Assembly (NCBI GenBank): GCA_017405785.1
Contig: JAFQZR010000005.1
Location: forward strand, 124,001 to 188,000
Reading direction: 5' to 3'
DNA from: Erysipelotrichaceae bacterium
Lineage (GTDB): Bacteria > Bacillota_I > Bacilli_A > Erysipelotrichales > Erysipelotrichaceae
DNA: 64,000 nt
Positions 1 through 64,000 of the stretch are shown piece by piece. The notes beneath the pieces were generated by a model, which did not search any database, was not told the DNA's origin, and was given only the letters and a program-made list of their open reading frames with translations. Positions within the stretch are counted from its first letter, which is position 1; the number at the start of each line of letters is the position of its first letter. The position numbers were made by a program, and so were the translations under genes.

Positions 1-193
1 GTGGATCGACCACATCGACACCATGAGCAAGTTAAGAGAAGGCATCCATCTGAGATCATATGCCCAGGATAACCCGTTAAAGGCCTATACCTCTGAAGGA
101 TATGAAATGTTTGAGAACATGATGGATTCGATAGCCAGAGAAGTTGTCAATTTCTGCATGAGCTGCCGTATCGAGATCAAGGAAAAGAGATAA
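1..193 (+). CDS. secA: Preprotein translocase ATPase SecA, C-terminal fragment
   Basis: The window opens inside this gene, reading from base 2 to the TAA at 191-193. The residues (WIDHIDTMSKLREGIHLRSY, then QDNPLKAY) match the end of the SecA helical scaffold domain. SecA is the cytosolic ATPase that drives Sec-dependent export through SecYEG. The protein ends soon after this segment (CRIEIKEKR) without the cysteine-rich zinc tail that binds SecB in many SecA proteins. The short gap to prfB and the secA-prfB order are common in Firmicutes. The identification is firm although only 63 residues are visible. Confidence 0.9.
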   Translation, partial: WIDHIDTMSKLREGIHLRSYAQDNPLKAYTSEGYEMFENMMDSIAREVVNFCMSCRIEIKEKR

Positions 194-196
194 CAG

Positions 197-1295
197 ATGG
201 AAGTATATGAAATAAGACAGGGAGCTTCGGAATACGAAGACAGGCTGGTAAAGCTTGGTGATTCACTTTGACCTGCCGGTCAGAGAGAACCGCATTAAGG
301 AAATAGAGGAAATGATGGTTGCGCAGTCTTTCTGGAATGACCAGAGAAAGGCGCAGTCATTGGTACAGGAAATGAATTCTCAGAAAAACCTGATAAATGA
401 ATATCAGGTTCTTTTGCGTTCCATAAAAGACATTAATGAAAATGTCGGAATGCTGAAGGAGGAATACAGTGAAGAATTGCACATGCTGATTGAAGAGGAA
501 TACGTGGAGTTTGAAAAGAACTTTGAGACCTTCGAGATCAACGTGCTGCTTTCTCACCCTTACGACCAGCACAACGCCATAGTTGAACTGCATCCGGGTG
601 CCGGGGGAACTGAATCCCGGGACTGGGCTTCGATGCTGTACAGAATGTATACCCGTTATGCAGCCCGTAAGGGATACAGTGTCAGAGTCCTGGACATGCT
701 GGAAGGGGAAGAAGCCGGATTAAAGTCAGTTACCTTCCTAGTTGAGGGGCCTCTGGCCTACGGTTATCTGAAAGGTGAAAGAGGTGTGCACCGACTGGTG
801 AGAATATCACCGTTCAATGCTGCCGGCAAGAGAATGACTTCCTTTGCCTCAGTGGAAGTGACCCCTGAGTTCAATGATGACATTCAGATTGAAATCAGAC
901 CTGAGGATATTCAGATCGATACTCACCGCGCTTCCGGTGCCGGCGGTCAGCATATCAATAAGACTGACTCGGCAGTCAGGATCACTCACATTCCTACAGG
1001 CATCGTTACATCATGCCAGTCGGAAAGAAGCCAGCTGCAGAATAAAGAGCAGGCTCTTAACATGCTCAAGAGCAAGCTCTACGCCAGATACATTCAGGAA
1101 CAGGAATCCAGACTGGCCAGCATAAAAGGCGTGCAGATGCGGAATGAATGGGGCTCCCAGATCCGCAACTATGTTTTCTGCCCTTACACCCTGGTCAAGG
1201 ATGTCAGGACAGGATATGAGGAAACCAATGTCGATAAGGTGATGGACGGCGAAATCGATGAGTTCATCTACGCTTATCTCAAGAGTCAGATATGA
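197..1295 (+). CDS. prfB: Peptide chain release factor 2, made by programmed +1 frameshift
   Basis: RF2 releases nascent peptides at UGA and UAA codons. The gene is in two pieces: a 24-codon first frame from ATG 197 to CTT 266-268, which meets TGA at 269-271, and the main frame resuming at GAC 270-272 and ending at 1295. The joined product is about 366 residues, the normal RF2 length. The main frame has the SPF stop-codon recognition tripeptide (VRISPFNAAG) and the catalytic GGQ loop (GAGGQHINK). It follows secA by three bases and overlaps the next gene by four. Annotating only the main frame would lose the true N terminus. Confidence 0.95.
251..272 (+). promoter_or_regulatory. prfB autoregulatory +1 frameshift site
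   Basis: The slippery sequence CTT TGA C lies at 266-272. GGTGAT at 257-262, a match to the extended anti-Shine-Dalgarno complement, sits three bases upstream of CTT. This is the same spacing as the stimulatory element in E. coli prfB. When RF2 is scarce the ribosome pauses at the in-frame UGA and slips forward by one base, so RF2 controls its own synthesis. Confidence 0.93.
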
Positions 1296-2179
1296 AGAAG
1301 ACGGGATTTGTAGGAAGACTGCTGTCAGTGGTCTTCGGCATAATACTGGCTCTCATGATCAGCCTGTATAACAGTTTAAGCATGACGGACACCTTCTGCA
1401 GGGAAGATCTCATCAGAGCGCTTTTCAGTGATTCCGGTGTGTTTTCCTATGAGTCAAGCCTGAGCATAATAGAGATTGAAAACTCCGGGGTGAGGGAACA
1501 GCTCAAGGGGAAGGACATTACCGATGAACAGCTGGAAGAAATCAGCCAGTCCCAGCAGGTAAAGAACATTTACGAAGAGATGACAGCGGCGTTTGTTCAG
1601 AGCTTCTGCCGTCAGAGTGTTCAGTACGGTACTTATGACAAGGTCATGACCATGTGCCGAAACAAGCTGGCTGATCTGAATGTTGCCGGTCTGAGTGAAC
1701 AGCAGAAACAGGCGGTCAGCGAAGCCTACGGTGATGTAACGGGTCAGATCGTTGAGCGGGTCGTCAGCACCTTTGAAAGCATGGGAAGGTACCTTCCACA
1801 AGGGGTGAGCTTCTTTCTGGCCGGACGTGTGATCATTCTGGCAATAGCCGGACTGATGCTGTGGCTGATGAGTCTGTGCCTTAAGGACAGGGGAGAGTGG
1901 CTAAGAACCTGCGGTCTGATCATGGCCATTGTGTCCTTGCCGTTTCTTTTCAGCACTTTAAAAACGATCTTTTACGCCGGTAAACTGACCGGTACAGATG
2001 AACTGAGCACGGTATTAAGGGGCATTAATTACCTTCCACTGGCCTTCAGAAGCCTGCTGGCGCCTGTTACGGGCATTATCATGGTAGTAATGGGTATTAA
2101 GCTTAAACGTGCCCAAACGCTCCCAGAATTCGCTACAGTGCCTGTGGTGCTGGAAGATTACAGTGATGACGAATTGTAA
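1292..2179 (+). CDS. Unknown multi-pass membrane protein
   Basis: This is a 295-residue protein that I do not recognise. It has one hydrophobic segment at about residues 8-28, then a predicted extracytoplasmic stretch of about 145 residues rich in Glu, Gln and Ser with two Cys, and three more hydrophobic segments at roughly 175-197, 207-228 and 250-270. The C-terminal tail is acidic. Its ATG overlaps the prfB stop in an ATGA arrangement, so the two are translationally coupled. A promoter and riboswitch follow immediately, so this is probably the last gene of the secA-prfB transcript. No enzymatic motif is visible. Confidence 0.75.
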   Translation: MKKTGFVGRLLSVVFGIILALMISLYNSLSMTDTFCREDLIRALFSDSGVFSYESSLSIIEIENSGVREQLKGKDITDEQLEEISQSQQVKNIYEEMTAAFVQSFCRQSVQYGTYDKVMTMCRNKLADLNVAGLSEQQKQAVSEAYGDVTGQIVERVVSTFESMGRYLPQGVSFFLAGRVIILAIAGLMLWLMSLCLKDRGEWLRTCGLIMAIVSLPFLFSTLKTIFYAGKLTGTDELSTVLRGINYLPLAFRSLLAPVTGIIMVVMGIKLKRAQTLPEFATVPVVLEDYSDDEL

Positions 2180-2198
2180 AAAATCGTTACCGAAATAC

Positions 2199-2227
2199 TT
2201 TACAAGCTTTTTGGGGTGTGATATATT
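2199..2227 (+). promoter_or_regulatory. Sigma-A-type promoter for the riboswitch and flotillin operon
   Basis: A -35 box TTTACA at 2199-2204 is separated by 17 bp from a -10 box TATATT at 2222-2227. The predicted start, near 2234, falls just before the first paired base of the riboswitch, which supports both calls. Confidence 0.7.
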
Positions 2228-2235
2228 GTGCTTAC

Positions 2236-2320
2236 AAATGAGGGAGTAACAGACACGCAAGTGTGGTGAAGCCGTCAACCGGTAGAAATACCCGGCGAAC
2301 ATTAAATTGTGAGACTCATG
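2236..2320 (+). ncRNA. yybP-ykoY (manganese) riboswitch aptamer
   Basis: The closing stem P1 is ATGAG (2238-2242) with CTCAT (2315-2319). Inside it lie the conserved block GGGAGTAAC, a GNRA-capped hairpin (ACAC 2253-2256 with GTGT 2261-2264), the conserved GTCAACC at 2274-2280, a CCGG/CCGG arm, and GAGAC before the P1 3' strand. This order matches the yybP-ykoY family, which binds Mn2+ and usually turns on manganese export or metal-homeostasis genes. The P1 3' strand is shared with the following terminator, so ligand binding should favour transcription. Family recognition is by eye; a covariance-model match would settle it. Confidence 0.8.
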
Positions 2321-2349
2321 TAGCTTAACTGCTGTATGAGTTTTTATTT
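2314..2349 (+). terminator. First riboswitch terminator (T1)
   Basis: ACTCATGTAGC (2314-2324) pairs over 11 bp, with two G-U wobbles, with GCTGTATGAGT (2331-2341) and is followed by a T-rich tract. Its 5' arm contains the CTCAT that also closes riboswitch P1, so the two structures exclude each other. Confidence 0.8.
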
Positions 2350-2363
2350 AAAAGAATAATCAC

Positions 2364-2391
2364 AGGATACAGCAGTAGCTGTATCCTTTTT
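2364..2391 (+). terminator. Second tandem terminator (T2) with an antiterminator partner in T1
   Basis: AGGATACAGC (2364-2373), loop AGTA and GCTGTATCCT (2378-2387) form a perfect 10-bp stem followed by five T. The T2 5' arm ATACAGCAGT (2367-2376) is also fully complementary over 10 bp to ACTGCTGTAT (2328-2337), which overlaps the T1 3' arm. If T1 does not form, this pairing could disrupt T2. Confidence 0.85.
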
Positions 2392-2443
2392 GCATAAAGG
2401 GATACTGTTCTTTGACAGAGAATTATTTGAGGGAGGTATAACT

Positions 2444-3859
2444 ATGGAAAAAATAATTCCTTTTGTTCGGACAGGCGCTGTTATCGTGCTGCTTGTTCTG
2501 ATACTGCTGACCGGCTATGTCAAGGCATCCCCGGATGTGGCAGTAATAATTTCGGGTCTGAAGAAAACTCCGAGAGTTCTGATCGGACGTGCCGGAATTA
2601 AGGTACCTTTCTTTGAGAAGGTTGACCATCTCCATCTGGGACAGATCTCAGTAGATATCAAGACTGACTCCTATATCCCTACCAATGATTTCATCAATGT
2701 GAAGGTCGATGCCATCGCCAAGGTGCGCATTGATACCTCTCCGGAGGGCATGCTGAAGGCTGAAAGAAACTTCCTGAACAAGGAGCCGACAGAAATTGCC
2801 CTGGAGCTGCAGGATTCCCTGCAGGGCAACATGAGAGAGATCATCGGTACCCTGGACCTCAAGACCATCAACACCGACAGAGATTCCTTCTCTGATCAGG
2901 TAATGGCCAAGGCCAGCAAGGACATGGAGAAGTTAGGTATTGAAATTCTCTCCTGCAACATTCAGAATGTAACTGATGAGAACGGTCTGATCAATGACCT
3001 GGGCATGGATAACACTTCCAAGATCAAGAAGGATGCTCAGATTGCCAGAGCAGAGGCTGACAGAGATGTCGCCATTGCCAAGGCTTTGGCTGATAAGGCT
3101 GCCAATGATGCCAGAGTTGCTGCTGAGACTGAAATTGCCAAGAAGAACAACGAACTGGCCATCAAGCAGGCTGAACTGAAGCTGGAAAGCGACAGAAAAA
3201 TAGCCATGGCTGATGCAGCCTATGAGATCCAGAAGCAGGAACAGGAAAAGACCATTCAGACCGCAACAGTCAATGCTCAGATCGCCAGAGCGGAAAGAGA
3301 AGCTGAACTGAAGCAGAAAGAAGTCGAGATCCGTCGGCAGGAGCTGACCGCCAGCATTGAGAAGCAGGCAGACGCCGACAGATATGCCCTGGAGCAGAGC
3401 GCGGAAGCTAACATGATCAGACAGAAGAAAGAAGCTGAAGCAAAGCGCTACATTGCTCAGATGGAAGCTGAAGCCATTGAAGCCAAAGGCAAGGCCGAAG
3501 CCGAAGCCATCAGATTAAAGGGCGTAGCCGAGGCAGAAGCGATGGAGAAGAAGGCTGAAGCTTATCAGAAGTACAACGGAGCAGCCATGGCAGAGATGAT
3601 GATCAAGATCATGCCTCAGCTGGCTGCAGAAATAGCCAAGCCAATCAGCGCCATTGACAAGGTCACGATCTACGACAGCGGCAGCCGCGAAAGCGGTGTG
3701 TCCCAGGTCTCTGGCAACATGCCGGTAATAATGAAGCAGGTATTTGATACCATGAGCGAAGCAACCGGTGTAGATCTCAGAGAAATCATGAAGGCCAATA
3801 CATATGATGCCAAGGTCAACAAGAACATCAATGTATCAGGTCTGGAAAACGTAAAGTAA
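2444..3859 (+). CDS. floT: Flotillin-like SPFH/band 7 membrane scaffold protein
   Basis: This 471-residue protein resembles bacterial FloT/YuaG, which assembles on the inner face of the membrane and organises functional membrane microdomains. It has one N-terminal hydrophobic segment (about residues 8-26), an SPFH domain to about residue 190, then a long Ala/Glu/Lys-rich coiled coil with repeated EAEA-type motifs to about residue 395, and a C-terminal tail. I chose ATG 2444 because GGGAGG lies just upstream; longer in-frame starts would sit inside terminator T2. It is the first gene behind the riboswitch, an unusual target for that family. Confidence 0.9.
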   Translation: MEKIIPFVRTGAVIVLLVLILLTGYVKASPDVAVIISGLKKTPRVLIGRAGIKVPFFEKVDHLHLGQISVDIKTDSYIPTNDFINVKVDAIAKVRIDTSPEGMLKAERNFLNKEPTEIALELQDSLQGNMREIIGTLDLKTINTDRDSFSDQVMAKASKDMEKLGIEILSCNIQNVTDENGLINDLGMDNTSKIKKDAQIARAEADRDVAIAKALADKAANDARVAAETEIAKKNNELAIKQAELKLESDRKIAMADAAYEIQKQEQEKTIQTATVNAQIARAEREAELKQKEVEIRRQELTASIEKQADADRYALEQSAEANMIRQKKEAEAKRYIAQMEAEAIEAKGKAEAEAIRLKGVAEAEAMEKKAEAYQKYNGAAMAEMMIKIMPQLAAEIAKPISAIDKVTIYDSGSRESGVSQVSGNMPVIMKQVFDTMSEATGVDLREIMKANTYDAKVNKNINVSGLENVK

Positions 3860-3868
3860 ACAACTAAA

Positions 3869-3897
3869 AAAAGGTCAGCCCCTTCGGGGGCTGGCCA
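3869..3897. other. UUCG-capped hairpin between floT and the next gene
   Basis: GGTCAGCCCC (3873-3882), loop TTCG and GGGGCTGGCC (3887-3896) form a very stable stem. On the + strand no T tract follows, so it is not a normal terminator for the operon; it may protect or process the floT mRNA 3' end. On the - strand a run of T follows the stem, which would terminate antisense transcription. Confidence 0.7.
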
Positions 3898-3916
3898 CAG
3901 AAAGAGGGTGAAAACG

Positions 3917-4426
3917 ATGAAGTATTATTTCAAGGAGAATTTCCGTTTATTATATGCTGACGGAGCACTTTACAATGTTAATGATGATCCGGTTTATACT
4001 TATGAGAACACTACGCTGTTCTTCCCACAGATAAATCTGTACAGATATGGAGAGAAGGTAGGCCATGTTAAAAAGAATTTCACCTTCTTCTTACGTCAGT
4101 ATGATATATTTGTAGGTGAGTCACTTGTTGATTCCCTGAATCAGCAGTTTACATTCTTCAGACAGGAACTGATACTGGATCGTCTGGGCTGGAGAATTGA
4201 AGGTGACTGGCTGGCTCTGAATTACCAGATCTATGACAGAAACAACAATATGCTCTGCGAGGTAAATCAGGAGATATTCCATCTGACCAGACATTACACC
4301 GTAAACGTTATTGATGAAAGCCAGGAGATAATGATATTACTGCTGGTATTGGCCATCAATCAGTATGACAAGGATGTCTCAGCTGCCAGCAGCAGCGCAA
4401 GCCACAGCCATTCATCAAATCATTAG
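3917..4426 (+). CDS. LURP-one-related (YxjI/Tubby-like) family protein
   Basis: A 169-residue soluble protein with the look of the LURP-one/YxjI fold: a string of short beta strands (YYFKENFRLLYADGALYNV, then VYTYENTTLFFPQINLYRYG) enclosing one hydrophobic helix near the C terminus (IMILLLVLAINQYD). A Ser/His-rich tail follows. Such domains are related to Tubby and scramblase folds and are thought to act at membranes. ATG 3917 is preferred over GTG 3908 because AGAGGG is eight bases upstream. It lies 57 bases after floT. Family assignment is moderately sure; the function is unknown. Confidence 0.65.
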   Translation: MKYYFKENFRLLYADGALYNVNDDPVYTYENTTLFFPQINLYRYGEKVGHVKKNFTFFLRQYDIFVGESLVDSLNQQFTFFRQELILDRLGWRIEGDWLALNYQIYDRNNNMLCEVNQEIFHLTRHYTVNVIDESQEIMILLLVLAINQYDKDVSAASSSASHSHSSNH

Positions 4427-4438
4427 GAGGGCAGAAAG

Positions 4439-4777
4439 ATGTTTGACATATTCACTTCATTATTCGGATTCGTATGGGCCTTTTTGTTCTTTGGTATCCT
4501 GGCACTGTTTGTCTATGCTTTGGTAAGCCATATACGCAAGGAAGCCGATAACAACAGACAGCCTGTCAGAAGGGTGGATGCCAGTGCGGTAACCAAAAGA
4601 ATCAATGTCAGCGGAGACAGTTCGTATACTACATATTACATAACTTTCGAGTTGGTAAATGGTGAGAGAATTGAATTTGAAGTACAAGGTGAGTTATACG
4701 GCTTGATAGTTGAAGGGGACTACGGAAGCCTTACCTATCAGGGATATAAATGTCTTGATTTCACAAGAGTAAAGTAA
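4439..4777 (+). CDS. DUF2500-type small membrane protein
   Basis: A 112-residue protein with an N-terminal hydrophobic segment (about residues 8-27) and a cytoplasmic or extracytoplasmic beta domain. The pattern TTYYITFELVNGERIEFEV, then a GDYGSLTYQG turn and a final LDFTRV strand, is typical of DUF2500. AGGAGGG stands at a good distance before the ATG. It sits between the LURP-one-like gene and the large membrane protein in the flotillin operon. The biochemical role of the family is unknown to me. Confidence 0.7.
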   Translation: MFDIFTSLFGFVWAFLFFGILALFVYALVSHIRKEADNNRQPVRRVDASAVTKRINVSGDSSYTTYYITFELVNGERIEFEVQGELYGLIVEGDYGSLTYQGYKCLDFTRVK

Positions 4778-4792
4778 TTGGAGGTATTTGAA

Positions 4793-6358
4793 ATGAACAA
4801 GAAAAGAATACTGGTAATCGCAATTGTCGGATTACTGTTAATAAACGCATTGATATTCTATGTATTACTGCCGACCATCAGCATTCATAATGTTGGTCTG
4901 TGGTTCATCGTCATGATAAATGTTATGGCAGGTACCTTCCTGTATCACCTGTTCAAAGGAACAAAGAACATAAAGGTAACAGCCTTGATTAATTTGATTG
5001 TCATACTGGGAATCGTTTTAGGCTCTCTGTTCAGCTCTGAAATGTTCCATGCAACTGCCTATTCCAATCTGCTGGATATCAGGATTTCCGACAGTGCAGA
5101 ACTGCCTACTGCTGACAAGCTCAACAAGATTCCATTAATGGATACCGAGAGTTCCAAGGTTCTGGGCAACAGAAAGATCGGTGCCCTTAATGAAATCGTC
5201 TCACAGTTTGAGGTTTCAAATGATTACATGACCATTTCCTACAAGAACGAACCTGTCAAGGTATCCGCTCTGAAGTATGCAGGACTGTGGAAGTGGAACG
5301 CCAACAGAAAGACCGGCATTCCGGGTTATGTAATGGTAAGACCAAATGATCTGACCGCTGAATACATTGAACTGAGTGAAGGCATGAAGTATGTACCAAG
5401 CGCCTTCTTCAGCGAGGATCTTAACCGTCACATCTACTTCAAGTATCCTACAGTGTTCTTTGACAACGTTCACTTTGAGATCACTGAGGACGGGGATCCG
5501 GTATATGTCGTCAGCACCTATGAATACACCATCGGACTGTTCGGTGGCAAGAAGATCACCGGCTGCATCATCATCGATCCAGTGACCGGTGACATGCAGA
5601 GATATGATCTCGATAACATTCCGCAGTGGCTGGACATTGTCTACAACGGCAACTACATTGCCAAGTACTTCGACATTTACGGCAAGCTGATCAACGGATT
5701 CTGGAACAGCCTGTTCGGTCAGAAGGGACTGATTGAGTCCACCACGACCACAACCTACAACAGTGAAGGTGAAGCAGTCAGAGAGAATGACTTCGGCTAT
5801 ATCGTTGAAAACGATGATGTCATCGTCTATACCGGTGTAACAGCCGTTACCAACGATGAAAGCAATATCGGCTATCTGATGGCCAACGAAAGAACCGGTG
5901 AGATAGTAGTGTCATACTTCGAGTCCACCGATGAAGACAGTGTCATGAGAGCCGCTGAAGGCGAAGTACAGGAAAAGGGCTACCGTGCCTGCTTCCCAAG
6001 CTTAGTTGACATCAACGGTACTCCGGCATATGTCATGGTCCTAAAGGACAAGTTAGGTCTGGTCAAGATGTATGCCATTGTGGATGCTTCTCAGTATTCT
6101 CACATGGTTGTCGGTGAGTCACTTGATAAGGTACTTGCGCAGTTTACCAACGGCAACATCACCAGTGATACTCTGCAGGAAAAGACCATAACCATCAAGA
6201 AAGTTGCCATCATCGGCAGCGGTGAGCCGGTCGTCTACATTGTAGACACCGATAACAATATCTACTATGCAGCCTTCCAGCCTGAGATGTTACTGCTGGA
6301 GGAAGGCATGGAAGTAACCATCTACACTGATGGTCAGATCTTCAGATTAAGCAGATAA
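4793..6358 (+). CDS. Conserved membrane-anchored protein, last gene of the flotillin operon
   Basis: A 521-residue protein with three closely spaced hydrophobic segments in the first 85 residues, followed by a large polar domain of about 430 residues. Recognisable blocks include FEVSNDYMTISYKNEPVKVS, a YEYTIGLFGGKKITG segment, NGFWNSLFGQKG and a C-terminal beta-rich part (TIYTDGQIFRLS). I remember similar hypothetical proteins in other Firmicutes but know no function. ATG 4793 is used because GGAGG precedes it at a normal distance. The strong terminator-like hairpin after the stop marks the operon end. Confidence 0.75.
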   Translation: MNKKRILVIAIVGLLLINALIFYVLLPTISIHNVGLWFIVMINVMAGTFLYHLFKGTKNIKVTALINLIVILGIVLGSLFSSEMFHATAYSNLLDIRISDSAELPTADKLNKIPLMDTESSKVLGNRKIGALNEIVSQFEVSNDYMTISYKNEPVKVSALKYAGLWKWNANRKTGIPGYVMVRPNDLTAEYIELSEGMKYVPSAFFSEDLNRHIYFKYPTVFFDNVHFEITEDGDPVYVVSTYEYTIGLFGGKKITGCIIIDPVTGDMQRYDLDNIPQWLDIVYNGNYIAKYFDIYGKLINGFWNSLFGQKGLIESTTTTTYNSEGEAVRENDFGYIVENDDVIVYTGVTAVTNDESNIGYLMANERTGEIVVSYFESTDEDSVMRAAEGEVQEKGYRACFPSLVDINGTPAYVMVLKDKLGLVKMYAIVDASQYSHMVVGESLDKVLAQFTNGNITSDTLQEKTITIKKVAIIGSGEPVVYIVDTDNNIYYAAFQPEMLLLEEGMEVTIYTDGQIFRLSR

Positions 6359-6382
6359 GAGGTTCGTAAAAGCCTCTTTTCT
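6357..6382 (+). terminator. Terminator of the flotillin operon
   Basis: AAGAGG (6357-6362) pairs with CCTCTT (6373-6378) and runs into T residues. It overlaps the stop codon region of the preceding gene. Confidence 0.65.
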
Positions 6383-6419
6383 TTCAGGCTAAAGCGTACT
6401 ACTTTAGTCTTTATTGTTT

Positions 6420-6432
6420 TATAATGTTTACA
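6420..6432 (+). promoter_or_regulatory. -10 box placed for a leaderless start
   Basis: A perfect TATAAT (6420-6425) lies exactly six bases before ATG 6432, so transcription should begin at or next to the A of the start codon. No Shine-Dalgarno sequence precedes the ATG. No good -35 box is visible. Confidence 0.55.
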
Positions 6433-8048
6433 TGAAAACGGCTTATTATAACGGAAAGGTTTATACCGGAGAGGGATTTGCGCAGGCCTTCATTACCGAA
6501 GGCGGTCTTTTCGGTGCTGTCGGCAGCAATGAAGAGATTCTTTCTCAAATGGTTGATGAAATGGTTGACCTGAAGGGTCATTTCGTCTGTGCCGGGTTCA
6601 ATGATTCTCACATGCATCTGCTTAACTACGGTCATTTCCTGCAGATGGCACATCTTAACGAGCATACTTCATCCCTGCTGTGTTTACTGAAATATATTAA
6701 GGAATTCCGACAGGAAAAAGGTCTGAAAGGTGATCAGTGGCTGCAGGGCAGAGGCTGGAATCAGGACTATTTCACTGATGTAAAGAGAATGATCACCCGT
6801 GATGACATTGATTCAGTGATAGATGACATACCGGTAATACTGACCAGAACCTGCGGACACTGCTGCGTGGTAAACAGCCGTGCTCTGGAACTGGCAGGAA
6901 TCGATGATAATACCGTTTCCCCGGAGGGCGGAGCCATCGGTAAAGGTAACGGCAGACTGAACGGCCTGTTCTATGACAATGCAATAGATCTTATCGTTAA
7001 GCGGATACCGATACCTGACAGACAGGAAATAAAGGGAATGATACTGGCTGGGTGTAATAAACTGAACGGTTATGGCATAACCAGTGTGCAGAGTGATGAT
7101 TATGGTGTGTTCAGTGAAATACCATATGAAGTTATAAATGAAGTATACAGACAGCTGGCTGATGAAGGCTTACTCACGGTAAGAGTCAACCAGCAGGCAA
7201 ACTTTACAGATCTGAACAGGTATATGGAGTCAGTTAAAAACGGTAACATTACCGGTAAGGGAGACGGTCTGTACCGCATCGGTCCGCTGAAACTGCTGGG
7301 AGACGGTTCCTTAGGAGGGCGTACAGCCTGGTTAAGCAGACCGTATGAAGATGATCCGTCAACCTGCGGATTCCCGTTATTCAGTGATGAGTTTATGAAT
7401 GATATCATTGATTATGCCAACAGTCATGATATGCAGGTAGCTGTTCATGCGATCGGTGACAGATGTCTGGATCAGGTACTGGATGCTATGGAAGGGGCTT
7501 TGAATAAGCACCCTCGTAAAGATCACCGCCATGGAATCGTTCACTGCCAGATCAGCCGTCCTGATCAGCTGGAAAGAATTGCCGGACTGAATCTGCATGT
7601 CTATGCTCAGTCCATCTTCCTGGATTATGACAATCATATTGTGTATGCCAGGGCAGGTAAGGATCTGGGAGATACCAGTTACAGCTGGAAGACCCTGATG
7701 GATCAGGGAGCCAGAGTGTCCAACGGTTCAGATGCACCGGTAGAACTGCCGGATGTGATGAAGGGCATTGAATGTGCCGTTACCAGAACATCACTGGACG
7801 GTACCGGACCGTATCTGGAAAAAGAAGCCTTCAGTGTCAAAGAGGCAATCGACAGCTTTACGATAAACGGTGCCTATGCCAGCTTTGAAGAAGATATGAA
7901 GGGAAAAATAAAAAAGGGACAGTATGCAGACTTTACGGTCCTGAAACAGAATCCCTTTGAAACAGAAAAGAAGAAAATACACGAAATAGAAGTGCTGGAA
8001 ACCTGGACGGGTGGAAAACAGGTATACAAAAGAGGTGAAAGCGTATGA
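6432..8048 (+). CDS. Metal-dependent amidohydrolase, YtcJ-like
   Basis: A 538-residue amidohydrolase-superfamily enzyme of the YtcJ/exoenzyme-regulatory type. The metal-binding HxH is in FNDSHMHLLNYG, later histidines are in AVHAIGDR and IVHCQISRP, and the catalytic Asp is in VSNGSDAPVE. The C terminus has the usual beta-sandwich end (KGQYADFTVL). Members hydrolyse C-N bonds in amides or N-acyl compounds; the substrate here is not known. The TTG at 6414 would overlap the -10 box, so ATG 6432 is used. It overlaps the following asparaginase-family gene by four bases, which suggests a shared amide-degradation role. Confidence 0.85.
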   Translation: MKTAYYNGKVYTGEGFAQAFITEGGLFGAVGSNEEILSQMVDEMVDLKGHFVCAGFNDSHMHLLNYGHFLQMAHLNEHTSSLLCLLKYIKEFRQEKGLKGDQWLQGRGWNQDYFTDVKRMITRDDIDSVIDDIPVILTRTCGHCCVVNSRALELAGIDDNTVSPEGGAIGKGNGRLNGLFYDNAIDLIVKRIPIPDRQEIKGMILAGCNKLNGYGITSVQSDDYGVFSEIPYEVINEVYRQLADEGLLTVRVNQQANFTDLNRYMESVKNGNITGKGDGLYRIGPLKLLGDGSLGGRTAWLSRPYEDDPSTCGFPLFSDEFMNDIIDYANSHDMQVAVHAIGDRCLDQVLDAMEGALNKHPRKDHRHGIVHCQISRPDQLERIAGLNLHVYAQSIFLDYDNHIVYARAGKDLGDTSYSWKTLMDQGARVSNGSDAPVELPDVMKGIECAVTRTSLDGTGPYLEKEAFSVKEAIDSFTINGAYASFEEDMKGKIKKGQYADFTVLKQNPFETEKKKIHEIEVLETWTGGKQVYKRGESV

Positions 8049-8950
8049 AATGGGCAGTAATATCAACCTGGAAAATGTCAACGGAAGGAAACGCCAAGGC
8101 AGCGGAGCTATTGGCTGATAATGTTAAGGCTGGTGATGCCATTGTTGAAGGTGTAACCTTGGTAGAAGATAATCCGGCTTATTCGTCAGTGGGATACAGC
8201 GGTTTGCCTGACAAAGACGGCCATGTTACGCTGGATGGCGGTTACATGGATGGAGATACTCTTAAAGTCGGAGCTGTAGGCTGTCTTGAAGGCTTCAGAT
8301 CACCGATCCGTGTTGCCCGTAAGCTTTCCGAGAACAGTTTCAATAACTTCCTGGTAGGAGCCGGAGCTGAAGAATATGCCCGTCTCAACGGCTTTGAGGA
8401 AAGAGACAACATGACTCCTGAGACTTTCAGAAGATATCTGCGGGAAAAGGATAAAAGAGCCGAACTGAAAAGCTATGACGGACATGATACGGTATGCTTC
8501 ATAGGCAAGGATGTTTACGGTTCCCTGTGTGCGGCTGTAAGTACCAGTGGACTGTTCATGAAGGAACCCGGACGTGTCGGAGATTCTCCGATTGCCGGTG
8601 CGGGTTTCTATGCTGATTCGCAGATCGGCGGAGCCGGAGTTACCGGTGTCGGCGAAGACTGCATCAGAGGTACGGTCAGTTTCCGTGTAGTAAATAAGAT
8701 GGCTCAGGGCCGAAGCCCTCAGCAGGCAGCTGATGAAACCATGAGAGAACTGTCAGAGAGAATAGAAAATCTCCGTCACATGTCCATAGTTGTTCTGAAC
8801 AAAGCCGGAGAGTTCGGAGTGGCAACAAACTGCGTGTTCCCGTTTGTCTATGCCAGTGATGAATGTGAACAGAAACTCTATCTGGCAACCTGGGAAAACG
8901 ATGCTACGGTCATAAAAGAGATAAGACCGGAAGATACTGAAAGAGATTAA
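8045..8950 (+). CDS. N4-(beta-N-acetylglucosaminyl)-L-asparaginase / isoaspartyl peptidase family Ntn hydrolase
   Basis: A 301-residue Ntn hydrolase. Autocleavage is expected before Thr149 in GHDTVCFIG, making Thr149 the N-terminal nucleophile of the beta chain. The substrate-binding block GRVGDSPIAGAGFYAD and the following GVTGVGED are typical of glycosylasparaginase-type enzymes. These remove asparagine-linked groups or hydrolyse beta-aspartyl peptides. No signal peptide is seen. The start codon is inside the stop of the amidohydrolase gene, so the two are coupled. Which of the two activities dominates cannot be told from sequence alone. Confidence 0.85.
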   Translation: MKWAVISTWKMSTEGNAKAAELLADNVKAGDAIVEGVTLVEDNPAYSSVGYSGLPDKDGHVTLDGGYMDGDTLKVGAVGCLEGFRSPIRVARKLSENSFNNFLVGAGAEEYARLNGFEERDNMTPETFRRYLREKDKRAELKSYDGHDTVCFIGKDVYGSLCAAVSTSGLFMKEPGRVGDSPIAGAGFYADSQIGGAGVTGVGEDCIRGTVSFRVVNKMAQGRSPQQAADETMRELSERIENLRHMSIVVLNKAGEFGVATNCVFPFVYASDECEQKLYLATWENDATVIKEIRPEDTERD

Positions 8951-8978
8951 AGGAATGGCTTAACCATTCCTTTTTTTT
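8951..8978. terminator. Terminator between the asparaginase-family gene and dpaL
   Basis: AGGAATGG (8951-8958), loop CTTAA and CCATTCCT (8964-8971) are followed by a run of T. It ends the + strand operon and lies just past the stop of the converging dpaL gene. Confidence 0.85.
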
Positions 8979-8979
8979 C

Positions 8980-10029
8980 TTATTCAGGGTTTTTAAGTAT
9001 TCCTTCCGTGCTGATTAACAGGAATACGGAGTTTTCATCAATGTGGAAGTATTCTCGGTTATCCAGGCAGATCTGTTCAGTTAATCCTAAGGTAACGGCT
9101 CCCGATTCGCCTGATACAAAGGCCTTGTCATCACCAACCGGGTGAACCGCACGGTTCATTCCATTTATTGTCAGCTGATCTGAAGCCTTGATGAACCAGT
9201 CAGCAGATTCTTCAAATACCGGCAGGGCTGTAATGCTTGGATCGCCGCAGTTAAGACCGGCCATGATCGTATATGGATTGCCTTTGATGCTGACGATCTT
9301 TTTCTGCTTGAAGCTTTCATAGATGCAGGCAGCCTGATCTGATTCCACAACACCGATATAAGGTTTTTTCTTACATAACAGTTCCAGGGCATAGATGGCT
9401 CCGGCAGCTAATGACCCGACACCGGCCTGTAAGAAGACATGGGTAGGTTCCTCATCCATCTGGTTTAATGCTTCTCTGATGATGGTGGTATAGCCCAGGG
9501 TAATATTATTGGGAATTTCCAGATAATCGTCAAAGGCTGTGTCCTGTACCAGAGTATACCCATTCTTTCTGGCATATTCAGCCGCATACCGTACGGTATC
9601 ACTGTAGTTGAACTCGGTAACGGTCACTTTGGCATTGAACATCTCGATGGCTCTGATCCTTCTTTCTTCGGAGCCTTTCGGCATGAAGATGTCAACAGGT
9701 ATGCCTTTGAGGTTGCCATACCAGGCTAAGCCGCGTCCGTGGTTGCCGTCAGTACAGCTGACCAGATGTTTTACATCTTTCAGACAGCTTACCGCATAAC
9801 TGGCACCCAGTGCTTTAAAGGCATTAAGTCCGAAACGGCTGGATTCATCCTTGACGCAGATGTTTTTGCAGCCAAGGGTCTTAGCCAGATCCTTAAGCTC
9901 TACCAGCTCAGTAGGTTTGTACTGCGGCAGAGACTTGTGAAATGCATAGACTTCATCCAGTTTGTCTTCTAAAGGAGCAGGCTGTTCAAAGCCCGGATGA
10001 GTATTGGTTATTGTTTCATAGAGAATCAT
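8980..10029 (-). CDS. dpaL: PLP-dependent diaminopropionate ammonia-lyase-like enzyme
   Basis: A 349-residue fold-type II PLP enzyme. The Schiff-base lysine is Lys72 in RFGLNAFKALGASYA, and the TDGNHGRGLAW loop binds the cofactor phosphate region. Both blocks are characteristic of diaminopropionate ammonia-lyase, which converts 2,3-diaminopropionate to pyruvate and ammonia. It is about 50 residues shorter than E. coli DpaL, with less sequence before the VELKDLAK region, so the substrate could differ (for example another hydroxy- or amino-substituted amino acid). GGGAGG stands before the start. It is divergent from the XRE regulator gene. Confidence 0.75.
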   Translation of the reverse strand: MILYETITNTHPGFEQPAPLEDKLDEVYAFHKSLPQYKPTELVELKDLAKTLGCKNICVKDESSRFGLNAFKALGASYAVSCLKDVKHLVSCTDGNHGRGLAWYGNLKGIPVDIFMPKGSEERRIRAIEMFNAKVTVTEFNYSDTVRYAAEYARKNGYTLVQDTAFDDYLEIPNNITLGYTTIIREALNQMDEEPTHVFLQAGVGSLAAGAIYALELLCKKKPYIGVVESDQAACIYESFKQKKIVSIKGNPYTIMAGLNCGDPSITALPVFEESADWFIKASDQLTINGMNRAVHPVGDDKAFVSGESGAVTLGLTEQICLDNREYFHIDENSVFLLISTEGILKNPE

Positions 10030-10103
10030 ATAAAGACCTCCCGGTGTCTGAAATCATTATAGCCGTTTTCTTATTGTTAATATGTCCAAAAGCCCGGAAT
10101 TCG

Positions 10104-10112
10104 TGGTAAAAT
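10104..10112 (+). promoter_or_regulatory. Extended -10 promoter for the XRE regulator gene
   Basis: TGG followed by TAAAAT (10107-10112) forms an extended -10 element. No clear -35 box is seen. The predicted start falls just upstream of the two direct repeats. Confidence 0.45.
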
Positions 10113-10121
10113 AGCCTTAAT

Positions 10122-10160
10122 CAACCAATAAGTTAGTGAAAAAACAACCAACAAGTTAGT
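10122..10160 (+). repeat. Two direct repeats in the dpaL / XRE intergenic region
   Basis: CAACCAATAAGTTAGT (10122-10137) and CAACCAACAAGTTAGT (10145-10160) differ at one base and are offset by 23 bp, a little over two helical turns. They sit between divergent genes, just downstream of the probable regulator promoter. This is what a tandem operator for the XRE protein would look like. Confidence 0.75.
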
Positions 10161-10233
10161 AATTCAACTTCCTGTCGCTTCATTTTGAAGGAGAAAAGGC
10201 AGAAAATGATGGTGTAAAACGGAGGTACAACAC

Positions 10234-10722
10234 ATGGAAAGCTTTGGAACAAGATTAGCTGAAATCAGAAAAGAACACAATATGACCCAGAATGATATCG
10301 CCGACCGACTGAATATCTCAGCCCAGGCTGTCAGTAAGTGGGAGAATGACATAACAATGCCGGATATTGATACACTGGTAAAGTTATCAGACATATTTGA
10401 CATGTCATTGGATGAACTGGTCGGTAAGCAGAAAAATGAACCGGTTCTGGTTCCGGAAGAACAGAGAAAAGATATCAATAAGATGGTTTTCAGAATCAGA
10501 GTCGATTCCGCTACCGGCGACAGGGTCAGAGTCAATCTGCCGATGGCAGCTGTAAAGATCTTCATCAACAACGATACGGCAGGACATGTTTTTGTCGGAA
10601 ATAAGGCTCTGGAAGACATTGACTTCAATCAGGTCTACAGAATGGTAGAGCAGGGGATCATCGGAGAACTGGTATGCATCGAGAGTGCTGACGGTGATCG
10701 TGTCACAATTACGGTAGAATAA
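10234..10722 (+). CDS. XRE-family transcriptional regulator with SHOCT-like C-terminal domain
   Basis: A 162-residue protein. Residues 5-60 form a helix-turn-helix of the Cro/CI type (MTQNDIADRLNISAQAVSKW). After a linker, residues 90-162 form a small domain with the pattern VRVNLPMAAVKIF and VCIESADGDRVTITVE, as seen in SHOCT/YvlB-like stress-sensing modules. It probably binds the direct repeats upstream of its own gene and may control dpaL as well. The next gene begins two bases after its stop and encodes a protein resembling the C-terminal domain. Confidence 0.75.
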   Translation: MESFGTRLAEIRKEHNMTQNDIADRLNISAQAVSKWENDITMPDIDTLVKLSDIFDMSLDELVGKQKNEPVLVPEEQRKDINKMVFRIRVDSATGDRVRVNLPMAAVKIFINNDTAGHVFVGNKALEDIDFNQVYRMVEQGIIGELVCIESADGDRVTITVE

Positions 10723-10723
10723 C

Positions 10724-10987
10724 ATGAAAGTGGTTATTAAAACGCCGGGATCAACGCTTCCCATCACAATAGCGATTCCCATGGGGCTGGTAAAACACTC
10801 CAGCTTTCTGTGGGATATGGCTATAAAGCATACTCACGGCAGTGACAGAGAACTGGTGCTGATGGCCCGTGAACTGGTACCTGAGTGTACGGATATTCTG
10901 TTGGAAGCAGCCAGGGAAAACGGCGGTCATTTCGACCTGGTAGAAGTTAAAAGTGCAAGCGGAGCGGAAGTGCTCATTCAGATATGA
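10724..10987 (+). CDS. Small protein resembling the C-terminal domain of the preceding regulator
   Basis: An 87-residue protein without membrane segments. Its ends, ITIAIPMGLVKHSS and FDLVEVKSASGAEVLIQI, echo VRVNLPMAAVKIF and VCIESADGDRVTITVE in the upstream regulator, so it looks like a free-standing copy of the same domain. It starts two bases after the regulator stop and must be co-translated. It could act as a partner, sensor or antagonist of the regulator by domain swapping; that is inference. No database family is claimed. Confidence 0.6.
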   Translation: MKVVIKTPGSTLPITIAIPMGLVKHSSFLWDMAIKHTHGSDRELVLMARELVPECTDILLEAARENGGHFDLVEVKSASGAEVLIQI

Positions 10988-11068
10988 TCTGACCGAAGGA
11001 CAGAATGTTGCATTTTGATAACACTGATAAGTGAAATGTAATATAATGTCCTAAAGGAAGATTTGATT

Positions 11069-12097
11069 ATGGAAAAGATATACTTCAGAAACGATTACAG
11101 CGAGATTGCCTGTCCGGAAATCATCGAAAACATTCAGAAATACAGCCGGGGCCATTATGTTGGCTATGGCGAAGATGAGATATGCGAATCAGCGAGAAAC
11201 AAGATAAAAAAGTATCTGGGTGATGCTGACTGCGACATTCACTTCCTGGTAGGAGGAACCCAGGCTAACACCGTCATGATCGATGCCATGCTGAAACCAT
11301 GGGAAGCTGTAGCTTCCGTGGTCAGCGGTCATATCAACGTTCACGAAGCCGGATCAATTGAAAGTGTGGGACACCGCATTGAACCTTTGCCGGAACATGA
11401 CGGCAAGATGGATCCGGATGAACTGGACAAGCTGTGTGTGGTTCATGAATTTGAACACATGACCGATATAAAGGGTGTCTATATTTCTCAGGCTACCGAA
11501 GTGGGAACCGTCTATAACAAGCGGGAATTACTGGCCTTAAGAGAAGTATGTGACAAGCATAACCTCTATCTGTTTGTGGATGGGGCCAGAATGGGTTCTG
11601 CTATGATGGCAGACGGCATGGACCTCACCTTACGGGACATGGCCAGGATAGCTGACTGCTTCTACATCGGTGCCACCAAAAACGGCGGTATGATCGGTGA
11701 AGCCATGGTCATCGTCAATGACGAACTGAAGCCTTGTTACAGAAGACTGATGAAACAGCACGGTGCCTTACTGGCTAAGGGATTCATCCTGGGTATCCAG
11801 TATGATACGCTGTTTACCGATGACTTGTTCTTCAGGCTGGCCAGACATGAAAATGAAATGGCTATGTATCTGAAGGAAGGCATGAAAAAACTGGGCGTTA
11901 AACTGCTGTTTGATTCGGTAACGAATCAGCAGTTCCCGGTATTTGAAAATGATATAGTTGAAAAACTGGCAGAAAAGTATCAGTTTGAAGTCTGGGAACC
12001 GGGCGATAAGGAGACTACGATCAGATTTGTCTGTTCCTGGGCAACGAAAAAGGAAGACATCGACAGTCTTCTGAATGATATCCATAATCTTATATAA
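11069..12097 (+). CDS. Low-specificity L-threonine aldolase family enzyme
   Basis: A 342-residue fold-type I PLP enzyme that cleaves L-threonine or allo-threonine to glycine and acetaldehyde. The PLP-binding aspartate lies in YLFVDGARMGSAM and the Schiff-base lysine in YIGATKNGGMIGE. ATG 11069 is preferred over TTG 11063 because AAGGAAG ends eight bases before it. A TATAAT lies at 11042-11047. A terminator follows the stop, so it is probably a single-gene unit. It could equally act on a related beta-hydroxy amino acid. Confidence 0.85.
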   Translation: MEKIYFRNDYSEIACPEIIENIQKYSRGHYVGYGEDEICESARNKIKKYLGDADCDIHFLVGGTQANTVMIDAMLKPWEAVASVVSGHINVHEAGSIESVGHRIEPLPEHDGKMDPDELDKLCVVHEFEHMTDIKGVYISQATEVGTVYNKRELLALREVCDKHNLYLFVDGARMGSAMMADGMDLTLRDMARIADCFYIGATKNGGMIGEAMVIVNDELKPCYRRLMKQHGALLAKGFILGIQYDTLFTDDLFFRLARHENEMAMYLKEGMKKLGVKLLFDSVTNQQFPVFENDIVEKLAEKYQFEVWEPGDKETTIRFVCSWATKKEDIDSLLNDIHNLI

Positions 12098-12102
12098 AAA
12101 GA

Positions 12103-12126
12103 AAACTGGCTTAGCCAGTTTTTTTG
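12103..12126 (+). terminator. Terminator of the threonine aldolase gene
   Basis: AACTGG (12104-12109) pairs with CCAGTT (12115-12120), followed by a T run. The run of A upstream makes it usable for the converging chromate transporter genes too. Confidence 0.8.
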
Positions 12127-12131
12127 TGTCT

Positions 12132-12692
12132 TTATAACAGTCCTGTCAGGTTCAGTACCAGAGTTATGGCTCCGCAGGCCAGCATCAGATAAAGAGGATT
12201 TGTCTTGTATTTCCTTAATATGAAGAAACAGACAATAACCATTACAAGTGATATGTAGTTAAGGCTGTCCAGAGTACCTGCCGGGATAACTGCTTCCATG
12301 AACATCTTGATCAAAACGGAGAAGATCAGGGCTACGCTCATGCACTTCAGTACTTTCATTATTTCGCTGATGACAGGTATTTCCTTATATTTACGATAGA
12401 GATATATCAGGGTCAGTGAGATGATGGCGCCTGGGATGATACAGCCTAAGGTGGCGGCTATGGCTCCCGGTACACCGCCCAGTTTCATACCGATGAAGGT
12501 GGCGGAGTTAATGATGATAGGTCCAGGGGTAAGTTCGTCAATGGCTACCAGGTCAGAGAACTCAGTAAAAGTCATCCAGCCGGTATTGGTAACCATCTGC
12601 TCCTCGATCAGAGGAATGACAGCGTAGGCACCGCCAAAGGCGAACAGGCCGATTTTCAGGAAGCTCAGAAAGATGTCTAAGATACTGATCAT
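12132..12692 (-). CDS. Chromate transporter (CHR) family protein, second half-size subunit
   Basis: A 186-residue membrane protein with about six hydrophobic segments. The N-terminal signature FLKIGLFAFGGAYAVIPL and the FSDLVAIDELTPGPI segment are typical of the CHR domain. Short CHR proteins come in pairs with opposite topology and together equal one full ChrA. Its ATG overlaps the stop of the upstream CHR gene by four bases. The family exports chromate in some organisms; the natural substrate in gut-type Firmicutes is unknown. Confidence 0.85.
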   Translation of the reverse strand: MISILDIFLSFLKIGLFAFGGAYAVIPLIEEQMVTNTGWMTFTEFSDLVAIDELTPGPIIINSATFIGMKLGGVPGAIAATLGCIIPGAIISLTLIYLYRKYKEIPVISEIMKVLKCMSVALIFSVLIKMFMEAVIPAGTLDSLNYISLVMVIVCFFILRKYKTNPLYLMLACGAITLVLNLTGLL

Positions 12693-13246
12693 TTCTTATC
12701 CACCTCTCTTTTAAACAGTAAAGTTTTGACGACGGCGATGACCATGCAGATGATGGCCAGATAGAAAATGGAATACTTGGTCAGCCTGACAAACAGGAAA
12801 CAGGCCAGTACCATGAAATAGTAGAAATAGTTATTCATCTTTATGACACCTTCAAACATGCCTAAGACAACATCCAATAGCATGGCACAGACACCGGCCT
12901 GCATGCCGGTGATGAATATCCTGACCAGCTTATTGGTAGAGATGAAGGTGTAGAAGAAAGTCACCAAGATCATCATGAAGAAAGGTGGCAGGATAACTCC
13001 TAATACTGCTGCGAAGGCCCCGATCAGACCGGCACTCTGGTAGCCTATGATCATTGAGGAGCTGCAGGCTATTGGACCCGGACAACTCTGGGCCAAGGCA
13101 ACATAGTCATCCATTTCTTCCTTGGTGAACCAGTGATACTTATCGACAAAACGGTTTCTGAAAACCGCGACTATGGCATAGCCGGAGTTGGCGGTCATGG
13201 AAACCGTAAAGGTGTTGATGAATAATAACCAGGCTTTTTTTAACAT
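12689..13246 (-). CDS. Chromate transporter (CHR) family protein, first half-size subunit
   Basis: A 185-residue membrane protein, the partner of the following CHR gene. It has the matching signature FTVSMTANSGYAIVAVF and DDYVALAQSCPGPIACSS, where the PGP turn of CHR domains is conserved, and five to six hydrophobic segments. GGAG precedes the start. It is divergent from the T-box leader. The two subunits probably form one transporter; chromate specificity should not be assumed. Confidence 0.85.
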   Translation of the reverse strand: MLKKAWLLFINTFTVSMTANSGYAIVAVFRNRFVDKYHWFTKEEMDDYVALAQSCPGPIACSSSMIIGYQSAGLIGAFAAVLGVILPPFFMMILVTFFYTFISTNKLVRIFITGMQAGVCAMLLDVVLGMFEGVIKMNNYFYYFMVLACFLFVRLTKYSIFYLAIICMVIAVVKTLLFKREVDKK

Positions 13247-13371
13247 ACGTTTTCTCCAAATTCAATTCTATCATTATTAACGTTTTTTGTCATTTTGCGT
13301 AAACAAACAGGCGAAAAAGATGACTGTTTTAAGGAATTGGGACAAAATCATCAAGAAAAGTCGTAAAATGA

Positions 13372-13400
13372 TTGCATTTTCAGAAAATTTGTGTTTAAAT
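13372..13400 (+). promoter_or_regulatory. Promoter of the T-box operon
   Basis: TTGCAT (13372-13377), a 17-bp spacer and TTAAAT (13395-13400) preceded by TGT (an extended -10). The predicted start, near 13407, is exactly where the T-box Stem I begins. The 416 bases between the chromate transporter and the MBL gene are explained by this promoter and the T-box. Confidence 0.6.
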
Positions 13401-13407
13401 TTTCATA

Positions 13408-13645
13408 ACGCAATGAAAAGGAATAGTAATTTTTCACGATTTCTACAGAGAACCATGGGTGATGAGAGATGGTGTGATACGGAAAGATGAACGCGCCTTG
13501 GAGTGGTACCGGGGAAATGAGTATCCGGTTACCGGGAAGTCCCGTTACAGACAATTGAGTGCCTGAAGCAATGGCTTCAGGAATCAAGGTGGCACCACGG
13601 TTTTGATCGTCCTTGTTGAGTTGTTCAGCAAGGACGTTTTATTTA
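13408..13645 (+). ncRNA. T-box riboswitch, probably arginine-specific
   Basis: The loop E strand AGTA (13425-13428) opposes GAA (13489-13491); ATTTTTC (13429-13435) pairs with GAAAGAT above it and AAGG (13418-13421) with CCTT (13496-13499) below. The specifier window after GAA reads CGCGC, giving CGC (Arg) or GCG (Ala). The T-box AAGGTGGCACCACGG is at 13586-13600, and its bulge TGGC would pair with a tRNA ending GCCA. That needs discriminator G73, which fits arginine and not alanine (A73). The terminator stem is CGTCCTTG (13608-13615) with CAAGGACG (13629-13636) plus T tract; AAGG of the T-box can pair with CCTT of that stem as antiterminator. Uncharged tRNA should turn on the transporter operon. 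Confidence 0.9.
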
Positions 13646-13662
13646 CAGAAGGAGGGGAAAGC

Positions 13663-14559
13663 ATGGAGAAGAAGACTGAAGACGTTATCATGCCGGCTAA
13701 CTGGTATGATGCCTTACCGCGAAAACAGTATGAATCATTTATACGCATTGAATCAGTTGATCCATGGTTTTCCGTTTACCAGATCCGAAGCAACATCTTT
13801 GCAATATATGAAGATAAACACTTCCAGGAGGTAATTTCGTACCTGATCATTGGTGATGAAAAAGCATTGTTAATAGACACCGGATTGGGTATCGGGGATA
13901 TCAGAGCCATCGTTAACAGCCTTTATGACGGAGAGATCATTGTAACTCATACACACACTCATTTTGATCATATCGGCGGCGACTGGCAGTTTGACGAGGT
14001 TAACATACCGGATAACCCTGTCGCTGTTACCAGAGCGCGACGAGGTTTAAGTAAAGAGGAGGTTGAAGATAACATGGCTGACGGCTGTAACAGTCAGCCA
14101 TACCCACGAGGCTTCAACAGGGAAGAATACTGTATCAGACCTGCCAACCGGTATACAGTTATCCGAAACGGCGATGTTTTCGATCTAGGCAATATCAGAC
14201 TTGAAGTCATTGAGACACCAGGGCATTCACCTGACAGTCTGATGTACCTGGACAGAGAAAACCAGCTGTTATTTACCGGTGACAGTTTCTATCCGGCAAC
14301 TCTGTATGCTCACATCAAGCACAATGACGGTTCAGATTCAGATTTTGAAACTTACCGCAAGAGCATGCACATGGTTGCGGACCTTTACAGCAACTGCACA
14401 CTTATCACCTCTCACAACGAACCGTTAAGACCTGGAATTGAATTGATCAAAGTAGCCCGGGCTTTTGACAGTATCGCTGCCGGAGGTCTTGAATATATCG
14501 TCGACGACAGAGATCTGAAGAAATATGTCTTTGAGGATTTCTGCATAGTAACAAGTTAA
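13663..14559 (+). CDS. MBL-fold metallo-hydrolase, first gene of the T-box operon
   Basis: A 298-residue metallo-beta-lactamase-fold enzyme. The metal motif HxHxDH is His98, His100, Asp102 and His103 in THTHFDHIGGDW; further ligands are in ETPGHSPDS, LLFTGDSFY and TSHNEP. ATG 13663 follows GGAGGGG and lies after the T-box terminator, so its expression depends on readthrough. Its position before an amino-acid ABC transporter suggests a hydrolase that frees an amino acid from an ester, amide or thioester. The substrate cannot be read from the sequence. Confidence 0.8.
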   Translation: MEKKTEDVIMPANWYDALPRKQYESFIRIESVDPWFSVYQIRSNIFAIYEDKHFQEVISYLIIGDEKALLIDTGLGIGDIRAIVNSLYDGEIIVTHTHTHFDHIGGDWQFDEVNIPDNPVAVTRARRGLSKEEVEDNMADGCNSQPYPRGFNREEYCIRPANRYTVIRNGDVFDLGNIRLEVIETPGHSPDSLMYLDRENQLLFTGDSFYPATLYAHIKHNDGSDSDFETYRKSMHMVADLYSNCTLITSHNEPLRPGIELIKVARAFDSIAAGGLEYIVDDRDLKKYVFEDFCIVTS

Positions 14560-14580
14560 AAACTTAAAAGAAAGGGAAAA

Positions 14581-15354
14581 ATGAAAAAGTTTATTATCAT
14601 ATTAATCACATGTTTATTTATATTAGCCGGCTGTTCAGGACAGCAGGAAAAGGTAGTTGACAGCATTGATGACGAGGTTCTTACTGCCGGTACACTGGTT
14701 GTAGGCATCTCTGCTGACTATCCGCCGTTTGAATCACTCGACACCAGCAATAACCTGATCGGTTATGACGTTGACATGGCCAATGCTCTGGCCGCCAAGG
14801 TCAAGACTGAAACAGGCGCAGCATATAAAGTAGAATTTGTCCAGATGGACTTCTCCACCATTATCTCAGCCTTACAGACCGGACAGGTTGATGTCGGCAT
14901 TGCCGCCTTCTCCTATAATCCGGACAGACAGTGTCTGTTCACTGATCCATACTATCTATCAGCGCAGGTAATCGTCGTTCTCAAGGATTCCGGCATTACT
15001 ACACTGAAAGATCTTAACGGTAAGACCGTGGCAGCCGGTGACGGAACCGTCGGTTATGAAGCAGCCAGTGAGATCGAAGGAGTCAAGATGACTTCTCCTG
15101 GTGACTATCTGCAGCAGTTTGAAATGCTGAAGAACAACCAGATCGATGCCGTGGTATGTGACGAAAAGGTTGCTCAGGGCTTTGTGGATACATCAGACAA
15201 GCTGATGATCTTAGGTGAGAAGCTGGCCGAAGACAATCTGTGCATTACGGTAAAGCAGGGTCATACCTTCATTCTGGAAGCTCTTAACGCTGCCATCAGT
15301 GAATTCGTATCATCCGGTGAATCTGATAACCTGAAAAATAAATGGGGACTGTAA
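14581..15354 (+). CDS. Amino-acid ABC transporter substrate-binding lipoprotein
   Basis: A 257-residue family 3 solute-binding protein. The signal peptide ends in the lipobox LAGC with Cys18 as the lipidation site, so it is anchored outside the membrane. The motif GTLVVGISADYPPFES and later IGYDVDMANALA are typical of polar amino-acid binders, and the NxxDAVVCDE segment forms the second lobe. The T-box upstream points to arginine or another basic amino acid as ligand, which is inference. The permease and ATPase genes follow directly. Confidence 0.9.
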   Translation: MKKFIIILITCLFILAGCSGQQEKVVDSIDDEVLTAGTLVVGISADYPPFESLDTSNNLIGYDVDMANALAAKVKTETGAAYKVEFVQMDFSTIISALQTGQVDVGIAAFSYNPDRQCLFTDPYYLSAQVIVVLKDSGITTLKDLNGKTVAAGDGTVGYEAASEIEGVKMTSPGDYLQQFEMLKNNQIDAVVCDEKVAQGFVDTSDKLMILGEKLAEDNLCITVKQGHTFILEALNAAISEFVSSGESDNLKNKWGL

Positions 15355-15357
15355 ACG

Positions 15358-16032
15358 ATGGACTTCACGATAATCACCCCGGAAATATTCATATATCTCC
15401 TTAAAGGAGCAGGAATGTCTCTGTTTATCGCTGCCATTGCGACAACGATGGGGCTGATTCTGGGTACATTGGGTGCAGCCGCCAAACTGTCACGCAGCAG
15501 GTTTCTCAATTTCATCGCATCCGTATATGTGGAAGTGTTCCGTGGAACGCCAATGATGATGCAGATAACATTTGCCTTTCTGGCTTTGCCAGCACTGGTA
15601 ACGCTGATATTGGGTAAGCCGATCAGATTCAATCCGTTGGTAACCGGCATAGCAGCCATTTCGATTAACAGCGGTGCCTATACCACGGAACTGATCAGAA
15701 GCGGCATCAACGGTGTTGACAAGGGACAGTTTGAAGCAGCTGATACACTGGGACTGACTTACCGGCAGAAGATGAAGCTGGTAATACTGCCTCAGGCTTT
15801 CAAGCAGATACTGCCGCCAATGGTAAGTGAATTCATTACTCTGATAAAGGACTCATCTCTGTTATCGACCATCGGGGTAGTGGAACTGATGAAGTCAGCC
15901 ACGACGGTAGGAGCGAACTATTACGCCTATCTGCCTCCGTTAACGGTAGCCAGTGGCATCTATCTGGTACTGACATTGGTGATCTCCGCAATATCAAAAG
16001 TGATTGAAAGGAGGCTGGCAGTAAGTGATTGA
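15358..16032 (+). CDS. Amino-acid ABC transporter permease, HisM/ArtQ family
   Basis: A 224-residue integral membrane protein with about five hydrophobic segments. The N-terminal block YVEVFRGTPMMMQ and the coupling-loop EAA motif EAADTLGLTYRQKMKLVILPQ, which contacts the ATPase, are typical of polar amino-acid permeases. It starts three bases after the binding-protein stop and overlaps the ATPase gene by eight bases. As a single permease gene it would act as a homodimer. Confidence 0.92.
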   Translation: MDFTIITPEIFIYLLKGAGMSLFIAAIATTMGLILGTLGAAAKLSRSRFLNFIASVYVEVFRGTPMMMQITFAFLALPALVTLILGKPIRFNPLVTGIAAISINSGAYTTELIRSGINGVDKGQFEAADTLGLTYRQKMKLVILPQAFKQILPPMVSEFITLIKDSSLLSTIGVVELMKSATTVGANYYAYLPPLTVASGIYLVLTLVISAISKVIERRLAVSD

Positions 16033-16753
16033 CATCATTGATCTGAACAAGACTTTCAATAACAAGGTGGAAGCCGTCAAGGATTTTTCTCTCAAGGTTG
16101 AAAAAGGGGAAGTAATCAGTCTGATAGGACCATCCGGGTCCGGCAAGTCAACGGTATTACGCTGCATTGCCGGACTGGAAACACCCGATAAGGGAAAGAT
16201 CCTGATTAACGGACAGGCCATCAACTTCCGTAATGAGAAACTTGCCCGGAAACAGCGCACCATCATGGGCTTTGTCTTCCAGCACTTCAATTTATTCTCC
16301 AATATGACCGTTCTGAAGAATCTGACGGTCGCACCGGTTAACGTACAGGGTAAAAGTGAACAGGAAGCAGAAGAGCTAGCCATGAAATATCTGAAGCGTG
16401 TCGGCCTTGAAGACAAGGCAGATGAGTTTCCCAGCAAGCTTTCGGGAGGACAGCAGCAGCGTGTGGCCATTGCCCGTGCCTTATGCATGAATCCGGAAAT
16501 CATGTTGTTTGATGAACCGACCAGTGCCCTGGACCCGGAGATGATCAAGGAAGTACTGAACGTTATCAGAGATCTGGTAGAAGACGGCATGACGATGATC
16601 ATCGTCAGTCATGAGATGAATTTCGCCCGTGAGGTATCCGACAGAATCGCTTTCTTGGAAAACGGAAAAATGCTGGAAATCGGAACACCTGATTACATCT
16701 TCAATCAGACAGAGAATCAGCGTGTAAAAGACTTCCTGGACAAAGTGCTATAG
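16025..16753 (+). CDS. Amino-acid ABC transporter ATP-binding protein
   Basis: A 242-residue ATPase of the GlnQ/ArtP type. Walker A is GPSGSGKST, the signature is LSGGQQQR, Walker B is IMLFDEPTSALDP and the switch histidine is in IIVSHEM. The start is GTG 16025, supported by GGAGG about ten bases upstream and overlapping the permease end. It energises import of the amino acid bound by the upstream lipoprotein. A strong terminator follows. Confidence 0.92.
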   Translation: MIDIIDLNKTFNNKVEAVKDFSLKVEKGEVISLIGPSGSGKSTVLRCIAGLETPDKGKILINGQAINFRNEKLARKQRTIMGFVFQHFNLFSNMTVLKNLTVAPVNVQGKSEQEAEELAMKYLKRVGLEDKADEFPSKLSGGQQQRVAIARALCMNPEIMLFDEPTSALDPEMIKEVLNVIRDLVEDGMTMIIVSHEMNFAREVSDRIAFLENGKMLEIGTPDYIFNQTENQRVKDFLDKVL

Positions 16754-16759
16754 ACAGAT

Positions 16760-16795
16760 AAAGGACCAGTTTGAATGCTGGTCCTTTATATATTT
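16760..16795. terminator. Terminator between converging operons
   Basis: AAAGGACCAG (16760-16769), loop TTTGAATG and CTGGTCCTTT (16778-16787), followed by an A/T-rich tract. It separates the amino-acid transporter operon from the converging seven-gene operon. Confidence 0.85.
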
Positions 16796-16812
16796 TATTC
16801 ATTATTATTATA

Positions 16813-17736
16813 CTAATGTCTTCCTGCACCGGCTCCTCTTGATGATCCGCCATGTGAACTGCCGGATCCGAAGGAGTGTGATGAACCGCCGCTTGAATGG
16901 CTGCTTCCGCCACCGCCGGAGTAACCGCCGCCTCCGTGATAGCTGCTTCCGCCGCCACCGCTTGGCTTATGACTGCTTGGCGTACTGTAGTGATCATAAC
17001 TGTAGTACGTTGAAGGAGTATAAGTAAACGGACTTGTATAGGTTCTGTATCTAGGACGGGTATAGTAATATGTTGGCTGATAATACTTGCGTGTGGCTCT
17101 GGTAACGATTCTGTAGATCATTATTACCAGGCAGATTATTATGATGAGTTCGAACAGTAACATAAACCAGTTGTAGGTGTAATATGTTCCACCGTGATTA
17201 TTGTTGTTATTGTTGTTGTTATTGTTCGGAATATTACCGTATATGTTCTCATCCATATACTGGTAAGTTTTCTCATACAGCTTTCTGACGCCACCGTCAT
17301 AGTCTTTGGCTGCGAATGAAGGTTCCAGGTAATTGTCAAGGAGCTGCTGGATATCATAGATCGGGAAGTCATCTTCCAGACCTCTGCCGATCATCATGTA
17401 ATAGTCATCATCTCCGATTGACAGTAACAGAAGCACGCCGTTGTTCAGTGATGAATCGCCCAGTTTCCACTGATTGAAGATGGCGAGGGCATAGTCATCA
17501 ATGCTGCCGGTGACGAAGTCCACAGTAACAACCATGATGCAGGCACTGTAGTTATCGGCCAGTATCTGGGACTGTTTCTGGATGTAGGCTTCGGTCTCAC
17601 CGGTAAGAACATTGGCATAGTCTTCTACCCAGGTAGTATCGCTAGTCCTTTCAGGCACTTTAATACTGGCTGACACTGAAGTCAGCGACATTAAAACTGT
17701 AACTGTAAGGATGATAGCCTTAAAAAACTTCTTCAT
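16813..17736 (-). CDS. TPM-domain (YgcG-like) membrane protein, last gene of the XpaC-TelA operon
   Basis: A 307-residue protein with a signal peptide (about residues 1-23), a TPM domain at about 30-165 (VEDYANVLTGETEAYI, NNGVLLLLSIGDDDYYMMIGRG), a run of ten Asn, one membrane helix near residue 195-215 and a Gly/Ser/His/Tyr-rich tail. TPM domains of this type are found in Psb32/YgcG proteins; some have acid phosphatase activity and take part in membrane protein repair. The low-complexity tail is typical. AGGAG precedes the start and it follows the LemA-like gene by eight bases. Confidence 0.8.
   Translation of the reverse strand: MKKFFKAIILTVTVLMSLTSVSASIKVPERTSDTTWVEDYANVLTGETEAYIQKQSQILADNYSACIMVVTVDFVTGSIDDYALAIFNQWKLGDSSLNNGVLLLLSIGDDDYYMMIGRGLEDDFPIYDIQQLLDNYLEPSFAAKDYDGGVRKLYEKTYQYMDENIYGNIPNNNNNNNNNNHGGTYYTYNWFMLLFELIIIICLVIMIYRIVTRATRKYYQPTYYYTRPRYRTYTSPFTYTPSTYYSYDHYSTPSSHKPSGGGGSSYHGGGGYSGGGGSSHSSGGSSHSFGSGSSHGGSSRGAGAGRH
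17197..17226 (-). repeat. Poly-asparagine codon run in the TPM-domain gene
   Basis: Ten successive AAT/AAC codons encode ten Asn between the TPM domain and the membrane helix. Trinucleotide runs of this kind can change length by slippage in whole codons without breaking the frame. Confidence 0.8.
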
Positions 17737-17744
17737 TTCTTCTC

Positions 17745-18281
17745 CTATTTAAAGTATTCTGCTTTCTTTGCGAATCCTCTGAAGATAAATCCAGGGAAAC
17801 CGCCGGTTTCGTCATAATACTGTCTGACCAATGTGTTATAGTTATCGCTTTCGATAGTACGTGATTCAGAACGGTATTCGCTCTGATACTTGGTCAGAAG
17901 ATTCTTATGAATATCCGTCAGATTCTTATTTGAAAGCTCTGCGATTAACCAGTCTACATCTGTATCCAGTGCGTGCATGTCATCATACAGCTTGGAAATT
18001 GATTTGGTCAGCTGAATGTCCTTGGCAATGTCAATGATATCCTTGATGTGAGATTCCTTATCACCAAGATATTCTTTGGCCAGCTTAGCCAGATTTGAAG
18101 CTATGTCAGCCTTATCCAGAACATCTGCGTAGATTGACTGGTTTGCATACTGAGTGTCGCCCATGAAGAAATGGTTCTCCAGTTTGGTTACCATATTGTT
18201 CATGGCGCTGACAGCGGAAATAGTTGAAGAACCTAATATCGCTACCAACATGATAATAATTGCGGTTCTTGTTTTGTTCAT
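17745..18281 (-). CDS. LemA-like membrane protein
   Basis: A 178-residue protein with one N-terminal hydrophobic segment (about residues 7-25) and an otherwise helical body rich in Lys, Asp and Leu. The C-terminal block DNYNTLVRQYYDETGGFPGF and the final AEYFK resemble the end of LemA proteins, although the usual LemA N-terminal motif is weak. LemA and TPM genes are often neighbours, which supports the call. The start has AGGA upstream; the gene lies two bases after the TelA stop. Divergence leaves the family assignment tentative. Confidence 0.6.
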   Translation of the reverse strand: MNKTRTAIIIMLVAILGSSTISAVSAMNNMVTKLENHFFMGDTQYANQSIYADVLDKADIASNLAKLAKEYLGDKESHIKDIIDIAKDIQLTKSISKLYDDMHALDTDVDWLIAELSNKNLTDIHKNLLTKYQSEYRSESRTIESDNYNTLVRQYYDETGGFPGFIFRGFAKKAEYFK

Positions 18282-18283
18282 TT

Positions 18284-19435
18284 TTATCCTACTCTAACTT
18301 CCAGTAATTTTGCCTTTAATTCTTCTTCCAGCTTTCTGAGTTCAACTTCAGCTGCAGCTCTCTTTGTACGTCCTTCATCCTGGATCTTGAGAACTTCGTC
18401 TAATGTGTCGATCAGTGACTGGTTAGTGAACTTCAGAGTTTCAACTTCAACGATTGAACGTTCGCTTGCCTTGGCAGTGTCGATTGTTGAAGTCTTTAAC
18501 TTTTCAGCGTTCTTTCTTAACAGTTCGTTTGTAACTCTGTCAACTTCTTCTTCAGCCTTGATGGCATCCTGTGAATGCTGTAAGCCTAAAGCCAGAACCA
18601 TCTGTGACTTCCACAGAGGGATGGTGTTTGTCAGAGTTGACTGGATCTTTTCAGCCATTAATGTGTCGTTGTTCTGGATCAGACGGATCTGTGGTGCCAT
18701 CTGGATGGATACCATTCTGGTCAGTTCCAGGTCATGCAGTTTCTTTTCGAAACGGTTGATCAGGTTAGCATAGTCGTTTGCTCTCTGAGCATCTTCCTCA
18801 TCACCAGTCTGTTTTGCTCTTTCAACCAGTGCCGGTAATTCAACTTCCTGAGCATGTTTTAACTTCTTCTGACCGGCCATGATGTACATTGTCAGTTCCT
18901 TCTTGTTCTGGATATTGCGTTCATATAATTCATCAAGAACGGTGATATCCTTTAACAGAGTGATCTGATGGTCTTCCAGCAGGTTGGCAACCTTTGTAAC
19001 GTTGAGTTCAGCATCATCGTATCTGGCCTTTAACTGTGTGAAGGAGTTGCCGGCTTTCTTGAATACGTTGAACAGGCTGAAGAAACCTTTTTCTTCCTGG
19101 TCAATGTCAAAACCCTTTAACTCAACAACCAGGTCAGAAATCATGTTACCGATTTCGCCCAGGTCTTTTGTCTTGATGTTGTTCAGTGTACTGTCTGAGA
19201 AATCAGCAATCTTCTTCTGAGCACTTGCACCATACTGCATGACAGTGTCGGTCTGAGTGATATCAATCTTCTTGGCGAAATCTTCAACCATCTGTAATTC
19301 TTCCCGTGTTAATGATGAAGAATCCAGTGGAGCAGGAGCAACTTCTGTAGCAGTCTCTTCTTGGACCTGAGCAATTGCTTCAGCAACAGGATCACCCTGC
19401 GGATTCAGTGTTAATACGATTTTCTCTTCTTCCAT
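18284..19435 (-). CDS. TelA/KlaB family (toxic anion resistance) protein
   Basis: A 383-residue, strongly helical cytoplasmic protein of the TelA family. Landmarks are the SSLTREELQMVEDFAKKIDI opening, LKGFDIDQEEKGFFSLFN and the long coiled-coil body with NTIPLWKSQMVLALG. TelA proteins were named for tellurite resistance but are widespread and linked to membrane and cell-envelope stress. I use the second ATG (19435) because AAGGAG is eight bases before it and only two before the first. The partner XpaC gene is directly upstream, as in B. subtilis xpaC-yaaN. Confidence 0.88.
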   Translation of the reverse strand: MEEEKIVLTLNPQGDPVAEAIAQVQEETATEVAPAPLDSSSLTREELQMVEDFAKKIDITQTDTVMQYGASAQKKIADFSDSTLNNIKTKDLGEIGNMISDLVVELKGFDIDQEEKGFFSLFNVFKKAGNSFTQLKARYDDAELNVTKVANLLEDHQITLLKDITVLDELYERNIQNKKELTMYIMAGQKKLKHAQEVELPALVERAKQTGDEEDAQRANDYANLINRFEKKLHDLELTRMVSIQMAPQIRLIQNNDTLMAEKIQSTLTNTIPLWKSQMVLALGLQHSQDAIKAEEEVDRVTNELLRKNAEKLKTSTIDTAKASERSIVEVETLKFTNQSLIDTLDEVLKIQDEGRTKRAAAEVELRKLEEELKAKLLEVRVG

Positions 19436-19447
19436 ATTCATTTCTCC

Positions 19448-20110
19448 TTATTTATCGTTATTATCAAGGTCAATCAGACCTTCCTGAACAAATATCTTTT
19501 CCAGAACCTTGACTTCACTGTTGATATCCAGAGTATCGGTATCATACAGGGAATTCAGCTGGTTCTCGAAGGCGGTAGTGGTAGTTTTGATCAGACTTTC
19601 CACTTTTTTCTTGCTGGTAACAACATTGTCAACTGTCTGTTCTTCAACTTCATCGTATCTGGTCAGCAGTTTTTCAATTGTCGGCAGATAGTAGTTAACC
19701 AGTTTTCTCAATCCGCTGGCAGCTGTTTCGTGTTCATAGACATAATCGAGGATCTTATCGCTGGTTTCAACCAGTTTGTCGACATCGGCGTTGAGCTCAG
19801 GATTGTCGATCTTCTTGTTGATCTCGACAATGTTGTTGAGCGTCTTGGTTCCGTCTTCAATGAACTGCTGCTGCAGCTTTGAGTGATAGGATCTTAAGGT
19901 CTCGACTTCATATTCTTCTTCAATGTCAGGGAACAGAGTCTTTCTGAGAATGAAGTATGCAGCTAAGCTTACGGCACCTAAGATCAGGTAACTGTAAAGC
20001 TTATACATCGGCAGTATCAGCGTGCCGAAGGCCCAGAGCAGGGCTATGGCATAGAATACTTTATTATTTGGTACTTTCCTGGTATGCACTTCTTTTACAG
20101 GCTGTAACAT
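19448..20110 (-). CDS. xpaC: XpaC family (5-bromo-4-chloroindolyl phosphate hydrolysis) membrane protein
   Basis: A 220-residue protein with two hydrophobic segments at about residues 17-60, then a helical cytoplasmic domain with the XpaC hallmark LRKLVNYYLPTIEKLLTRY. XpaC was named after a hydrolysis phenotype in B. subtilis, but its real function is unknown and it usually travels with TelA. The second ATG (20110) is preferred because GGAGG is seven bases before it. It is the fourth gene of the seven-gene operon. Confidence 0.88.
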   Translation of the reverse strand: MLQPVKEVHTRKVPNNKVFYAIALLWAFGTLILPMYKLYSYLILGAVSLAAYFILRKTLFPDIEEEYEVETLRSYHSKLQQQFIEDGTKTLNNIVEINKKIDNPELNADVDKLVETSDKILDYVYEHETAASGLRKLVNYYLPTIEKLLTRYDEVEEQTVDNVVTSKKKVESLIKTTTTAFENQLNSLYDTDTLDINSEVKVLEKIFVQEGLIDLDNNDK

Positions 20111-20131
20111 GGGCATCCCTCCTATAAATTA

Positions 20132-22186
20132 TTATATAATATCGGACTTGATTTTAAAATCAATGTCTTCCAATATAATCAGGTCGAGCTCGGCATCCTT
20201 GTCGTTGATGATTCTCTTGGACTGATGGATGATGGCTTCTTCAACCATGTTTCTGGCCAGACGGCCGTTGCCGCTGCGCATTGCGTCATTGGCCTGAACC
20301 TGTCTGTAGTATTCAGTTAAAGGCTCTTCTATCAGCTCATGCAGTCTGTAACCCTTGCTCTTGGCCTGGATGACAGTGATGGCATAGAGTTCCTCAGCTG
20401 TGTAGTCAGGGAATTCGATCTGGTTAGGGAAACGGGAAGCCAGGCCGGAGTTGGACTCCAGGAAGACCTTCATTTCCTTGGTGTAGCCGGCCAGGATGAC
20501 GATGAGGTCATCGCGGTTGTCTTCCATGGCTTTTACCAGGGTATCGATGGCTTCCAGACCGAAGGAGTCATTGGTTCCGCGGTACAGGGAGTAGGCTTCA
20601 TCGATGAACAGAATTCCGCCCAATGCGGATTTGACGACCTGCATGGTCTGCGGGGCAGTGTGTCCCATGTATTTGCCGACCAGATCGTTCCTGGTGACTT
20701 CGATCAGCTGTCCGTTGCTTAAGACACCGATGGCTTTCAGGTATTTGGCAATGACACGGGCAATTGTGGTCTTGCCGGTACCAGGGTTGCCGGTGAAGAT
20801 CATGTGCTTTGATACTTCGGAGGTCTTTAAACCCTGTTTCTCTCTGATCTTCTGGGCTTCGTAGAAGTCTTCCAGGGACAGAACGTATTTCTTGATCTCT
20901 TCCAGACCTACCAGCTGATCGAGTTCCTTGCGGGCTTCTTCCTTGGCGTTCTCCAGAACATCAGGAAGCAGCTCATCGAGGGAAGTTGATTCTTCGTCCT
21001 TTACGAAGACGATCTGGTTGTCCTGTTCAGCAATCTTTAAAGTGATTCTTTCATCGGTCAGGTTCTTCAGCTTGTATTCGGCCAGAGCTTCATAGCATCT
21101 GTCGAAGAAGTTGTTGAGATACATGACGTTTTCACGGTCGATGAAGTTTTCACTCAGCCAGGCTCTTACGGACTTGCTGGCTTTGATATCGATATTGAGA
21201 ACATCGAGGCACTTCTTCTGGAAGGCTTTCAGTTTGACCGGATAGATGACTTCCAGGTCTTCTTTCACGATGTCCTTGGTCTTGAGGACATCACCCATGG
21301 TGTTAATGAACTTGGCACCGGTGATCTCCAGAAGCTTTTCAACTTTCAGAGTTGTCAGGAAAATGATGTATTTTCCCTTGAAGCTTATTGTCTTAACGGT
21401 ATCCTTTACAAGTGTATTGGTGGTTTCCACCAGCTGCTTGTTGGAAAGGGTATATCTCTTAGGAAGCGTAACGATTCCATCGGTAACGATTTCCTGTATT
21501 GTCGGAAGGAAACCGGCTGAGATCTGTTCGAGATTGTCAAACACGATGATGGTTGACTTGTTGGCAGCGGTATAGAGGTCCTGGATTAGGTTGGCCTCAA
21601 ATTCCTTGCCGGAATACTGAGACAGATCGATCGTGGTTAGTTCGCTGTTGGTTATCAGTTCCTGTTCTCTGAGATACTTGGTTGCGATGTTAACGGAAGT
21701 GTGTCTTCCTGTAGCTATCTGGCCGCAGATCAGAATGGAGTTCTTCAGGCCGCTTGGCTGAACACCCATGATCGTCGGTCTTCTGAAGGCGGTGACCAGG
21801 GAATGGTTGTAATCCTGCTGGCACAGTACTTCTTCATTCAGTTTCCGTTCGATCAGCTCAAACTTCTCGTTAAGAGCCATCTGCTGATGGATAACAGTCA
21901 GATCTTCCTGAGTTTTCACAGGCAGCTTGTCACCGAAATCCTTTCTGATCTCATTTTTCAGCCGTTCCAGATCGGCATCGGAAAAGCTGTCCAGGATATG
22001 CTGGCTCTGCTGCTGCAGTTTTTCACTGTTTTCCTTGATGGATTTCCATTCCGGAGAAAGGCTTTCGAGATCGAGGATATTGTTCTTTAACAGTTCCATG
22101 TCTTCTTCGGTAAGGCGGCGGTTAGGCGCATCCTTGCCGAAGACCTTTTCCATCAGTCTTTCTTTTTCTGTTTTCTTGTCTGCCAT
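20132..22186 (-). CDS. Two-AAA ATPase, C-terminal CbbX/SpoVK-like domain with degenerate N-terminal AAA domain
   Basis: A 684-residue protein. The C-terminal AAA+ domain is of the CbbX/SpoVK type: Walker A GNPGTGKT (466-473), Walker B ILFIDEAYS and arginine-finger region SGLASRFPNQIEF. An N-terminal AAA-like domain has lost its key residues: GQIATGRHT at 155-163 replaces the Walker lysine with Arg and the next Ser/Thr with His, and the Walker B-like strand reads IIVFDNLEQ. It is therefore expected to have one active and one structural ring. CbbX-type ATPases remodel protein partners; XpaC, TelA or the unknown neighbours are candidates. It sits centrally in the operon. Confidence 0.85.
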   Translation of the reverse strand: MADKKTEKERLMEKVFGKDAPNRRLTEEDMELLKNNILDLESLSPEWKSIKENSEKLQQQSQHILDSFSDADLERLKNEIRKDFGDKLPVKTQEDLTVIHQQMALNEKFELIERKLNEEVLCQQDYNHSLVTAFRRPTIMGVQPSGLKNSILICGQIATGRHTSVNIATKYLREQELITNSELTTIDLSQYSGKEFEANLIQDLYTAANKSTIIVFDNLEQISAGFLPTIQEIVTDGIVTLPKRYTLSNKQLVETTNTLVKDTVKTISFKGKYIIFLTTLKVEKLLEITGAKFINTMGDVLKTKDIVKEDLEVIYPVKLKAFQKKCLDVLNIDIKASKSVRAWLSENFIDRENVMYLNNFFDRCYEALAEYKLKNLTDERITLKIAEQDNQIVFVKDEESTSLDELLPDVLENAKEEARKELDQLVGLEEIKKYVLSLEDFYEAQKIREKQGLKTSEVSKHMIFTGNPGTGKTTIARVIAKYLKAIGVLSNGQLIEVTRNDLVGKYMGHTAPQTMQVVKSALGGILFIDEAYSLYRGTNDSFGLEAIDTLVKAMEDNRDDLIVILAGYTKEMKVFLESNSGLASRFPNQIEFPDYTAEELYAITVIQAKSKGYRLHELIEEPLTEYYRQVQANDAMRSGNGRLARNMVEEAIIHQSKRIINDKDAELDLIILEDIDFKIKSDII

Positions 22187-22194
22187 AAGTTCAC

Positions 22195-22722
22195 CTATTT
22201 AAGATTGTTGGAGAGCTCTCTCAGACGGGCGAGCTTGGAGTTGTGCAGTACTTTCTTTACCATTGTCAGGGCATCATAGTAACCCTGAGTATAGCCGTCT
22301 ATGGTTATTGTATTCATCTTCTGCCGGCAGGTATTCAGATCAGCTGCGACCCGCTGCTCGACATGAAGAAGATTGTTTTTATACTGCTGTACCATTTCGA
22401 GGTATCTTTTAATGGCTTCTTCATAGCCGTCCTTCTTTCCGGCAGCATAGTTGTCATAAACAATGTTTGACAGGGAGGCTACGATCTGATCATAACGGGA
22501 TGAGAAGGAAGCTACTTCCACATCGGATTTGATGCGAGGTCTTACTGTTGAATAAGTAGATCTGGTATAGGAATTGGTCGTTCCTCTTTTTCTCTTGGAA
22601 TCATTGTATCCTTTAACGGTATTGGAAAACTCGTGCATGGACTGATCGACGAAATCGCCGGAGTTCAGTTTTTCCAGTAATTCATCCAACGGATCGCTGT
22701 TATATGGATATTTCTTAGCCAT
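22195..22722 (-). CDS. Unknown helical protein of the XpaC-TelA operon
   Basis: A 175-residue soluble protein with no recognised domain. The first 70 residues are polar and Ser/Thr/Arg-rich (KRKRGTTNSYTRSTYSTVRP) and probably disordered; the rest is helical (YEEAIKRYLEMVQQYKNNLL, VAADLNTCRQKMNTITID). It lies between the second XpaC-like gene, which it overlaps by eight bases, and the AAA ATPase gene, eight bases downstream. This tight spacing suggests an adaptor or substrate of the ATPase, which is inference only. Confidence 0.7.
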   Translation of the reverse strand: MAKKYPYNSDPLDELLEKLNSGDFVDQSMHEFSNTVKGYNDSKRKRGTTNSYTRSTYSTVRPRIKSDVEVASFSSRYDQIVASLSNIVYDNYAAGKKDGYEEAIKRYLEMVQQYKNNLLHVEQRVAADLNTCRQKMNTITIDGYTQGYYDALTMVKKVLHNSKLARLRELSNNLK

Positions 22723-23692
22723 TGGAGTTCATCTCCTTTTCCTGATTCTGCTTCTTTGCGAAGTGTTCAAATGTCATTTCATCCTGTACCAGACCGTCCT
22801 TCTTTAACAGGGCTTCCAGAGTCTTCATATCAACGGAGGACTCAGTGTAGTATTCCTCAAGCAGGGAATGGGTCAGGGTATCAAGAGCACCGTTAATCAG
22901 AACGAGAGTCTTTAACAGACGGTCTTCGTTTTCCTTGAATTCCTTGCTCTGGGTAGAACCGACACTCAGACGCTTGTAGTTTTCCAGAATATCCAGCAGC
23001 ATAGGCAGGTAATACTGGTATAACTTGGTGGTCTTGTCCTTACTCTTAGGGAAGGTATTCTCAATGTTCTTGATCTGAGTCAGATAATCAACAGACTTCT
23101 GCAGATGTTCAGTGATGTGTTCTTCCTCAATGGATTCATTCATCTTCTTAAGCTGATCAATATAGTACCGGGCATCCTTGAGATAGGTTGACTTGGTTTC
23201 TTCCTTCTTAGGAGTATTGGTAACCGGCTTGCTGGTTGATGTATTGCGGCTTGAAGTGTAATCCAGGATCATGTCAACAAAGGTGTTGTATGAGTTAGGG
23301 AAGGCGATCTTGTATTCATGCAGATTGGAGATGTATTCGTCACGCATGTAGATGCCGACATTGTCCAGAGTGATTTCGCCGTCCTGTAACGGTGTCAGAT
23401 ATGTTTCCTCGTCAAAATGCAGTCTGGCATCGTTTTTGAAGTGGTTCTTCAGAGCGTTGATGAACTTGGCTTCATTAGGATTGCTTCTGGCTGCTGTTGT
23501 AGAGGCTGTCCTTGTCTGGAAGATGTTTTTGGTCCGCTTTTTATTGGTAAACATGCGGATTATGTATGCGAAGATACCTATGGTGAAAAGAGGTCCCATT
23601 ACCTCCATAAGCCCACCGAATATTTCAAATCCGACGCTCAGGACCATCAGTCCTGCCATGCCGAAACAAAGTAGTAAGAATAAACTAATCAT
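22715..23692 (-). CDS. Second XpaC-like protein, first gene of the seven-gene operon
   Basis: A 325-residue protein with two hydrophobic segments in the first 50 residues, a short basic stretch (NKKRTKN), a middle domain of about 85 residues I do not recognise, a Thr/Ser-rich linker and a C-terminal helical domain. The latter carries LYQYYLPMLLDILENYKRL, closely matching the XpaC hallmark YYLPTIEKLLTRY in the fourth gene, and a similar end (MKTLEALLKKDGL versus VLEKIFVQEGLI). I read it as an XpaC paralogue with an extra inserted domain. It is divergent from the GNAT gene; TATAAT lies about 25 bases upstream of its start region on the minus strand. Confidence 0.7.
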   Translation of the reverse strand: MISLFLLLCFGMAGLMVLSVGFEIFGGLMEVMGPLFTIGIFAYIIRMFTNKKRTKNIFQTRTASTTAARSNPNEAKFINALKNHFKNDARLHFDEETYLTPLQDGEITLDNVGIYMRDEYISNLHEYKIAFPNSYNTFVDMILDYTSSRNTSTSKPVTNTPKKEETKSTYLKDARYYIDQLKKMNESIEEEHITEHLQKSVDYLTQIKNIENTFPKSKDKTTKLYQYYLPMLLDILENYKRLSVGSTQSKEFKENEDRLLKTLVLINGALDTLTHSLLEEYYTESSVDMKTLEALLKKDGLVQDEMTFEHFAKKQNQEKEMNSNG

Positions 23693-23787
23693 AAGGGTTT
23701 CAGTCCTTTCATGCTATTTTTCATTATAACATCTTTTTGCCTGTCAGGTATATTTTTTATATAATATAGATACTGTGAGGACCAATT

Positions 23788-24273
23788 ATGAAATACGACA
23801 TCATCACCATTACCGCAGATATGTTCCCTCAGCTTGAAATGCTGGCTGATCAGTTATGGCATGAAAGCTACGGAGAACTGTTATCACCTGAACAGATCAC
23901 TTACATGCTGGAGCAGTTTCAGTGTGAAAAGGCCTTTACCAGACAGACTTCAGAAGGCTACATTTACCGTGGTCTGTTTATAGATGGTGAAATGGTTGGC
24001 TATACCGGTTCACAGAAACAGGAAGATCGCATCTTCTTAAGCAAGCTGTATCTGTCAAAGCGTTATCACGGCCTAGGCTTGGGAAGAAAAATGATGGAGG
24101 ATGTCATTGGATTATATCCGGAATGTGATAAGATATATCTTACTGTCAACAAGTACAACCCAAGCTATGATATCTACAGGCACATGGGTTTTGAAGTCAT
24201 TGACAGTGTTGTTACTGACATAGGACAGGGTTTTGTGATGGATGACTATGTCATGCAAAGACATTTAAAGTAA
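23788..24273 (+). CDS. GNAT family N-acetyltransferase
   Basis: A 161-residue acetyltransferase. The acetyl-CoA binding motif A is at LYLSKRYHGLGLGRKMMED, followed by the IYLTVNKYNPSYDIYRHMGF strand-helix typical of the GNAT fold. GAGGA precedes the start. It is divergent from the XpaC-TelA operon and is followed by uvrA, which has its own promoter. The substrate, whether a small molecule or a protein N terminus, is unknown. Confidence 0.85.
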   Translation: MKYDIITITADMFPQLEMLADQLWHESYGELLSPEQITYMLEQFQCEKAFTRQTSEGYIYRGLFIDGEMVGYTGSQKQEDRIFLSKLYLSKRYHGLGLGRKMMEDVIGLYPECDKIYLTVNKYNPSYDIYRHMGFEVIDSVVTDIGQGFVMDDYVMQRHLK

Positions 24274-24293
24274 AAGGGTTTATAATGAGGGCA
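24258..24293 (+). promoter_or_regulatory. uvrA promoter placed for a leaderless transcript
   Basis: AAGACA (24258-24263), a 17-bp spacer and a perfect TATAAT (24281-24286) that ends six bases before ATG 24293. Transcription should start at the ATG itself. The spacing is identical to that before the amidohydrolase gene at 6432. No LexA-type operator was recognised. Confidence 0.6.
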
Positions 24294-27121
24294 TGGATAC
24301 AGATAAGATCGTCATAAAGGGAGCCAGAGAAAACAACCTCCGTAATGTTTCGCTGGATATCCCGCGCAACAGATTCATCGTCATGACAGGACTAAGCGGC
24401 AGTGGTAAGACATCACTGGCTTTTGACACGCTCTATGCCGAAGCTCAGCGCCGCTTCATCGAATCATTGAGTTCCTATGCCAGACAGTTTCTGGGCAATG
24501 TTGACAAGCCGGATGTTGACAGCATTGAAGGTCTTTCCCCGGCTATCTCTATTGATCAGAAATCCACCAATAACAACCCGCGTTCAACTGTCGGAACAGT
24601 TACCGAAATATATGACTATCTGAGACTTATGTATGCCAGAATAGGCGTACCGTACTGTCCTAACCACAACATTCCGATCACTTCCCAGACCATCAAGCAG
24701 ATGCTTGATCAGGTGATGGAGCTTCCGGAAGGAACCCGCATCATGATCATGGCACCGATGGTCCGTCAGAAAAAAGGCGGCCATAAGGATCTGCTGGAAA
24801 AGATGAGGAAGGAAGGCTATGTCAGAGCTCAGGTTGACGGTGAGATGCTTCTTCTGGAAGATGAGATCACTCTCGATAAGAATCAGAAACATGACATCAG
24901 CATCGTCATCGACCGCATGGTCTTAAGAGAGGAAAACCGTTCCCGTATCCATGATTCGCTGGAAACGGCTCTTAAGCTGACAGACGGATTGGTCGTGGTA
25001 AGCCATGGCGGTGAGGAACTGCTGTTCTCCAATAAGTACGCCTGCAAGTACTGCGGATTCTCCGTGCCGAATCTGGAACCGCGTCTGTTTTCCTTTAACT
25101 CACCTTTGGGTGCCTGCCCTGACTGCAACGGTCTGGGTTTCAAGCAGAAGGTCGATTTGGAAAACCTGATTCCTGATGATACCAAGACCATCAGGGAAGG
25201 AGGCATCCGTTATTATAAGAACATTGTTGATACTGAGGTGATCGAATGGCAGTCCTATAAGGCTCTGCTGGATCACTATCACATCAGTATGGACAAACCG
25301 TTAAAGGATTTCACCAAGAAGGAAATGGATATTATTCTTTACGGTTCCAAGGAACCTCTCAACTATGAGATCAATTCCCGCGGGGGAACTTCATACAGAA
25401 AGACCGGATTCATTGAAGGTGTCGTAAGTCTGATCGAAAGAAGATTTGCGGAAACCACCAGCTCCATGTCCCGTGAATGGTACGGGTCTTTCATGGCGGA
25501 TCTGGAATGCCCGACCTGCCACGGCCGCCGTCTTAATGAGATGGCTCTGGCTGTCAAAGTGGGCGGACTTAACATCATCGAATGGACCCAGATGTCGATC
25601 AAGCAGGCTGTGGACTTCATTGAGAACCTGCAGCTGACGGAGACTCAGAGAAAGATCGGCGATCTGGTCATTAAGGAAATCTATAACCGTCTGAAATTCC
25701 TGAAGGATGTCGGACTTGAATATCTTACTCTGGACAGAATGGCCGGTACACTCAGCGGCGGTGAAGCTCAGAGAATCAGACTGGCTACTCAGATCGGTTC
25801 CAAGCTGACCGGTGTCTTATATGTTCTTGATGAACCAAGCATCGGTCTGCACCAGAAGGACAATGCCAAGCTGCTTGCAGCGTTAAAGGAAATGAGAGAT
25901 CTGGGCAATACCCTGGTCGTTGTTGAGCATGATGAAGAGACCATGAGGGAATCAGACTGGATCGTTGACGTCGGCAAGTATGCCGGTATCCATGGCGGTG
26001 AAATCGTCTATAACGGACCGTCAGAGGGCATAACCGAATGTGAAGACAGCATTACCGGACAGTATCTGTCTGGCAAATTAAAGATAGAAATACCGGAAAA
26101 GAGAAGAAAAGGCTCAGGCAAATCCATAAAGATCTACGGGGCCCGGGAAAACAACCTGAAGGATCTCAATGTCTCATTACCTCTGGGAACTTTCATCTGC
26201 GTTACCGGTGTATCCGGCAGCGGCAAGAGCACGCTGGTAAATGAAGTACTTGGAAAGAGTGTTCTGAAAGCTTTAGGCAGAGCCAGAATCAAGCCAGGCA
26301 AGGTTAAGAGAATTGAAGGCATTGAAGAGCTCGATAAGATCGTCATTATTGACCAGGATCCGATCGGCCGTACCCCGCGCAGCAATCCGGCAACCTATAC
26401 CGGTGTCTTTGATGACATCAGAGGTCTGTTTGCCCAGACACCTGATGCCAGAATGAGAGGCTATGACAAGGGACGCTTCTCCTTTAACGTGGCCGGAGGC
26501 AGATGTGAAGCCTGCTGGGGTGACGGTGTCAAGAGAATCTCCATGAGCTTTTTACCGGATGTCTACGTGCCTTGCGAAGAGTGTCACGGTACCCGTTACA
26601 ATGAAGAGACCCTGCAGGTCAGATTCAAGGGCAAAAACATCTACGATGTATTGGAAATGACAGGGGATGAAGCCCTGGAATTCTTCTCCTCGGTACCGAA
26701 AGTAAGAAACAAGTTACAGACCCTCATCGATGTCGGTCTGGGTTATATGAAACTGGGCCAAAGCGCCACTACCATTTCCGGCGGTGAAGCCCAGAGAGTT
26801 AAGCTGGCCAGTGAACTGCAGAAGAAGGCTACCGGCAAGACGCTGTTCATCCTTGATGAACCGACTACCGGACTGCACAGTTATGACGTTGACAGACTGC
26901 TGAAGGTTCTGCAGAGGATCGTGGCCCACGGTGATACCGTACTGGTAATTGAGCATAACCTTGATGTCATCAAGAATGCGGACTATATCATTGACCTGGG
27001 TCCGGATGGAGGAGACGACGGCGGCACGGTGGTGGCCAAGGGTACTCCTGAGCAGGTCGCCAAGGTTGAGAAGAGTTATACCGGTCAGTATCTTAAGAAA
27101 ATTCTGGAGGGAAGACTATGA
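24293..27121 (+). CDS. uvrA: Excinuclease ABC subunit A
   Basis: A 942-residue UvrA, full length. It scans DNA for bulky lesions with UvrB in nucleotide excision repair. Both ABC ATPase modules are present: Walker A GLSGSGKTSLAF near residue 32 and GVSGSGKSTLV in the second half, signatures LSGGEAQRIRLA and ISGGEAQRVKLA, and Walker B VLDEPSIGLH and ILDEPTTGLH. Zinc-finger cysteines are visible in CKYCGF, CPDCNG, CEACWG and CEECHG. It starts the hprK-lgt-trxB cluster and overlaps hprK by four bases. No Shine-Dalgarno sequence is properly placed, consistent with a leaderless mRNA. Confidence 0.97.
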   Translation: MDTDKIVIKGARENNLRNVSLDIPRNRFIVMTGLSGSGKTSLAFDTLYAEAQRRFIESLSSYARQFLGNVDKPDVDSIEGLSPAISIDQKSTNNNPRSTVGTVTEIYDYLRLMYARIGVPYCPNHNIPITSQTIKQMLDQVMELPEGTRIMIMAPMVRQKKGGHKDLLEKMRKEGYVRAQVDGEMLLLEDEITLDKNQKHDISIVIDRMVLREENRSRIHDSLETALKLTDGLVVVSHGGEELLFSNKYACKYCGFSVPNLEPRLFSFNSPLGACPDCNGLGFKQKVDLENLIPDDTKTIREGGIRYYKNIVDTEVIEWQSYKALLDHYHISMDKPLKDFTKKEMDIILYGSKEPLNYEINSRGGTSYRKTGFIEGVVSLIERRFAETTSSMSREWYGSFMADLECPTCHGRRLNEMALAVKVGGLNIIEWTQMSIKQAVDFIENLQLTETQRKIGDLVIKEIYNRLKFLKDVGLEYLTLDRMAGTLSGGEAQRIRLATQIGSKLTGVLYVLDEPSIGLHQKDNAKLLAALKEMRDLGNTLVVVEHDEETMRESDWIVDVGKYAGIHGGEIVYNGPSEGITECEDSITGQYLSGKLKIEIPEKRRKGSGKSIKIYGARENNLKDLNVSLPLGTFICVTGVSGSGKSTLVNEVLGKSVLKALGRARIKPGKVKRIEGIEELDKIVIIDQDPIGRTPRSNPATYTGVFDDIRGLFAQTPDARMRGYDKGRFSFNVAGGRCEACWGDGVKRISMSFLPDVYVPCEECHGTRYNEETLQVRFKGKNIYDVLEMTGDEALEFFSSVPKVRNKLQTLIDVGLGYMKLGQSATTISGGEAQRVKLASELQKKATGKTLFILDEPTTGLHSYDVDRLLKVLQRIVAHGDTVLVIEHNLDVIKNADYIIDLGPDGGDDGGTVVAKGTPEQVAKVEKSYTGQYLKKILEGRL

Positions 27122-28056
27122 GAAAAAAGGTTTTGGTAAAAGACGTCTACAATTACTTCGGCTACCGCAGGATTTCCGGTGATGATTCTTCGCTTGACCG
27201 TGAGGTTCTGGAAGCGGATGTCATCAGACCGGGTCTGGAACTTACAGGATATTTTGAGAATTCACCGGGAAGAATAGTTGTTCTGGGCAGTAAGGAGATC
27301 AACTTCATCAACCGAATGATGGATTATGATCTGCAGTACAGGGCTTTTGACTTTCTGACAAGAGAGGAGATACCGATGATCCTTATTTCCAAGGACCAGC
27401 CTTGTCCGGAAGTATTGCTTAACATGGCTAGAGAAAAGAATTTCCCGATCTTCACATCATATGCTCATACAGTTTCCCTGATAGTAGAACTGCTGAACTA
27501 TCTGGAAGACTTCTTTGCAGAAATTGAATCGGTACACGGCGTACTGATGCAGGTTTACGGCAGAGGCGTTCTGATCACCGGTGAAAGCGGCATAGGTAAA
27601 AGTGAGATCGCTCTTGAACTTATCAAGAAAGGGCATATCCTGGTCGCTGATGATCTGGTAGACATTCACAGAGCCCATAACCGCTTATACGGTGAGGCTC
27701 CGGAACTTTTAAAGAACATGCTGGAATTAAGAGGCGTGGATGTAATAAATGTAGTAGACATGTTCGGTGTCATGGCTTCAACCGACAGATCAGCCATTGA
27801 ATGCATCGTCGAGCTGAAGAGATGGGACCAGGACAATGATTTTGACCGCCTGGGTCTCAATAACAGCCGGGTGGAAACGATGTTCGGCATTGATCTGCCG
27901 AAGATGGTCATTCCGGTCAGAGAAGGCCGTTCCATCGCTGCCATCATTGAGGCCACGGTAACTAATATCATTCTGCGTCAGAAGGGCATCAATTCTTCCG
28001 AAGCTTTCGGGGAAAAGGTTACCAATCTGATCAGAAAGAATGAAGAGGAGAATTAA
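27118..28056 (+). CDS. hprK: HPr kinase/phosphorylase
   Basis: A 312-residue HprK/P, the sensor that phosphorylates HPr on Ser46 with ATP or PPi and removes the phosphate by phosphorolysis, releasing PPi. This sets carbon catabolite control in Firmicutes. The P-loop GESGIGKS is at residues 155-162, the catalytic His140 is in VHGVL, and HILVADDLVDI follows. The family signature later in the protein (GVDVINVVDMFGVMA) is present but divergent. Its ATG overlaps the uvrA stop, and the Lgt-HAD gene starts three bases after it. Confidence 0.95.
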   Translation: MRKKVLVKDVYNYFGYRRISGDDSSLDREVLEADVIRPGLELTGYFENSPGRIVVLGSKEINFINRMMDYDLQYRAFDFLTREEIPMILISKDQPCPEVLLNMAREKNFPIFTSYAHTVSLIVELLNYLEDFFAEIESVHGVLMQVYGRGVLITGESGIGKSEIALELIKKGHILVADDLVDIHRAHNRLYGEAPELLKNMLELRGVDVINVVDMFGVMASTDRSAIECIVELKRWDQDNDFDRLGLNNSRVETMFGIDLPKMVIPVREGRSIAAIIEATVTNIILRQKGINSSEAFGEKVTNLIRKNEEEN

Positions 28057-28059
28057 ATT

Positions 28060-29514
28060 ATGGAGTTTTTTCCCAGCCATCAGGTATTTATAAAAATAGG
28101 CAGTTTTGAACTGCGCTGGTATGCCTTTCTGATAATGACCGGCGCCTTGCTGGCATATTACCTAACCGACAGAAGACGGAGAAAGGCCGGATATGACAGT
28201 GATCTGGCAGACGATCTGTTTGTCGGCTGTCTGTCATGCGGCATTATCGGTGCCCGTCTGTGGTATGTGCTGTTTTCCGATCTGTCATCATATCTGGCAG
28301 ATCCGATGAGCATCTTACGCATCTGGGAAGGCGGACTGGCCATTCACGGTGCCGTACTGGGCGGTATGGCTTTCATTTGGCTGTATGCCCGCAAACATCA
28401 TTATTCAATAATGCACATCACAGATATACTATTACCAAACGTTCTTTTGGCTCAGGCCATCGGACGCTGGGGCAACTTTGCGAACTTTGAGTGCTACGGA
28501 CCGGAAGTTGAGGAAAGCTTCTTTGACGGTATTCTGTCATTCATCAAGAAGGACATGTACATCAACGGCGCCTACCGCATGCCGATGTTCTTCTTTGAAA
28601 GCGTTCTGTGCGTACTGGGTCTGATACTTATCCGTCTGTATCAGATGCGCAAGGGTGTTAAAAGAGGTGACGGTACTTTCGGCTACATGGTATGGTATGG
28701 AGCTACCAGATTCTGGATCGAGAAGTTCCGTACCGACAGTCTGATGATCGGACCATTCAAGATGGCTCAGGTCGTCAGCATCATCGCTCTTCTTATCGGT
28801 CTGGCCGGCATGTTAGGTGCCTTTGACAAGTGGATCAAGAGCAAGAAGCCGTTACTGGTATTCGATAATGACGGAACCATTCTGGATACCGAAGACTGCA
28901 TCACCAGATCATTTGACATCGTTCTGAAAAAGCATGTTCCGGGCATCGTTCTTACTGAAGAAGACTATGCCGGATTCCTTGGACCAACCTTAAAGGAATC
29001 GTTTGAGAAATATGCCCCGGGACAGAACACTGACCGGCTGATTGCGGAATACCGCGAGATCAACCGTCAGATGCATTTCCAGGGAGCCGTCAAGCCGATG
29101 AAGAATGTTCCCGAATTACTGGAATATCTCAAAAATGAAGGCTATGACATGGTCATCGGTTCCAGTAAGAAGGCTGAGACTGTCAGACTGGGTCTGGAAG
29201 TCTGCGGACTGGAAAAATATTTTGATACCGTTATCGGCATTGAAGATGTTGAAAAGCATAAGCCTGATAAGGAAACCATCGTCAAGTGTTACCAGGCCAA
29301 GGGCTACAGCATGGCCAACTGCATCTATGTCGGTGACAGCGGATCCGATGTAGAGTGTGCCCGCAATGCCGGAGTATTCGCCATTGTGTTATGTTCCAAT
29401 GAACTGAAAAGAGACGAACTGAAGAAAGCCAAGCCAAACAGACTTATCGATGACATGGCTGAAATAAAGGAAATACTTAAGGAGGACCATCCATGGACGT
29501 ACAATATGATGTAA
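28060..29514 (+). CDS. lgt: Lgt prolipoprotein diacylglyceryl transferase fused to a PpaX-like HAD phosphatase
   Basis: A 484-residue fusion in one continuous frame. Residues 1-260 are Lgt, a seven-helix membrane enzyme that attaches diacylglycerol to lipobox cysteines; its signature is GRWGNFANFECYG and HGAVLGGM. After a linker of only about ten residues (FDKWIKSKKP) a HAD hydrolase runs from 264 to 484: motif I is DNDGT with Asp269 and Asp271, motif II IGSSKK, the lysine EKHKPDK and motif IV YVGDSGSD. In B. subtilis the separate gene ppaX follows hprK-lgt and hydrolyses the PPi made by HprK, so this HAD is probably PpaX tethered to the membrane. The trxB start lies inside its 3' end. Confidence 0.92.
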   Translation: MEFFPSHQVFIKIGSFELRWYAFLIMTGALLAYYLTDRRRRKAGYDSDLADDLFVGCLSCGIIGARLWYVLFSDLSSYLADPMSILRIWEGGLAIHGAVLGGMAFIWLYARKHHYSIMHITDILLPNVLLAQAIGRWGNFANFECYGPEVEESFFDGILSFIKKDMYINGAYRMPMFFFESVLCVLGLILIRLYQMRKGVKRGDGTFGYMVWYGATRFWIEKFRTDSLMIGPFKMAQVVSIIALLIGLAGMLGAFDKWIKSKKPLLVFDNDGTILDTEDCITRSFDIVLKKHVPGIVLTEEDYAGFLGPTLKESFEKYAPGQNTDRLIAEYREINRQMHFQGAVKPMKNVPELLEYLKNEGYDMVIGSSKKAETVRLGLEVCGLEKYFDTVIGIEDVEKHKPDKETIVKCYQAKGYSMANCIYVGDSGSDVECARNAGVFAIVLCSNELKRDELKKAKPNRLIDDMAEIKEILKEDHPWTYNMM

Positions 29515-30413
29515 TTATTATCGGCAGCGGCCCGGCAGGATTAACCGCAGCCATCTATGCCTCCAGGGCTAATCTGCGTACGCTGATACTTGAAGCCGAG
29601 ACTCCGGGAGGAAAACTTACCAAGACCTATGAGATAGAAAACTATCCGGGTATCATGAAGATCTCCGGTGTTGATCTGGCCATGCAGATGATGGAACACA
29701 GCACCAACTGGGGTGCCGAAATGGAATATGAAGGCTGTGAGAAGATCGTTCCCCAGGAAGGCTATTTCGAAGTACATACTGCTTACGGCAATGTTCTGAC
29801 TTCAAAATGCGTGATCGTAGCCAGCGGTACGAAAGAAAGAACTCTTGATCTGCCAAGAGCCGAAGAATTCACCGGCAGAGGCATTTCATACTGTGCCGTC
29901 TGTGACGGAGCTTTCTATAGGAACAAGGATGTCGCTGTCATCGGCGGCGGCAACTCTGCATTGGAAGAATCACTGTATCTGACCCAGCTGGTCAACAAGG
30001 TAAACATCATCATCAGAAGAGATGTATTCCGTGCCGAACCTAAGGTCGTTGAAAAAGTCAGAAATAACCCGAAGATCAATATCATCACCAAATCACTGCC
30101 TGACGCCCTGGTCATTGAAGACAATAAGGTAAAGGGTCTGGTAATCAGAAATGTTGACACCGGGGAAAAGACCACTCTTGAGTGTGAGGGCATCTTCCCT
30201 TACATCGGAGCGGATCCGTCTACTGAATTCCTGAAGGATCTGGGTGTTCTTGATGCCAGAGGATACATGGTCGTAGATGATTCAATGGAAACATCCATTA
30301 AGGGCTTATTCGGTGCCGGCGACGTTGTGGCCAAGGATTTAAGACAGGTCGTTACCGCAACCAATGACGGAGCCATTGCGGCAAACAGTGTTGCCAGATA
30401 TATCAACGGATAA
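29493..30413 (+). CDS. trxB: Thioredoxin-disulfide reductase
   Basis: A 306-residue flavoprotein that reduces thioredoxin with NADPH. The FAD-binding GSGPAGLTAA is at residues 11-20, the redox pair is Cys134 and Cys137 in CAVCDGAFY, the NADPH-binding glycine motif is VIGGGNSALEE, and the C-terminal FAD motif is FGAGDVVAKDLRQ. The start is ATG 29493 with GGAGG upstream, overlapping the fusion gene by 22 bases. Length and order are normal for this Firmicutes cluster. Confidence 0.96.
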   Translation: MDVQYDVIIIGSGPAGLTAAIYASRANLRTLILEAETPGGKLTKTYEIENYPGIMKISGVDLAMQMMEHSTNWGAEMEYEGCEKIVPQEGYFEVHTAYGNVLTSKCVIVASGTKERTLDLPRAEEFTGRGISYCAVCDGAFYRNKDVAVIGGGNSALEESLYLTQLVNKVNIIIRRDVFRAEPKVVEKVRNNPKINIITKSLPDALVIEDNKVKGLVIRNVDTGEKTTLECEGIFPYIGADPSTEFLKDLGVLDARGYMVVDDSMETSIKGLFGAGDVVAKDLRQVVTATNDGAIAANSVARYING

Positions 30414-30415
30414 GA

Positions 30416-30445
30416 TAGAAGGTTAGAAATAATCTTCTTTTTTCA
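30416..30445 (+). terminator. Probable terminator after trxB
   Basis: GAAG (30418-30421) and CTTC (30434-30437) with inner TT/AA pairs, followed by six T. The stem is short, so this is a modest call. Confidence 0.5.
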
Positions 30446-30455
30446 TCACATAACG

Positions 30456-30472
30456 GCAGATTCGCTATCTGC
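30456..30472. promoter_or_regulatory. Inverted repeat upstream of the XRE membrane regulator
   Basis: GCAGAT (30456-30461) and ATCTGC (30467-30472) form a perfect six-base inverted repeat with a five-base centre. It is a candidate operator or a 5' leader hairpin for the regulator gene that begins at 30529. Confidence 0.4.
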
Positions 30473-30528
30473 GAGGTGTTGTCAGAAGCTTGTTGATGAT
30501 AATGTGATGGTGAAAGGAAGGCAGAAAC

Positions 30529-31491
30529 ATGGATACATTGAAGATCGGCACATATATCGCTGCCAAAAGAAAGGAACTTGGTCTGACTCAGAAACAGCTG
30601 GCGGAAATGCTGGGAGTGACTGATAAGACTGTTTCCCGCTGGGAGACCGGAAAGTACATGCCGGACATGTCATTACTGATACCGTTAAGTGAAAGACTTG
30701 GCATTTCAGTATTTGAACTTTTAAATGGTCAGGACAATGAGGAAGATAGAGCACATCCAGAAAAAGACCGGGAAAAGGTCAAGGCAACAGTTCGGTACAT
30801 GCGTAAGACACAGTCAGGCAAATACAGTGAATATCTCAGAAAGATCTTTATCGCTGCAATACCGTTTATTGTTTCATATTTCATAATCATCTCTCCGCTT
30901 TATGGCTATAATGTCATGTTGGAAATATACCACAGATTACTGTTACAGTTTTACTGGCTTGTAATAGCAGTATTCTGTCTGTATAAACTCTTTAAAACCG
31001 GCCACAAAGACTATGTGATCTATCTTGTAGCAGCAGTCATCGGAGAATTCAGCTGGCTGGGTGTGAACGGCCGGTTTCAGGGTTTTCTTCTGGAAAGAAT
31101 AAAAGAATATCCTGTTTTTGAAGTAGGAGAGAACATACTTCTGCTGTTCATGTTCATAATGCTGTTGTTATGGCTTTTATACAGAACAGTATTGTCAATG
31201 AAAAACAGATCATGGAAAACACTGCTTCTGATATTCTGTGCTGTTATGGTTCTTGTTACGGGAATATACCTGTTTACCACACCTGAAGGAGCGGTCAGGG
31301 CATATTATCTCAGCCACGGACATCTTATTGCGGCTTTTAAGAAAGTCAAGTTTTATGAGATAAACGGGATGACAAGAGCGCATAGTGTCAAGGTCTACAT
31401 GGCAGTATTCCATGGAGTAGTCGAGAGTGGAGACCTGGACATAGTGAGAATGGGGATTCTGGTTTTTGCGAAGTATTACGGTTTTGGATAA
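30529..31491 (+). CDS. XRE-family regulator with a multi-pass membrane domain
   Basis: A 320-residue protein. Residues 5-60 form a Cro/CI helix-turn-helix (LTQKQLAEMLGVTDKTVSRW), followed by a charged linker. From about residue 108 there are six hydrophobic segments (for example IPFIVSYFIIISPLYGYNVM and ILLLFMFIMLLLWLLY), ending in a short tail. Such membrane-tethered XRE proteins are common in Firmicutes and are thought to couple an envelope signal to transcription. It is monocistronic by position. The signal and targets are unknown. Confidence 0.8.
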   Translation: MDTLKIGTYIAAKRKELGLTQKQLAEMLGVTDKTVSRWETGKYMPDMSLLIPLSERLGISVFELLNGQDNEEDRAHPEKDREKVKATVRYMRKTQSGKYSEYLRKIFIAAIPFIVSYFIIISPLYGYNVMLEIYHRLLLQFYWLVIAVFCLYKLFKTGHKDYVIYLVAAVIGEFSWLGVNGRFQGFLLERIKEYPVFEVGENILLLFMFIMLLLWLLYRTVLSMKNRSWKTLLLIFCAVMVLVTGIYLFTTPEGAVRAYYLSHGHLIAAFKKVKFYEINGMTRAHSVKVYMAVFHGVVESGDLDIVRMGILVFAKYYGFG

Positions 31492-31494
31492 TCA

Positions 31495-31535
31495 TTGCCG
31501 AGTAAATACCTGTCAGTTATAATTGAATTGACAGG
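31495..31535 (+). promoter_or_regulatory. crr promoter with an inverted repeat across the -10 box
   Basis: TTGCCG (31495-31500), a 17-bp spacer and TATAAT (31518-31523). The perfect seven-base inverted repeat CCTGTCA (31509-31515) and TGACAGG (31529-31535) brackets the -10 box, a typical repressor site. A leader hairpin GGACC-TGTTT-GGTCC follows near 31535-31549. Confidence 0.65.
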
Positions 31536-31565
31536 GACCTGTTTGGTCCGCTTTTGGAGGATACC

Positions 31566-32078
31566 ATGGGATTATTTGATTTCTTAAAGAAAAAAGGACC
31601 TGAAGATTTTCTGGAGCCGATCGATGTAGATGACAACGCTATCGTAGCACTGGCTGATGGCAGAATGATTGATGTTACGACCGTACCTGATCCGGTATTT
31701 GCGGAAAAGATGATGGGTGAAACGATTGCGTTCAAGTATGACGGCGATAAGGTTATCTTATGTGCACCGGCTAACGGAACTCTGACCGTTCTGTTCCCAA
31801 CTGGACATGCATTCGGTGTTACCACTAATAACGGTGTTGAACTGCTGGTTCACTGCGGTGTTGATACAGTCAATGCCAAGGGTGACGGGTTCAGGTTGCT
31901 GAAGAAGAAACAGGGAGATCCGGTCAATGCCGGCGATCCGATCGTTGAAGTTGATCTGAAGAAGCTTTCTGCCAAATATGACATGAGCACAATGCTGATC
32001 ATCTCCAATCCAAATGAAAGGGAGATCGCTTTCATTGAGCCTAAGGAAGTAAAACGCGGAGAATCCGTAATCAAATAA
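31566..32078 (+). CDS. crr: PTS glucose-type EIIA component
   Basis: A 170-residue stand-alone EIIA of the glucose family. The phosphorylated histidine is His96 in VELLVHCGVDTV and the assisting histidine is His81 in PTGHAFGV. It accepts phosphate from HPr and passes it to EIIB domains of sugar permeases; it can serve several EIICB proteins in trans. ATG 31566 follows GGAGG; the upstream TTG is rejected because it overlaps that site. It is monocistronic, with its own promoter and a strong terminator. hprK lies about 4 kb upstream. Confidence 0.92.
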   Translation: MGLFDFLKKKGPEDFLEPIDVDDNAIVALADGRMIDVTTVPDPVFAEKMMGETIAFKYDGDKVILCAPANGTLTVLFPTGHAFGVTTNNGVELLVHCGVDTVNAKGDGFRLLKKKQGDPVNAGDPIVEVDLKKLSAKYDMSTMLIISNPNEREIAFIEPKEVKRGESVIK

Positions 32079-32094
32079 ACTGAAGTGTACAAAC

Positions 32095-32124
32095 AAAAGG
32101 AACTGTCAGCTGACAGTTCCTTTT
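32095..32124. terminator. Bidirectional terminator between crr and the CotH-family gene
   Basis: A perfect 30-bp palindrome: AAAAGGAACTGTCAG (32095-32109) and its complement (32110-32124). It gives a T-ended hairpin in either direction and so can serve both converging genes. Confidence 0.88.
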
Positions 32125-32133
32125 GTCTTCTTT

Positions 32134-34707
32134 TTATTCGAATTGTTTTTTCTTACGAAGCTTCATTATGGCCAGTACTGACAGACCTAGTATAACGGAA
32201 TACAGAATGATGTTGGTCCACACACCTGTGTTCGGTGACTCAGGGTTTGGTTCAACTGTCAGTGTGGCTGTGACTTCACCGTCATTGAATATGACTTTTA
32301 CAGTATGTTCACCATCGCTTAATGCTTCAAGGGTGTCTTTATTTACAGTAACGACTGTACTGCCGGTAACGGCTGTATAGTCTTTTTCTTTTTCCAGGAC
32401 AACGTCATCAATTGCTACACCGGTAAAGTGACTGAAGCAGGTTTCATCCCTGTAGTTGCGCTTTACCGTTAAGACAAGGCCTTCTTCACTGCCTTTAGTC
32501 CATAAGGCTGTGCTGGCAGTGAGGGTATAGGTTACTTCCTTAACTACTGTCACGGTTACAGAGGTTTCCAGAACAATGTCTTCACCGTCCGGTCCAAAGG
32601 ATACTGTTCTGATCTTTACGGTTGTCTGTCCTTCACCTATGGCTTTCAGTACACCGAAATTATCAACTGTTACAACTGATTCATCTTCCGATTCATAATA
32701 GTATTCGTTTATCTTTGTCGGTGTCGGATCAGTATTGATATAGATTGGTGTCTGTTCATCAACAGCCATTGTGATCTTCGGTTCCACCGGAATGATGGCA
32801 TCAGGAACAGGGAGATCATCGTCAATTACAGTCAGAGTGAACTCTCTGGTAACGCCGAATTTCAGTCTGGCGGTAATGGTGACGGTACCAGGTCCGTTGT
32901 ATGATACCAGACCGTATTCATCGACTGTAGCGTATATCTCATCTGAGCTTGACCATTCAACTTTCTGGTCAATGGCATCTTCAGGAATGATTTCATAAGG
33001 AATCTGATACATGAAGATGTGGACGTTGTACTTGTAGAGGTCGTTATCCTTTCTGAAGGCGATATCGGTTACATGAGTAGCTTCTTCATCAGAAAGGTAT
33101 TTGGCAGTGATTGTTCTGTTTTCTGTTATATAGATGTTTTTGTCGATGATGTTGCCATCCTCATCCATCCAGCCGACAAAGACATATCCTTCCTTTTCCG
33201 GATGAGCTTCTGAACCGTCGATGGCTTCGCTGTCCGCCTTGAATTCAATTGAGTATACTTCATCATCCACCATGAAGGTGACCTTATGGATCATGTTATC
33301 GATGATGTCAATGTTTTCATCAAACCAATCCAGTCTGGCTCTGATCCATTCCTTCAGATGGTTAACGTGCCACCGGAAGTCTTCTTCGGCTTCAGGATTA
33401 TATAACTGTTTGTCCCGCCGTGCCGAAGCCTTTGTTTCTTCATAGTAGCCGTCGATGATACCGCCATCTTCTATCAGCTGTTCGATGTACTGTTTCATGA
33501 TCGGCCACTGTTTATGTACTTCTTCAACAAAGCCACCCGGTTCACGGTCATATAACATCGGCTTTATCCATTCATGTCCGTATGGCATGGTATTGGTTTT
33601 TATCTGCTTGTCCCAGCCGAAGTCAAAGTCCCATAAAGGTCCCCAGTAGATCTTGCCGACACTGTTTTCGGTATCTCTTTCCTTATATAAATAGGTACTG
33701 CCGGTGGCGTAGGCATCACCGTTAAGGGTAAAGGTCTGGAACAGCCAGTACTTGGCGGCTGATTCCATGTCCATCAGATCTCTGTAGGCCGTACCCTGTT
33801 CAAACAGAACGTCTTCAAACATCTGTATGTAGTCCTGAATGTACTGCTGCTGAACGTTGTTTTTGTAGGCATCTTCCAGTTCTCTGCCGGCATAGGTCTC
33901 TTCTGTTTCATCATTTTCAGCTGCACTGTTTAACAGAACTTCTTCCGAAGTGTCAAAGGAAGGGGTATGAGTGGCCCAGTCGGCATTACGTCTGGTAAAG
34001 AAACGGTCAGGTGAGTTTATGTCGACCTGATAGCCGTTCTGTAACAGGTATCCGCCGGTAATGGTCAGCGGGTCAGTGTCATCATTCTTCAGTTCGTCAA
34101 TGTTCAGACGGTTTTTGTCAACACGGACATTTTCACTGAGATAATAGCTGCCCAGGTATCTGGTTCCGTAGATCTCTCCGGATAACACCAGGTCTACAGG
34201 CACACCGCGCGGAGTGAATTCAAATCCCATCTTATCTCCCAGCCAGGCTGTTATCCTGTTTCTCACCAGTGTCGGGTCATAATGGTTGGCCAGAAGGACC
34301 CAGTGCTTGTTTTCGCCTAAGCCGAAGATATCGGCTTTTTTATCCAGTTTGATCTTGAAAGGCTTCTTATCGGTAAAGGCAGACCAGGTGGAGTTTCCTC
34401 TGCCGCGCATGCTCATGGACAGTCCTTCAAGACTCTTTAGAGCTGTTTCATCAAAGTCGGAGTATTTAAAGCCTTCCGGTACGATGATGCTGATGGTGCC
34501 GTAACAGTAGACACTGTGGTCAGCGCTGTTATACATCTGTTCGATGGTAACCTGTGATTCATCTATGTTGATGTAGACTACAGGGATTCCGTTATCAACC
34601 GGTTCATCTGTTTCTTCTGCCGTTACAGGCATACAGAAAACAGCCATTGCCAGAATGAATGTCATTATGATGAAAGATATGGTTTTAAAAGGCGGGATTC
34701 TTTTCAT
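32134..34707 (-). CDS. Surface CotH kinase-family protein with Ig-like repeats and a sorting-like tail
   Basis: An 857-residue precursor. The signal peptide spans about residues 1-30. The CotH domain follows (about 45-440), with RGRGNSTW, KPFKIKLDKKADIFGLG and the metal-binding WDFDFGWD. After it come an InlB-like strand block (VTFMVDDEVYSIEF, YVFVGWMDEDGN), two bacterial Ig-like (BIG2) domains and a beta-rich segment. The end, SPNTG plus a hydrophobic helix and KLRKKK, resembles an LPxTG cell-wall sorting signal. CotH enzymes are atypical kinases that phosphorylate secreted proteins. ATG 34707 has AAGGAG upstream; an upstream in-frame start would precede the signal peptide by 35 residues. 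Confidence 0.88.
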   Translation of the reverse strand: MKRIPPFKTISFIIMTFILAMAVFCMPVTAEETDEPVDNGIPVVYINIDESQVTIEQMYNSADHSVYCYGTISIIVPEGFKYSDFDETALKSLEGLSMSMRGRGNSTWSAFTDKKPFKIKLDKKADIFGLGENKHWVLLANHYDPTLVRNRITAWLGDKMGFEFTPRGVPVDLVLSGEIYGTRYLGSYYLSENVRVDKNRLNIDELKNDDTDPLTITGGYLLQNGYQVDINSPDRFFTRRNADWATHTPSFDTSEEVLLNSAAENDETEETYAGRELEDAYKNNVQQQYIQDYIQMFEDVLFEQGTAYRDLMDMESAAKYWLFQTFTLNGDAYATGSTYLYKERDTENSVGKIYWGPLWDFDFGWDKQIKTNTMPYGHEWIKPMLYDREPGGFVEEVHKQWPIMKQYIEQLIEDGGIIDGYYEETKASARRDKQLYNPEAEEDFRWHVNHLKEWIRARLDWFDENIDIIDNMIHKVTFMVDDEVYSIEFKADSEAIDGSEAHPEKEGYVFVGWMDEDGNIIDKNIYITENRTITAKYLSDEEATHVTDIAFRKDNDLYKYNVHIFMYQIPYEIIPEDAIDQKVEWSSSDEIYATVDEYGLVSYNGPGTVTITARLKFGVTREFTLTVIDDDLPVPDAIIPVEPKITMAVDEQTPIYINTDPTPTKINEYYYESEDESVVTVDNFGVLKAIGEGQTTVKIRTVSFGPDGEDIVLETSVTVTVVKEVTYTLTASTALWTKGSEEGLVLTVKRNYRDETCFSHFTGVAIDDVVLEKEKDYTAVTGSTVVTVNKDTLEALSDGEHTVKVIFNDGEVTATLTVEPNPESPNTGVWTNIILYSVILGLSVLAIMKLRKKKQFE

Positions 34708-34839
34708 GTGATAAGTCTCCTTATGGGGAATTTCTATATTATTAAGTATAAAATGTTTTAAGTCCGTCAGGGAAGCGTTTTCATTTTGGGTTTTTCCAAA
34801 ATAGAAGCGCAAATGCTTTTTTTTATATATTACAACATA

Positions 34840-34876
34840 TATAATTTACTTGAAACCGGCCCTTTTTTACCGGTTT
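34840..34876 (+). promoter_or_regulatory. mgtE -10 box and 5' leader hairpin
   Basis: TATAAT (34840-34845) is followed by AAACCGG (34853-34859) and CCGGTTT (34870-34876), a perfect seven-base hairpin that would sit at the 5' end of the mgtE mRNA. It could protect the message. It is too short to be an M-box magnesium riboswitch. Confidence 0.5.
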
Positions 34877-34893
34877 ACAAGGGGGAATCATCT

Positions 34894-36288
34894 ATGCAGA
34901 ACATGGACTATCTGCAGGACGAAAATGTCAAGCAGATAATAGACCTGATCAAAACAGTCAAGCAGCCGCGCAAGCTCCGTCTTGCTCTGGAGAACTATCA
35001 TGATAACGATATATCCTATGCTCTGGAAGGGCTGACCAAGGAAGAAAGGCTTTCTCTTTATCAGATCATCGGCATGGAGAGAACAGCCGACATCTTCTCA
35101 TATCTGGAAGACATTGATGAATATCTCTCGGAAATAAACATTCAGGATGCTGCCAAAATCATCGAAGAAATGGACGCTGACGACGCTGTCGACGTACTGG
35201 AACAGATCGATGATGAGTATGCCGAAAAACTGGTATCACTGCTGACCAAGAAGACCAGCCGTGAGATCAGAATGATCCTTTCCTATGATGATGACGAAAT
35301 CGGTTCCAAGATGACCACTAACTTCGTCTCCATCAAGAGAGGGCGGACGGTCAAGGAAGCTATGAATGAACTGGTCAGACAGTCCGGTGAAAACGATAAT
35401 ATTGACCCAATCTATGTAACTGAAGAAAACGGAAAATTCTACGGAGAGATCCCTCTGAAAGACCTGATAAAGGCCAGAGCCAATATGGATCTGGAAAACC
35501 TGATCATCACCGAATATCCGGTAGTTCATGATCATGAAAAGATCAGCGATGTTCTGGAAAGCATCAAGGAATATGCCGAACAGTCTGTTCCTGTCATCAG
35601 TGATGAAGAAAGACTGCTTGGTGTTCTGACTGCTCAGGATATCATCGAAACCGTTGATGAAGAACTGTCAGAAGACTACGCTAAACTCGGTGGTCTTACT
35701 TCCGAGGAAGACCTTAACGAAAGTCTGTTTGACAGCATGAAGAAGAGACTGCCGTGGTTAGGCGCCTTACTGGTGCTGGGCATGCTGGTATCTTCAGTAG
35801 TAGGTATCTTTGAAGAAGTCGTGGCTCAGATCGCCATCATCGTCTGTTTCCAGTCACTGGTACTGGACATGGCCGGTAATGTCGGAACGCAGTCACTGGC
35901 AGTCACCATCAGAGTTCTGATGGATGAGGATGTCACACCTAAACAGAAGTGGGGACTTGTCTTCAAGGAAGTCAAGGTCGGTCTGGCCAATGGTTTACTG
36001 CTCGGAAGCGTTGCCTTTATCTTCATAGGTCTGTATGTGCACTTCTTCAAGGGATATCAGTGGAACTTCTCCTTTGCGGTATCGTTCTGTGTCGGAGTAG
36101 CGCTGTTGGCAGCCATGCTGATATCAAGCCTGGTGGGTACGACCGTACCGATGCTGTTTACCAGGATCCACATCGACCCAGCTGTTGCTTCAGGCCCGTT
36201 CATCACCACCATTAATGACCTGGTTGCCGTAGTTTCCTATTACGGACTGGCCTGGGTACTGCTGATAAACGTTTTGAAACTAGTGTAA
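34894..36288 (+). CDS. mgtE: Magnesium transporter MgtE
   Basis: A 464-residue Mg2+ channel/transporter. It has the acidic N-terminal domain (IIEEMDADDAVDVLEQID), two CBS domains (about residues 140-265) that sense cytoplasmic Mg2+, a connecting helix and five membrane helices with the conserved pore region DMAGNVGTQSLAVTIR and the final SGPFITTINDLVAVVSYY. ATG 34894 follows AAGGGGG and is downstream of the leader hairpin; earlier in-frame codons would place the start inside the promoter. It precedes a Na/phosphate symporter gene by 20 bases, so the pair may be co-transcribed. Confidence 0.94.
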   Translation: MQNMDYLQDENVKQIIDLIKTVKQPRKLRLALENYHDNDISYALEGLTKEERLSLYQIIGMERTADIFSYLEDIDEYLSEINIQDAAKIIEEMDADDAVDVLEQIDDEYAEKLVSLLTKKTSREIRMILSYDDDEIGSKMTTNFVSIKRGRTVKEAMNELVRQSGENDNIDPIYVTEENGKFYGEIPLKDLIKARANMDLENLIITEYPVVHDHEKISDVLESIKEYAEQSVPVISDEERLLGVLTAQDIIETVDEELSEDYAKLGGLTSEEDLNESLFDSMKKRLPWLGALLVLGMLVSSVVGIFEEVVAQIAIIVCFQSLVLDMAGNVGTQSLAVTIRVLMDEDVTPKQKWGLVFKEVKVGLANGLLLGSVAFIFIGLYVHFFKGYQWNFSFAVSFCVGVALLAAMLISSLVGTTVPMLFTRIHIDPAVASGPFITTINDLVAVVSYYGLAWVLLINVLKLV

Positions 36289-36308
36289 AACACTGAAAGG
36301 GAGTTTTT

Positions 36309-38060
36309 ATGGATATTTATTCGATATTGCAGGTGGTAGCCGGTCTGGCATTCTTCCTCTACGGTATGAGCGTAATGTCTTCATCACTGGAGAAGATGGC
36401 CGGCGGTTCACTGGAATTAACTCTGAAAAAAGTCACCAGTAACAAGCGGTTAAGCTTCTTGCTGGGTATGCTGATAACGGTAGCTATCCAGTCCTCATCC
36501 GGCGTCATGGTCATGCTGGTTGGTCTGGTCAACTCCAATATCATCGCCTTTAAGGATACTCTGGCAATCATTCTGGGTTCCAACGTCGGAACGACCATCA
36601 CAGGCTGGATCCTGACCCTGACCGGTATTGAGAGCAGCGGCTTCTCAATCATGTCAGTTCTGAATCCTAAGTTCTTCACGCCAATTCTGGCTTTGGTCGG
36701 TGTTGTCATGAGAATGGCCGCCAAGAAGGAAAAGCAGAAGGATCTGGGAACGATCTTCGTTGGATTTGCCGTTCTGATGTACGGCATGACTTTCATGTCA
36801 GACTCCATGAAGCAGATGGCCAATGAACCTTGGTTCGCCAACATTCTGGTAATGTTCACCAACCCGATACTGGCTGTTCTGGTTGCCACGGTATTTACCG
36901 CTGTCATTCAGTCTTCAGCTGCTGCTATCGGTATCATTGAAGCCTTTGCCTTATCCGGACAGATCACCTTAGGCATGGCCATTCCTCTGATTCTGGGTGC
37001 CAACATCGGTACCTGCGTCACCGGTCTGATAAGTGCCATCGGTGTTTCCAAGAACGCCAAGCGAGTCAGTATCCTGCAGGTTGTCGTCAACTGTGCCGGT
37101 GCTCTGGCTGTTCTGGCTGTACTGCTGTTTGTCAGAAATCTTCCTGTTCTGCAGGGTTCTGCCAGCCATGTACAGGTTGCTCTGGTACACACCATCTTCA
37201 ATATTCTCGTTACGATCGTGGCCTTTGCTCTTGAACCGATCATCATCAAGATCGTTAAGAGTATTGTTAAAGACGATCCGAGCGATCTGCCTAAGATCCT
37301 CATCGACGAAAGACTGCTCAATCAGCCTTCCATCGCTGTTAACGAGTGCATGGGCAATACCATGGTAATGGGCATGATGGCCAAGGAAGAAATGGAAAAG
37401 GCCTTAAGCCTGTTTGAAAACTATGACGAAGCTGTTTACCAGCAGATCGTAGATAACGAGAATGTCATTGACTGGTATGAAGATGAGCTTGATACCTATC
37501 TGGTCAAGCTGTCAAAGATCGCCTTATCAGATGAAGCCAGTGCCAATGTTTCCAAGATGCTGCATGTCATCACCGACTTTGAAAGAATCGGCGACCATGC
37601 TCTGAATGTAGCTGACCTGGCCAAGAAGTATCATGAACAGGGAGTTGAATTCTCAGCTGAGGCTAAGAAGGAAGTCAATCTGCTAATGGTAGCTGTCAGA
37701 GAAATTCTGAGCTTTGCGATCGAAGCCTTCAACGGCGGCGATCTGGCATCTGCTGCTCAGGTTGAACCTCTGGAAGAAGCCATTGACGTTCTGACTGATG
37801 ATATGATGGATGCTCACGTTGACAGACTGGTCAAGGGTGAATGCACTATCGAATTAGGCATAATGCTCAGTGATCTCGTCAATAACTGCGAAAGAGTATC
37901 TGACCACTGCTCCAATATTGCCGTATGTGTCATCGAGGTATCTGATGATGAGTACTACACTCACCAGTATCTCAATGATGTCAAACATGAATCTGAAGCC
38001 TTCAAGGCTTTATACAAGTACTACCTTGACAAGTATTCATTAAAACGGCTGAACAGATAA
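36309..38060 (+). CDS. Na+/phosphate symporter (NptA family) with PhoU-like C-terminal domain
   Basis: A 583-residue protein. The membrane part (about 1-330) has the inverted QSS motifs of the family, IQSSSGVMVMLVGLV and IQSSAAAIGIIEAFALSG, each followed by a GSNVGTT or GANIGTC glycine block. Residues 350-570 are PhoU-like helical bundles (MLHVITDFERIGDHALNVA and CERVSDHCSNIA). It imports inorganic phosphate with sodium, with the PhoU part probably regulating activity. GAAAGGGAG is upstream. A terminator ends the mgtE-nptA unit. Confidence 0.92.
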   Translation: MDIYSILQVVAGLAFFLYGMSVMSSSLEKMAGGSLELTLKKVTSNKRLSFLLGMLITVAIQSSSGVMVMLVGLVNSNIIAFKDTLAIILGSNVGTTITGWILTLTGIESSGFSIMSVLNPKFFTPILALVGVVMRMAAKKEKQKDLGTIFVGFAVLMYGMTFMSDSMKQMANEPWFANILVMFTNPILAVLVATVFTAVIQSSAAAIGIIEAFALSGQITLGMAIPLILGANIGTCVTGLISAIGVSKNAKRVSILQVVVNCAGALAVLAVLLFVRNLPVLQGSASHVQVALVHTIFNILVTIVAFALEPIIIKIVKSIVKDDPSDLPKILIDERLLNQPSIAVNECMGNTMVMGMMAKEEMEKALSLFENYDEAVYQQIVDNENVIDWYEDELDTYLVKLSKIALSDEASANVSKMLHVITDFERIGDHALNVADLAKKYHEQGVEFSAEAKKEVNLLMVAVREILSFAIEAFNGGDLASAAQVEPLEEAIDVLTDDMMDAHVDRLVKGECTIELGIMLSDLVNNCERVSDHCSNIAVCVIEVSDDEYYTHQYLNDVKHESEAFKALYKYYLDKYSLKRLNR

Positions 38061-38067
38061 ACATAAC

Positions 38068-38094
38068 AGGCTGTCCTTTGGGACAGCCTTTTTA
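38068..38094 (+). terminator. Terminator after the Na/phosphate symporter gene
   Basis: AGGCTGTCC (38068-38076), loop TTTG and GGACAGCCT (38081-38089), then a T run. Confidence 0.9.
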
Positions 38095-38173
38095 GACAGA
38101 ATGTGACACTAAATGACAGGATTGTGATCAAACCGCTCTGTAAAATGATATTATCAGAGAAAGGAAGCTGATT

Positions 38174-39073
38174 ATGGAATGGTTAAGCTGCATACGCAGA
38201 TCTATTGAATTCATAGAAGAACATCTGACGGATGACATCAGTGTACAGGATGTAGCCCGGCGGAGTTTTGTTTCGCCATACTATCTGCAGAAGGGTTTTT
38301 CTGCAATCACGGGATACGGTATCGGTGAATATCTGCGAAACAGAAGACTGTATGAAGCAGCCCTGGAGCTTAAGAATGATGATATAAAGGTCATTGATGT
38401 AGCTCTGCGATACGGTTATGATACTCCGGAAAGTTTCACTAAGGCCTTTGCCAGATTTCACGGTTTTAACCCGTCACAGGTTAAGCAGAGAAGTTCTCAG
38501 ATCAGAAAGTTCCTGCCTCTGAAGTTAAGAATCACGATACAGGGAGGTAATGACATGAATTATACGATTGCTCCGATGTTTCCTTTCAAACTCATCGGAT
38601 TTGAAAGAGTTTTCTCCAACGAAACGTCTTATGAAGAGATTCCTAAGTACTGGGATGAGATCTGTGAGAAATATGCTGCCAATGTCTATGCGGGTAATGA
38701 ACCGGCCAATCCTTATGAAAAGGCCCTGGCAGATAACTGCATCGGTGAATACGGTGTCTGCATTGATGATCTGGATGACGGTAAGTTCCGTTATCTGATT
38801 GCCGGAAAGTATACCGGCGGTGAGGTTCCGGAGGGGATGACATTATATGAATTCCCGAGAGGAAACTGGGCAGTGTTTGACTGCTACGGACCGATTCCTG
38901 AAGCATTGCAGAACATGAATACCAAGATCTTCAGGGAATGGCTGCCGGGAAATCCTGATTATGAATTAAGCGGCAATGCCAATGTTGAGTGGTATGACTG
39001 CATAAACGGTGAAAAGACTGACATGGATTATCACAGTGCCATCTGGATTCCTGTCAGAAAGAAAGAGAAATAA
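38174..39073 (+). CDS. AraC-family regulator with GyrI-like effector domain
   Basis: A 299-residue protein. Residues 5-105 form the two helix-turn-helix motifs of AraC proteins (ISVQDVARRSFVSPYYLQKG and IDVALRYGYDTPESFTKAF). Residues 126-299 form a GyrI-like ligand-binding domain (YTIAPMFPFKLIGFERVF through the YDCINGEKTDMDYHSAIWIP end). Such proteins (Rob/BmrR-like) bind small hydrophobic or cationic drugs and activate detoxification genes. GAAAGGAAG precedes the start. It is a single-gene unit by its terminator; the target genes are not evident nearby. Confidence 0.88.
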   Translation: MEWLSCIRRSIEFIEEHLTDDISVQDVARRSFVSPYYLQKGFSAITGYGIGEYLRNRRLYEAALELKNDDIKVIDVALRYGYDTPESFTKAFARFHGFNPSQVKQRSSQIRKFLPLKLRITIQGGNDMNYTIAPMFPFKLIGFERVFSNETSYEEIPKYWDEICEKYAANVYAGNEPANPYEKALADNCIGEYGVCIDDLDDGKFRYLIAGKYTGGEVPEGMTLYEFPRGNWAVFDCYGPIPEALQNMNTKIFREWLPGNPDYELSGNANVEWYDCINGEKTDMDYHSAIWIPVRKKEK

Positions 39074-39098
39074 GCCTTTTGAAGAAAAAGGCTTTTTT
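39072..39098 (+). terminator. Terminator after the AraC-family gene
   Basis: AAGCCTTTT (39072-39080) pairs with AAAAGGCTT (39086-39094), followed by T residues. It overlaps the AraC stop codon. Confidence 0.8.
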
Positions 39099-39135
39099 CA
39101 TGGTAGAATATTACTCAGAAGGAAGAGGTAATCAT

Positions 39136-39471
39136 ATGGCTTCAAGCAGAGAGTATCTGGATTATGTACTGGAACAGTTAAGAGAACTGGATGATGTTTC
39201 CTGCCGCCCGATGATGGGGGAATATGTCATTTACTATGACGGGAAGGTCGTAGGCGGTGTTTATGATGACCGCTTCCTTCTGAAGATCACTGACGGAGTC
39301 AGAAAACTGATGGCTGAAAATGATATGGAAATATCTACAGAGATACCTTATGAAGGTGCTAAGGAAATGTTGTCAGCGGATATCGATGACAGGGAAATGA
39401 CCTGTGAAATCATCCGCAGGATCGCCGATGATCTGCCAACCCCGAAAAAGAAAAAACCGAAGAAACAATAA
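39136..39471 (+). CDS. TfoX N-terminal domain protein
   Basis: A 111-residue protein equal to the TfoX N-terminal domain alone: YVLEQLRELDDVSCRPMMGE, YVIYYDGKVVGGVYDDRFLLK and a helical end with a Lys-rich tail. In gamma-proteobacteria TfoX activates competence; stand-alone domains in Firmicutes have no known role. ATG 39136 is used because GGAAGAGG lies upstream; earlier in-frame codons fall inside the preceding terminator. A TAGAAT just before could be its own -10 box. Confidence 0.8.
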   Translation: MASSREYLDYVLEQLRELDDVSCRPMMGEYVIYYDGKVVGGVYDDRFLLKITDGVRKLMAENDMEISTEIPYEGAKEMLSADIDDREMTCEIIRRIADDLPTPKKKKPKKQ

Positions 39472-39495
39472 AAGGGACTGTGGTCCCTTTTGTTG
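39470..39495. terminator. Terminator between the TfoX-domain and alpha/beta hydrolase genes
   Basis: AAAAGGGAC (39470-39478), loop TGTG and GTCCCTTTT (39483-39491). A/T on both sides lets it act for both converging genes. Confidence 0.85.
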
Positions 39496-39496
39496 T

Positions 39497-40150
39497 CTAT
39501 AATGTTTCTTCCAGAATGATGTCGGCTATCTTTGTCTTGTGAACAATATATGAGCCGTGTCCTTCCTTTGGAAGGATCCTTAACTTGGAATTTGGAACGC
39601 TCCGGGCAATGAGCTTGGTCTCTTCCAGCTTGACCATGTCCTTTTCACCGGCAATAACTGTTGTCGGTACTTTGATCGTAGCTAACTGTTCCGGTGTGAT
39701 ATGCGGTTCTTCAAGAATCATCTTAAGTTTCTGATCTTTGTTGAAGAAATAAAAAACTTTGACCAGAGCCTTAAGAGCGAAGGTAACGCCGTTAGGTGTC
39801 ATGTTGGCTCCGGAAGTGATGAGCTTGGTTATTCTGTCAGTCTTCATGGCTGTCAGTAATCCGATGATGCCGCCGTCAGAAAAGCCGTAGAAAACTACAT
39901 CCTTAAGATCAAGGGCTTCCATAAATGCCAGCATGTCATCTCTCATGTCTTCATAGTGAATGCCGGAAGTCTTGGAACTCTGACCGTGGTCACGGGAGTC
40001 GATCAGGTAGACCTGGAAACGGTCTTTTAATACTTCACTGGCCTCCTCAAAAATGGTGTGGTCTTCACTGTTGCCGTGAACCATTATCAATGGTCTACCG
40101 GTACCTTTGGTTTCATAAAATAACTGGATATTGTTTACTTCTAAGAACAT
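39497..40150 (-). CDS. Alpha/beta hydrolase
   Basis: A 217-residue alpha/beta-fold hydrolase. The oxyanion-region motif is MVHGNSEDH, the nucleophile elbow is GFSDGGIIG with the catalytic Ser, the acid is in AGEKDMVKLEE and the His is in KEGHGSYIV. It is shorter than most of the family because the cap between the core halves is small. It is cytosolic (no signal peptide). AGGAGG precedes the start, and a TATAAT lies upstream on the minus strand. It diverges from the TetR gene and could be under its control. Substrate unknown. Confidence 0.85.
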   Translation of the reverse strand: MFLEVNNIQLFYETKGTGRPLIMVHGNSEDHTIFEEASEVLKDRFQVYLIDSRDHGQSSKTSGIHYEDMRDDMLAFMEALDLKDVVFYGFSDGGIIGLLTAMKTDRITKLITSGANMTPNGVTFALKALVKVFYFFNKDQKLKMILEEPHITPEQLATIKVPTTVIAGEKDMVKLEETKLIARSVPNSKLRILPKEGHGSYIVHKTKIADIILEETL

Positions 40151-40230
40151 GGTGTTTTCCTCCTGTTAGTTGTTTATGTAATTATAGCAGTTTTTTTGAC
40201 TGATAATATTTAAATGCATGGTTTAACAAG

Positions 40231-40259
40231 TTGACTGTTAGCGTAAAACAATATATAAT
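40231..40259 (+). promoter_or_regulatory. Promoter of the tetR-type gene
   Basis: TTGACT (40231-40236), a 17-bp spacer and TATAAT (40254-40259): one of the best consensus promoters in the window. Confidence 0.85.
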
Positions 40260-40264
40260 TCTGA

Positions 40265-40286
40265 TTATATAACAATTGTTATATAA
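40265..40286. promoter_or_regulatory. Perfect 22-bp palindrome, probable TetR operator
   Basis: The half-site TTATATAACAA (40265-40275) is followed by its exact complement to 40286. The palindrome covers the predicted transcription start and lies 13 bases before the TetR-family start codon, so it is most likely the autoregulatory operator. Confidence 0.8.
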
Positions 40287-40299
40287 AGGAGGATATCAT

Positions 40300-40863
40300 A
40301 TGGCACCAAGAGTAAAGATTACCAGAGAAATGATAGAAAATGCTGCTTTTGAAGTGATCCGTATGGAAGGACATGAAAGCCTGAATGCCAGAACAGTAGC
40401 TAAGAAGCTTAACTGTTCAACTCAGCCGGTACTTTACAGTTTTAAAACGGTAGATGAGATCCGTGAAGCAGCTTACAGGATTGCAGATGAGTATCATACT
40501 ACATATATTATGCCACAGCAGAATGGTGAAGATGCCATGCTGGAAATGGGGATGAACTACGTGCGTTTCGGTCATGAAGAAAAGAATCTGTTCCGCTTCC
40601 TGTTTCAGACTGATAAGTTCGGGGGCATGAATGTACAACAGCTCTTCAGCAGTCCTGATCTGCAAGGAGTGATGGAAGTAATGGCTGAGGGATTAGGCAA
40701 AAGCACTGAAGAAGCCCGCAAGATGTTTATGACATTCTTCTGTGGGGCTCACGGAATGGCTTCCTTACTGGCTAACAATGCCATGGAATATGATGAAAAC
40801 GAATGCCGTACAATGCTGGAAAATGTCTATTACGGCATGATGGGAGGAATTGAGAATGCGTAG
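40300..40863 (+). CDS. TetR-family transcriptional regulator
   Basis: A 187-residue repressor. The N-terminal helix-turn-helix is ITREMIENAAFEVIRMEG followed by LNARTVAKKLNCSTQPVLYS. The C-terminal ligand domain has the YVRFGHEEKNLFRFLF and MTFFCGAHGMASLLANN helices of the TetR WHG-like type. ATG 40300 follows AAAGGAGG; an in-frame TTG at 40276 lies within the operator and is rejected. It overlaps the CPBP protease gene by eight bases, so the two are one operon and are probably controlled together. Confidence 0.88.
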   Translation: MAPRVKITREMIENAAFEVIRMEGHESLNARTVAKKLNCSTQPVLYSFKTVDEIREAAYRIADEYHTTYIMPQQNGEDAMLEMGMNYVRFGHEEKNLFRFLFQTDKFGGMNVQQLFSSPDLQGVMEVMAEGLGKSTEEARKMFMTFFCGAHGMASLLANNAMEYDENECRTMLENVYYGMMGGIENA

Positions 40864-41572
40864 GTTTTATGAAAAGAACCCGGTGTGGTTTGCGGTCATA
40901 CTGATCGTCTTATACTGTGTGGTCAATGCCCCGATCAAGGGAAACTACGGAATGGGAAGTGTTCAGCTGTTATTGACAATGGCTGCCTTTGCGCTGGGAA
41001 TTACATTATTTGTCAAGATATTCCATGTAGAAAAGAAGCATGGTCTGACTGCTTGGCCGAAGAACACTGCCAGATACCTGTATTTCATCCCGATGTGGAT
41101 ACTGTGTACCGGCAATCTGTGGGATGGTTTCCCGCTGGTGTTCAACAGCACAAAACAGTTATATGGCGTACTGACAATGCTGCTGATAGGTTTTGTTGAG
41201 GAAATGCTGTTCAGAGGCTTCCTGTTCAACGGCCTAAAAGAAGAAGAAGGAACAACGAAGGCTATCATTATTTCAGCCATTACATTCGGCATTGGCCACC
41301 TGGTTAATCTGTTTTCCGGGCAGGCTGCTTTCCATACGCTTCTGCAGGTCTTCTTTGCGATAGCCTGGGGCTTCATCTTTACGATGGTTTACCATAAGTG
41401 CGGATGTCTGTGGCCTTGCATCATCGGTCACGGTCTGATCGACGCTTTTTCAATCATCAGTCAGGATACCGGAAAGGCAGATATGCGGTTCATGATTGCC
41501 ACAATAGTCGGTTCAATAGCTTACAGCCTGTATCTGAATAATCTGAAACCAAAAAGTGGTAAAATAGAGTAA
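40856..41572 (+). CDS. CPBP-family intramembrane metalloprotease
   Basis: A 238-residue protein with about seven hydrophobic segments. The catalytic motif EExxxR appears in LIGFVEEMLFRGFLFNGL, and the second and third motifs are FGIGHLVNLFSG and CIIGHGLIDAFS. CPBP proteases (Rce1-like, ABI) cleave membrane peptides and in Firmicutes are often linked to bacteriocin immunity or protein secretion. ATG 40856 is inside the TetR reading frame end, with GGGAGG upstream. Its substrate is unknown. Confidence 0.88.
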   Translation: MRRFYEKNPVWFAVILIVLYCVVNAPIKGNYGMGSVQLLLTMAAFALGITLFVKIFHVEKKHGLTAWPKNTARYLYFIPMWILCTGNLWDGFPLVFNSTKQLYGVLTMLLIGFVEEMLFRGFLFNGLKEEEGTTKAIIISAITFGIGHLVNLFSGQAAFHTLLQVFFAIAWGFIFTMVYHKCGCLWPCIIGHGLIDAFSIISQDTGKADMRFMIATIVGSIAYSLYLNNLKPKSGKIE

Positions 41573-41595
41573 AGAAATACCGGAGGCAGTAATAT

Positions 41596-42141
41596 ATGGA
41601 AACAATGAAGACAATAGTTACTAGAAGATCGGTTAGATCATATAAGACAGAACAGATCCCTGAAGAAGCACTTAATGAGATCCTGGCAGCCGGCAGCATC
41701 GCCGCCATGGGCATGAAAGCCTATGACCGTCTGCACATGGCAGTAATTCAGAGTGAGGAAGCTCTGGGCAAGCTCAATGAAGGAATCGGCCGGTTAATGG
41801 CCAAGGTCATGCCGGGCAGGGGTAACGGAAACTTTCTGATGGGAGCTCCGACTGTCGTGATCGTCAGTGCCCTGGATCCTGACAAGTGTCCGATGAAGGG
41901 AATGCACTATATCAACAGCGGCTGTGTAGCTGAGAACATCATGCTGGCTGCGGCTGATAAGGGTATCGGTTCAGTAGTTCTGGGAATTGCGGGTGATGTT
42001 GTCAAGAATGATTCCGGACTAAAAAAAGAATTAGGTATCCCTGAAGAATTCACACCGCTGTTTGCGATAGCCCTGGGTTATCGGGCTGATGAAGCGCCGG
42101 AAAAGACCTTGGAACAGAGAATCACCGTCAGCCGTGTTTAA
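41596..42141 (+). CDS. Nitroreductase family flavoprotein
   Basis: A 181-residue FMN-dependent nitroreductase-fold protein. The N-terminal block IVTRRSVRSYKTEQIPEEA binds FMN phosphate, LMGAPTVVIV is the core strand and MLAAADKGIGSVVLGI is the typical helix near the active site. These enzymes reduce nitro groups, quinones or flavins with NAD(P)H. CGGAGG precedes the start. It begins a run of small accessory genes that continue to about 47 kb. Confidence 0.88.
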   Translation: METMKTIVTRRSVRSYKTEQIPEEALNEILAAGSIAAMGMKAYDRLHMAVIQSEEALGKLNEGIGRLMAKVMPGRGNGNFLMGAPTVVIVSALDPDKCPMKGMHYINSGCVAENIMLAAADKGIGSVVLGIAGDVVKNDSGLKKELGIPEEFTPLFAIALGYRADEAPEKTLEQRITVSRV

Positions 42142-42150
42142 GGAGAGTCT

Positions 42151-42801
42151 GTGGAAAGCGGAATGATGACAGCTTCCTACGTAAAGGTGGAAGTATCTGA
42201 TACTGATGACAGGAAGATCTCTCTGATAGTCAATCCGGTTGGCAGGTTTTCTCCTGGTGGCTGTGAAGCATATGTTTCTGTAAAGCAGAATCAGATTACA
42301 GATCTGAATACTGCTGAAGAGATTTTTGATTATCTTTTAAGGAAGATATACTTTGAAAACCTGGAAAGCTCAGCCGGTGAACTGCCGGGTGTCTCTCTCG
42401 GTGAGATTCTGTCCTATACTGATGGACTTCAGGAAGATGAAGACAACAGCTGGTGGCTGAAGTATTTCAGAGGACTCAGTGAGAAGGTCAGTATCTTTCA
42501 CCGGGAACTTCTGAAGATGGATGGAACCATAAGTGAGGTCAGAGTTCATCAGTATCATGATGCATCAGGTGAACTGTGCGATTTTGTGGATTATATCTGC
42601 TGTCCGGAAGGGGAAGATGAGGAAGTATTGCGAAGCTTCTTTGAGGATTCTCTCAGTGATGACAGTGACATCGATGAGATAATGGACTGTTTCGAAGACG
42701 GATACTTTTACGGCAGCAGTTATGAAAGTGATGAAGTATCGGTAATAGATGTTAAGACACATACTGTCACAAAAACCATGACAGTTAAAAATGTCAGATA
42801 A
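42151..42801 (+). CDS. Unknown acidic protein
   Basis: A 216-residue protein I do not recognise. It is acidic, with a predicted mix of strands and helices, for example ASYVKVEVSDTDDRKISLIV at the start and FFEDSLSDDSDIDEIMDCFE near the end, and a beta-rich C terminus (VIDVKTHTVTKTMTVKNV). There are no membrane segments or signal peptide. The GTG start at 42151 has AAGGAG six bases upstream; ATG 42163 is an alternative. It follows the nitroreductase gene by nine bases. Function unknown. Confidence 0.65.
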   Translation: MESGMMTASYVKVEVSDTDDRKISLIVNPVGRFSPGGCEAYVSVKQNQITDLNTAEEIFDYLLRKIYFENLESSAGELPGVSLGEILSYTDGLQEDEDNSWWLKYFRGLSEKVSIFHRELLKMDGTISEVRVHQYHDASGELCDFVDYICCPEGEDEEVLRSFFEDSLSDDSDIDEIMDCFEDGYFYGSSYESDEVSVIDVKTHTVTKTMTVKNVR

Positions 42802-42825
42802 TCATAAAAGAAGGGATTATTGTTG

Positions 42826-43671
42826 ATGAGGGTTATAGAAAGCTGTGCTGAGTGTCTTTATGACAAGCAGTATCATCTCAGTCAGGATGAAGGCTATCTC
42901 GCTGAGGTTAAAGAGATACTGAAAAACCGCAGGGAAAACGATACATCACCATACATGGTGTATCTCTTTAATCAGGCCTACGAGAAAAGATTCGGAAAGA
43001 GAGCTTCTTACCGGGAAGTTAAGAAGAAATATAACGATCTGGTGCTTTCAATGGAAGAATTCATCCGTGAGAAGATTGAACTGGCTGATGATCCTCTCAG
43101 CGAATCGCTGGTTTATGCCAGAATAGGCAATTACATTGATTTCGGGGCAATGAACCATGTTGATGAACAGACCTTCCTGTCCTTATTTGATGATGTGGGA
43201 GTTCATCAGCGTGACAGCGCAGCAGTGGAATCATTTGTCAGACAGTGCAGTGAAGCACATAAATTCTTACTTTTAACCGATAACTGCGGTGAAATAGTAT
43301 TGGACAAGCTTTTCATAGAACAGCTGAAGAAGAGATTCCCTCATCTGCAGGTAACAGTCATGGTCAGAGGCCGGGAAGTTCTCAATGATGCCACATTAGA
43401 AGATGCTGAATATGTTGGGCTGGATAAGGTTGCGAATGTCATAGACAACGGTGATGCTGTGGCCGGGACGATATATGAAATGTTATCGGATCAGGCCAGA
43501 GATGAACTGGATAATGCCGATGTGATACTGGCCAAGGGACAGGGCAATTATGAGTCACTGTGCCGTCAGGGCAGGCACATCTTTTATTCCTTCCTGTGTA
43601 AATGCGAACTGTTCATGGAGAGGTTCCATGTACCGCAGTTTACCGGTATATTCGTGGAAGAATTGAAATAA
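42826..43671 (+). CDS. DUF89 metal-dependent damage-control phosphatase-like protein
   Basis: A 281-residue protein of the DUF89/ARMT1 family. It has the N-terminal CxxC pair (ESCAECLYDKQ) found in microbial members and the metal/active-site block LLLTDNCGEIVLDKLFIE, followed by VMVRGREVLNDATLED and a lysine-containing AKGQGNYESL. The family removes phosphate from damaged or over-phosphorylated metabolites. ATG 42826 follows AAGAAGGG. It lies 24 bases after the unknown acidic protein and could share its transcript. The natural substrate is not known. Confidence 0.85.
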   Translation: MRVIESCAECLYDKQYHLSQDEGYLAEVKEILKNRRENDTSPYMVYLFNQAYEKRFGKRASYREVKKKYNDLVLSMEEFIREKIELADDPLSESLVYARIGNYIDFGAMNHVDEQTFLSLFDDVGVHQRDSAAVESFVRQCSEAHKFLLLTDNCGEIVLDKLFIEQLKKRFPHLQVTVMVRGREVLNDATLEDAEYVGLDKVANVIDNGDAVAGTIYEMLSDQARDELDNADVILAKGQGNYESLCRQGRHIFYSFLCKCELFMERFHVPQFTGIFVEELK

Positions 43672-43684
43672 TCCGGATATGTGG

Positions 43685-43709
43685 TAAAATGTCCTTGCAT
43701 CAGAGGACA
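43685..43709 (+). promoter_or_regulatory. Extended -10 box with an overlapping inverted repeat
   Basis: TGG then TAAAAT (43685-43690) forms an extended -10 promoter. TGTCCT (43690-43695) and AGGACA (43704-43709) form a perfect six-base inverted repeat over the predicted start site, placed like an operator. Confidence 0.5.
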
Positions 43710-43710
43710 G

Positions 43711-43813
43711 TATGCCGTAGCATAGGGGATCGCAGAATATCTGCAGGCCGCCTGTTGGATAAGATGTCGGGTGAGCCCGGTAATGATGGTTTTAGTCATA
43801 GCCGGGTTTTTAT
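43711..43813 (+). ncRNA. Structured leader with terminator before a GNAT gene
   Basis: After the start site come two hairpins, TATGC-CGTA-GCATA (43711-43724) and GCAG-AATAT-CTGC (43732-43744), a conserved-looking single-stranded GGCCGCCTG stretch, and a rho-independent terminator: CCCGG (43776-43780) with CCGGG (43802-43806), inner ATGA/TCAT pairs and a T tract. The gene starts 18 bases later. This is the layout of an attenuated leader or riboswitch, but it matches no family I can name with confidence. Confidence 0.55.
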
Positions 43814-43831
43814 TTCCGGCAGGAGGTATTA

Positions 43832-44368
43832 ATGATGAGTAAGACAAAAGTAGAACTGGTCAGACTGACCGAGGATGACAGGGAGTCATTCATTAAGGAT
43901 AATCAGTGGGCTTTCAAGTACGGAGCTACTGAGGAGTTCGGATTAAGAGACGATCACTTTGAAGAAGAGGGAGAGATCATATCCAGGGAAACCATTGAAC
44001 ACTCAATTGACTGCGGTGAAGCCTACAGGATCATATGCGACGGTAAGAAAGTGGGCGGAGTCATTGTCAGTGTTGAAGGGGACAGGGGAGATCTGGAGAT
44101 CCTGTTTGTTTCTCCTGAAAGCCACAGTAAGGGCATCGGATATGCCGCCTGGTGTGAAATAGAGAAAATGTATCCGCAGGTCAGAGTATGGGAAACCGTA
44201 ACCCCTTATTTTGAAACCAGAAACATTCATTTCTATGTCAACAGATGCGGGTTCCACATCGTTGAATTCTTTAACAGCTATCATCCTGATCCAAATGAGA
44301 AGGAAGATGAGGAATATGTGGAAGGGGAATCCGACGGCATGTTCCGCTTTGAGAAGGTAATGTATTAA
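43832..44368 (+). CDS. GNAT family N-acetyltransferase behind a structured leader
   Basis: A 178-residue acetyltransferase. The acetyl-CoA motif is LFVSPESHSKGIGYAAWCEI, followed by a strand-helix block ending in NIHFYVNRCGFHIVEFFN, typical of the fold. The C terminus is acidic (PNEKEDEEYVEGESDG). GGAGG precedes the start; ATG 43835 is a possible alternative. Its mRNA leader carries a terminator, so expression is probably conditional. Substrate unknown. Confidence 0.82.
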   Translation: MMSKTKVELVRLTEDDRESFIKDNQWAFKYGATEEFGLRDDHFEEEGEIISRETIEHSIDCGEAYRIICDGKKVGGVIVSVEGDRGDLEILFVSPESHSKGIGYAAWCEIEKMYPQVRVWETVTPYFETRNIHFYVNRCGFHIVEFFNSYHPDPNEKEDEEYVEGESDGMFRFEKVMY

Positions 44369-44393
44369 AACTATTAGTTACTAATGGTATCAT
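44365..44393 (+). promoter_or_regulatory. Promoter with palindrome in the spacer
   Basis: TTAAAA (44365-44370), 17 bp, TATCAT (44388-44393). The 13-bp palindrome ATTAGT-T-ACTAAT (44373-44385) fills the spacer, a position where a bound repressor would block RNA polymerase. Confidence 0.5.
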
Positions 44394-44415
44394 TAAAGAA
44401 AAGGAATCTTACACT

Positions 44416-44817
44416 ATGAGCACAGAGAGAATTGAAGAACTACTGGAGAAGCCGTATTGGATAATCGACATATTGCCTGAACAGGTACCGGCTGATTCAG
44501 CGGGGCAGTATTTTGCGGTTGAAGAGTATTTCCGCAGACAGCCCGAAACAAAACAGAAAAAGATAAATGTCATACTGAAACTCAACTGTTATGAAGATGT
44601 TTTTCTCTGTGAAGATGAAGTGATGAATCCTGAACCGGACAGAATAGATGAAATCATCAGAAACGATTACTGTAACTTCCTTGTCAGGGATACGCTGATC
44701 ACCAGTGATCCTGAAGATACCTACATGACAGTATTTGACCCTGATGAAGAACTGCTGTATCTGATCAGAGAGATCGCTGTTTCGGAAGGCCTGTATGTCT
44801 GGCAGCCGGAGGAATGA
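44416..44817 (+). CDS. Unknown small acidic protein
   Basis: A 133-residue protein without membrane segments or signal peptide that I do not recognise. Its composition is acidic; strands such as KINVILKLNCYEDVFL and a helical C terminus (LLYLIREIAVSEGLYVW) are apparent. AAGGA precedes the start. It is one base from the next acetyltransferase gene and probably co-translated with it; GNAT genes next to small proteins sometimes form toxin-antitoxin pairs, but nothing in this protein resembles a known antitoxin. Confidence 0.65.
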   Translation: MSTERIEELLEKPYWIIDILPEQVPADSAGQYFAVEEYFRRQPETKQKKINVILKLNCYEDVFLCEDEVMNPEPDRIDEIIRNDYCNFLVRDTLITSDPEDTYMTVFDPDEELLYLIREIAVSEGLYVWQPEE

Positions 44818-44818
44818 C

Positions 44819-45274
44819 ATGGAAATCGTAATTGAAGAATATACTAAAGACAGAATTGATGATGTCATTGAATTTGAAAACCGGATCCGTGAAAAGGAAG
44901 AATGGGGCTGGGAAATAGATGACAGCTATCTTTCTTCTGTCAGAAAGAGTTTTGATGATCCTGAATTCAATGATTCAATATCACTTTTGGCATATGCTGA
45001 CGGTAAGGTTGTGGGCAGAATAGATTCATCAATGATCCACAGCCGCTTTGACGGTGTCATCAGAGCCTATCTGGACTGGATCTGTGTGCTCATTGACTAT
45101 CGTCATATGGGAGTCGGTCAGGCCCTGATGCAGGGATTAAGGGACAGATTAAAGGAAAGAAACATTGATACGCTGGTAGGCATAACAGCTTCCAATGAAG
45201 AAGCACAGCGTTTCTATCAGTCAATAGGGGATTCCAGGATGCGGGATACTGCCATCTGGATCGATATCAAATAG
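44819..45274 (+). CDS. GNAT family N-acetyltransferase
   Basis: A 151-residue acetyltransferase. Motif A is WICVLIDYRHMGVGQALMQG and motif B TLVGITASNEEAQRFYQSIG. ATG 44819 is chosen because GGAGG lies six bases before it; the longer reading would begin inside the upstream gene. It begins one base after that gene's stop and precedes the tandem-flavodoxin gene by eleven bases. The substrate is unknown. Confidence 0.85.
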   Translation: MEIVIEEYTKDRIDDVIEFENRIREKEEWGWEIDDSYLSSVRKSFDDPEFNDSISLLAYADGKVVGRIDSSMIHSRFDGVIRAYLDWICVLIDYRHMGVGQALMQGLRDRLKERNIDTLVGITASNEEAQRFYQSIGDSRMRDTAIWIDIK

Positions 45275-45285
45275 GAAGGTTACTT

Positions 45286-46431
45286 ATGAAACTGGTAATA
45301 CATGATCTGAAGAAGGAAGAATGGGAAAAGATCGCCCGGGATTATCCTGATGCTGAAGTGGTAACCGATAACGGAAACATGAAGCCATGTGTTGGCTGTT
45401 TTGGCTGCTGGAATAAGACACCGGGAGAATGTGTGATAAAGGATGGCTATGACAACATGGGCTATCTGATCCATCATTCTGATGAGGTAATTGTCATAAG
45501 CCGTTATACTTACGGCGGTTTTTCCGGTTCCGTCAAGAATGTCTTTGACCGCTGCCTGGCTTATGTGTTGCCGCAGTTTGAAATAGTGAAAGGTGAGTCA
45601 CATCATCAGAAAAGATATGACGAAATCAAACCTTTTACCTTCATCTTCTATGGACATGATATCAGTGAAGAAGAAAAGAAGAACGCTGAGAGATATGTCA
45701 ATGCCGTATGTACCAACATGAGAAGCACGGTGAAGGAAGTCATTTTCAGAGAGTGTGAAACAGAAACAGTTTGTAAGACGAAAGATAATTATTCTAAAAA
45801 TGATAAAGTATTACTGCTGAATGCCAGCATGCGCTCAAAAAACGGCAACTCTGCCAAACTGGCCGGTGAACTGAAGAAACTTATTGTTAAAGAGGCAGAG
45901 ATCGTCAATCTGTCAAAATACCTGAATAAAATGTCTGAACTGGTAAAGGAATTAGAGGACGTTTCAACGATAGTACTGTGTGAGCCTTTATATGTGGACG
46001 GACTGCCTTCACAGCTGATCCGTTTACTGGAAAAGTTCCAGAATGAATATGAAGGCGGACGCAAAAAGATATATGTACTGGCCAACATGGGTCTATATGA
46101 AAGCAGGCAGCTGATCAATCTTTTCAGCTCCGTTAAGCAGTGGTGCGCAAAGATGAACTTTGAATACTGCGGTGGTCTGGGTGTCGGTGCCGGTGAACTG
46201 GTGGGCGGCATAACGGAAGCAGTTAAGTTCGGTAAATGGCCAACCAGAAAGATCGGGGAAGGGATGAACAGATTAGCAGAGGCTATAAACACAGATGGCA
46301 AAACTGAAGACATCTTTGCAGGTGTTAACGGTTTTCCTCGTTCTCTTTATATTGCGATAGCCAACAGCGGCTGGAAGAGAATGGCTAAAAAGAACGGTAT
46401 TACGGAAAAGGATCTGTACCGTCAGGTATAA
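45286..46431 (+). CDS. Tandem flavodoxin-fold NAD(P)H-dependent oxidoreductase
   Basis: A 381-residue protein with two flavodoxin-like domains. The first (about 1-155) carries four closely spaced cysteines, Cys35, Cys38, Cys41 and Cys49 in PCVGCFGCWNKTPGECV, as in iron-sulfur flavoproteins, and the YTYGGFSGSVKNVFDR loop. The second (about 173-381) begins VLLLNASMRSKNGNSAKL, the FMN-phosphate loop, but lacks such cysteines. Each half is about the size of a normal single-domain enzyme, so it looks like an internal duplication with divergence. It probably transfers electrons from NAD(P)H to small acceptors. Confidence 0.8.
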   Translation: MKLVIHDLKKEEWEKIARDYPDAEVVTDNGNMKPCVGCFGCWNKTPGECVIKDGYDNMGYLIHHSDEVIVISRYTYGGFSGSVKNVFDRCLAYVLPQFEIVKGESHHQKRYDEIKPFTFIFYGHDISEEEKKNAERYVNAVCTNMRSTVKEVIFRECETETVCKTKDNYSKNDKVLLLNASMRSKNGNSAKLAGELKKLIVKEAEIVNLSKYLNKMSELVKELEDVSTIVLCEPLYVDGLPSQLIRLLEKFQNEYEGGRKKIYVLANMGLYESRQLINLFSSVKQWCAKMNFEYCGGLGVGAGELVGGITEAVKFGKWPTRKIGEGMNRLAEAINTDGKTEDIFAGVNGFPRSLYIAIANSGWKRMAKKNGITEKDLYRQV

Positions 46432-46440
46432 GGGTGATTT

Positions 46441-47073
46441 ATGAAGTTTGAGAATGTCTATTTCATCAATGGCAGTGCCTTTGCGGGCAAGTCGACCATG
46501 GTACATCTTCTGGCTGAAAAATATGATGGCATCGAATGCGGTGAAAACTATCATGACCAGTTGCCTGAGCAACTGGATCCCAGGGAGTTTCCGGGTCTGA
46601 CTTACACCCGTGATCTGGCTGACTGGCATGATTTCATCAGAAGATCTCCACAGGAATACTCTGACTGGATCGATCAGGTCTCTAAAGAATGCGAGATACT
46701 GGAGTTAAGGATCCTGGAAGATGTCTGTAAGCAGGGTAAGAAGGTCTTCGTTGATACTAATATCTGCGTGGAGACATTGAAAGAGATAGCCATGTCTGAT
46801 CATGTTGTGATCATGTTGGCAGATCCGATGATCTCCGTTAACCGCTTCTTTGACCGCCCGGACCGGGAAAAGCAGTTTCTCTACAGGCTGATAATGGAAG
46901 AACCTGATCCTGAAAAAGCCATGGAAAACTACCGTCAGGGACTGATAAAGATCAATTCCAGGGAAAAGTATGATGCTTTCCTGAACTCGGGATTCAACGT
47001 GATATTAAGAGATGAAAACCGCAGTGTTGAGGAAACACTGGCACTGGTTGAGAGAGCATTTGGATTAATATAA
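46441..47073 (+). CDS. P-loop nucleoside/nucleotide kinase-like protein
   Basis: A 210-residue protein with an N-terminal Walker A motif (YFINGSAFAGKSTMVHLLAE) and the layout of small-molecule kinases: a strand ending FVDTNI as Walker B-like element and a lid-like basic region FFDRPDREKQFLYRL. The substrate is unknown; shikimate- or cytidylate-kinase-like folds look similar. It starts nine bases after the flavodoxin gene stop and is closed by a terminator, so it ends the 44.4-47.1 kb transcript. Confidence 0.7.
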   Translation: MKFENVYFINGSAFAGKSTMVHLLAEKYDGIECGENYHDQLPEQLDPREFPGLTYTRDLADWHDFIRRSPQEYSDWIDQVSKECEILELRILEDVCKQGKKVFVDTNICVETLKEIAMSDHVVIMLADPMISVNRFFDRPDREKQFLYRLIMEEPDPEKAMENYRQGLIKINSREKYDAFLNSGFNVILRDENRSVEETLALVERAFGLI

Positions 47074-47075
47074 TT

Positions 47076-47100
47076 GAAGACAGCAATGTCTTCTTTTTTT
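47076..47100 (+). terminator. Terminator after the P-loop kinase-like gene
   Basis: GAAGACA (47076-47082), loop GCAA and TGTCTTC (47087-47093), followed by seven T. Confidence 0.9.
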
Positions 47101-47104
47101 GTGG

Positions 47105-47152
47105 TTTAAATGTACAGGTGTTAGTATTATAATACAGTTAGCGATGGCTAAC
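47105..47152 (+). promoter_or_regulatory. Promoter and inverted-repeat operator of the ATC-hydrolase cluster
   Basis: TTTAAA (47105-47110), 17 bp, TATAAT (47128-47133). The perfect inverted repeat GTTAGC-GATG-GCTAAC (47137-47152) covers the expected start site, a classical repressor position. No regulator gene adjoins it, so the repressor would be encoded elsewhere. Confidence 0.7.
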
Positions 47153-47172
47153 TGAAGAAAGCAGGTGTAAAG

Positions 47173-47805
47173 ATGAGGAAGTATCAGGGGACAGATATGG
47201 TAAACAGATCAAGGTTTACTGCCTATACCGATAAGATGGATAAAAGTGACAGAAAGAAACTTTATGACATGGTCGATGTTCTGATTGATGAGAACAGAGA
47301 ATTCTGTGACAGAAATAACCATCAGCACCTCTGCAACATCTTTACCGGTATGTCTCTTTACACACTGTTACAGGATAAGGGAATAAGTGAAGAAGAAGCT
47401 TTCTCTACAGTAGCTGAAACAATGTATGCATACATGAGAACCCAGAAGGAAAAGTTTGAAAAGATAGCCAGGTATTCTTTCTTCTGGCCTGTGATCAAGT
47501 GGTTTGTACCGATTGGCTTCAGATATGGATCGGGGGCAGGTTGGAGATACACCTGGCATAAGGAAGATGATAAGAGTGTTCTGCGTTTTGAATGCAATGA
47601 ATGCATATATCAGAAGATATTCAGGAAATATGATCTGGTAAAACTGGGACCGATGTTCTGTAAGAACGATATATTGGTATACGGTGAACTTGAAGGTATT
47701 GACTTCCAGAGAACGGGAACACTGTGTCAGGGATATGACAAGTGTGATTTCTGTTTTGTCAGACATCCTAAAGGCGAAGCATTCACCAGAAGCAAAAGTC
47801 AGTAG
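47173..47805 (+). CDS. L-2-amino-thiazoline-4-carboxylic acid hydrolase family protein (first copy)
   Basis: A 210-residue protein of the ATC-hydrolase family. The diagnostic C-terminal half has the paired cysteines FECNECIYQKIF and LCQGYDKCDFCFVRHP, with GPMFCKNDILVYG between them. The founding enzyme opens the thiazoline ring of ATC on the way to L-cysteine in Pseudomonas, but most family members in Firmicutes are uncharacterised. AGGTG precedes the start. A second, diverged copy follows nine bases later, so the products may act as a pair. Confidence 0.75.
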   Translation: MRKYQGTDMVNRSRFTAYTDKMDKSDRKKLYDMVDVLIDENREFCDRNNHQHLCNIFTGMSLYTLLQDKGISEEEAFSTVAETMYAYMRTQKEKFEKIARYSFFWPVIKWFVPIGFRYGSGAGWRYTWHKEDDKSVLRFECNECIYQKIFRKYDLVKLGPMFCKNDILVYGELEGIDFQRTGTLCQGYDKCDFCFVRHPKGEAFTRSKSQ

Positions 47806-47813
47806 GTGAGATC

Positions 47814-48452
47814 ATGAAATACGGTTTAAAGGAAAACGGAATGTGGCTTCTGTTTGAAAAATCATTCAGGGATAATCTGATAAGTGTGCTTGGCTTTGAT
47901 AAAAACGAAGCCGGAGAAATAACAGTTAAGTCTAAAAGAAAATACAGAGAGATAGTTGATAAACTGCCGGAATTTGAAAAGGTAGACCGTTTTAAAGTCA
48001 ACATTCTTTCCTGTGCCATGTTTGCGGCTTTCATATTGAACATGAAAGAACGTCCTTCAGTGGAAAAACTGACGGAATATTATGAAAAAGCCATGATGAC
48101 AGAAACGATGAAATGGTTCTGCCGTGTAGCAGGCAAAAACAAGTTTACAGACAATGACATTGAAGGCATGAAGAAAACAGCCCGGCTTAATGCCGCTGAC
48201 AGAAATCCTTATTCCTGGAACATGGAATATCTGCCGTATAAGGACGGCAGCGGTTATGAAGCCAGATTCTTCAGATGTGGGATCTGTACGCTGATGAAGG
48301 AACTGGGTTTGTCTGAAGCGGTACCGGCTATGTGTCATCTGGACTATGTCATGAGTGCTGCGGGAGGTGTAACCGACTTCATCAGAGAGTATACACTGGC
48401 TTCCGGAGGTCCTTACTGTGACTGCGGATATAAGAAGAAGGTGAAAAAATGA
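47814..48452 (+). CDS. L-2-amino-thiazoline-4-carboxylic acid hydrolase family protein (second copy)
   Basis: A 212-residue relative of the preceding gene. The C-terminal half keeps the pattern FFRCGICTLMKELG, VPAMCHLDYVMS and a final CDCGYKKK, with cysteines spaced like the family although different in detail from the first copy. AGGTGAG precedes the ATG. The next membrane-protein gene overlaps its stop by four bases. Because the cysteine layout differs between the copies, they may have separate substrates or form a heteromer. Function is inferred from family only. Confidence 0.7.
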   Translation: MKYGLKENGMWLLFEKSFRDNLISVLGFDKNEAGEITVKSKRKYREIVDKLPEFEKVDRFKVNILSCAMFAAFILNMKERPSVEKLTEYYEKAMMTETMKWFCRVAGKNKFTDNDIEGMKKTARLNAADRNPYSWNMEYLPYKDGSGYEARFFRCGICTLMKELGLSEAVPAMCHLDYVMSAAGGVTDFIREYTLASGGPYCDCGYKKKVKK

Positions 48453-48952
48453 AACTGACGATCATACTTGGTTTTGTACTGATGGCTGATTTGTTTCTGA
48501 TCCTGTGGGCAGCGGTTGGTCTGGTTCAGGAGAAGCGACTGTTTACTTCGGCACCAAAGGATATTCAGCTGAAAGCTGAAGACCATCGGGAAAGATTTCC
48601 GGGACAGAGAAGGATCGGATGGGGATTGCTGGCTGTTTTTGCGACATTATACATAGGGGCATATATCTACGGAGGATATGACGGTATCAGAAACGGTTTT
48701 GACTTCCGGCAGTTCTTTATCAGGTTTCTTATAATGTCATACATGCTGAAGGCTTTTGACATTATCGTTTTTGACTGGTATCTGCTGACAAAGTCACATT
48801 TCTTCCAGCACTATTATCCGGAAACGGAAGGTTGCGAAGGCTATCATTCCTTCGGTTTTAACCGCAGGGAACAGCTGATAAGAATAGCCCTGTATCCTGT
48901 TTTATCTGCTCTATTGGCAGGATTATGCGTGTGGATCAGAGGGATTTCATGA
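48449..48952 (+). CDS. Unknown four-helix membrane protein, paralogue 1 of 3
   Basis: A 167-residue membrane protein with hydrophobic segments near residues 4-24, 58-77, 92-110 and 145-163. It shares with the next two proteins the motif FDIIVFDWYLLTKSHFF in the third helix, that is [YF]Dxx[VF][IF]D[WK]. Its ATG overlaps the ATC-hydrolase stop and its stop overlaps the next start. I know no family name. The two Asp in a membrane helix suggest an ion, proton or ligand site. Confidence 0.7.
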   Translation: MKLTIILGFVLMADLFLILWAAVGLVQEKRLFTSAPKDIQLKAEDHRERFPGQRRIGWGLLAVFATLYIGAYIYGGYDGIRNGFDFRQFFIRFLIMSYMLKAFDIIVFDWYLLTKSHFFQHYYPETEGCEGYHSFGFNRREQLIRIALYPVLSALLAGLCVWIRGIS

Positions 48953-49428
48953 AGACAGTCATTGAACTGATCGTTTACTGTGGGATCTTCACTCTTCTGG
49001 TAAAGGTGTTTGCGGGTAATGATCCCCTGAACTGCCTGTACTTCTATCCGAAAGAGGTGCAGGAAAGGGTATATGAACTGGGACTGACGGACAGAGAGGC
49101 AGTAAAGAAGAAGAAAAAAATGTTCCTGATCATATTCACATCGGCAATGTTGATGGTTTTACTTGTAATAATCAGGTTTATAAACAGGACAGATGATTAC
49201 TGGCAGGCTTACTGGCAGGCATTACTGTTTCTGGAAGTCATGAATGTGTACGATGGAGTTGTTATAGATAAGATATGGGTAGGTTATGACCGTTTCTGGC
49301 TTATTGACGAAGTAAAGGATATTCCTTACATCCAGAGCTGGAAACAGGTTTTCAGAAAAAGAAGCATCCTGGCTTTTATATGGGTGTTGGGAAGCTTCAT
49401 TGTGGCAGGACTTGTCATCCTGATTTAG
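48949..49428 (+). CDS. Unknown four-helix membrane protein, paralogue 2 of 3
   Basis: A 159-residue protein with the same plan as its neighbours: helix near 5-22, polar loop with YFYPKEVQERVYELG, then helices near 58-76, 90-107 and 140-158. The shared motif reads YDGVVIDKIWVGYDRFWLI. ATG 48949 overlaps the preceding stop (ATGA), which fixes the start although GTG or ATG codons exist further upstream. It follows paralogue 1 without a gap and precedes paralogue 3 by twelve bases. Confidence 0.7.
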   Translation: MKTVIELIVYCGIFTLLVKVFAGNDPLNCLYFYPKEVQERVYELGLTDREAVKKKKKMFLIIFTSAMLMVLLVIIRFINRTDDYWQAYWQALLFLEVMNVYDGVVIDKIWVGYDRFWLIDEVKDIPYIQSWKQVFRKRSILAFIWVLGSFIVAGLVILI

Positions 49429-49440
49429 AAGGAGGGTTGC

Positions 49441-49953
49441 ATGAATATTGGAATTATCATTATTGAGGCAATAATATTTGCGTTGCTTTTTACGGCAGCA
49501 GTGTTTATTCCAACCAGCAGTAAGGAGAGAATGAACAGTGCGGGCAATGTCCATAACTATCCGCCTGACATTCAGGAAGAATACTTCAGGACACATGAAA
49601 GATTTGAAGTAAGCTATAAATCAAAAAAAGTAATTCTGACCAAGAGTATAGGAGTACGGATCTTTGCGCTTATCCTGGTTTTCTGTGCTTATATAGCTGG
49701 TGCCAGGAACTTCAGACAGGGATTCTGGCTGGCCTTTGGCCTGATGGTCTGGATAGGATGTTACGATACTTTCTTTATTGATTGGGTTCTTTTCGCCAAC
49801 ATGAAGAGATTCCGTCTGGAAGGAACAGAACACATGGATAAGGAATACCATCAGAAGTGGTTTCATCTGAAGGGAATGATCTTTCCGGGGCTGATTTTCG
49901 GATTGATACCGGCCTGTATTGTCGGTTGGCTGATATCTGTTATATGTAAATAG
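49441..49953 (+). CDS. Unknown four-helix membrane protein, paralogue 3 of 3
   Basis: A 170-residue protein with four hydrophobic segments (about 4-22, 68-88, 95-112 and 147-167). The shared motif is YDTFFIDWVLFANMKRFRL, and the first loop has YPPDIQEEYFRTHERF, resembling paralogue 2's YPKEVQERVYELG. It ends EYHQKWFHLKGMIFPGL before the last helix. AAGGAGG precedes the start. The three proteins appear to come from gene duplication and could form a hetero-oligomeric membrane complex. Confidence 0.7.
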   Translation: MNIGIIIIEAIIFALLFTAAVFIPTSSKERMNSAGNVHNYPPDIQEEYFRTHERFEVSYKSKKVILTKSIGVRIFALILVFCAYIAGARNFRQGFWLAFGLMVWIGCYDTFFIDWVLFANMKRFRLEGTEHMDKEYHQKWFHLKGMIFPGLIFGLIPACIVGWLISVICK

Positions 49954-49964
49954 AAGGTAAAAAT

Positions 49965-50672
49965 ATGGAATATAACGACATTGGAATAAGCAAGGATCCT
50001 GACTACAGAAGAATCCGTCATCTGATGAAGATCGGTCTTTTCGGCGGGCTTTTGGCACTGGCCGGTGACATGTTTCTGGGCTGGGGAGTATGTGATGAGT
50101 CTCTGTCGGGTTTCGATTACTATTTTTCCCGCTATCTGTCAGTATCTGACAGCAGGATCGCTGCAGCATCCTTTTTGGGCCTGATCGGCATATCAGTTGA
50201 ATGTCTGAGTTATTTCAGTATTTACCGCCTGATTGTCTGTAAGTCAGAGAGAAGAGCACACGCTTATCGTTCAGGTCTGTTGGGGATCCTGATGTTTGGA
50301 GCCATGACCCACGTTCTGTGCTGTGTGACAGTTTATGTCGGTAAGAAAGCATACCTGTCTGACCCTGTCACGGCAGTGAAGCATTTAACGGATTTCGGGC
50401 TTTATTTTCTGTTGCCTGTTTCAATACTGTTTTTTGTCTTTTACATCCTGGCGGCTGTGGTACAGTTTCAGGCATTCCGTAATGGTGAAACTCCTTATCC
50501 CGGATATTGCCGGTTCTTCAGCATGTTTTCGGGGTTACCGGTCATCATGATAATGAGACTTTTCGGCAATAAGCCCTGGGCATATGCGTTATCTACGGGA
50601 TGGATAAGCATCGGTTCAATTATCATGCTGAGCGGGCTCTTAATTATCGGCAAGAGGTATCATTTGAAGTGA
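49965..50672 (+). CDS. Unknown six-helix membrane protein
   Basis: A 235-residue membrane protein with about six hydrophobic segments. The first 30 residues are cytoplasmic, then GLFGGLLALAGDMFLGWGV begins the first helix. Similar hypothetical proteins occur in other Firmicutes, but I cannot name the function. GAAGG precedes the start and it lies eleven bases after the third paralogue, so it closes the 47.1-50.7 kb cluster. A terminator overlaps its stop. Confidence 0.7.
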   Translation: MEYNDIGISKDPDYRRIRHLMKIGLFGGLLALAGDMFLGWGVCDESLSGFDYYFSRYLSVSDSRIAAASFLGLIGISVECLSYFSIYRLIVCKSERRAHAYRSGLLGILMFGAMTHVLCCVTVYVGKKAYLSDPVTAVKHLTDFGLYFLLPVSILFFVFYILAAVVQFQAFRNGETPYPGYCRFFSMFSGLPVIMIMRLFGNKPWAYALSTGWISIGSIIMLSGLLIIGKRYHLK

Positions 50673-50683
50673 TGCCTTTTTTT
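50655..50683 (+). terminator. Terminator of the ATC-hydrolase cluster
   Basis: AGGTATCA (50655-50662), seven-base loop and TGATGCCT (50670-50677) with one G-U pair, followed by seven T. The stem overlaps the end of the coding sequence. Confidence 0.75.
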
Positions 50684-50694
50684 GAGCATAACAC

Positions 50695-50735
50695 TTGAAT
50701 GAACCGGAGCATTCAGATAGAATGATTGTGCACAA
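50695..50735 (+). promoter_or_regulatory. ohrR promoter with start-site palindrome
   Basis: TTGAAT (50695-50700), 17 bp, TAGAAT (50718-50723), then the perfect 10-bp palindrome TTGTGCACAA (50726-50735) over the start site. It is a candidate OhrR operator, though it is not the B. subtilis OhrR consensus. Confidence 0.65.
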
Positions 50736-50759
50736 GTGAATTGTGAAAGGAGGCAGTAT

Positions 50760-51212
50760 ATGGCTGAAGAAAAAAGGAATTATGATGCTCTGAAACTGCA
50801 GAATCAGGTATGCTTTCCGCTTTATGCGTGTACCAAGGAACTCGTAAGGCAATACGGTCCATATCTGAAACAGCTTGATCTCACTTATACGCAGTATCTG
50901 GTCATGATGGTCATGTGGGAAAACGAAGTGGTTTCATCAAGAGAGCTGTCTGACTGCCTCTGTCTGGATTACGGAACTCTGACACCGGTACTTAAAAGAC
51001 TTCAGAAGGCCGGTTATATAAACAAGGAAAGATCAGAAGAAGATGAAAGGCTGCTGACAGTAAGCCTTACGCAAAAGGGACGTAAGCTTAAGGAAAAAGC
51101 CGTTAATATTCCTGCCACCATGGCAGAATGCATGGGCTTAAGTAACGAAGAATTTGAAATGCTTTATAAACTGACTTATAAGGCACTTAAAAACATGGAA
51201 AGTAAAAACTGA
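50760..51212 (+). CDS. ohrR: OhrR-type MarR-family peroxide-sensing repressor
   Basis: A 150-residue MarR-family regulator. It has the OhrR hallmarks: Cys18 in LKLQNQVCFPLYACTKEL, the peroxidatic sensor cysteine, then LTYTQYLVMMVMWE and the winged-helix block LDYGTLTPVLKRLQKAGYI. Oxidation by organic peroxides releases OhrR from DNA and turns on peroxidase genes. ATG 50760 follows AAAGGAGG. The glutathione peroxidase gene lies 16 bases downstream, so sensor and enzyme form one unit in place of the more usual ohr gene. Confidence 0.85.
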   Translation: MAEEKRNYDALKLQNQVCFPLYACTKELVRQYGPYLKQLDLTYTQYLVMMVMWENEVVSSRELSDCLCLDYGTLTPVLKRLQKAGYINKERSEEDERLLTVSLTQKGRKLKEKAVNIPATMAECMGLSNEEFEMLYKLTYKALKNMESKN

Positions 51213-51228
51213 AACAGGAGGTACAGAT

Positions 51229-51777
51229 ATGGCATCAGTTTATGATTTTACAGTTAAGGACAGATCAGGAAATATGGTTAACCTGGGCGAATACGCCGGC
51301 AAGGTTCTTCTGATCGTCAATACCGCCACAGGATGCGGTTTTACCCCGCACTATGATCCTCTGGAAGAAATGTACAGAGATCTCAGAGACAAAGGATTTG
51401 AGATTCTGGATTTCCCTTGCAACCAGTTTGCCAATCAGGCACCGGGCAGCGATGAAGAGATCCACGAATTCTGCACTCTGAAGTTCGGAACGGAATTCCC
51501 GCAGTTTGCCAAGATCGATGTCAACGGTGAAGATGCTGATCCGCTGTTTGCTTTTTTGTCAACAGAAAAGCCTTTTACCGGCTTCGGTAAAGGTCTGAAG
51601 TTTGCAGCATTAAAGAAGTTCACTGACATGAACAATAAGGTGTTTGGTGATAAGGCCTATATCAAGTGGAACTTCACCAAGTTCTTAATTGACAGAGAAG
51701 GCAATGTGGTTGCCAGATTTGAACCAACTGAAGAGATGGAAAATGTTAGAAAGGCAGTAGAGGAATTATTAGGATAG
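51229..51777 (+). CDS. gpx: Glutathione peroxidase family thiol peroxidase
   Basis: A 182-residue peroxidase. The peroxidatic residue is Cys36 (not selenocysteine) in NTATGCGFTPHY. Gln70 lies in FPCNQFANQAPGS, and the Trp of the catalytic triad is in YIKWNFTKFLID. Bacterial enzymes of this type usually use thioredoxin; trxB is in this window. It reduces hydroperoxides and, with ohrR upstream, is probably induced by organic peroxides. CAGGAGG precedes the start. The CDF gene starts two bases after its stop. Confidence 0.92.
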   Translation: MASVYDFTVKDRSGNMVNLGEYAGKVLLIVNTATGCGFTPHYDPLEEMYRDLRDKGFEILDFPCNQFANQAPGSDEEIHEFCTLKFGTEFPQFAKIDVNGEDADPLFAFLSTEKPFTGFGKGLKFAALKKFTDMNNKVFGDKAYIKWNFTKFLIDREGNVVARFEPTEEMENVRKAVEELLG

Positions 51778-51778
51778 T

Positions 51779-52900
51779 ATGACAGAAAGAGATAACCGTA
51801 ACAGTATCATCATCCGTACCAGCATCATTGGCATATTGGCTAATGTATTTCTGGCTGCATCCAAAGCAGTGATAGGGTTTATCTCCAATTCTATTGCCAT
51901 AGTCATGGATGCTGTCAACAACCTGTCAGATGCCGCCAGCTCAATAATTACGATTATTGGTACCAAACTGGCCGGTAAGGAAGCTGACAGGGAACATCCT
52001 TTCGGTTATGGCAGGATCGAATACCTCAGCGCCATGGTGATCTCCTTACTGGTGCTTTATGCCGGTATTACGGCTTTCATTGAATCAGTAAAGAAGATCA
52101 TTCATCCGGATACACCGGATTACAGCACTGTATCACTGATCATTGTCGCAATTGCTGTTATGGTGAAACTGATTCTGGGCCGATATGTCAAAAGCACAGG
52201 AGAAAAGGTCAATTCCGACTCTCTGATAAACTCCGGTCAGGATGCTACCATGGATTCAGTCATTTCCCGGTCCACTTTGGTGGCTGCGGGCATATATCTG
52301 CTATTCCATGTGTCGCTGGAAGCCTGGTTAGGTGCACTGATAGCGGTCATTATCATCAAGTCAGGATTTGAAATGCTCAGTGAAACGCTCTCCAAGATTC
52401 TGGGAGAAAGAGCTGATCTGCAGCTGGCCAAAGACATAAAGGCCACTGTCGCCGGTTTTCCGGAAGTGAGAGGGGTTTACGATCTGGTCCTGCATAACTA
52501 CGGACCGGAATCATATAACGGCTCAGTTCATATTGAGGTTGATGATACCATGTCCGCTGATGATCTTGATCAGCTTATCAGGAACATAACAGTTTGTGTA
52601 TATCAGAAACATAACGTTATCCTTACCGCTATTGGTGTTTATTCTCAGAACACTAAGGATCCTGAAGCAGTCGCTGCCAGAGAAAAGGTTAAGGAACTGG
52701 TTATGAATGATCCGGATGTCTTACAGATGCATGGTTTCTACATTAACAAGGAAGCCAAAACCATCCGTTTTGACTTTGTGGTAAGCTTTGATGCCAAAGA
52801 CAGATCACGGGTCTATGGCAAGGTAATCGAAAAGGTTCAGAAGGAATTCCCTGACTACACTCTGCAGGTAGTCATGGATACCGATTTCTCGGAAGCATAA
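51779..52900 (+). CDS. Cation diffusion facilitator family metal exporter
   Basis: A 373-residue CDF protein with six membrane helices and a cytoplasmic C-terminal domain. The metal site aspartates lie in DAVNNLSDAASS (helix 2) and SGQDATMDSVIS (helix 5); HPFGYGRIEYL is the family signature. The C terminus is longer than usual and carries a second ferredoxin-like half (VLQMHGFYINKEAKTIRFDF). CDF proteins export Zn, Mn or Fe; the D/D-type site here (NxxD, DxxxD) is seen in Mn-selective MntE-like members, but specificity is inference. It probably shares the ohrR-gpx transcript. Confidence 0.88.
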   Translation: MTERDNRNSIIIRTSIIGILANVFLAASKAVIGFISNSIAIVMDAVNNLSDAASSIITIIGTKLAGKEADREHPFGYGRIEYLSAMVISLLVLYAGITAFIESVKKIIHPDTPDYSTVSLIIVAIAVMVKLILGRYVKSTGEKVNSDSLINSGQDATMDSVISRSTLVAAGIYLLFHVSLEAWLGALIAVIIIKSGFEMLSETLSKILGERADLQLAKDIKATVAGFPEVRGVYDLVLHNYGPESYNGSVHIEVDDTMSADDLDQLIRNITVCVYQKHNVILTAIGVYSQNTKDPEAVAAREKVKELVMNDPDVLQMHGFYINKEAKTIRFDFVVSFDAKDRSRVYGKVIEKVQKEFPDYTLQVVMDTDFSEA

Positions 52901-52936
52901 AAAAAGAACGTATCACCTGATGTGATACGTTTTCTA
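52901..52936. terminator. Bidirectional terminator between the CDF and cls genes
   Basis: AACGTATCAC (52907-52916), loop CTGAT and GTGATACGTT (52922-52931). It has T residues on both strands and serves both converging genes. Confidence 0.9.
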
Positions 52937-54460
52937 TTACATTAAAGGAGCGAACAGACGCAGTACTGATAACAAAAATTCCATGATCAGGCCGCGTTTT
53001 GCTTCTTCAGGGGTTACCTGATGTGACACTTCAAAGGCATCCAGGAAGTCCTGCTTGACATCCAGTACCTTCTTTGAATCAAAGACATATATTCCGTTTT
53101 CAAAGTGGAGATACAGGCTGCGGTAGTCAAGGTTGACGGTACCGACAGTACAGATCCTGTCATCGGATACAAATACCTTGGAGTGAACAAATCCCGGAGA
53201 ATATTCAAAGATCTTCACGCCGCCATTGATCAGAGTCTTGTAGAAGGACTGAGTAATGGAGAAGACGATCTTCTTGTCAGGGATTCCCGGAGTCATCAGT
53301 CTGACATCAACACCTCTTTTGGCAGTCAGTACCAGTGCACTGATGAATTCGGTATCAATGATCAGATAAGGAGTAAAGATATATACATAATCCTTGGCCT
53401 GATTCAGGATATTCAGGTAGACGTTCTGAGCGGTTCTTTCCTCACCGATAGGTGTTTCACCATATGGGGCAATGTAGCCGTCGAATTCTTCAGAACCTTC
53501 ATACGGAACCTTGAAGACATTGAAGTTTTCATCGGTTTTTCTTAAGGCATTCCAGTGGGTCAGGAATAATACGGTGTATGACCATACAGCCTCACCCTTG
53601 ATTCGAATGATGTTGTCCTTCCAATGGCCGAACTTGGTTTTGGCATTGATGTATTCATCAGCCAGGTTGACACCGCCGGAGAAGGCGACCTTGCCGTCGA
53701 TGACCATGAGTTTGCGGTGGTCTCTGTGGTTGATGATGATGTTGAGTCTCGGGTTGATGCGGTTGAAAGCCATGCACTTGACGCCTTTTTTCTCCAGCTC
53801 ATCAGCGTATTTCAAAGGCAGGGTAAAGAAGGAACCCAGGTCATCGTAAAGAACTCTGATATCCAGGCCCTGAGCGGCCTTTTCTTCCAGTATTTCCAGC
53901 ATGCCGTCCCACATCTTACCTTCTTCGATAATGAAGTATTCTAAGAAGATGAACTTCTCGGCTTTTCTCATTTCTTCCAGCAAGGTCGGATAGCCGGCAT
54001 CACCTGTTCCCCAGTAATCAAATTCTCTGTTGCGGTAAACCGGGAAATGAGCACCCTTGGAGAGATATTCCAGCTGGCCTTTGAAGTTGCCGGCCTGATT
54101 TTCAGCTTCTTTCAGAACTTCCTCATCCTGTTTGTAATACTTGGCAGAATCCATGGTGGTGATGAGGATGTTATAGAAAGTCTTGCTGGTGAAGAGGTTG
54201 GCACCTAAAAGAAGATACATGGCTGTACCGAAGATAGGTGAAACGATTATCAGCAGTATCCACATCATGTCAAAGGACAGGTGGGTGCTGTTTTTGTTAA
54301 TGCCTAAGACGATCAGAACACTGAGTACTCTCAGTACTCCGTCGATCCAGGCAGCGTTCTTGCCGAACCACTTGAATAACCGGATGATGAATAATACTTC
54401 CAGAACGATTGCGATCAGCATGACAACCGTACGGTTAAAGCATTTTTTCAGAAAGTTCAT
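52937..54460 (-). CDS. cls: Cardiolipin synthase (phospholipase D superfamily)
   Basis: A 507-residue membrane enzyme that joins two phosphatidylglycerol molecules into cardiolipin. Two or three N-terminal hydrophobic segments are followed by two PLD (HKD) motifs: HRDHRKLMVIDGKVAFSGG and HSKVFVSDDRICTVGT. The N-terminal PLDc_N region (ILLIIVSPIFGTAMYLLLGA) is typical of bacterial ClsA. I use ATG 54460, which has GAGGT upstream at a normal distance; the longer frame would begin 11 residues earlier without a site. It stands alone, divergent from the ABC exporter. Confidence 0.93.
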   Translation of the reverse strand: MNFLKKCFNRTVVMLIAIVLEVLFIIRLFKWFGKNAAWIDGVLRVLSVLIVLGINKNSTHLSFDMMWILLIIVSPIFGTAMYLLLGANLFTSKTFYNILITTMDSAKYYKQDEEVLKEAENQAGNFKGQLEYLSKGAHFPVYRNREFDYWGTGDAGYPTLLEEMRKAEKFIFLEYFIIEEGKMWDGMLEILEEKAAQGLDIRVLYDDLGSFFTLPLKYADELEKKGVKCMAFNRINPRLNIIINHRDHRKLMVIDGKVAFSGGVNLADEYINAKTKFGHWKDNIIRIKGEAVWSYTVLFLTHWNALRKTDENFNVFKVPYEGSEEFDGYIAPYGETPIGEERTAQNVYLNILNQAKDYVYIFTPYLIIDTEFISALVLTAKRGVDVRLMTPGIPDKKIVFSITQSFYKTLINGGVKIFEYSPGFVHSKVFVSDDRICTVGTVNLDYRSLYLHFENGIYVFDSKKVLDVKQDFLDAFEVSHQVTPEEAKRGLIMEFLLSVLRLFAPLM

Positions 54461-54579
54461 AATTGGTACCTCATAGTTGAATACAAAACGCATTTATATT
54501 TTATATTATATTACATATAAATGGAAATAAGTTTGTTATTCGAGTATAATAACCTTACTGTGTGAAAGGAGATGAGGTC

Positions 54580-56346
54580 ATGGATACCGGAAAAACCACA
54601 GGCAGACTGTTCATGTATCTGAAGAAACACTTCTGGTCTTACGTAATCGGCATCGCGATTCTTCTTTCAGTTGACTATCTGAATCTTTTCATTCCGCAGT
54701 TTACCGGTGAGATCATGGATGAACTCACCAGCCATACCATGACCAATGAAGCACTTAAGACTATCATTCTCAGACTGATAGGCTGTGCCTTCTTGCTGGC
54801 CTGCGGCAGATTCCTGTACAGACAGTTCATCATCGGAACAGCCCGCAAGATCGAGCGTTCCTTACAGAATGACATCTTCCGGAAGCTGGAAACCTTATCT
54901 CAGCGCTATTTTAACCTAAACAAGACAGGTGACATGATGGCTTATTTCACCAATGACCTGGAAGCGATCAGAGATGCCATTGGCTGGAGCGTAGTCTCGG
55001 CAGTAGATGCCTTCTTGCTGACGATGATGTGTCTATACAGAATGATGGTCTACATCAGTTTCAAACTGACCATCTTTGTTCTGATTCCGATGATCTGTAT
55101 CGGTTTCTACGGCTTCTTCATCTTCAAGCAGTTTGACAAGAACTATGAGATGAAGCAGGACGCTTTTGCCAAGCTTTCCGATGAAGTTCAGGAAAGCATT
55201 TCCGCTGAAAGAGTCATCAAGGCCTTTGTTCAGGAAGAAAAGCAGCAGGAACATTTCCGTCAGGCAAACCGGCGCAACAGAGAGATCAACCTCAAGCTGG
55301 TAAGATTAAGAGCTTACGCCTGGCCGGTACTGGAGATATTCATCGGTATTGCCTATGTCATAGCCATCATTGCGGGCGGTTATTATGCACTGGTCAATGA
55401 GCTGACATTGGGCAAGGTCGTGACCTTTGCCAGTTATGTCGGAACTCTGGTATGGCCGATGCTGGCCTTTGGTGACTGCATCAATACCTTTACTCTGGGT
55501 TATGCCGGTGTAAAGAGAATTAATAAGGTCTTCGCTGAAAGACCGGAGATCACTGACGGTGAGAATCCTGATGAGGTAGATACATTACAGGGTGAGATCG
55601 AATTCGATAAGGTCGGTTTCAGATACGGTGAAGACCTGCCTGAAGCCTTACATGATATCAGTTTCAAGATTGAAAAGGGTGAAACCTTTGCGATTATGGG
55701 ACGCACCGGTGCCGGCAAGACCACGGTAGTCAATCTTATTACCAGATTGTTTGATGTAACAGAGGGTGAGATCAGACTTGACGGTCATGCCATCAAGCAG
55801 ATACCTTTAAAGGTCTTAAGAGAGAATATTGCCTATGTTCCGCAGGATAATTTCCTGTTCTCCGAGACTTTGAAACAGAACATTTCCTTCGGCAATCAGG
55901 AAGCCACCATGGATGAGATCATTGAAGTCTGCAAGATGGCAGATGTCCATGATAACATCACTGACTTCCCGTTACAGTATGAGACCATGGTCGGTGAAAG
56001 AGGCGTTACTCTTTCCGGAGGCCAGAAGCAGAGAGTATCCATTGCCAGAGCCTTACTGAAAGACAGCCCGGTTCTGATCATGGACGACTCTTTAAGCGCG
56101 GTCGATACTGATACCGAAGATACCATTCTTTCTAATCTGAAGAAATTAAGAGAAGGAAAGACCACCATCATGATAGCCCACAGAGTATCAACGGTCCGGA
56201 ATGCAGATCATGTTCTGGTACTCGATGACGGTAAGATCATTGAATACGGCACTTATGACGAGCTGATCGCCCTGGATGGCGAATTTGCCCGCATGGTCCG
56301 CAAGCAGCAGCTGGAGAAACAGCTGGCTGTGGAAGGGGAGGTGTAA
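54580..56346 (+). CDS. Heterodimeric ABC exporter, subunit with degenerate catalytic site
   Basis: A 588-residue half-transporter: six membrane helices (about 1-310) and an ATPase domain with Walker A GRTGAGKTT and signature LSGGQKQR. Walker B reads LIMDDSLSAVD, so the usual catalytic Glu is Asp. This is the mark of the non-catalytic half of exporters such as BmrCD, LmrCD and TM287/288. ATG 54580 follows AAAGGAGATGAGG. The partner gene begins two bases after its stop. Substrates of this group are mainly drugs and lipophilic compounds. Confidence 0.9.
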   Translation: MDTGKTTGRLFMYLKKHFWSYVIGIAILLSVDYLNLFIPQFTGEIMDELTSHTMTNEALKTIILRLIGCAFLLACGRFLYRQFIIGTARKIERSLQNDIFRKLETLSQRYFNLNKTGDMMAYFTNDLEAIRDAIGWSVVSAVDAFLLTMMCLYRMMVYISFKLTIFVLIPMICIGFYGFFIFKQFDKNYEMKQDAFAKLSDEVQESISAERVIKAFVQEEKQQEHFRQANRRNREINLKLVRLRAYAWPVLEIFIGIAYVIAIIAGGYYALVNELTLGKVVTFASYVGTLVWPMLAFGDCINTFTLGYAGVKRINKVFAERPEITDGENPDEVDTLQGEIEFDKVGFRYGEDLPEALHDISFKIEKGETFAIMGRTGAGKTTVVNLITRLFDVTEGEIRLDGHAIKQIPLKVLRENIAYVPQDNFLFSETLKQNISFGNQEATMDEIIEVCKMADVHDNITDFPLQYETMVGERGVTLSGGQKQRVSIARALLKDSPVLIMDDSLSAVDTDTEDTILSNLKKLREGKTTIMIAHRVSTVRNADHVLVLDDGKIIEYGTYDELIALDGEFARMVRKQQLEKQLAVEGEV

Positions 56347-56348
56347 TC

Positions 56349-58430
56349 ATGGCAGCGATTGAAAAAGAGCAGGTCATAACTTCCTATAGCGGCAAGCTGT
56401 ATTCCCGTCTGTTCGGCTACATGAAGCCTTACCTTAACAAGTTTGTTACGGCACTGATACTGGTACTTATCGTATCAGGTATTTCCCTGTATCAGCCAAT
56501 GGTCATAGCCAGAGTCATTGATACCTATATCGGCGGATACAATGCTCCTTATGCGGTTACCGTTGATTCACTGGCACAAACTCAGTATGAAGGTCAGTAT
56601 CTGACCAAGAAGTTTGATACTGAACGTCCATATGAAGTAGGGGATAAGTTTGCTCAGATGTTCTATGACGGTGAAAACTATTATTTCATCACTGATCTGA
56701 CCTGGGAACAGTCTTTAGAGACTCAGAAACTGGCCAGTGACACCTTACCTGTGGTAGCCAAAACGGAAAGCTCGATAACTGTTCAGGGTGAAACCCAGCA
56801 GTATACCGCCAAGCTTCTGAATAAGGAAGATCTGGTAACTCTGCGTTCCATGGACTTCCGCGGCATTCTGACTCTGGGCATTACCTATGTTGTGATTATG
56901 ATCGTTCTGGCTACATGCAACATTGCTCAGGTATGGATCTTACAGAGCACCGGTCAGAACATCATCTTCAATATCCGTAATGAACTGTTCAGGCATGTTC
57001 ATACCTTACCGTTACGCTTCTTTGACACTCATCCGGTAGGTCAGATCGTAACCAGAATAACCAATGACGTGGAAGCACTTAACCACATGTATGCCAACGT
57101 GGTCGTCAACCTGATCAGAAATACGATCATGATCATCGGCTATGCCGTGGTCATGTTCATGCTGAATGTCAAGATGGCATTGATAGGATTAGTTTTACTG
57201 CCGTTTGTGGTAGTCATTACCTATTACTTCACCAAGCTTTCCCGCAGCATCTACCGTAAGATCAGAACCAAGGTTTCAGCTCTGAATACCTTCTTAAGTG
57301 AGCACATTTCCGGCATGAAGCTGATTCAGATCTTTGCCCGTGAACAGGCCAAGTACGATCAGTTCGCTGCGGCAACCGATGACTTATACAGATCAAGAAG
57401 AAAGGAATTACTGGTTTATGCCTTCTTCAGACCTCTGATGAACTTTACCGGTAACCTGGCTCTGTCCATCGTGTTATACCGCGGTGCCAACTATGTAATG
57501 GGCGGCACGCTGACCGTGGGAACATTGTATGTATTTACCAGCTATATCCGTTCCTTCTTTGAACCTATTCAGGAACTGACCGAGCAGTTCTCAACTCTGC
57601 AGAATGCTTTCGCTTCAGCAGAGAAGATCTTCACCTTACTGGATGAAAAGAACACCATTCAGGAAAAGTCACATCCGGTCGTTCTTGACAAGGTCAAAGG
57701 CAAGATAGAGTTCAAGAATGTCTGGTTTGCCTATGAGAACGAGGAATATGTCTTAAGAGATGTATCATTCGTGATCAATCCGGGTGAAAAGGTGGCCTTT
57801 GTCGGGGCTACCGGTGCGGGCAAGTCTTCAATTCTGAATCTGATAGGACGTTACTATGACATTCAGAAGGGTGAGATCCTGATCGATGATGTCAATATCA
57901 GAGATCTGACATTGAACCAGATCAGAAGTGCGATCGGTCAGGTGCAGCAGGATGTCTTCATCTTTACGGGAAACATCCGTGATAACATCAGACTGCTGAA
58001 TACCGACATTTCACAGGAAAAGATCGAAGAATCCAGCAAGGCAGTCAATGCGTTACATTTCATTGAAAGACTGCCGCAGAAATATGACGAACCGGTAACT
58101 GAAAGAGGCTCTACTCTTTCAGCTGGACAAAGACAGTTACTGTCCTTTGCCAGAACATTAGCCATTGATCCGGTCATTCTAGTAATGGATGAGGCAACTG
58201 CCAACATCGATACCGAAACCGAGCAGCTGATCCAGGATGCTTTAAAGACCATGATGGAAGGCAGAACCACGATCATGGTCGCTCACCGTCTTTCAACCAT
58301 TCAGCACGCAGACAACATCATCGTTCTGCATAAGGGAAAGATCAGAGAAAGCGGCACGCATCAGGAACTTCTGCAAAAAGACGGTATCTATAAGAAACTT
58401 TATGAGTTACAATTATATTCTGATAGATAG
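56349..58430 (+). CDS. Heterodimeric ABC exporter, catalytic subunit with extracellular insertion
   Basis: A 693-residue half-transporter, about 100 residues longer than its partner. The extra sequence (about 60-170) lies between membrane helices 1 and 2 and is predicted to be outside the cell, as in BmrD. The ATPase domain has Walker A GATGAGKSS and an intact Walker B LVMDEATANID, but the signature is LSAGQRQ rather than LSGGQ. Together with the degenerate Walker B of the first subunit this makes one active and one inactive ATP site. It is followed six bases later by the ecfA1 region. Confidence 0.9.
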   Translation: MAAIEKEQVITSYSGKLYSRLFGYMKPYLNKFVTALILVLIVSGISLYQPMVIARVIDTYIGGYNAPYAVTVDSLAQTQYEGQYLTKKFDTERPYEVGDKFAQMFYDGENYYFITDLTWEQSLETQKLASDTLPVVAKTESSITVQGETQQYTAKLLNKEDLVTLRSMDFRGILTLGITYVVIMIVLATCNIAQVWILQSTGQNIIFNIRNELFRHVHTLPLRFFDTHPVGQIVTRITNDVEALNHMYANVVVNLIRNTIMIIGYAVVMFMLNVKMALIGLVLLPFVVVITYYFTKLSRSIYRKIRTKVSALNTFLSEHISGMKLIQIFAREQAKYDQFAAATDDLYRSRRKELLVYAFFRPLMNFTGNLALSIVLYRGANYVMGGTLTVGTLYVFTSYIRSFFEPIQELTEQFSTLQNAFASAEKIFTLLDEKNTIQEKSHPVVLDKVKGKIEFKNVWFAYENEEYVLRDVSFVINPGEKVAFVGATGAGKSSILNLIGRYYDIQKGEILIDDVNIRDLTLNQIRSAIGQVQQDVFIFTGNIRDNIRLLNTDISQEKIEESSKAVNALHFIERLPQKYDEPVTERGSTLSAGQRQLLSFARTLAIDPVILVMDEATANIDTETEQLIQDALKTMMEGRTTIMVAHRLSTIQHADNIIVLHKGKIRESGTHQELLQKDGIYKKLYELQLYSDR

Positions 58431-58438
58431 AAAAGGTG

Positions 58439-59272
58439 ATGGCATTGAACGCAATAGAAGTCAGAAATCTTAACTTCAGCTACGATCCGCGGGTAAAGAC
58501 CATTGACGGAGTTTCTTTCAGCGTGCCTGAGGGAAGCTATACCACCGTCATCGGTCATAACGGTTCCGGTAAGAGCACCATTGCCAAGCTGTTACTGGGC
58601 TTACTGGAAAAGGAGAGCGGCGAGATCATCATCGACGGTTTGGAACTGACCCTGGAAAACCTCAGAGAGATCAGAGGCAGGATCGGTATCGTGTTCCAGA
58701 ACCCTGACAACCAGTTCATCGGCTCAACCGTACGTGATGACATTGCGTTCGGTTTGGAAAACCACTGTGTTCCGCAGAATGAAATGGACGGCATCATTGA
58801 GAAATTCGCTTCCCGTGTCAATATGAGTGAATTTCTCAACAGTGAGCCGACCAAGCTTTCCGGCGGTCAGAAGCAGCGTGTTGCCATCGCAGCGGTTTTA
58901 GCCATGCGTCATAAGATCATCGTATTTGATGAAGCTACCAGCATGCTGGATCCTACCGGCAAAAGAGAGATCAACGCTCTGATCAAGGAACTGCATAATG
59001 ACAAGAAACTGACAGTCATATCCATTACTCATGACATTGAAGAAGTGGCCCAGTCAGATAATGTCATCGTGGTCAATAAGGGCAAGATCGCTCTGGAAGG
59101 AACACCGAAGGAAGTCTTCAGGAATCAGGCTTTAATTGAAAGCATGCAGCTGGATATACCTTTTGTATACAAGGTCCGTAACGCTCTCAAGAAGAAGGGT
59201 CTTAAGATATCAGATGAACTTGATATGGAAAGGATGGCCGAAGAAGTATGCCAATACGTTTTGAAAAAGTAG
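58439..59272 (+). CDS. ecfA1: Energy-coupling factor transporter ATPase EcfA1
   Basis: A 277-residue ATPase of the ECF module, which powers uptake of vitamins and metals by exchangeable S components. Walker A is GHNGSGKST, the Q loop FQNPDNQF is typical of CbiO proteins, the signature is LSGGQKQR and Walker B IIVFDEATSMLDP. AAAAGG is close to ATG 58439; TTG 58445 is an alternative start with better spacing. It overlaps ecfA2 by 25 bases. No S component is encoded here, which is normal for group II ECF systems. Confidence 0.92.
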   Translation: MALNAIEVRNLNFSYDPRVKTIDGVSFSVPEGSYTTVIGHNGSGKSTIAKLLLGLLEKESGEIIIDGLELTLENLREIRGRIGIVFQNPDNQFIGSTVRDDIAFGLENHCVPQNEMDGIIEKFASRVNMSEFLNSEPTKLSGGQKQRVAIAAVLAMRHKIIVFDEATSMLDPTGKREINALIKELHNDKKLTVISITHDIEEVAQSDNVIVVNKGKIALEGTPKEVFRNQALIESMQLDIPFVYKVRNALKKKGLKISDELDMERMAEEVCQYVLKK

Positions 59273-60102
59273 ACTTTGAATACTCTCCGGAAACTCCTTT
59301 CGCCTTCAAGGCCTTAACAGATATCAATCTGGAACTGGCCATGGACAAGATGACAGCCATCATCGGAGCAACCGGATCGGGTAAGACCACGCTGGTTCAG
59401 CATCTCAATGCGCTGTTATTGCCTACCGCAGGTCAGGTTACCGTGCTTGACTGGCAGATAAAGGCCGGACAGAAGTTCACCAAAGTCAAGGATTTAAGAC
59501 ACAGAGTCGGTCTGGTCTTTCAGTTTGCTGAATATCAGTTATTTGAGGAAACCGTACTGAAAGATGTCTGTTTCGGTCCGCAGAACTTCGGTGTCAGTGA
59601 AGAAGAAGCCGTAAAGATAGCCAGAGAAAGTCTCAAGATTGTCGGCATTGCGGAAAGCGATTTTGAAAAGTCTCCTTTGGAATTGTCAGGCGGTCAGAAA
59701 AGAAGAGTAGCCATTGCGGGTATTCTGGCCATGAAGCCGCAGATACTGGTTCTGGATGAACCAACAGCAGGTCTGGACCCTCAGGGTGCTGAGAACATGA
59801 TGGAACTGTTCCGCAAGATTAACAAGGAAAACGGCATAACGGTTCTGATCGTTACGCATAACATGGAACATGTCTTACAGTATTGCGATGAAGTTGTTGT
59901 TCTGGAAAAGGGACAGCTTCTGATGCAGACAGACATCAAGACCTTCTTTGAAAACTACGAATACATGGAAAAGGCGAACATCAATCCGCCTGCCATCATC
60001 CGTTTCAAGGAACTGTTAAGAAAGAACGGGCTGGAAATCAGTTCCGATGTACTGGACATCGACTCACTGGCAAAGGAAATTGCCGGGAGGTACCGTAAAT
60101 GA
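59248..60102 (+). CDS. ecfA2: Energy-coupling factor transporter ATPase EcfA2
   Basis: A 284-residue second ECF ATPase. The start YFEYSPETPFAFKALTDI-type segment is typical of EcfA2. Walker A is GATGSGKTT, the Q loop FQFAEYQLF, the signature LSGGQKRR and Walker B ILVLDEPTAGLDP, with THNMEH as the switch. It forms a heterodimer with EcfA1 below EcfT. The ATG lies within the end of ecfA1 and its stop overlaps ecfT by four bases, so the three proteins are translated in coupled fashion. Confidence 0.93.
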   Translation: MPIRFEKVDFEYSPETPFAFKALTDINLELAMDKMTAIIGATGSGKTTLVQHLNALLLPTAGQVTVLDWQIKAGQKFTKVKDLRHRVGLVFQFAEYQLFEETVLKDVCFGPQNFGVSEEEAVKIARESLKIVGIAESDFEKSPLELSGGQKRRVAIAGILAMKPQILVLDEPTAGLDPQGAENMMELFRKINKENGITVLIVTHNMEHVLQYCDEVVVLEKGQLLMQTDIKTFFENYEYMEKANINPPAIIRFKELLRKNGLEISSDVLDIDSLAKEIAGRYRK

Positions 60103-60905
60103 AGAACGTCACTTTAGGTCAGTACATTCCACTGGATTCCTTCTTCCATAAGCTGGATCCGCGCGCCAAGATCTGCGCCATGATCGCCATTCTGATTGCG
60201 GTCTTCATTCCGGCCGGTTTTGTCGGCTATGGAATTCTGGCTGCGGTTCTCATTGCCTGCATATTACGGGCAAAACTGCAGTTCTCCTTTGTGATCAAGG
60301 CCATGAAGCCTATGGTCATGATGATGATCTTTCTGACGATCATCAACGTCTTTGTGATAAAGACAGGAAATCTTTTATATACTCTGGGTCCGGTTACCAT
60401 CTATGATGATGCCCTCAAGCAGACTGCTTACATCATCATCAGACTGGCTCTGATGATCATGACCACTACGCTTTTAACTGCTACGACCAAGCCTATGGAC
60501 ATGACCCTGGGTATTGAAGATTTATTAAAGCCATTTGAAAAGCTGGGCGTTCCTACTCATGACATCGCCATGATGATCGCCCTGGCCTTACGCTTCATCC
60601 CGACACTCATTGATGAAGCAGAACGTATTCTCAAGGCACAAGCCTCCAGAGGCGTAGACTTTGAGAACGGTTCATTAAAAGAAAAGATCTCCGCCATTAT
60701 GTCTCTGATCGTGCCGATGTTTGTCTCCTGTTTCCAGAGAGCAGACGATCTGGCTGATGCCATGGAGGCCAGAGGCTATGTGGTCGGAGCCAAGCGTGTC
60801 AGATATAAACAACTAAAATTCGGCCGGGGAGACTACATTGTCATTATCGGGGCTAACCTGTTACTGGCACTTATGATTTTCCTGGCATACAGAGGTACAA
60901 TATGA
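60099..60905 (+). CDS. ecfT: Energy-coupling factor transporter transmembrane protein EcfT
   Basis: A 268-residue membrane protein with about five to six helices. It has the N-terminal FHKLDPRAKI motif and the two coupling-helix Ala-Arg-Gly type motifs AQASRGVDFENG and AMEARGYVVGA that dock on EcfA1 and EcfA2. It holds the shared ECF module and the S components together. Its ATG overlaps the ecfA2 stop and its own stop overlaps truA by four bases. Confidence 0.94.
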   Translation: MKNVTLGQYIPLDSFFHKLDPRAKICAMIAILIAVFIPAGFVGYGILAAVLIACILRAKLQFSFVIKAMKPMVMMMIFLTIINVFVIKTGNLLYTLGPVTIYDDALKQTAYIIIRLALMIMTTTLLTATTKPMDMTLGIEDLLKPFEKLGVPTHDIAMMIALALRFIPTLIDEAERILKAQASRGVDFENGSLKEKISAIMSLIVPMFVSCFQRADDLADAMEARGYVVGAKRVRYKQLKFGRGDYIVIIGANLLLALMIFLAYRGTI

Positions 60906-61636
60906 GATTTAAAGCAAAAGTAAGTTATGACGGTCACGAATATCAGGGCTGGGCCAAGCAGCCGGGCAAGAATACCGTGCAGGGCAACATTGAACGGGCC
61001 TTGAAGAGACTGACCTCAGAAGATATAAGCATTCAGGCAGCCGGAAGAACCGACAGAGGCGTTCATGCCTACGGTCAGATCTTCCATTTTGACTGCAACA
61101 AGGAATTCAAGGACATTGCCAGATCAATAAACAGCCAGCTTCCTGCCAGCATCAGGATCGTCAGCTGTGAAGCTGTCAGTGATGAATTCCACAGCCGCTT
61201 TGATGCAAAGTGGAAACACTACCGCTATCTGATCAATACGGGTAAGTTTGATCCGATTATGAGAAACTATTTATGCCAGTTAAACAGAAAACTTGATGTT
61301 GAAGCCATGAAAAAAGCCAGTGAAGTATTCCTGGGAGAACATGACTTCACCAGTTTCAATGCCACTGGTAAAAATGAGATCGAAGATCAGGTCAGAAACA
61401 TCTACCGCATTGACATTAAGGAGAAAGGCAATATCCTATCAATTGATTACTACGGTGACGGCTTCTTACGTTACATGGTAAGGATGCTGACAGGTGCATT
61501 AATTGCGGCCGGAAGCGGCAGGACAACCCCTGAAGAGCTTAAGGAAATCCTGGAAAAACGGGATAAAACCGCCTGCAATTTCAATACGGATGCCTGCGGT
61601 TTGTATTTAATTGAGATTGGTTATACCATTTTTTAA
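60902..61636 (+). CDS. truA: tRNA pseudouridine synthase A
   Basis: A 244-residue enzyme that makes pseudouridine at positions 38-40 of tRNA anticodon arms. The catalytic Asp is in AAGRTDRGVHAYGQ, and KWKHYRYLIN and DFTSFNATG are further family blocks. The ecfA1-ecfA2-ecfT-truA order is common in Firmicutes. It overlaps ecfT by four bases and the tRNA-Leu promoter follows its stop. Confidence 0.95.
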   Translation: MRFKAKVSYDGHEYQGWAKQPGKNTVQGNIERALKRLTSEDISIQAAGRTDRGVHAYGQIFHFDCNKEFKDIARSINSQLPASIRIVSCEAVSDEFHSRFDAKWKHYRYLINTGKFDPIMRNYLCQLNRKLDVEAMKKASEVFLGEHDFTSFNATGKNEIEDQVRNIYRIDIKEKGNILSIDYYGDGFLRYMVRMLTGALIAAGSGRTTPEELKEILEKRDKTACNFNTDACGLYLIEIGYTIF

Positions 61637-61661
61637 GAAATAGGGTATAATATATAGGCAC

Positions 61662-61746
61662 GCACTGGTGGCGGAATAGGCAGACGCGTACGTTTGAGGG
61701 GCGTATGACAGCAGTCGTGTGGGTTCAAGTCCCATCCAGTGCACCA
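61662..61746 (+). tRNA. tRNA-Leu(GAG)
   Basis: A class II tRNA. The acceptor stem is GCACTGG (61662-61668) with CCAGTGC before A73 and an encoded CCA (61744-61746). The D arm is GCG/CGC, the anticodon stem TACGT/GCGTA and the loop TTGAGGG, giving anticodon GAG at 61696-61698, which reads CUC and CUU. A long variable arm (TGAC-GTCG) and a TTCAAGT T-loop follow. A TATAAT (61646-61651) provides its -10 box. Confidence 0.95.
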
Positions 61747-61757
61747 TTTGTCTCAAT

Positions 61758-61781
61758 AAGCCTTGAAAAAGGCTTTTTCTT
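61758..61781 (+). terminator. Terminator after tRNA-Leu
   Basis: AAGCCTT (61758-61764), loop GAAA and AAGGCTT (61769-61775), followed by a T run. Confidence 0.88.
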
Positions 61782-61810
61782 TTGTTCTTGAGCGTTTTCT
61801 AGAGTAGAAT
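61782..61810 (+). promoter_or_regulatory. Promoter of the ornithine cyclodeaminase-family gene
   Basis: TTGTTC (61782-61787), 17 bp, TAGAAT (61805-61810). The start codon lies at 61835 behind a GAGGTG site. Confidence 0.5.
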
Positions 61811-61834
61811 TAAAAAAAGAAACGAGGTGTCCTT

Positions 61835-62791
61835 ATGAATACCGTTCCTGTATTAACGGCAGAGGATGTCAATGCCAGACTGAAATCCAAGGAATGTATA
61901 GAGCTGATGAGGCAGACTTTCATTGATGTGGAAGTCGGGAAGTGTCATCAGTTTCTCCGTGCCGTATTCCCGCTTTCAACGGGAAATGTCATGGGAGCCA
62001 TGCCGGCTGATTTCAATGATTTCTTCGGAATGAAGATACTTAGCGTGTATCCTTTTAACTATAAGCGCAACATGCCATCCCATCAGGGAGAGATCCTTGT
62101 CTTTGACGGGGAAACAGGCAGTGTAAAAGGTCTGGTTGATGCCATGGCAGTTACAGGTATCAGAACAGGTGCCTGCAGTGCCGTAGCGACCGATGTACTG
62201 GCAAAGTCTGATGCTTCAGTACTGGCCCTAATAGGCTGCGGTCATCAGGGATGGTCACATCTTTCCGCAATTAAGGAAGTCAGAAATCTTACGGAAGTAA
62301 GAGTTTACGATCAAATCAGTGAAAAGGCCGAAAAGTTTGCCCGGGATGCCAGAGGGCAGTTTGGGATTAACGTTAAGGCATATCCATCAGTAAAAGAAAC
62401 AGTTGAGAACGCTAATATTGTCTGCACATTGACAGTTTCCAAGACTCCTGTATTGGAAAACGAATGGATAAAGGATGGCTGTCATATCAATGCGGTTGGT
62501 GCCTGTGCTGCCAATGCCAGAGAATTACCTTCCGATCTGGTGAAAAGGGGTTGTTTCTATTGCGACAGTGTGGAATCGGTAATGCATGAAAGCGGGGATT
62601 TCCTGTTCCCGTTAAATGAAGGGCTGATCAGTGAAGATCATCTTCTGGGAACCATCGGAGAATTACTGTGCGGCAGGAAAGAATCAAGAACCTCAGAAAA
62701 GCAGGTAACCATATTTGAATCATTAGGCATGGCAGCCGAAGATCTGGCTGCTGCCGCTTATGTACTGGAAAAGGAGCCGCAGTATGAATAG
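61835..62791 (+). CDS. Ornithine cyclodeaminase / mu-crystallin family protein
   Basis: A 318-residue NAD(P)-binding protein. The dinucleotide fold begins VLALIGCGHQGWSHLSAI; the N-terminal domain has HQGEILVFDGETGSVKGLVDA and MAVTGIRTGACSAVA. The family covers ornithine cyclodeaminase, alanine dehydrogenase, ketimine reductase and N-(carboxyethyl) amino-acid dehydrogenases, which cannot be told apart here. GAGGTG precedes the ATG. It overlaps the class V aminotransferase gene by eight bases, suggesting successive steps on the same amino compound. Confidence 0.85.
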   Translation: MNTVPVLTAEDVNARLKSKECIELMRQTFIDVEVGKCHQFLRAVFPLSTGNVMGAMPADFNDFFGMKILSVYPFNYKRNMPSHQGEILVFDGETGSVKGLVDAMAVTGIRTGACSAVATDVLAKSDASVLALIGCGHQGWSHLSAIKEVRNLTEVRVYDQISEKAEKFARDARGQFGINVKAYPSVKETVENANIVCTLTVSKTPVLENEWIKDGCHINAVGACAANARELPSDLVKRGCFYCDSVESVMHESGDFLFPLNEGLISEDHLLGTIGELLCGRKESRTSEKQVTIFESLGMAAEDLAAAAYVLEKEPQYE

Positions 62792-63968
62792 AGAAGAATA
62801 CCGCAAGCTGTTTTATGCATGTAATCACTGCATATATCTTGACCAGGCTTATGACTGCGGAAGTACGCTTTTTGGCATAAAGGCTATGGAGAAATACTTC
62901 AATGACTGGAATAAGGCAGCCGTTAATGTGGAAAGAGGCGGACCGGGAAGACTGTCTCATTTCAAGGTTGCGGATGAAACCAGAGAACTTCTCCGTAAGC
63001 TGGTTAATGCGGAAAGTGGTGATCTGATTGCCTTTACCCGTAATACCAATGAAGGGCTGAATGCCATTTTACAGGGTTTTGAATTTGAAGAGAATGACAA
63101 TATCATAACTGCGGAAATCGAACATGAATCCGTTGTCATGCCGGCACTAAGAGTGGCAGAAACAAGAGGAGTGGAAGTAAGAATTCTTCCTACCAGAGAA
63201 GATGAGAGAATACTGGCTGAAGAACTCATCGCGTTAGCTGATGAAAACACCAGAATGATTCTGGTAAGCCATGTTCAGTCCAAAAACGGTTATCGCATTG
63301 ACCTGGAAAAGCTGGGTAACATCTGCCGGGAAAGAGGTATCTACCTTATCGTTGATGCGATTCAGAGTCTGGGACTTGAGCCTTTCGACATGCAGAAATG
63401 GCATGTTTCAGCTGTCAATGCCGCAGGTTATAAGGGACTGAATTCCGTCATCAGTATTGCCTTTACCGCTTATGACAGAGAGTTGTTGAAGATAGTTCAT
63501 CCGACCTATGTGGCAGCCGGTTTCTGTACAGATATCATCAAAACGGATGAGGGATGGAAACTCGTCTGCAGTGATGAGGAGAATGCCCGTAAGATGGAAA
63601 ACAGTTCTCTGGATAATCCCGGTATATATGTACTTCATGATGCTTTACAGATCATCTTTGAAAGAGGAATCGAAAACATACATGAAGATGTCATGAAACT
63701 GTATGACAGAATGTATTCCGGGCTAAAACAGTATGGTTATCCAATAATCACTCCTGAGAATAAGTCAGAACATCTGGGAATCATTTCCATGAGACCTTCT
63801 GATCCAGACAAAATGTTCCAATTCTTCCGCTCTAAAAACATTGCCTTAAGCCGCAGCAGTAAGGTTTATATCAGAGTATCTTTGGGCGGATTCAATAATG
63901 AAGATGATGCGGATGCTTTCCTGAAGGCTGTTAAAGAATATGCTGAACTGACAGGAAGAGTTTATTAG
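62784..63968 (+). CDS. Class V aminotransferase / cysteine desulfurase-like PLP enzyme
   Basis: A 394-residue fold-type I PLP enzyme. The N-terminal IYLDQAYDCGSTLFG and LIAFTRNTNEGLNAIL blocks are typical of the class V family. The PLP aspartate is in IYLIVDAIQSLGLE and the Schiff-base lysine in NAAGYKGLNS. There is no obvious desulfurase cysteine loop. ATG 62784 follows AAGGAG and overlaps the preceding stop; an earlier in-frame ATG lacks a site. The pairing with a cyclodeaminase-family enzyme points to amino-acid metabolism; the substrate is open. Confidence 0.82.
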   Translation: MNREEYRKLFYACNHCIYLDQAYDCGSTLFGIKAMEKYFNDWNKAAVNVERGGPGRLSHFKVADETRELLRKLVNAESGDLIAFTRNTNEGLNAILQGFEFEENDNIITAEIEHESVVMPALRVAETRGVEVRILPTREDERILAEELIALADENTRMILVSHVQSKNGYRIDLEKLGNICRERGIYLIVDAIQSLGLEPFDMQKWHVSAVNAAGYKGLNSVISIAFTAYDRELLKIVHPTYVAAGFCTDIIKTDEGWKLVCSDEENARKMENSSLDNPGIYVLHDALQIIFERGIENIHEDVMKLYDRMYSGLKQYGYPIITPENKSEHLGIISMRPSDPDKMFQFFRSKNIALSRSSKVYIRVSLGGFNNEDDADAFLKAVKEYAELTGRVY

Positions 63969-63989
63969 TTCAGAGGAGAAAAACTGGTA

Positions 63990-64000
63990 ATGAAAAGACC
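63990..64000 (+). CDS. Start of a further gene (truncated by the window end)
   Basis: ATG at 63990 is preceded by GAGGAG at 63973-63978 and gives M-K-R-P before the window ends. The spacing is slightly long. The next member of the cyclodeaminase-aminotransferase operon probably starts here. Confidence 0.4.

Follow-up and report, generated by a model that had tools for sequence, protein, structure and literature searches.

According to our analysis, the leader of a flotillin gene in an Erysipelotrichaceae genome is probably (we put the probability at about 0.72) a transcriptional ON riboswitch, in which a divergent aptamer of the yybP-ykoY type acts through a relay expression platform and the output is a flotillin operon. 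To a fuller proposal we give roughly even odds, namely that a chain of six segments (P1-A-X-Y-Z-W) allows one metal-binding event to remove two terminators and to lock the ON fold, and that it represents a sub-Rfam branch that is widespread within the order and was recruited to flotillin. All coordinates below are those of the window, the whole stretch of 64,000 nucleotides that was analysed.

Architecture of the leader

The elements of the leader are as follows.

2199-2227, + strand: promoter-like site, TTTACA-17-TATATT with an extended -10 TG (a consensus match only)
2236-2319, + strand: aptamer of divergent yybP-ykoY type (from the R1 match, joint alignment and pair counts given below)
2238-2242 with 2315-2319, + strand: P1.1, A2238-G2242 with C2315-U2319 (pairs read from the sequence and checked pair by pair)
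2243-2248, + strand: aptamer loop L1, GGAGUA
2249-2252 with 2307-2310, + strand: aptamer stem P1.2
2253-2256 with 2261-2264, + strand: aptamer stem P2, GCAA loop
2271-2273 with 2294-2296, + strand: aptamer stem P3.1
2274-2280, + strand: aptamer loop L3
2277, + strand: A2277, the L3 adenosine that aligns with the invariant Mn-contacting A41 (L. lactis) and A48 (X. oryzae)
2281-2284 with 2289-2292, + strand: aptamer stem P3.2, GAAA loop
2314-2349, + strand: T1, with the A arm 2314-2324, loop 2325-2330, 3' arm 2331-2341 and U-tract 2341-2349
2328-2337, + strand: X, ACUGCUGUAU, with A (in T1) or Y (in the antiterminator) as alternative partners
2364-2391, + strand: T2, putative second intrinsic terminator, 2364-2373 with 2378-2387, loop AGUA, U-tract 2387-2391
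2367-2376, + strand: Y, AUACAGCAGU, with X (in the antiterminator) or Z (in T2) as alternative partners
2381-2405, + strand: Z:W hairpin, 2381-2390 with 2396-2405, which may lock the ON fold once readthrough has occurred

The stem of T1 has 11 bp, including two G-U pairs, and is followed by UUUUUAUUU at 2341-2349 (-12.3 kcal/mol), while T2 has a perfect 10-bp stem followed by UUUUU at 2387-2391 (-15.4 kcal/mol). CUCAU (2315-2319) is common to P1.1 and to the 5' arm of T1 (A), and X and Y are perfectly complementary over 10 bp. The preliminary description had pointed to these features, that is to the CTCAT shared by P1 and T1, to the perfect complementarity of 2328-2337 and 2367-2376 over 10 bases and to T2 as a perfect 10-bp terminator hairpin, and all of them were borne out when the pairs were checked in the sequence. 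The leader as a whole folds 4.9 standard deviations better than its dinucleotide shuffles (0/200), terminator-like sites are enriched in it (4 found against 0.3 expected from shuffles), and X:Y of the window, taken alone against shuffled Y, gives p=0.002. The RNA is predicted to start at about 2234-2236, just ahead of P1.1, and a similar promoter-like site stands ahead of two homologous leaders, L029 and L030, which share with the window the presence of two predicted intrinsic terminators of the hairpin and U-tract type.

From these pairings the following switch may be suggested. Without ligand, A, the 3' strand of a weak 5-bp P1.1, would leave P1.1 and pair with X to form T1; with X tied up in T1, Y would pair with Z to form T2, and, both hairpins having U-tracts here, transcription could stop at two places. 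When the metal, presumably Mn2+, is bound, P1.1 would retain A, so that T1 would be blocked, and the free X would capture the emerging Y before Z is made, blocking T2 as well; after readthrough Z would be free to pair with W. The OFF fold would thus consist of A:X and Y:Z, and the ON fold of P1.1, X:Y and Z:W. T1 of the window is probably an anti-antiterminator and, at the same time, a candidate first terminator.

The full-length ON and OFF folds are 2.5 kcal/mol apart, and this near balance depends on the Z:W pairing in the ON fold, where Z is the 3' arm of T2 with its U-tract and W is 2396-2405. For the RNA that ends at 2391, with T2 just complete, the OFF fold is better than the ON fold by 11 kcal/mol, and the switch must therefore be kinetic or strongly stabilised by the ligand. 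Z:W is clear in the window and in L029, L030 and L143 (in L029 and L030, where it is kept, 2 to 5 of 300 shuffles are equally good), suggestive in L060 and L095 and missing in most leaders of the family; we regard it as a local addition, because it is not kept across the family.

A divergent aptamer of yybP-ykoY type

An Rfam scan at the gathering threshold and at E<=10 returned no riboswitch family at the leader. The yybP-ykoY model, RF00080, gave no match at E<=10 in 2150-2460, so that its gathering threshold of 45 bits was not reached; in the same genome and four relatives it gave only unrelated low scores (the best one in the genome of the window, 10.8 bits, lies elsewhere), and the Rfam scan of five homologous loci gave no match. 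Across the family RF00080 has sub-threshold matches with E down to 7e-7, and none of 146 genomes exceeds the cut-off, mntP-linked elements included. Many of these sub-threshold matches are very probably manganese riboswitches, since they sit immediately upstream of mntP (one mntP was confirmed by Pfam). The control search matched Lactococcus lactis, and just two of the five matching genomes were over the cut-off. As 0/146 family genomes and 2/5 controls pass, the 45-bit threshold should be seen as a cut-off of the model and not as a defining feature. Two weak RF00080 candidates, L058 and L059, were discarded as false.

Our own covariance model, R1, comprises 14 of the weak RF00080 matches in the family, many of them upstream of mntP, the type of the window being left out. 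As RNAalifold found only 7 pairs in the canonical set by itself, we fixed the structure of R1 manually after the published architecture, and the pair counts of R1 lean on this choice. R1 matches 2237-2319 with 44.8 bits (E=4.7e-8), which is the sole real match in the window (next best E=1.1), and it matches every leader homologous to that of the window; the score is below the 70-90 bits of mntP elements. In a joint alignment with mntP-linked manganese riboswitches, GGGAGUA, the C..CA of L3 and AGAC never vary, and two-sided changes are seen in P1.1, P1.2, P2 and P3.1. A2277 falls in the C..CA motif, which is invariant in 25 sequences. In the published structures L1 and L3 hold Mn2+ between them, and the invariant adenosine of L3 contacts it through N7 (PMC6754395); the alignment suggests this role of metal contact for A2277.

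With the yybP-ykoY riboswitches of L. lactis (yoaB) and X. oryzae the leader has in common the L1 sequence GGGAGUA, P1.1/P1.2, the invariant L3 adenosine and AGAC (PMC11087558, PMC6754395), and also a 3' strand of P1.1 that is shared with a terminator and a predicted ON logic. Unlike the crystal structures, which have a four-way junction with P4, the window has a three-way junction, and no P4 hairpin was found in its 2297-2306; P4 is likewise absent from several mntP-linked relatives, for which reason we treat it as variable. P1.2 begins with A-U in the window type, as distinct from the crystal structures and from the G-C of mntP-linked relatives, and L3 (GUCAACC) has 7 nt, one base shorter than in those structures and in the relatives, which have 8 nt. 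In the genus at least seven leaders keep the 7-nt L3, the base being missing after the metal-contacting adenosine in the window, L029-L032, L035 and L036. This shorter L3 of the flotillin-type leaders of the genus might change metal affinity or selectivity.

Judged by sequence, the element is best described as a divergent branch of the yybP-ykoY class, not a standard member of it, with Mn2+ as its likely metal. The class named in the preliminary description is therefore retained by homology, through R1 (E=4.7e-8) and the joint alignment, and not by any match to RF00080.

Relay wiring across the family

Conservation of the leader extends to seven further genomes within the genus and to two more genera within the family, and it is concentrated on 2238-2319. 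The relatives that have names are mostly Erysipelotrichaceae metagenome-assembled genomes, several of them from ruminant gut. At E<=0.001 R1 detects Mn-type riboswitches in 176/273 family genomes, and since RF00080 brings 0/146 over its cut-off, Rfam is largely blind to the manganese riboswitches of this family clade.

Platforms were compared in 88 family leaders found by R1. Half of them (44) have a direct platform, in which a single terminator overlaps P1.1. The arrangement is that of L. lactis, where P1.1 and the terminator exchange directly and Mn2+ switches ON (PMC11087558). About a third (31/88) possess a T1-like stem and a second terminator; T1 without a U-tract and then T2 is found in 24/88, and both terminators in nine leaders by score and in seven, that of the window included, after inspection. 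A few leaders were given wrong labels by the automatic T1/T2 parser (L066 and L134 were excluded), and L028, L135 and L147, which it left unclassified, are relay-like by eye. The leaders of mntP and P-type ATPase genes in the family (L041, L060, L046 and others) have the same aptamer core as the window and many of them the X:Y relay; half are of the direct single-terminator type, and most relay members, unlike the window, are devoid of a T1 U-tract. The Mn-type riboswitches of L169-L171, which belong to another family of the order, have two U-tract terminators with similar 5' arms, as if T2 were a duplicate of T1.

Over the 31 leaders the pairing of X with its own Y averages -14.1 kcal/mol, against -9.4 for swapped partners, and 0/20,000 partner permutations reach the observed mean, which is not a strict probability, owing to the kinship of these leaders; tested against shuffled Y, X:Y has p<0.05 in 28/31. 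For the type of the window, with nine distinct leaders in a register set by hand, 6 of the 10 X:Y pairs carry two-sided changes, a level reached by 0/500 shuffles, and sliding the partner removes the signal. L035 and L036, two orthologous leaders, keep a part of X:Y and have no clear T2. The relay wiring recurs beyond this locus and is not unique to it. Conservation and covariation of 2328-2337 with 2367-2376 in relatives, on which the preliminary description had made its relay depend, are confirmed by the permutations and the six covarying pairs; the double stop by T1 and T2 that it had also proposed would be feasible in the window, where both U-tract hairpins are present, and does not hold as a family-wide feature, the T1 U-tract being mostly missing. 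The low leak and the sharp switch that it expected from the relay are predictions. This tract is kept in the flotillin leaders of the genus (the window, L029 and L030; weaker in L031 and L032) and in a few others. Two terminators are a lineage-specific elaboration, and the conserved work of T1 across the family appears to be the holding of X, as an anti-antiterminator, because T1 is so often found without a U-tract.

The same comparison bears on a simpler reading, which we consider unlikely: a manganese riboswitch with direct overlap, in which P1.1 competes with T1 only, T2 is constitutive or spare, perhaps a duplicate of T1, and X:Y is a by-product of the likeness of the hairpins. The 44/88 leaders of direct type, the good U-tract of T1 in the window and the resemblance of T2 to a copy of T1 in L169-L171 would agree with it, and so would the Bc1 c-di-GMP riboswitch, which, as the window, has tandem intrinsic terminators, there 28 bp apart, and in which the ligand unfolds T1, T2 stays intact and masks this unfolding, and the switch fails to respond; its aptamer, however, is unrelated to that of the window, and it has no relay (PMC11218506). 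Such a reading leaves unexplained why X:Y is kept in 24 leaders where T1, lacking a U-tract, would be useless, and why X:Y covaries, and a T2 with no part in the relay would shut off expression with or without the metal.

What sets the relay apart from the L. lactis and X. oryzae switches is that the terminator strand would be handed via X to a second terminator. Anti-antiterminators are classical in amino-acid attenuators, e.g. leuA in Shewanella (PMC2659441), where, as proposed for the window, the antiterminator strand is held in an upstream stem and the terminator can form; the signal there is ribosome stalling, whereas in the window an aptamer stem would open the upstream stem, itself a probable terminator. 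Our literature search, the reach of which did not include the primary yybP-ykoY papers, found no description of a relay in a manganese riboswitch.

Putative ligand and controlled genes

The genes downstream of the leader are listed here.

2444-3859, + strand: flotillin, first gene of the putative controlled operon, with SPFH/Band 7 (PF01145) and Flot (PF15975) domains
3917-4426, + strand: ORF of 169 aa, no Pfam or NCBIfam match
4439-4777, + strand: DUF2500 protein, by domain match
4793-6358, + strand: ORF of 521 aa, no Pfam or NCBIfam match

Against the NCBIfam FloT model the flotillin scores 298 bits, under the equivalog cut-off of 700. The stretch 3917-6358 is probably the rest of the flotillin operon, judging from spacing and strand. 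In L035 and L036 a homologue of the 3917-4426 ORF lies directly behind the riboswitch, and in L019, from another genus, flotillin likewise follows it. FloT and FloA of B. subtilis appear in the list of proteins found with the Mn-linked TerC proteins MeeF and MeeY (PMC10550928), which makes a link between flotillin and manganese testable.

Elsewhere in the family the elements are followed by mntP, cation P-type ATPases, Na/Ca exchangers, PiT, Na/Pi transporters and flotillin. R1 also finds a second copy in the same genome (L060 1501-1720, G000:C14:39369-39456), ahead of a cation P-type ATPase, with relay wiring as in the window and a T1 that differs in having no U-tract. Phosphate transporters, PiT or Na/Pi cotransporters, follow the same aptamer in L033, L034, L025, L026 and L027, PiT lying behind a small membrane-protein ORF in L033 and L025; one would not expect manganese to be linked with phosphate uptake.

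It is somewhat less likely still than the direct overlap that the relay is correct and the aptamer has drifted, sensing another ion or no longer responding to a ligand. One could argue so from the 7-nt L3, the lack of P4, the failure of RF00080, the 44.8 bits of R1 against 70-90 for mntP elements and the control of flotillin, which is no obvious transporter; yet L1, C..CA and AGAC do not vary, a cation ATPase gene stands behind the sister copy of the genome, and the shorter L3 is itself shared by seven or more leaders of the genus. An attenuator driven by a protein or by translation, in place of a riboswitch, would accord with the lack of a direct RF00080 match and is very improbable in view of the R1 match, the invariant residues of the metal core, the metal-gene neighbours and the conserved mutually exclusive stems.

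If the relay riboswitch is correct, it would show one aptamer acting on a remote terminator via an intermediate stem, and the direct, relay and double-terminator platforms would form a natural series on which leak and sharpness could be measured. A whole clade of manganese riboswitches, left unscored by the standard model, would come to light as well, and flotillin and phosphate transporters would join the likely manganese regulon; the six-segment chain, if true, would tie manganese to membrane-raft scaffolding.

Two further elements of the window may be mentioned. The prfB gene at 197-1295 has an in-frame CTT TGA C near 266-272, which is the classical site of programmed +1 frameshifting in release factor 2, and a strong T-box leader (RF00230, 124.8 bits) lies at 13404-13617.
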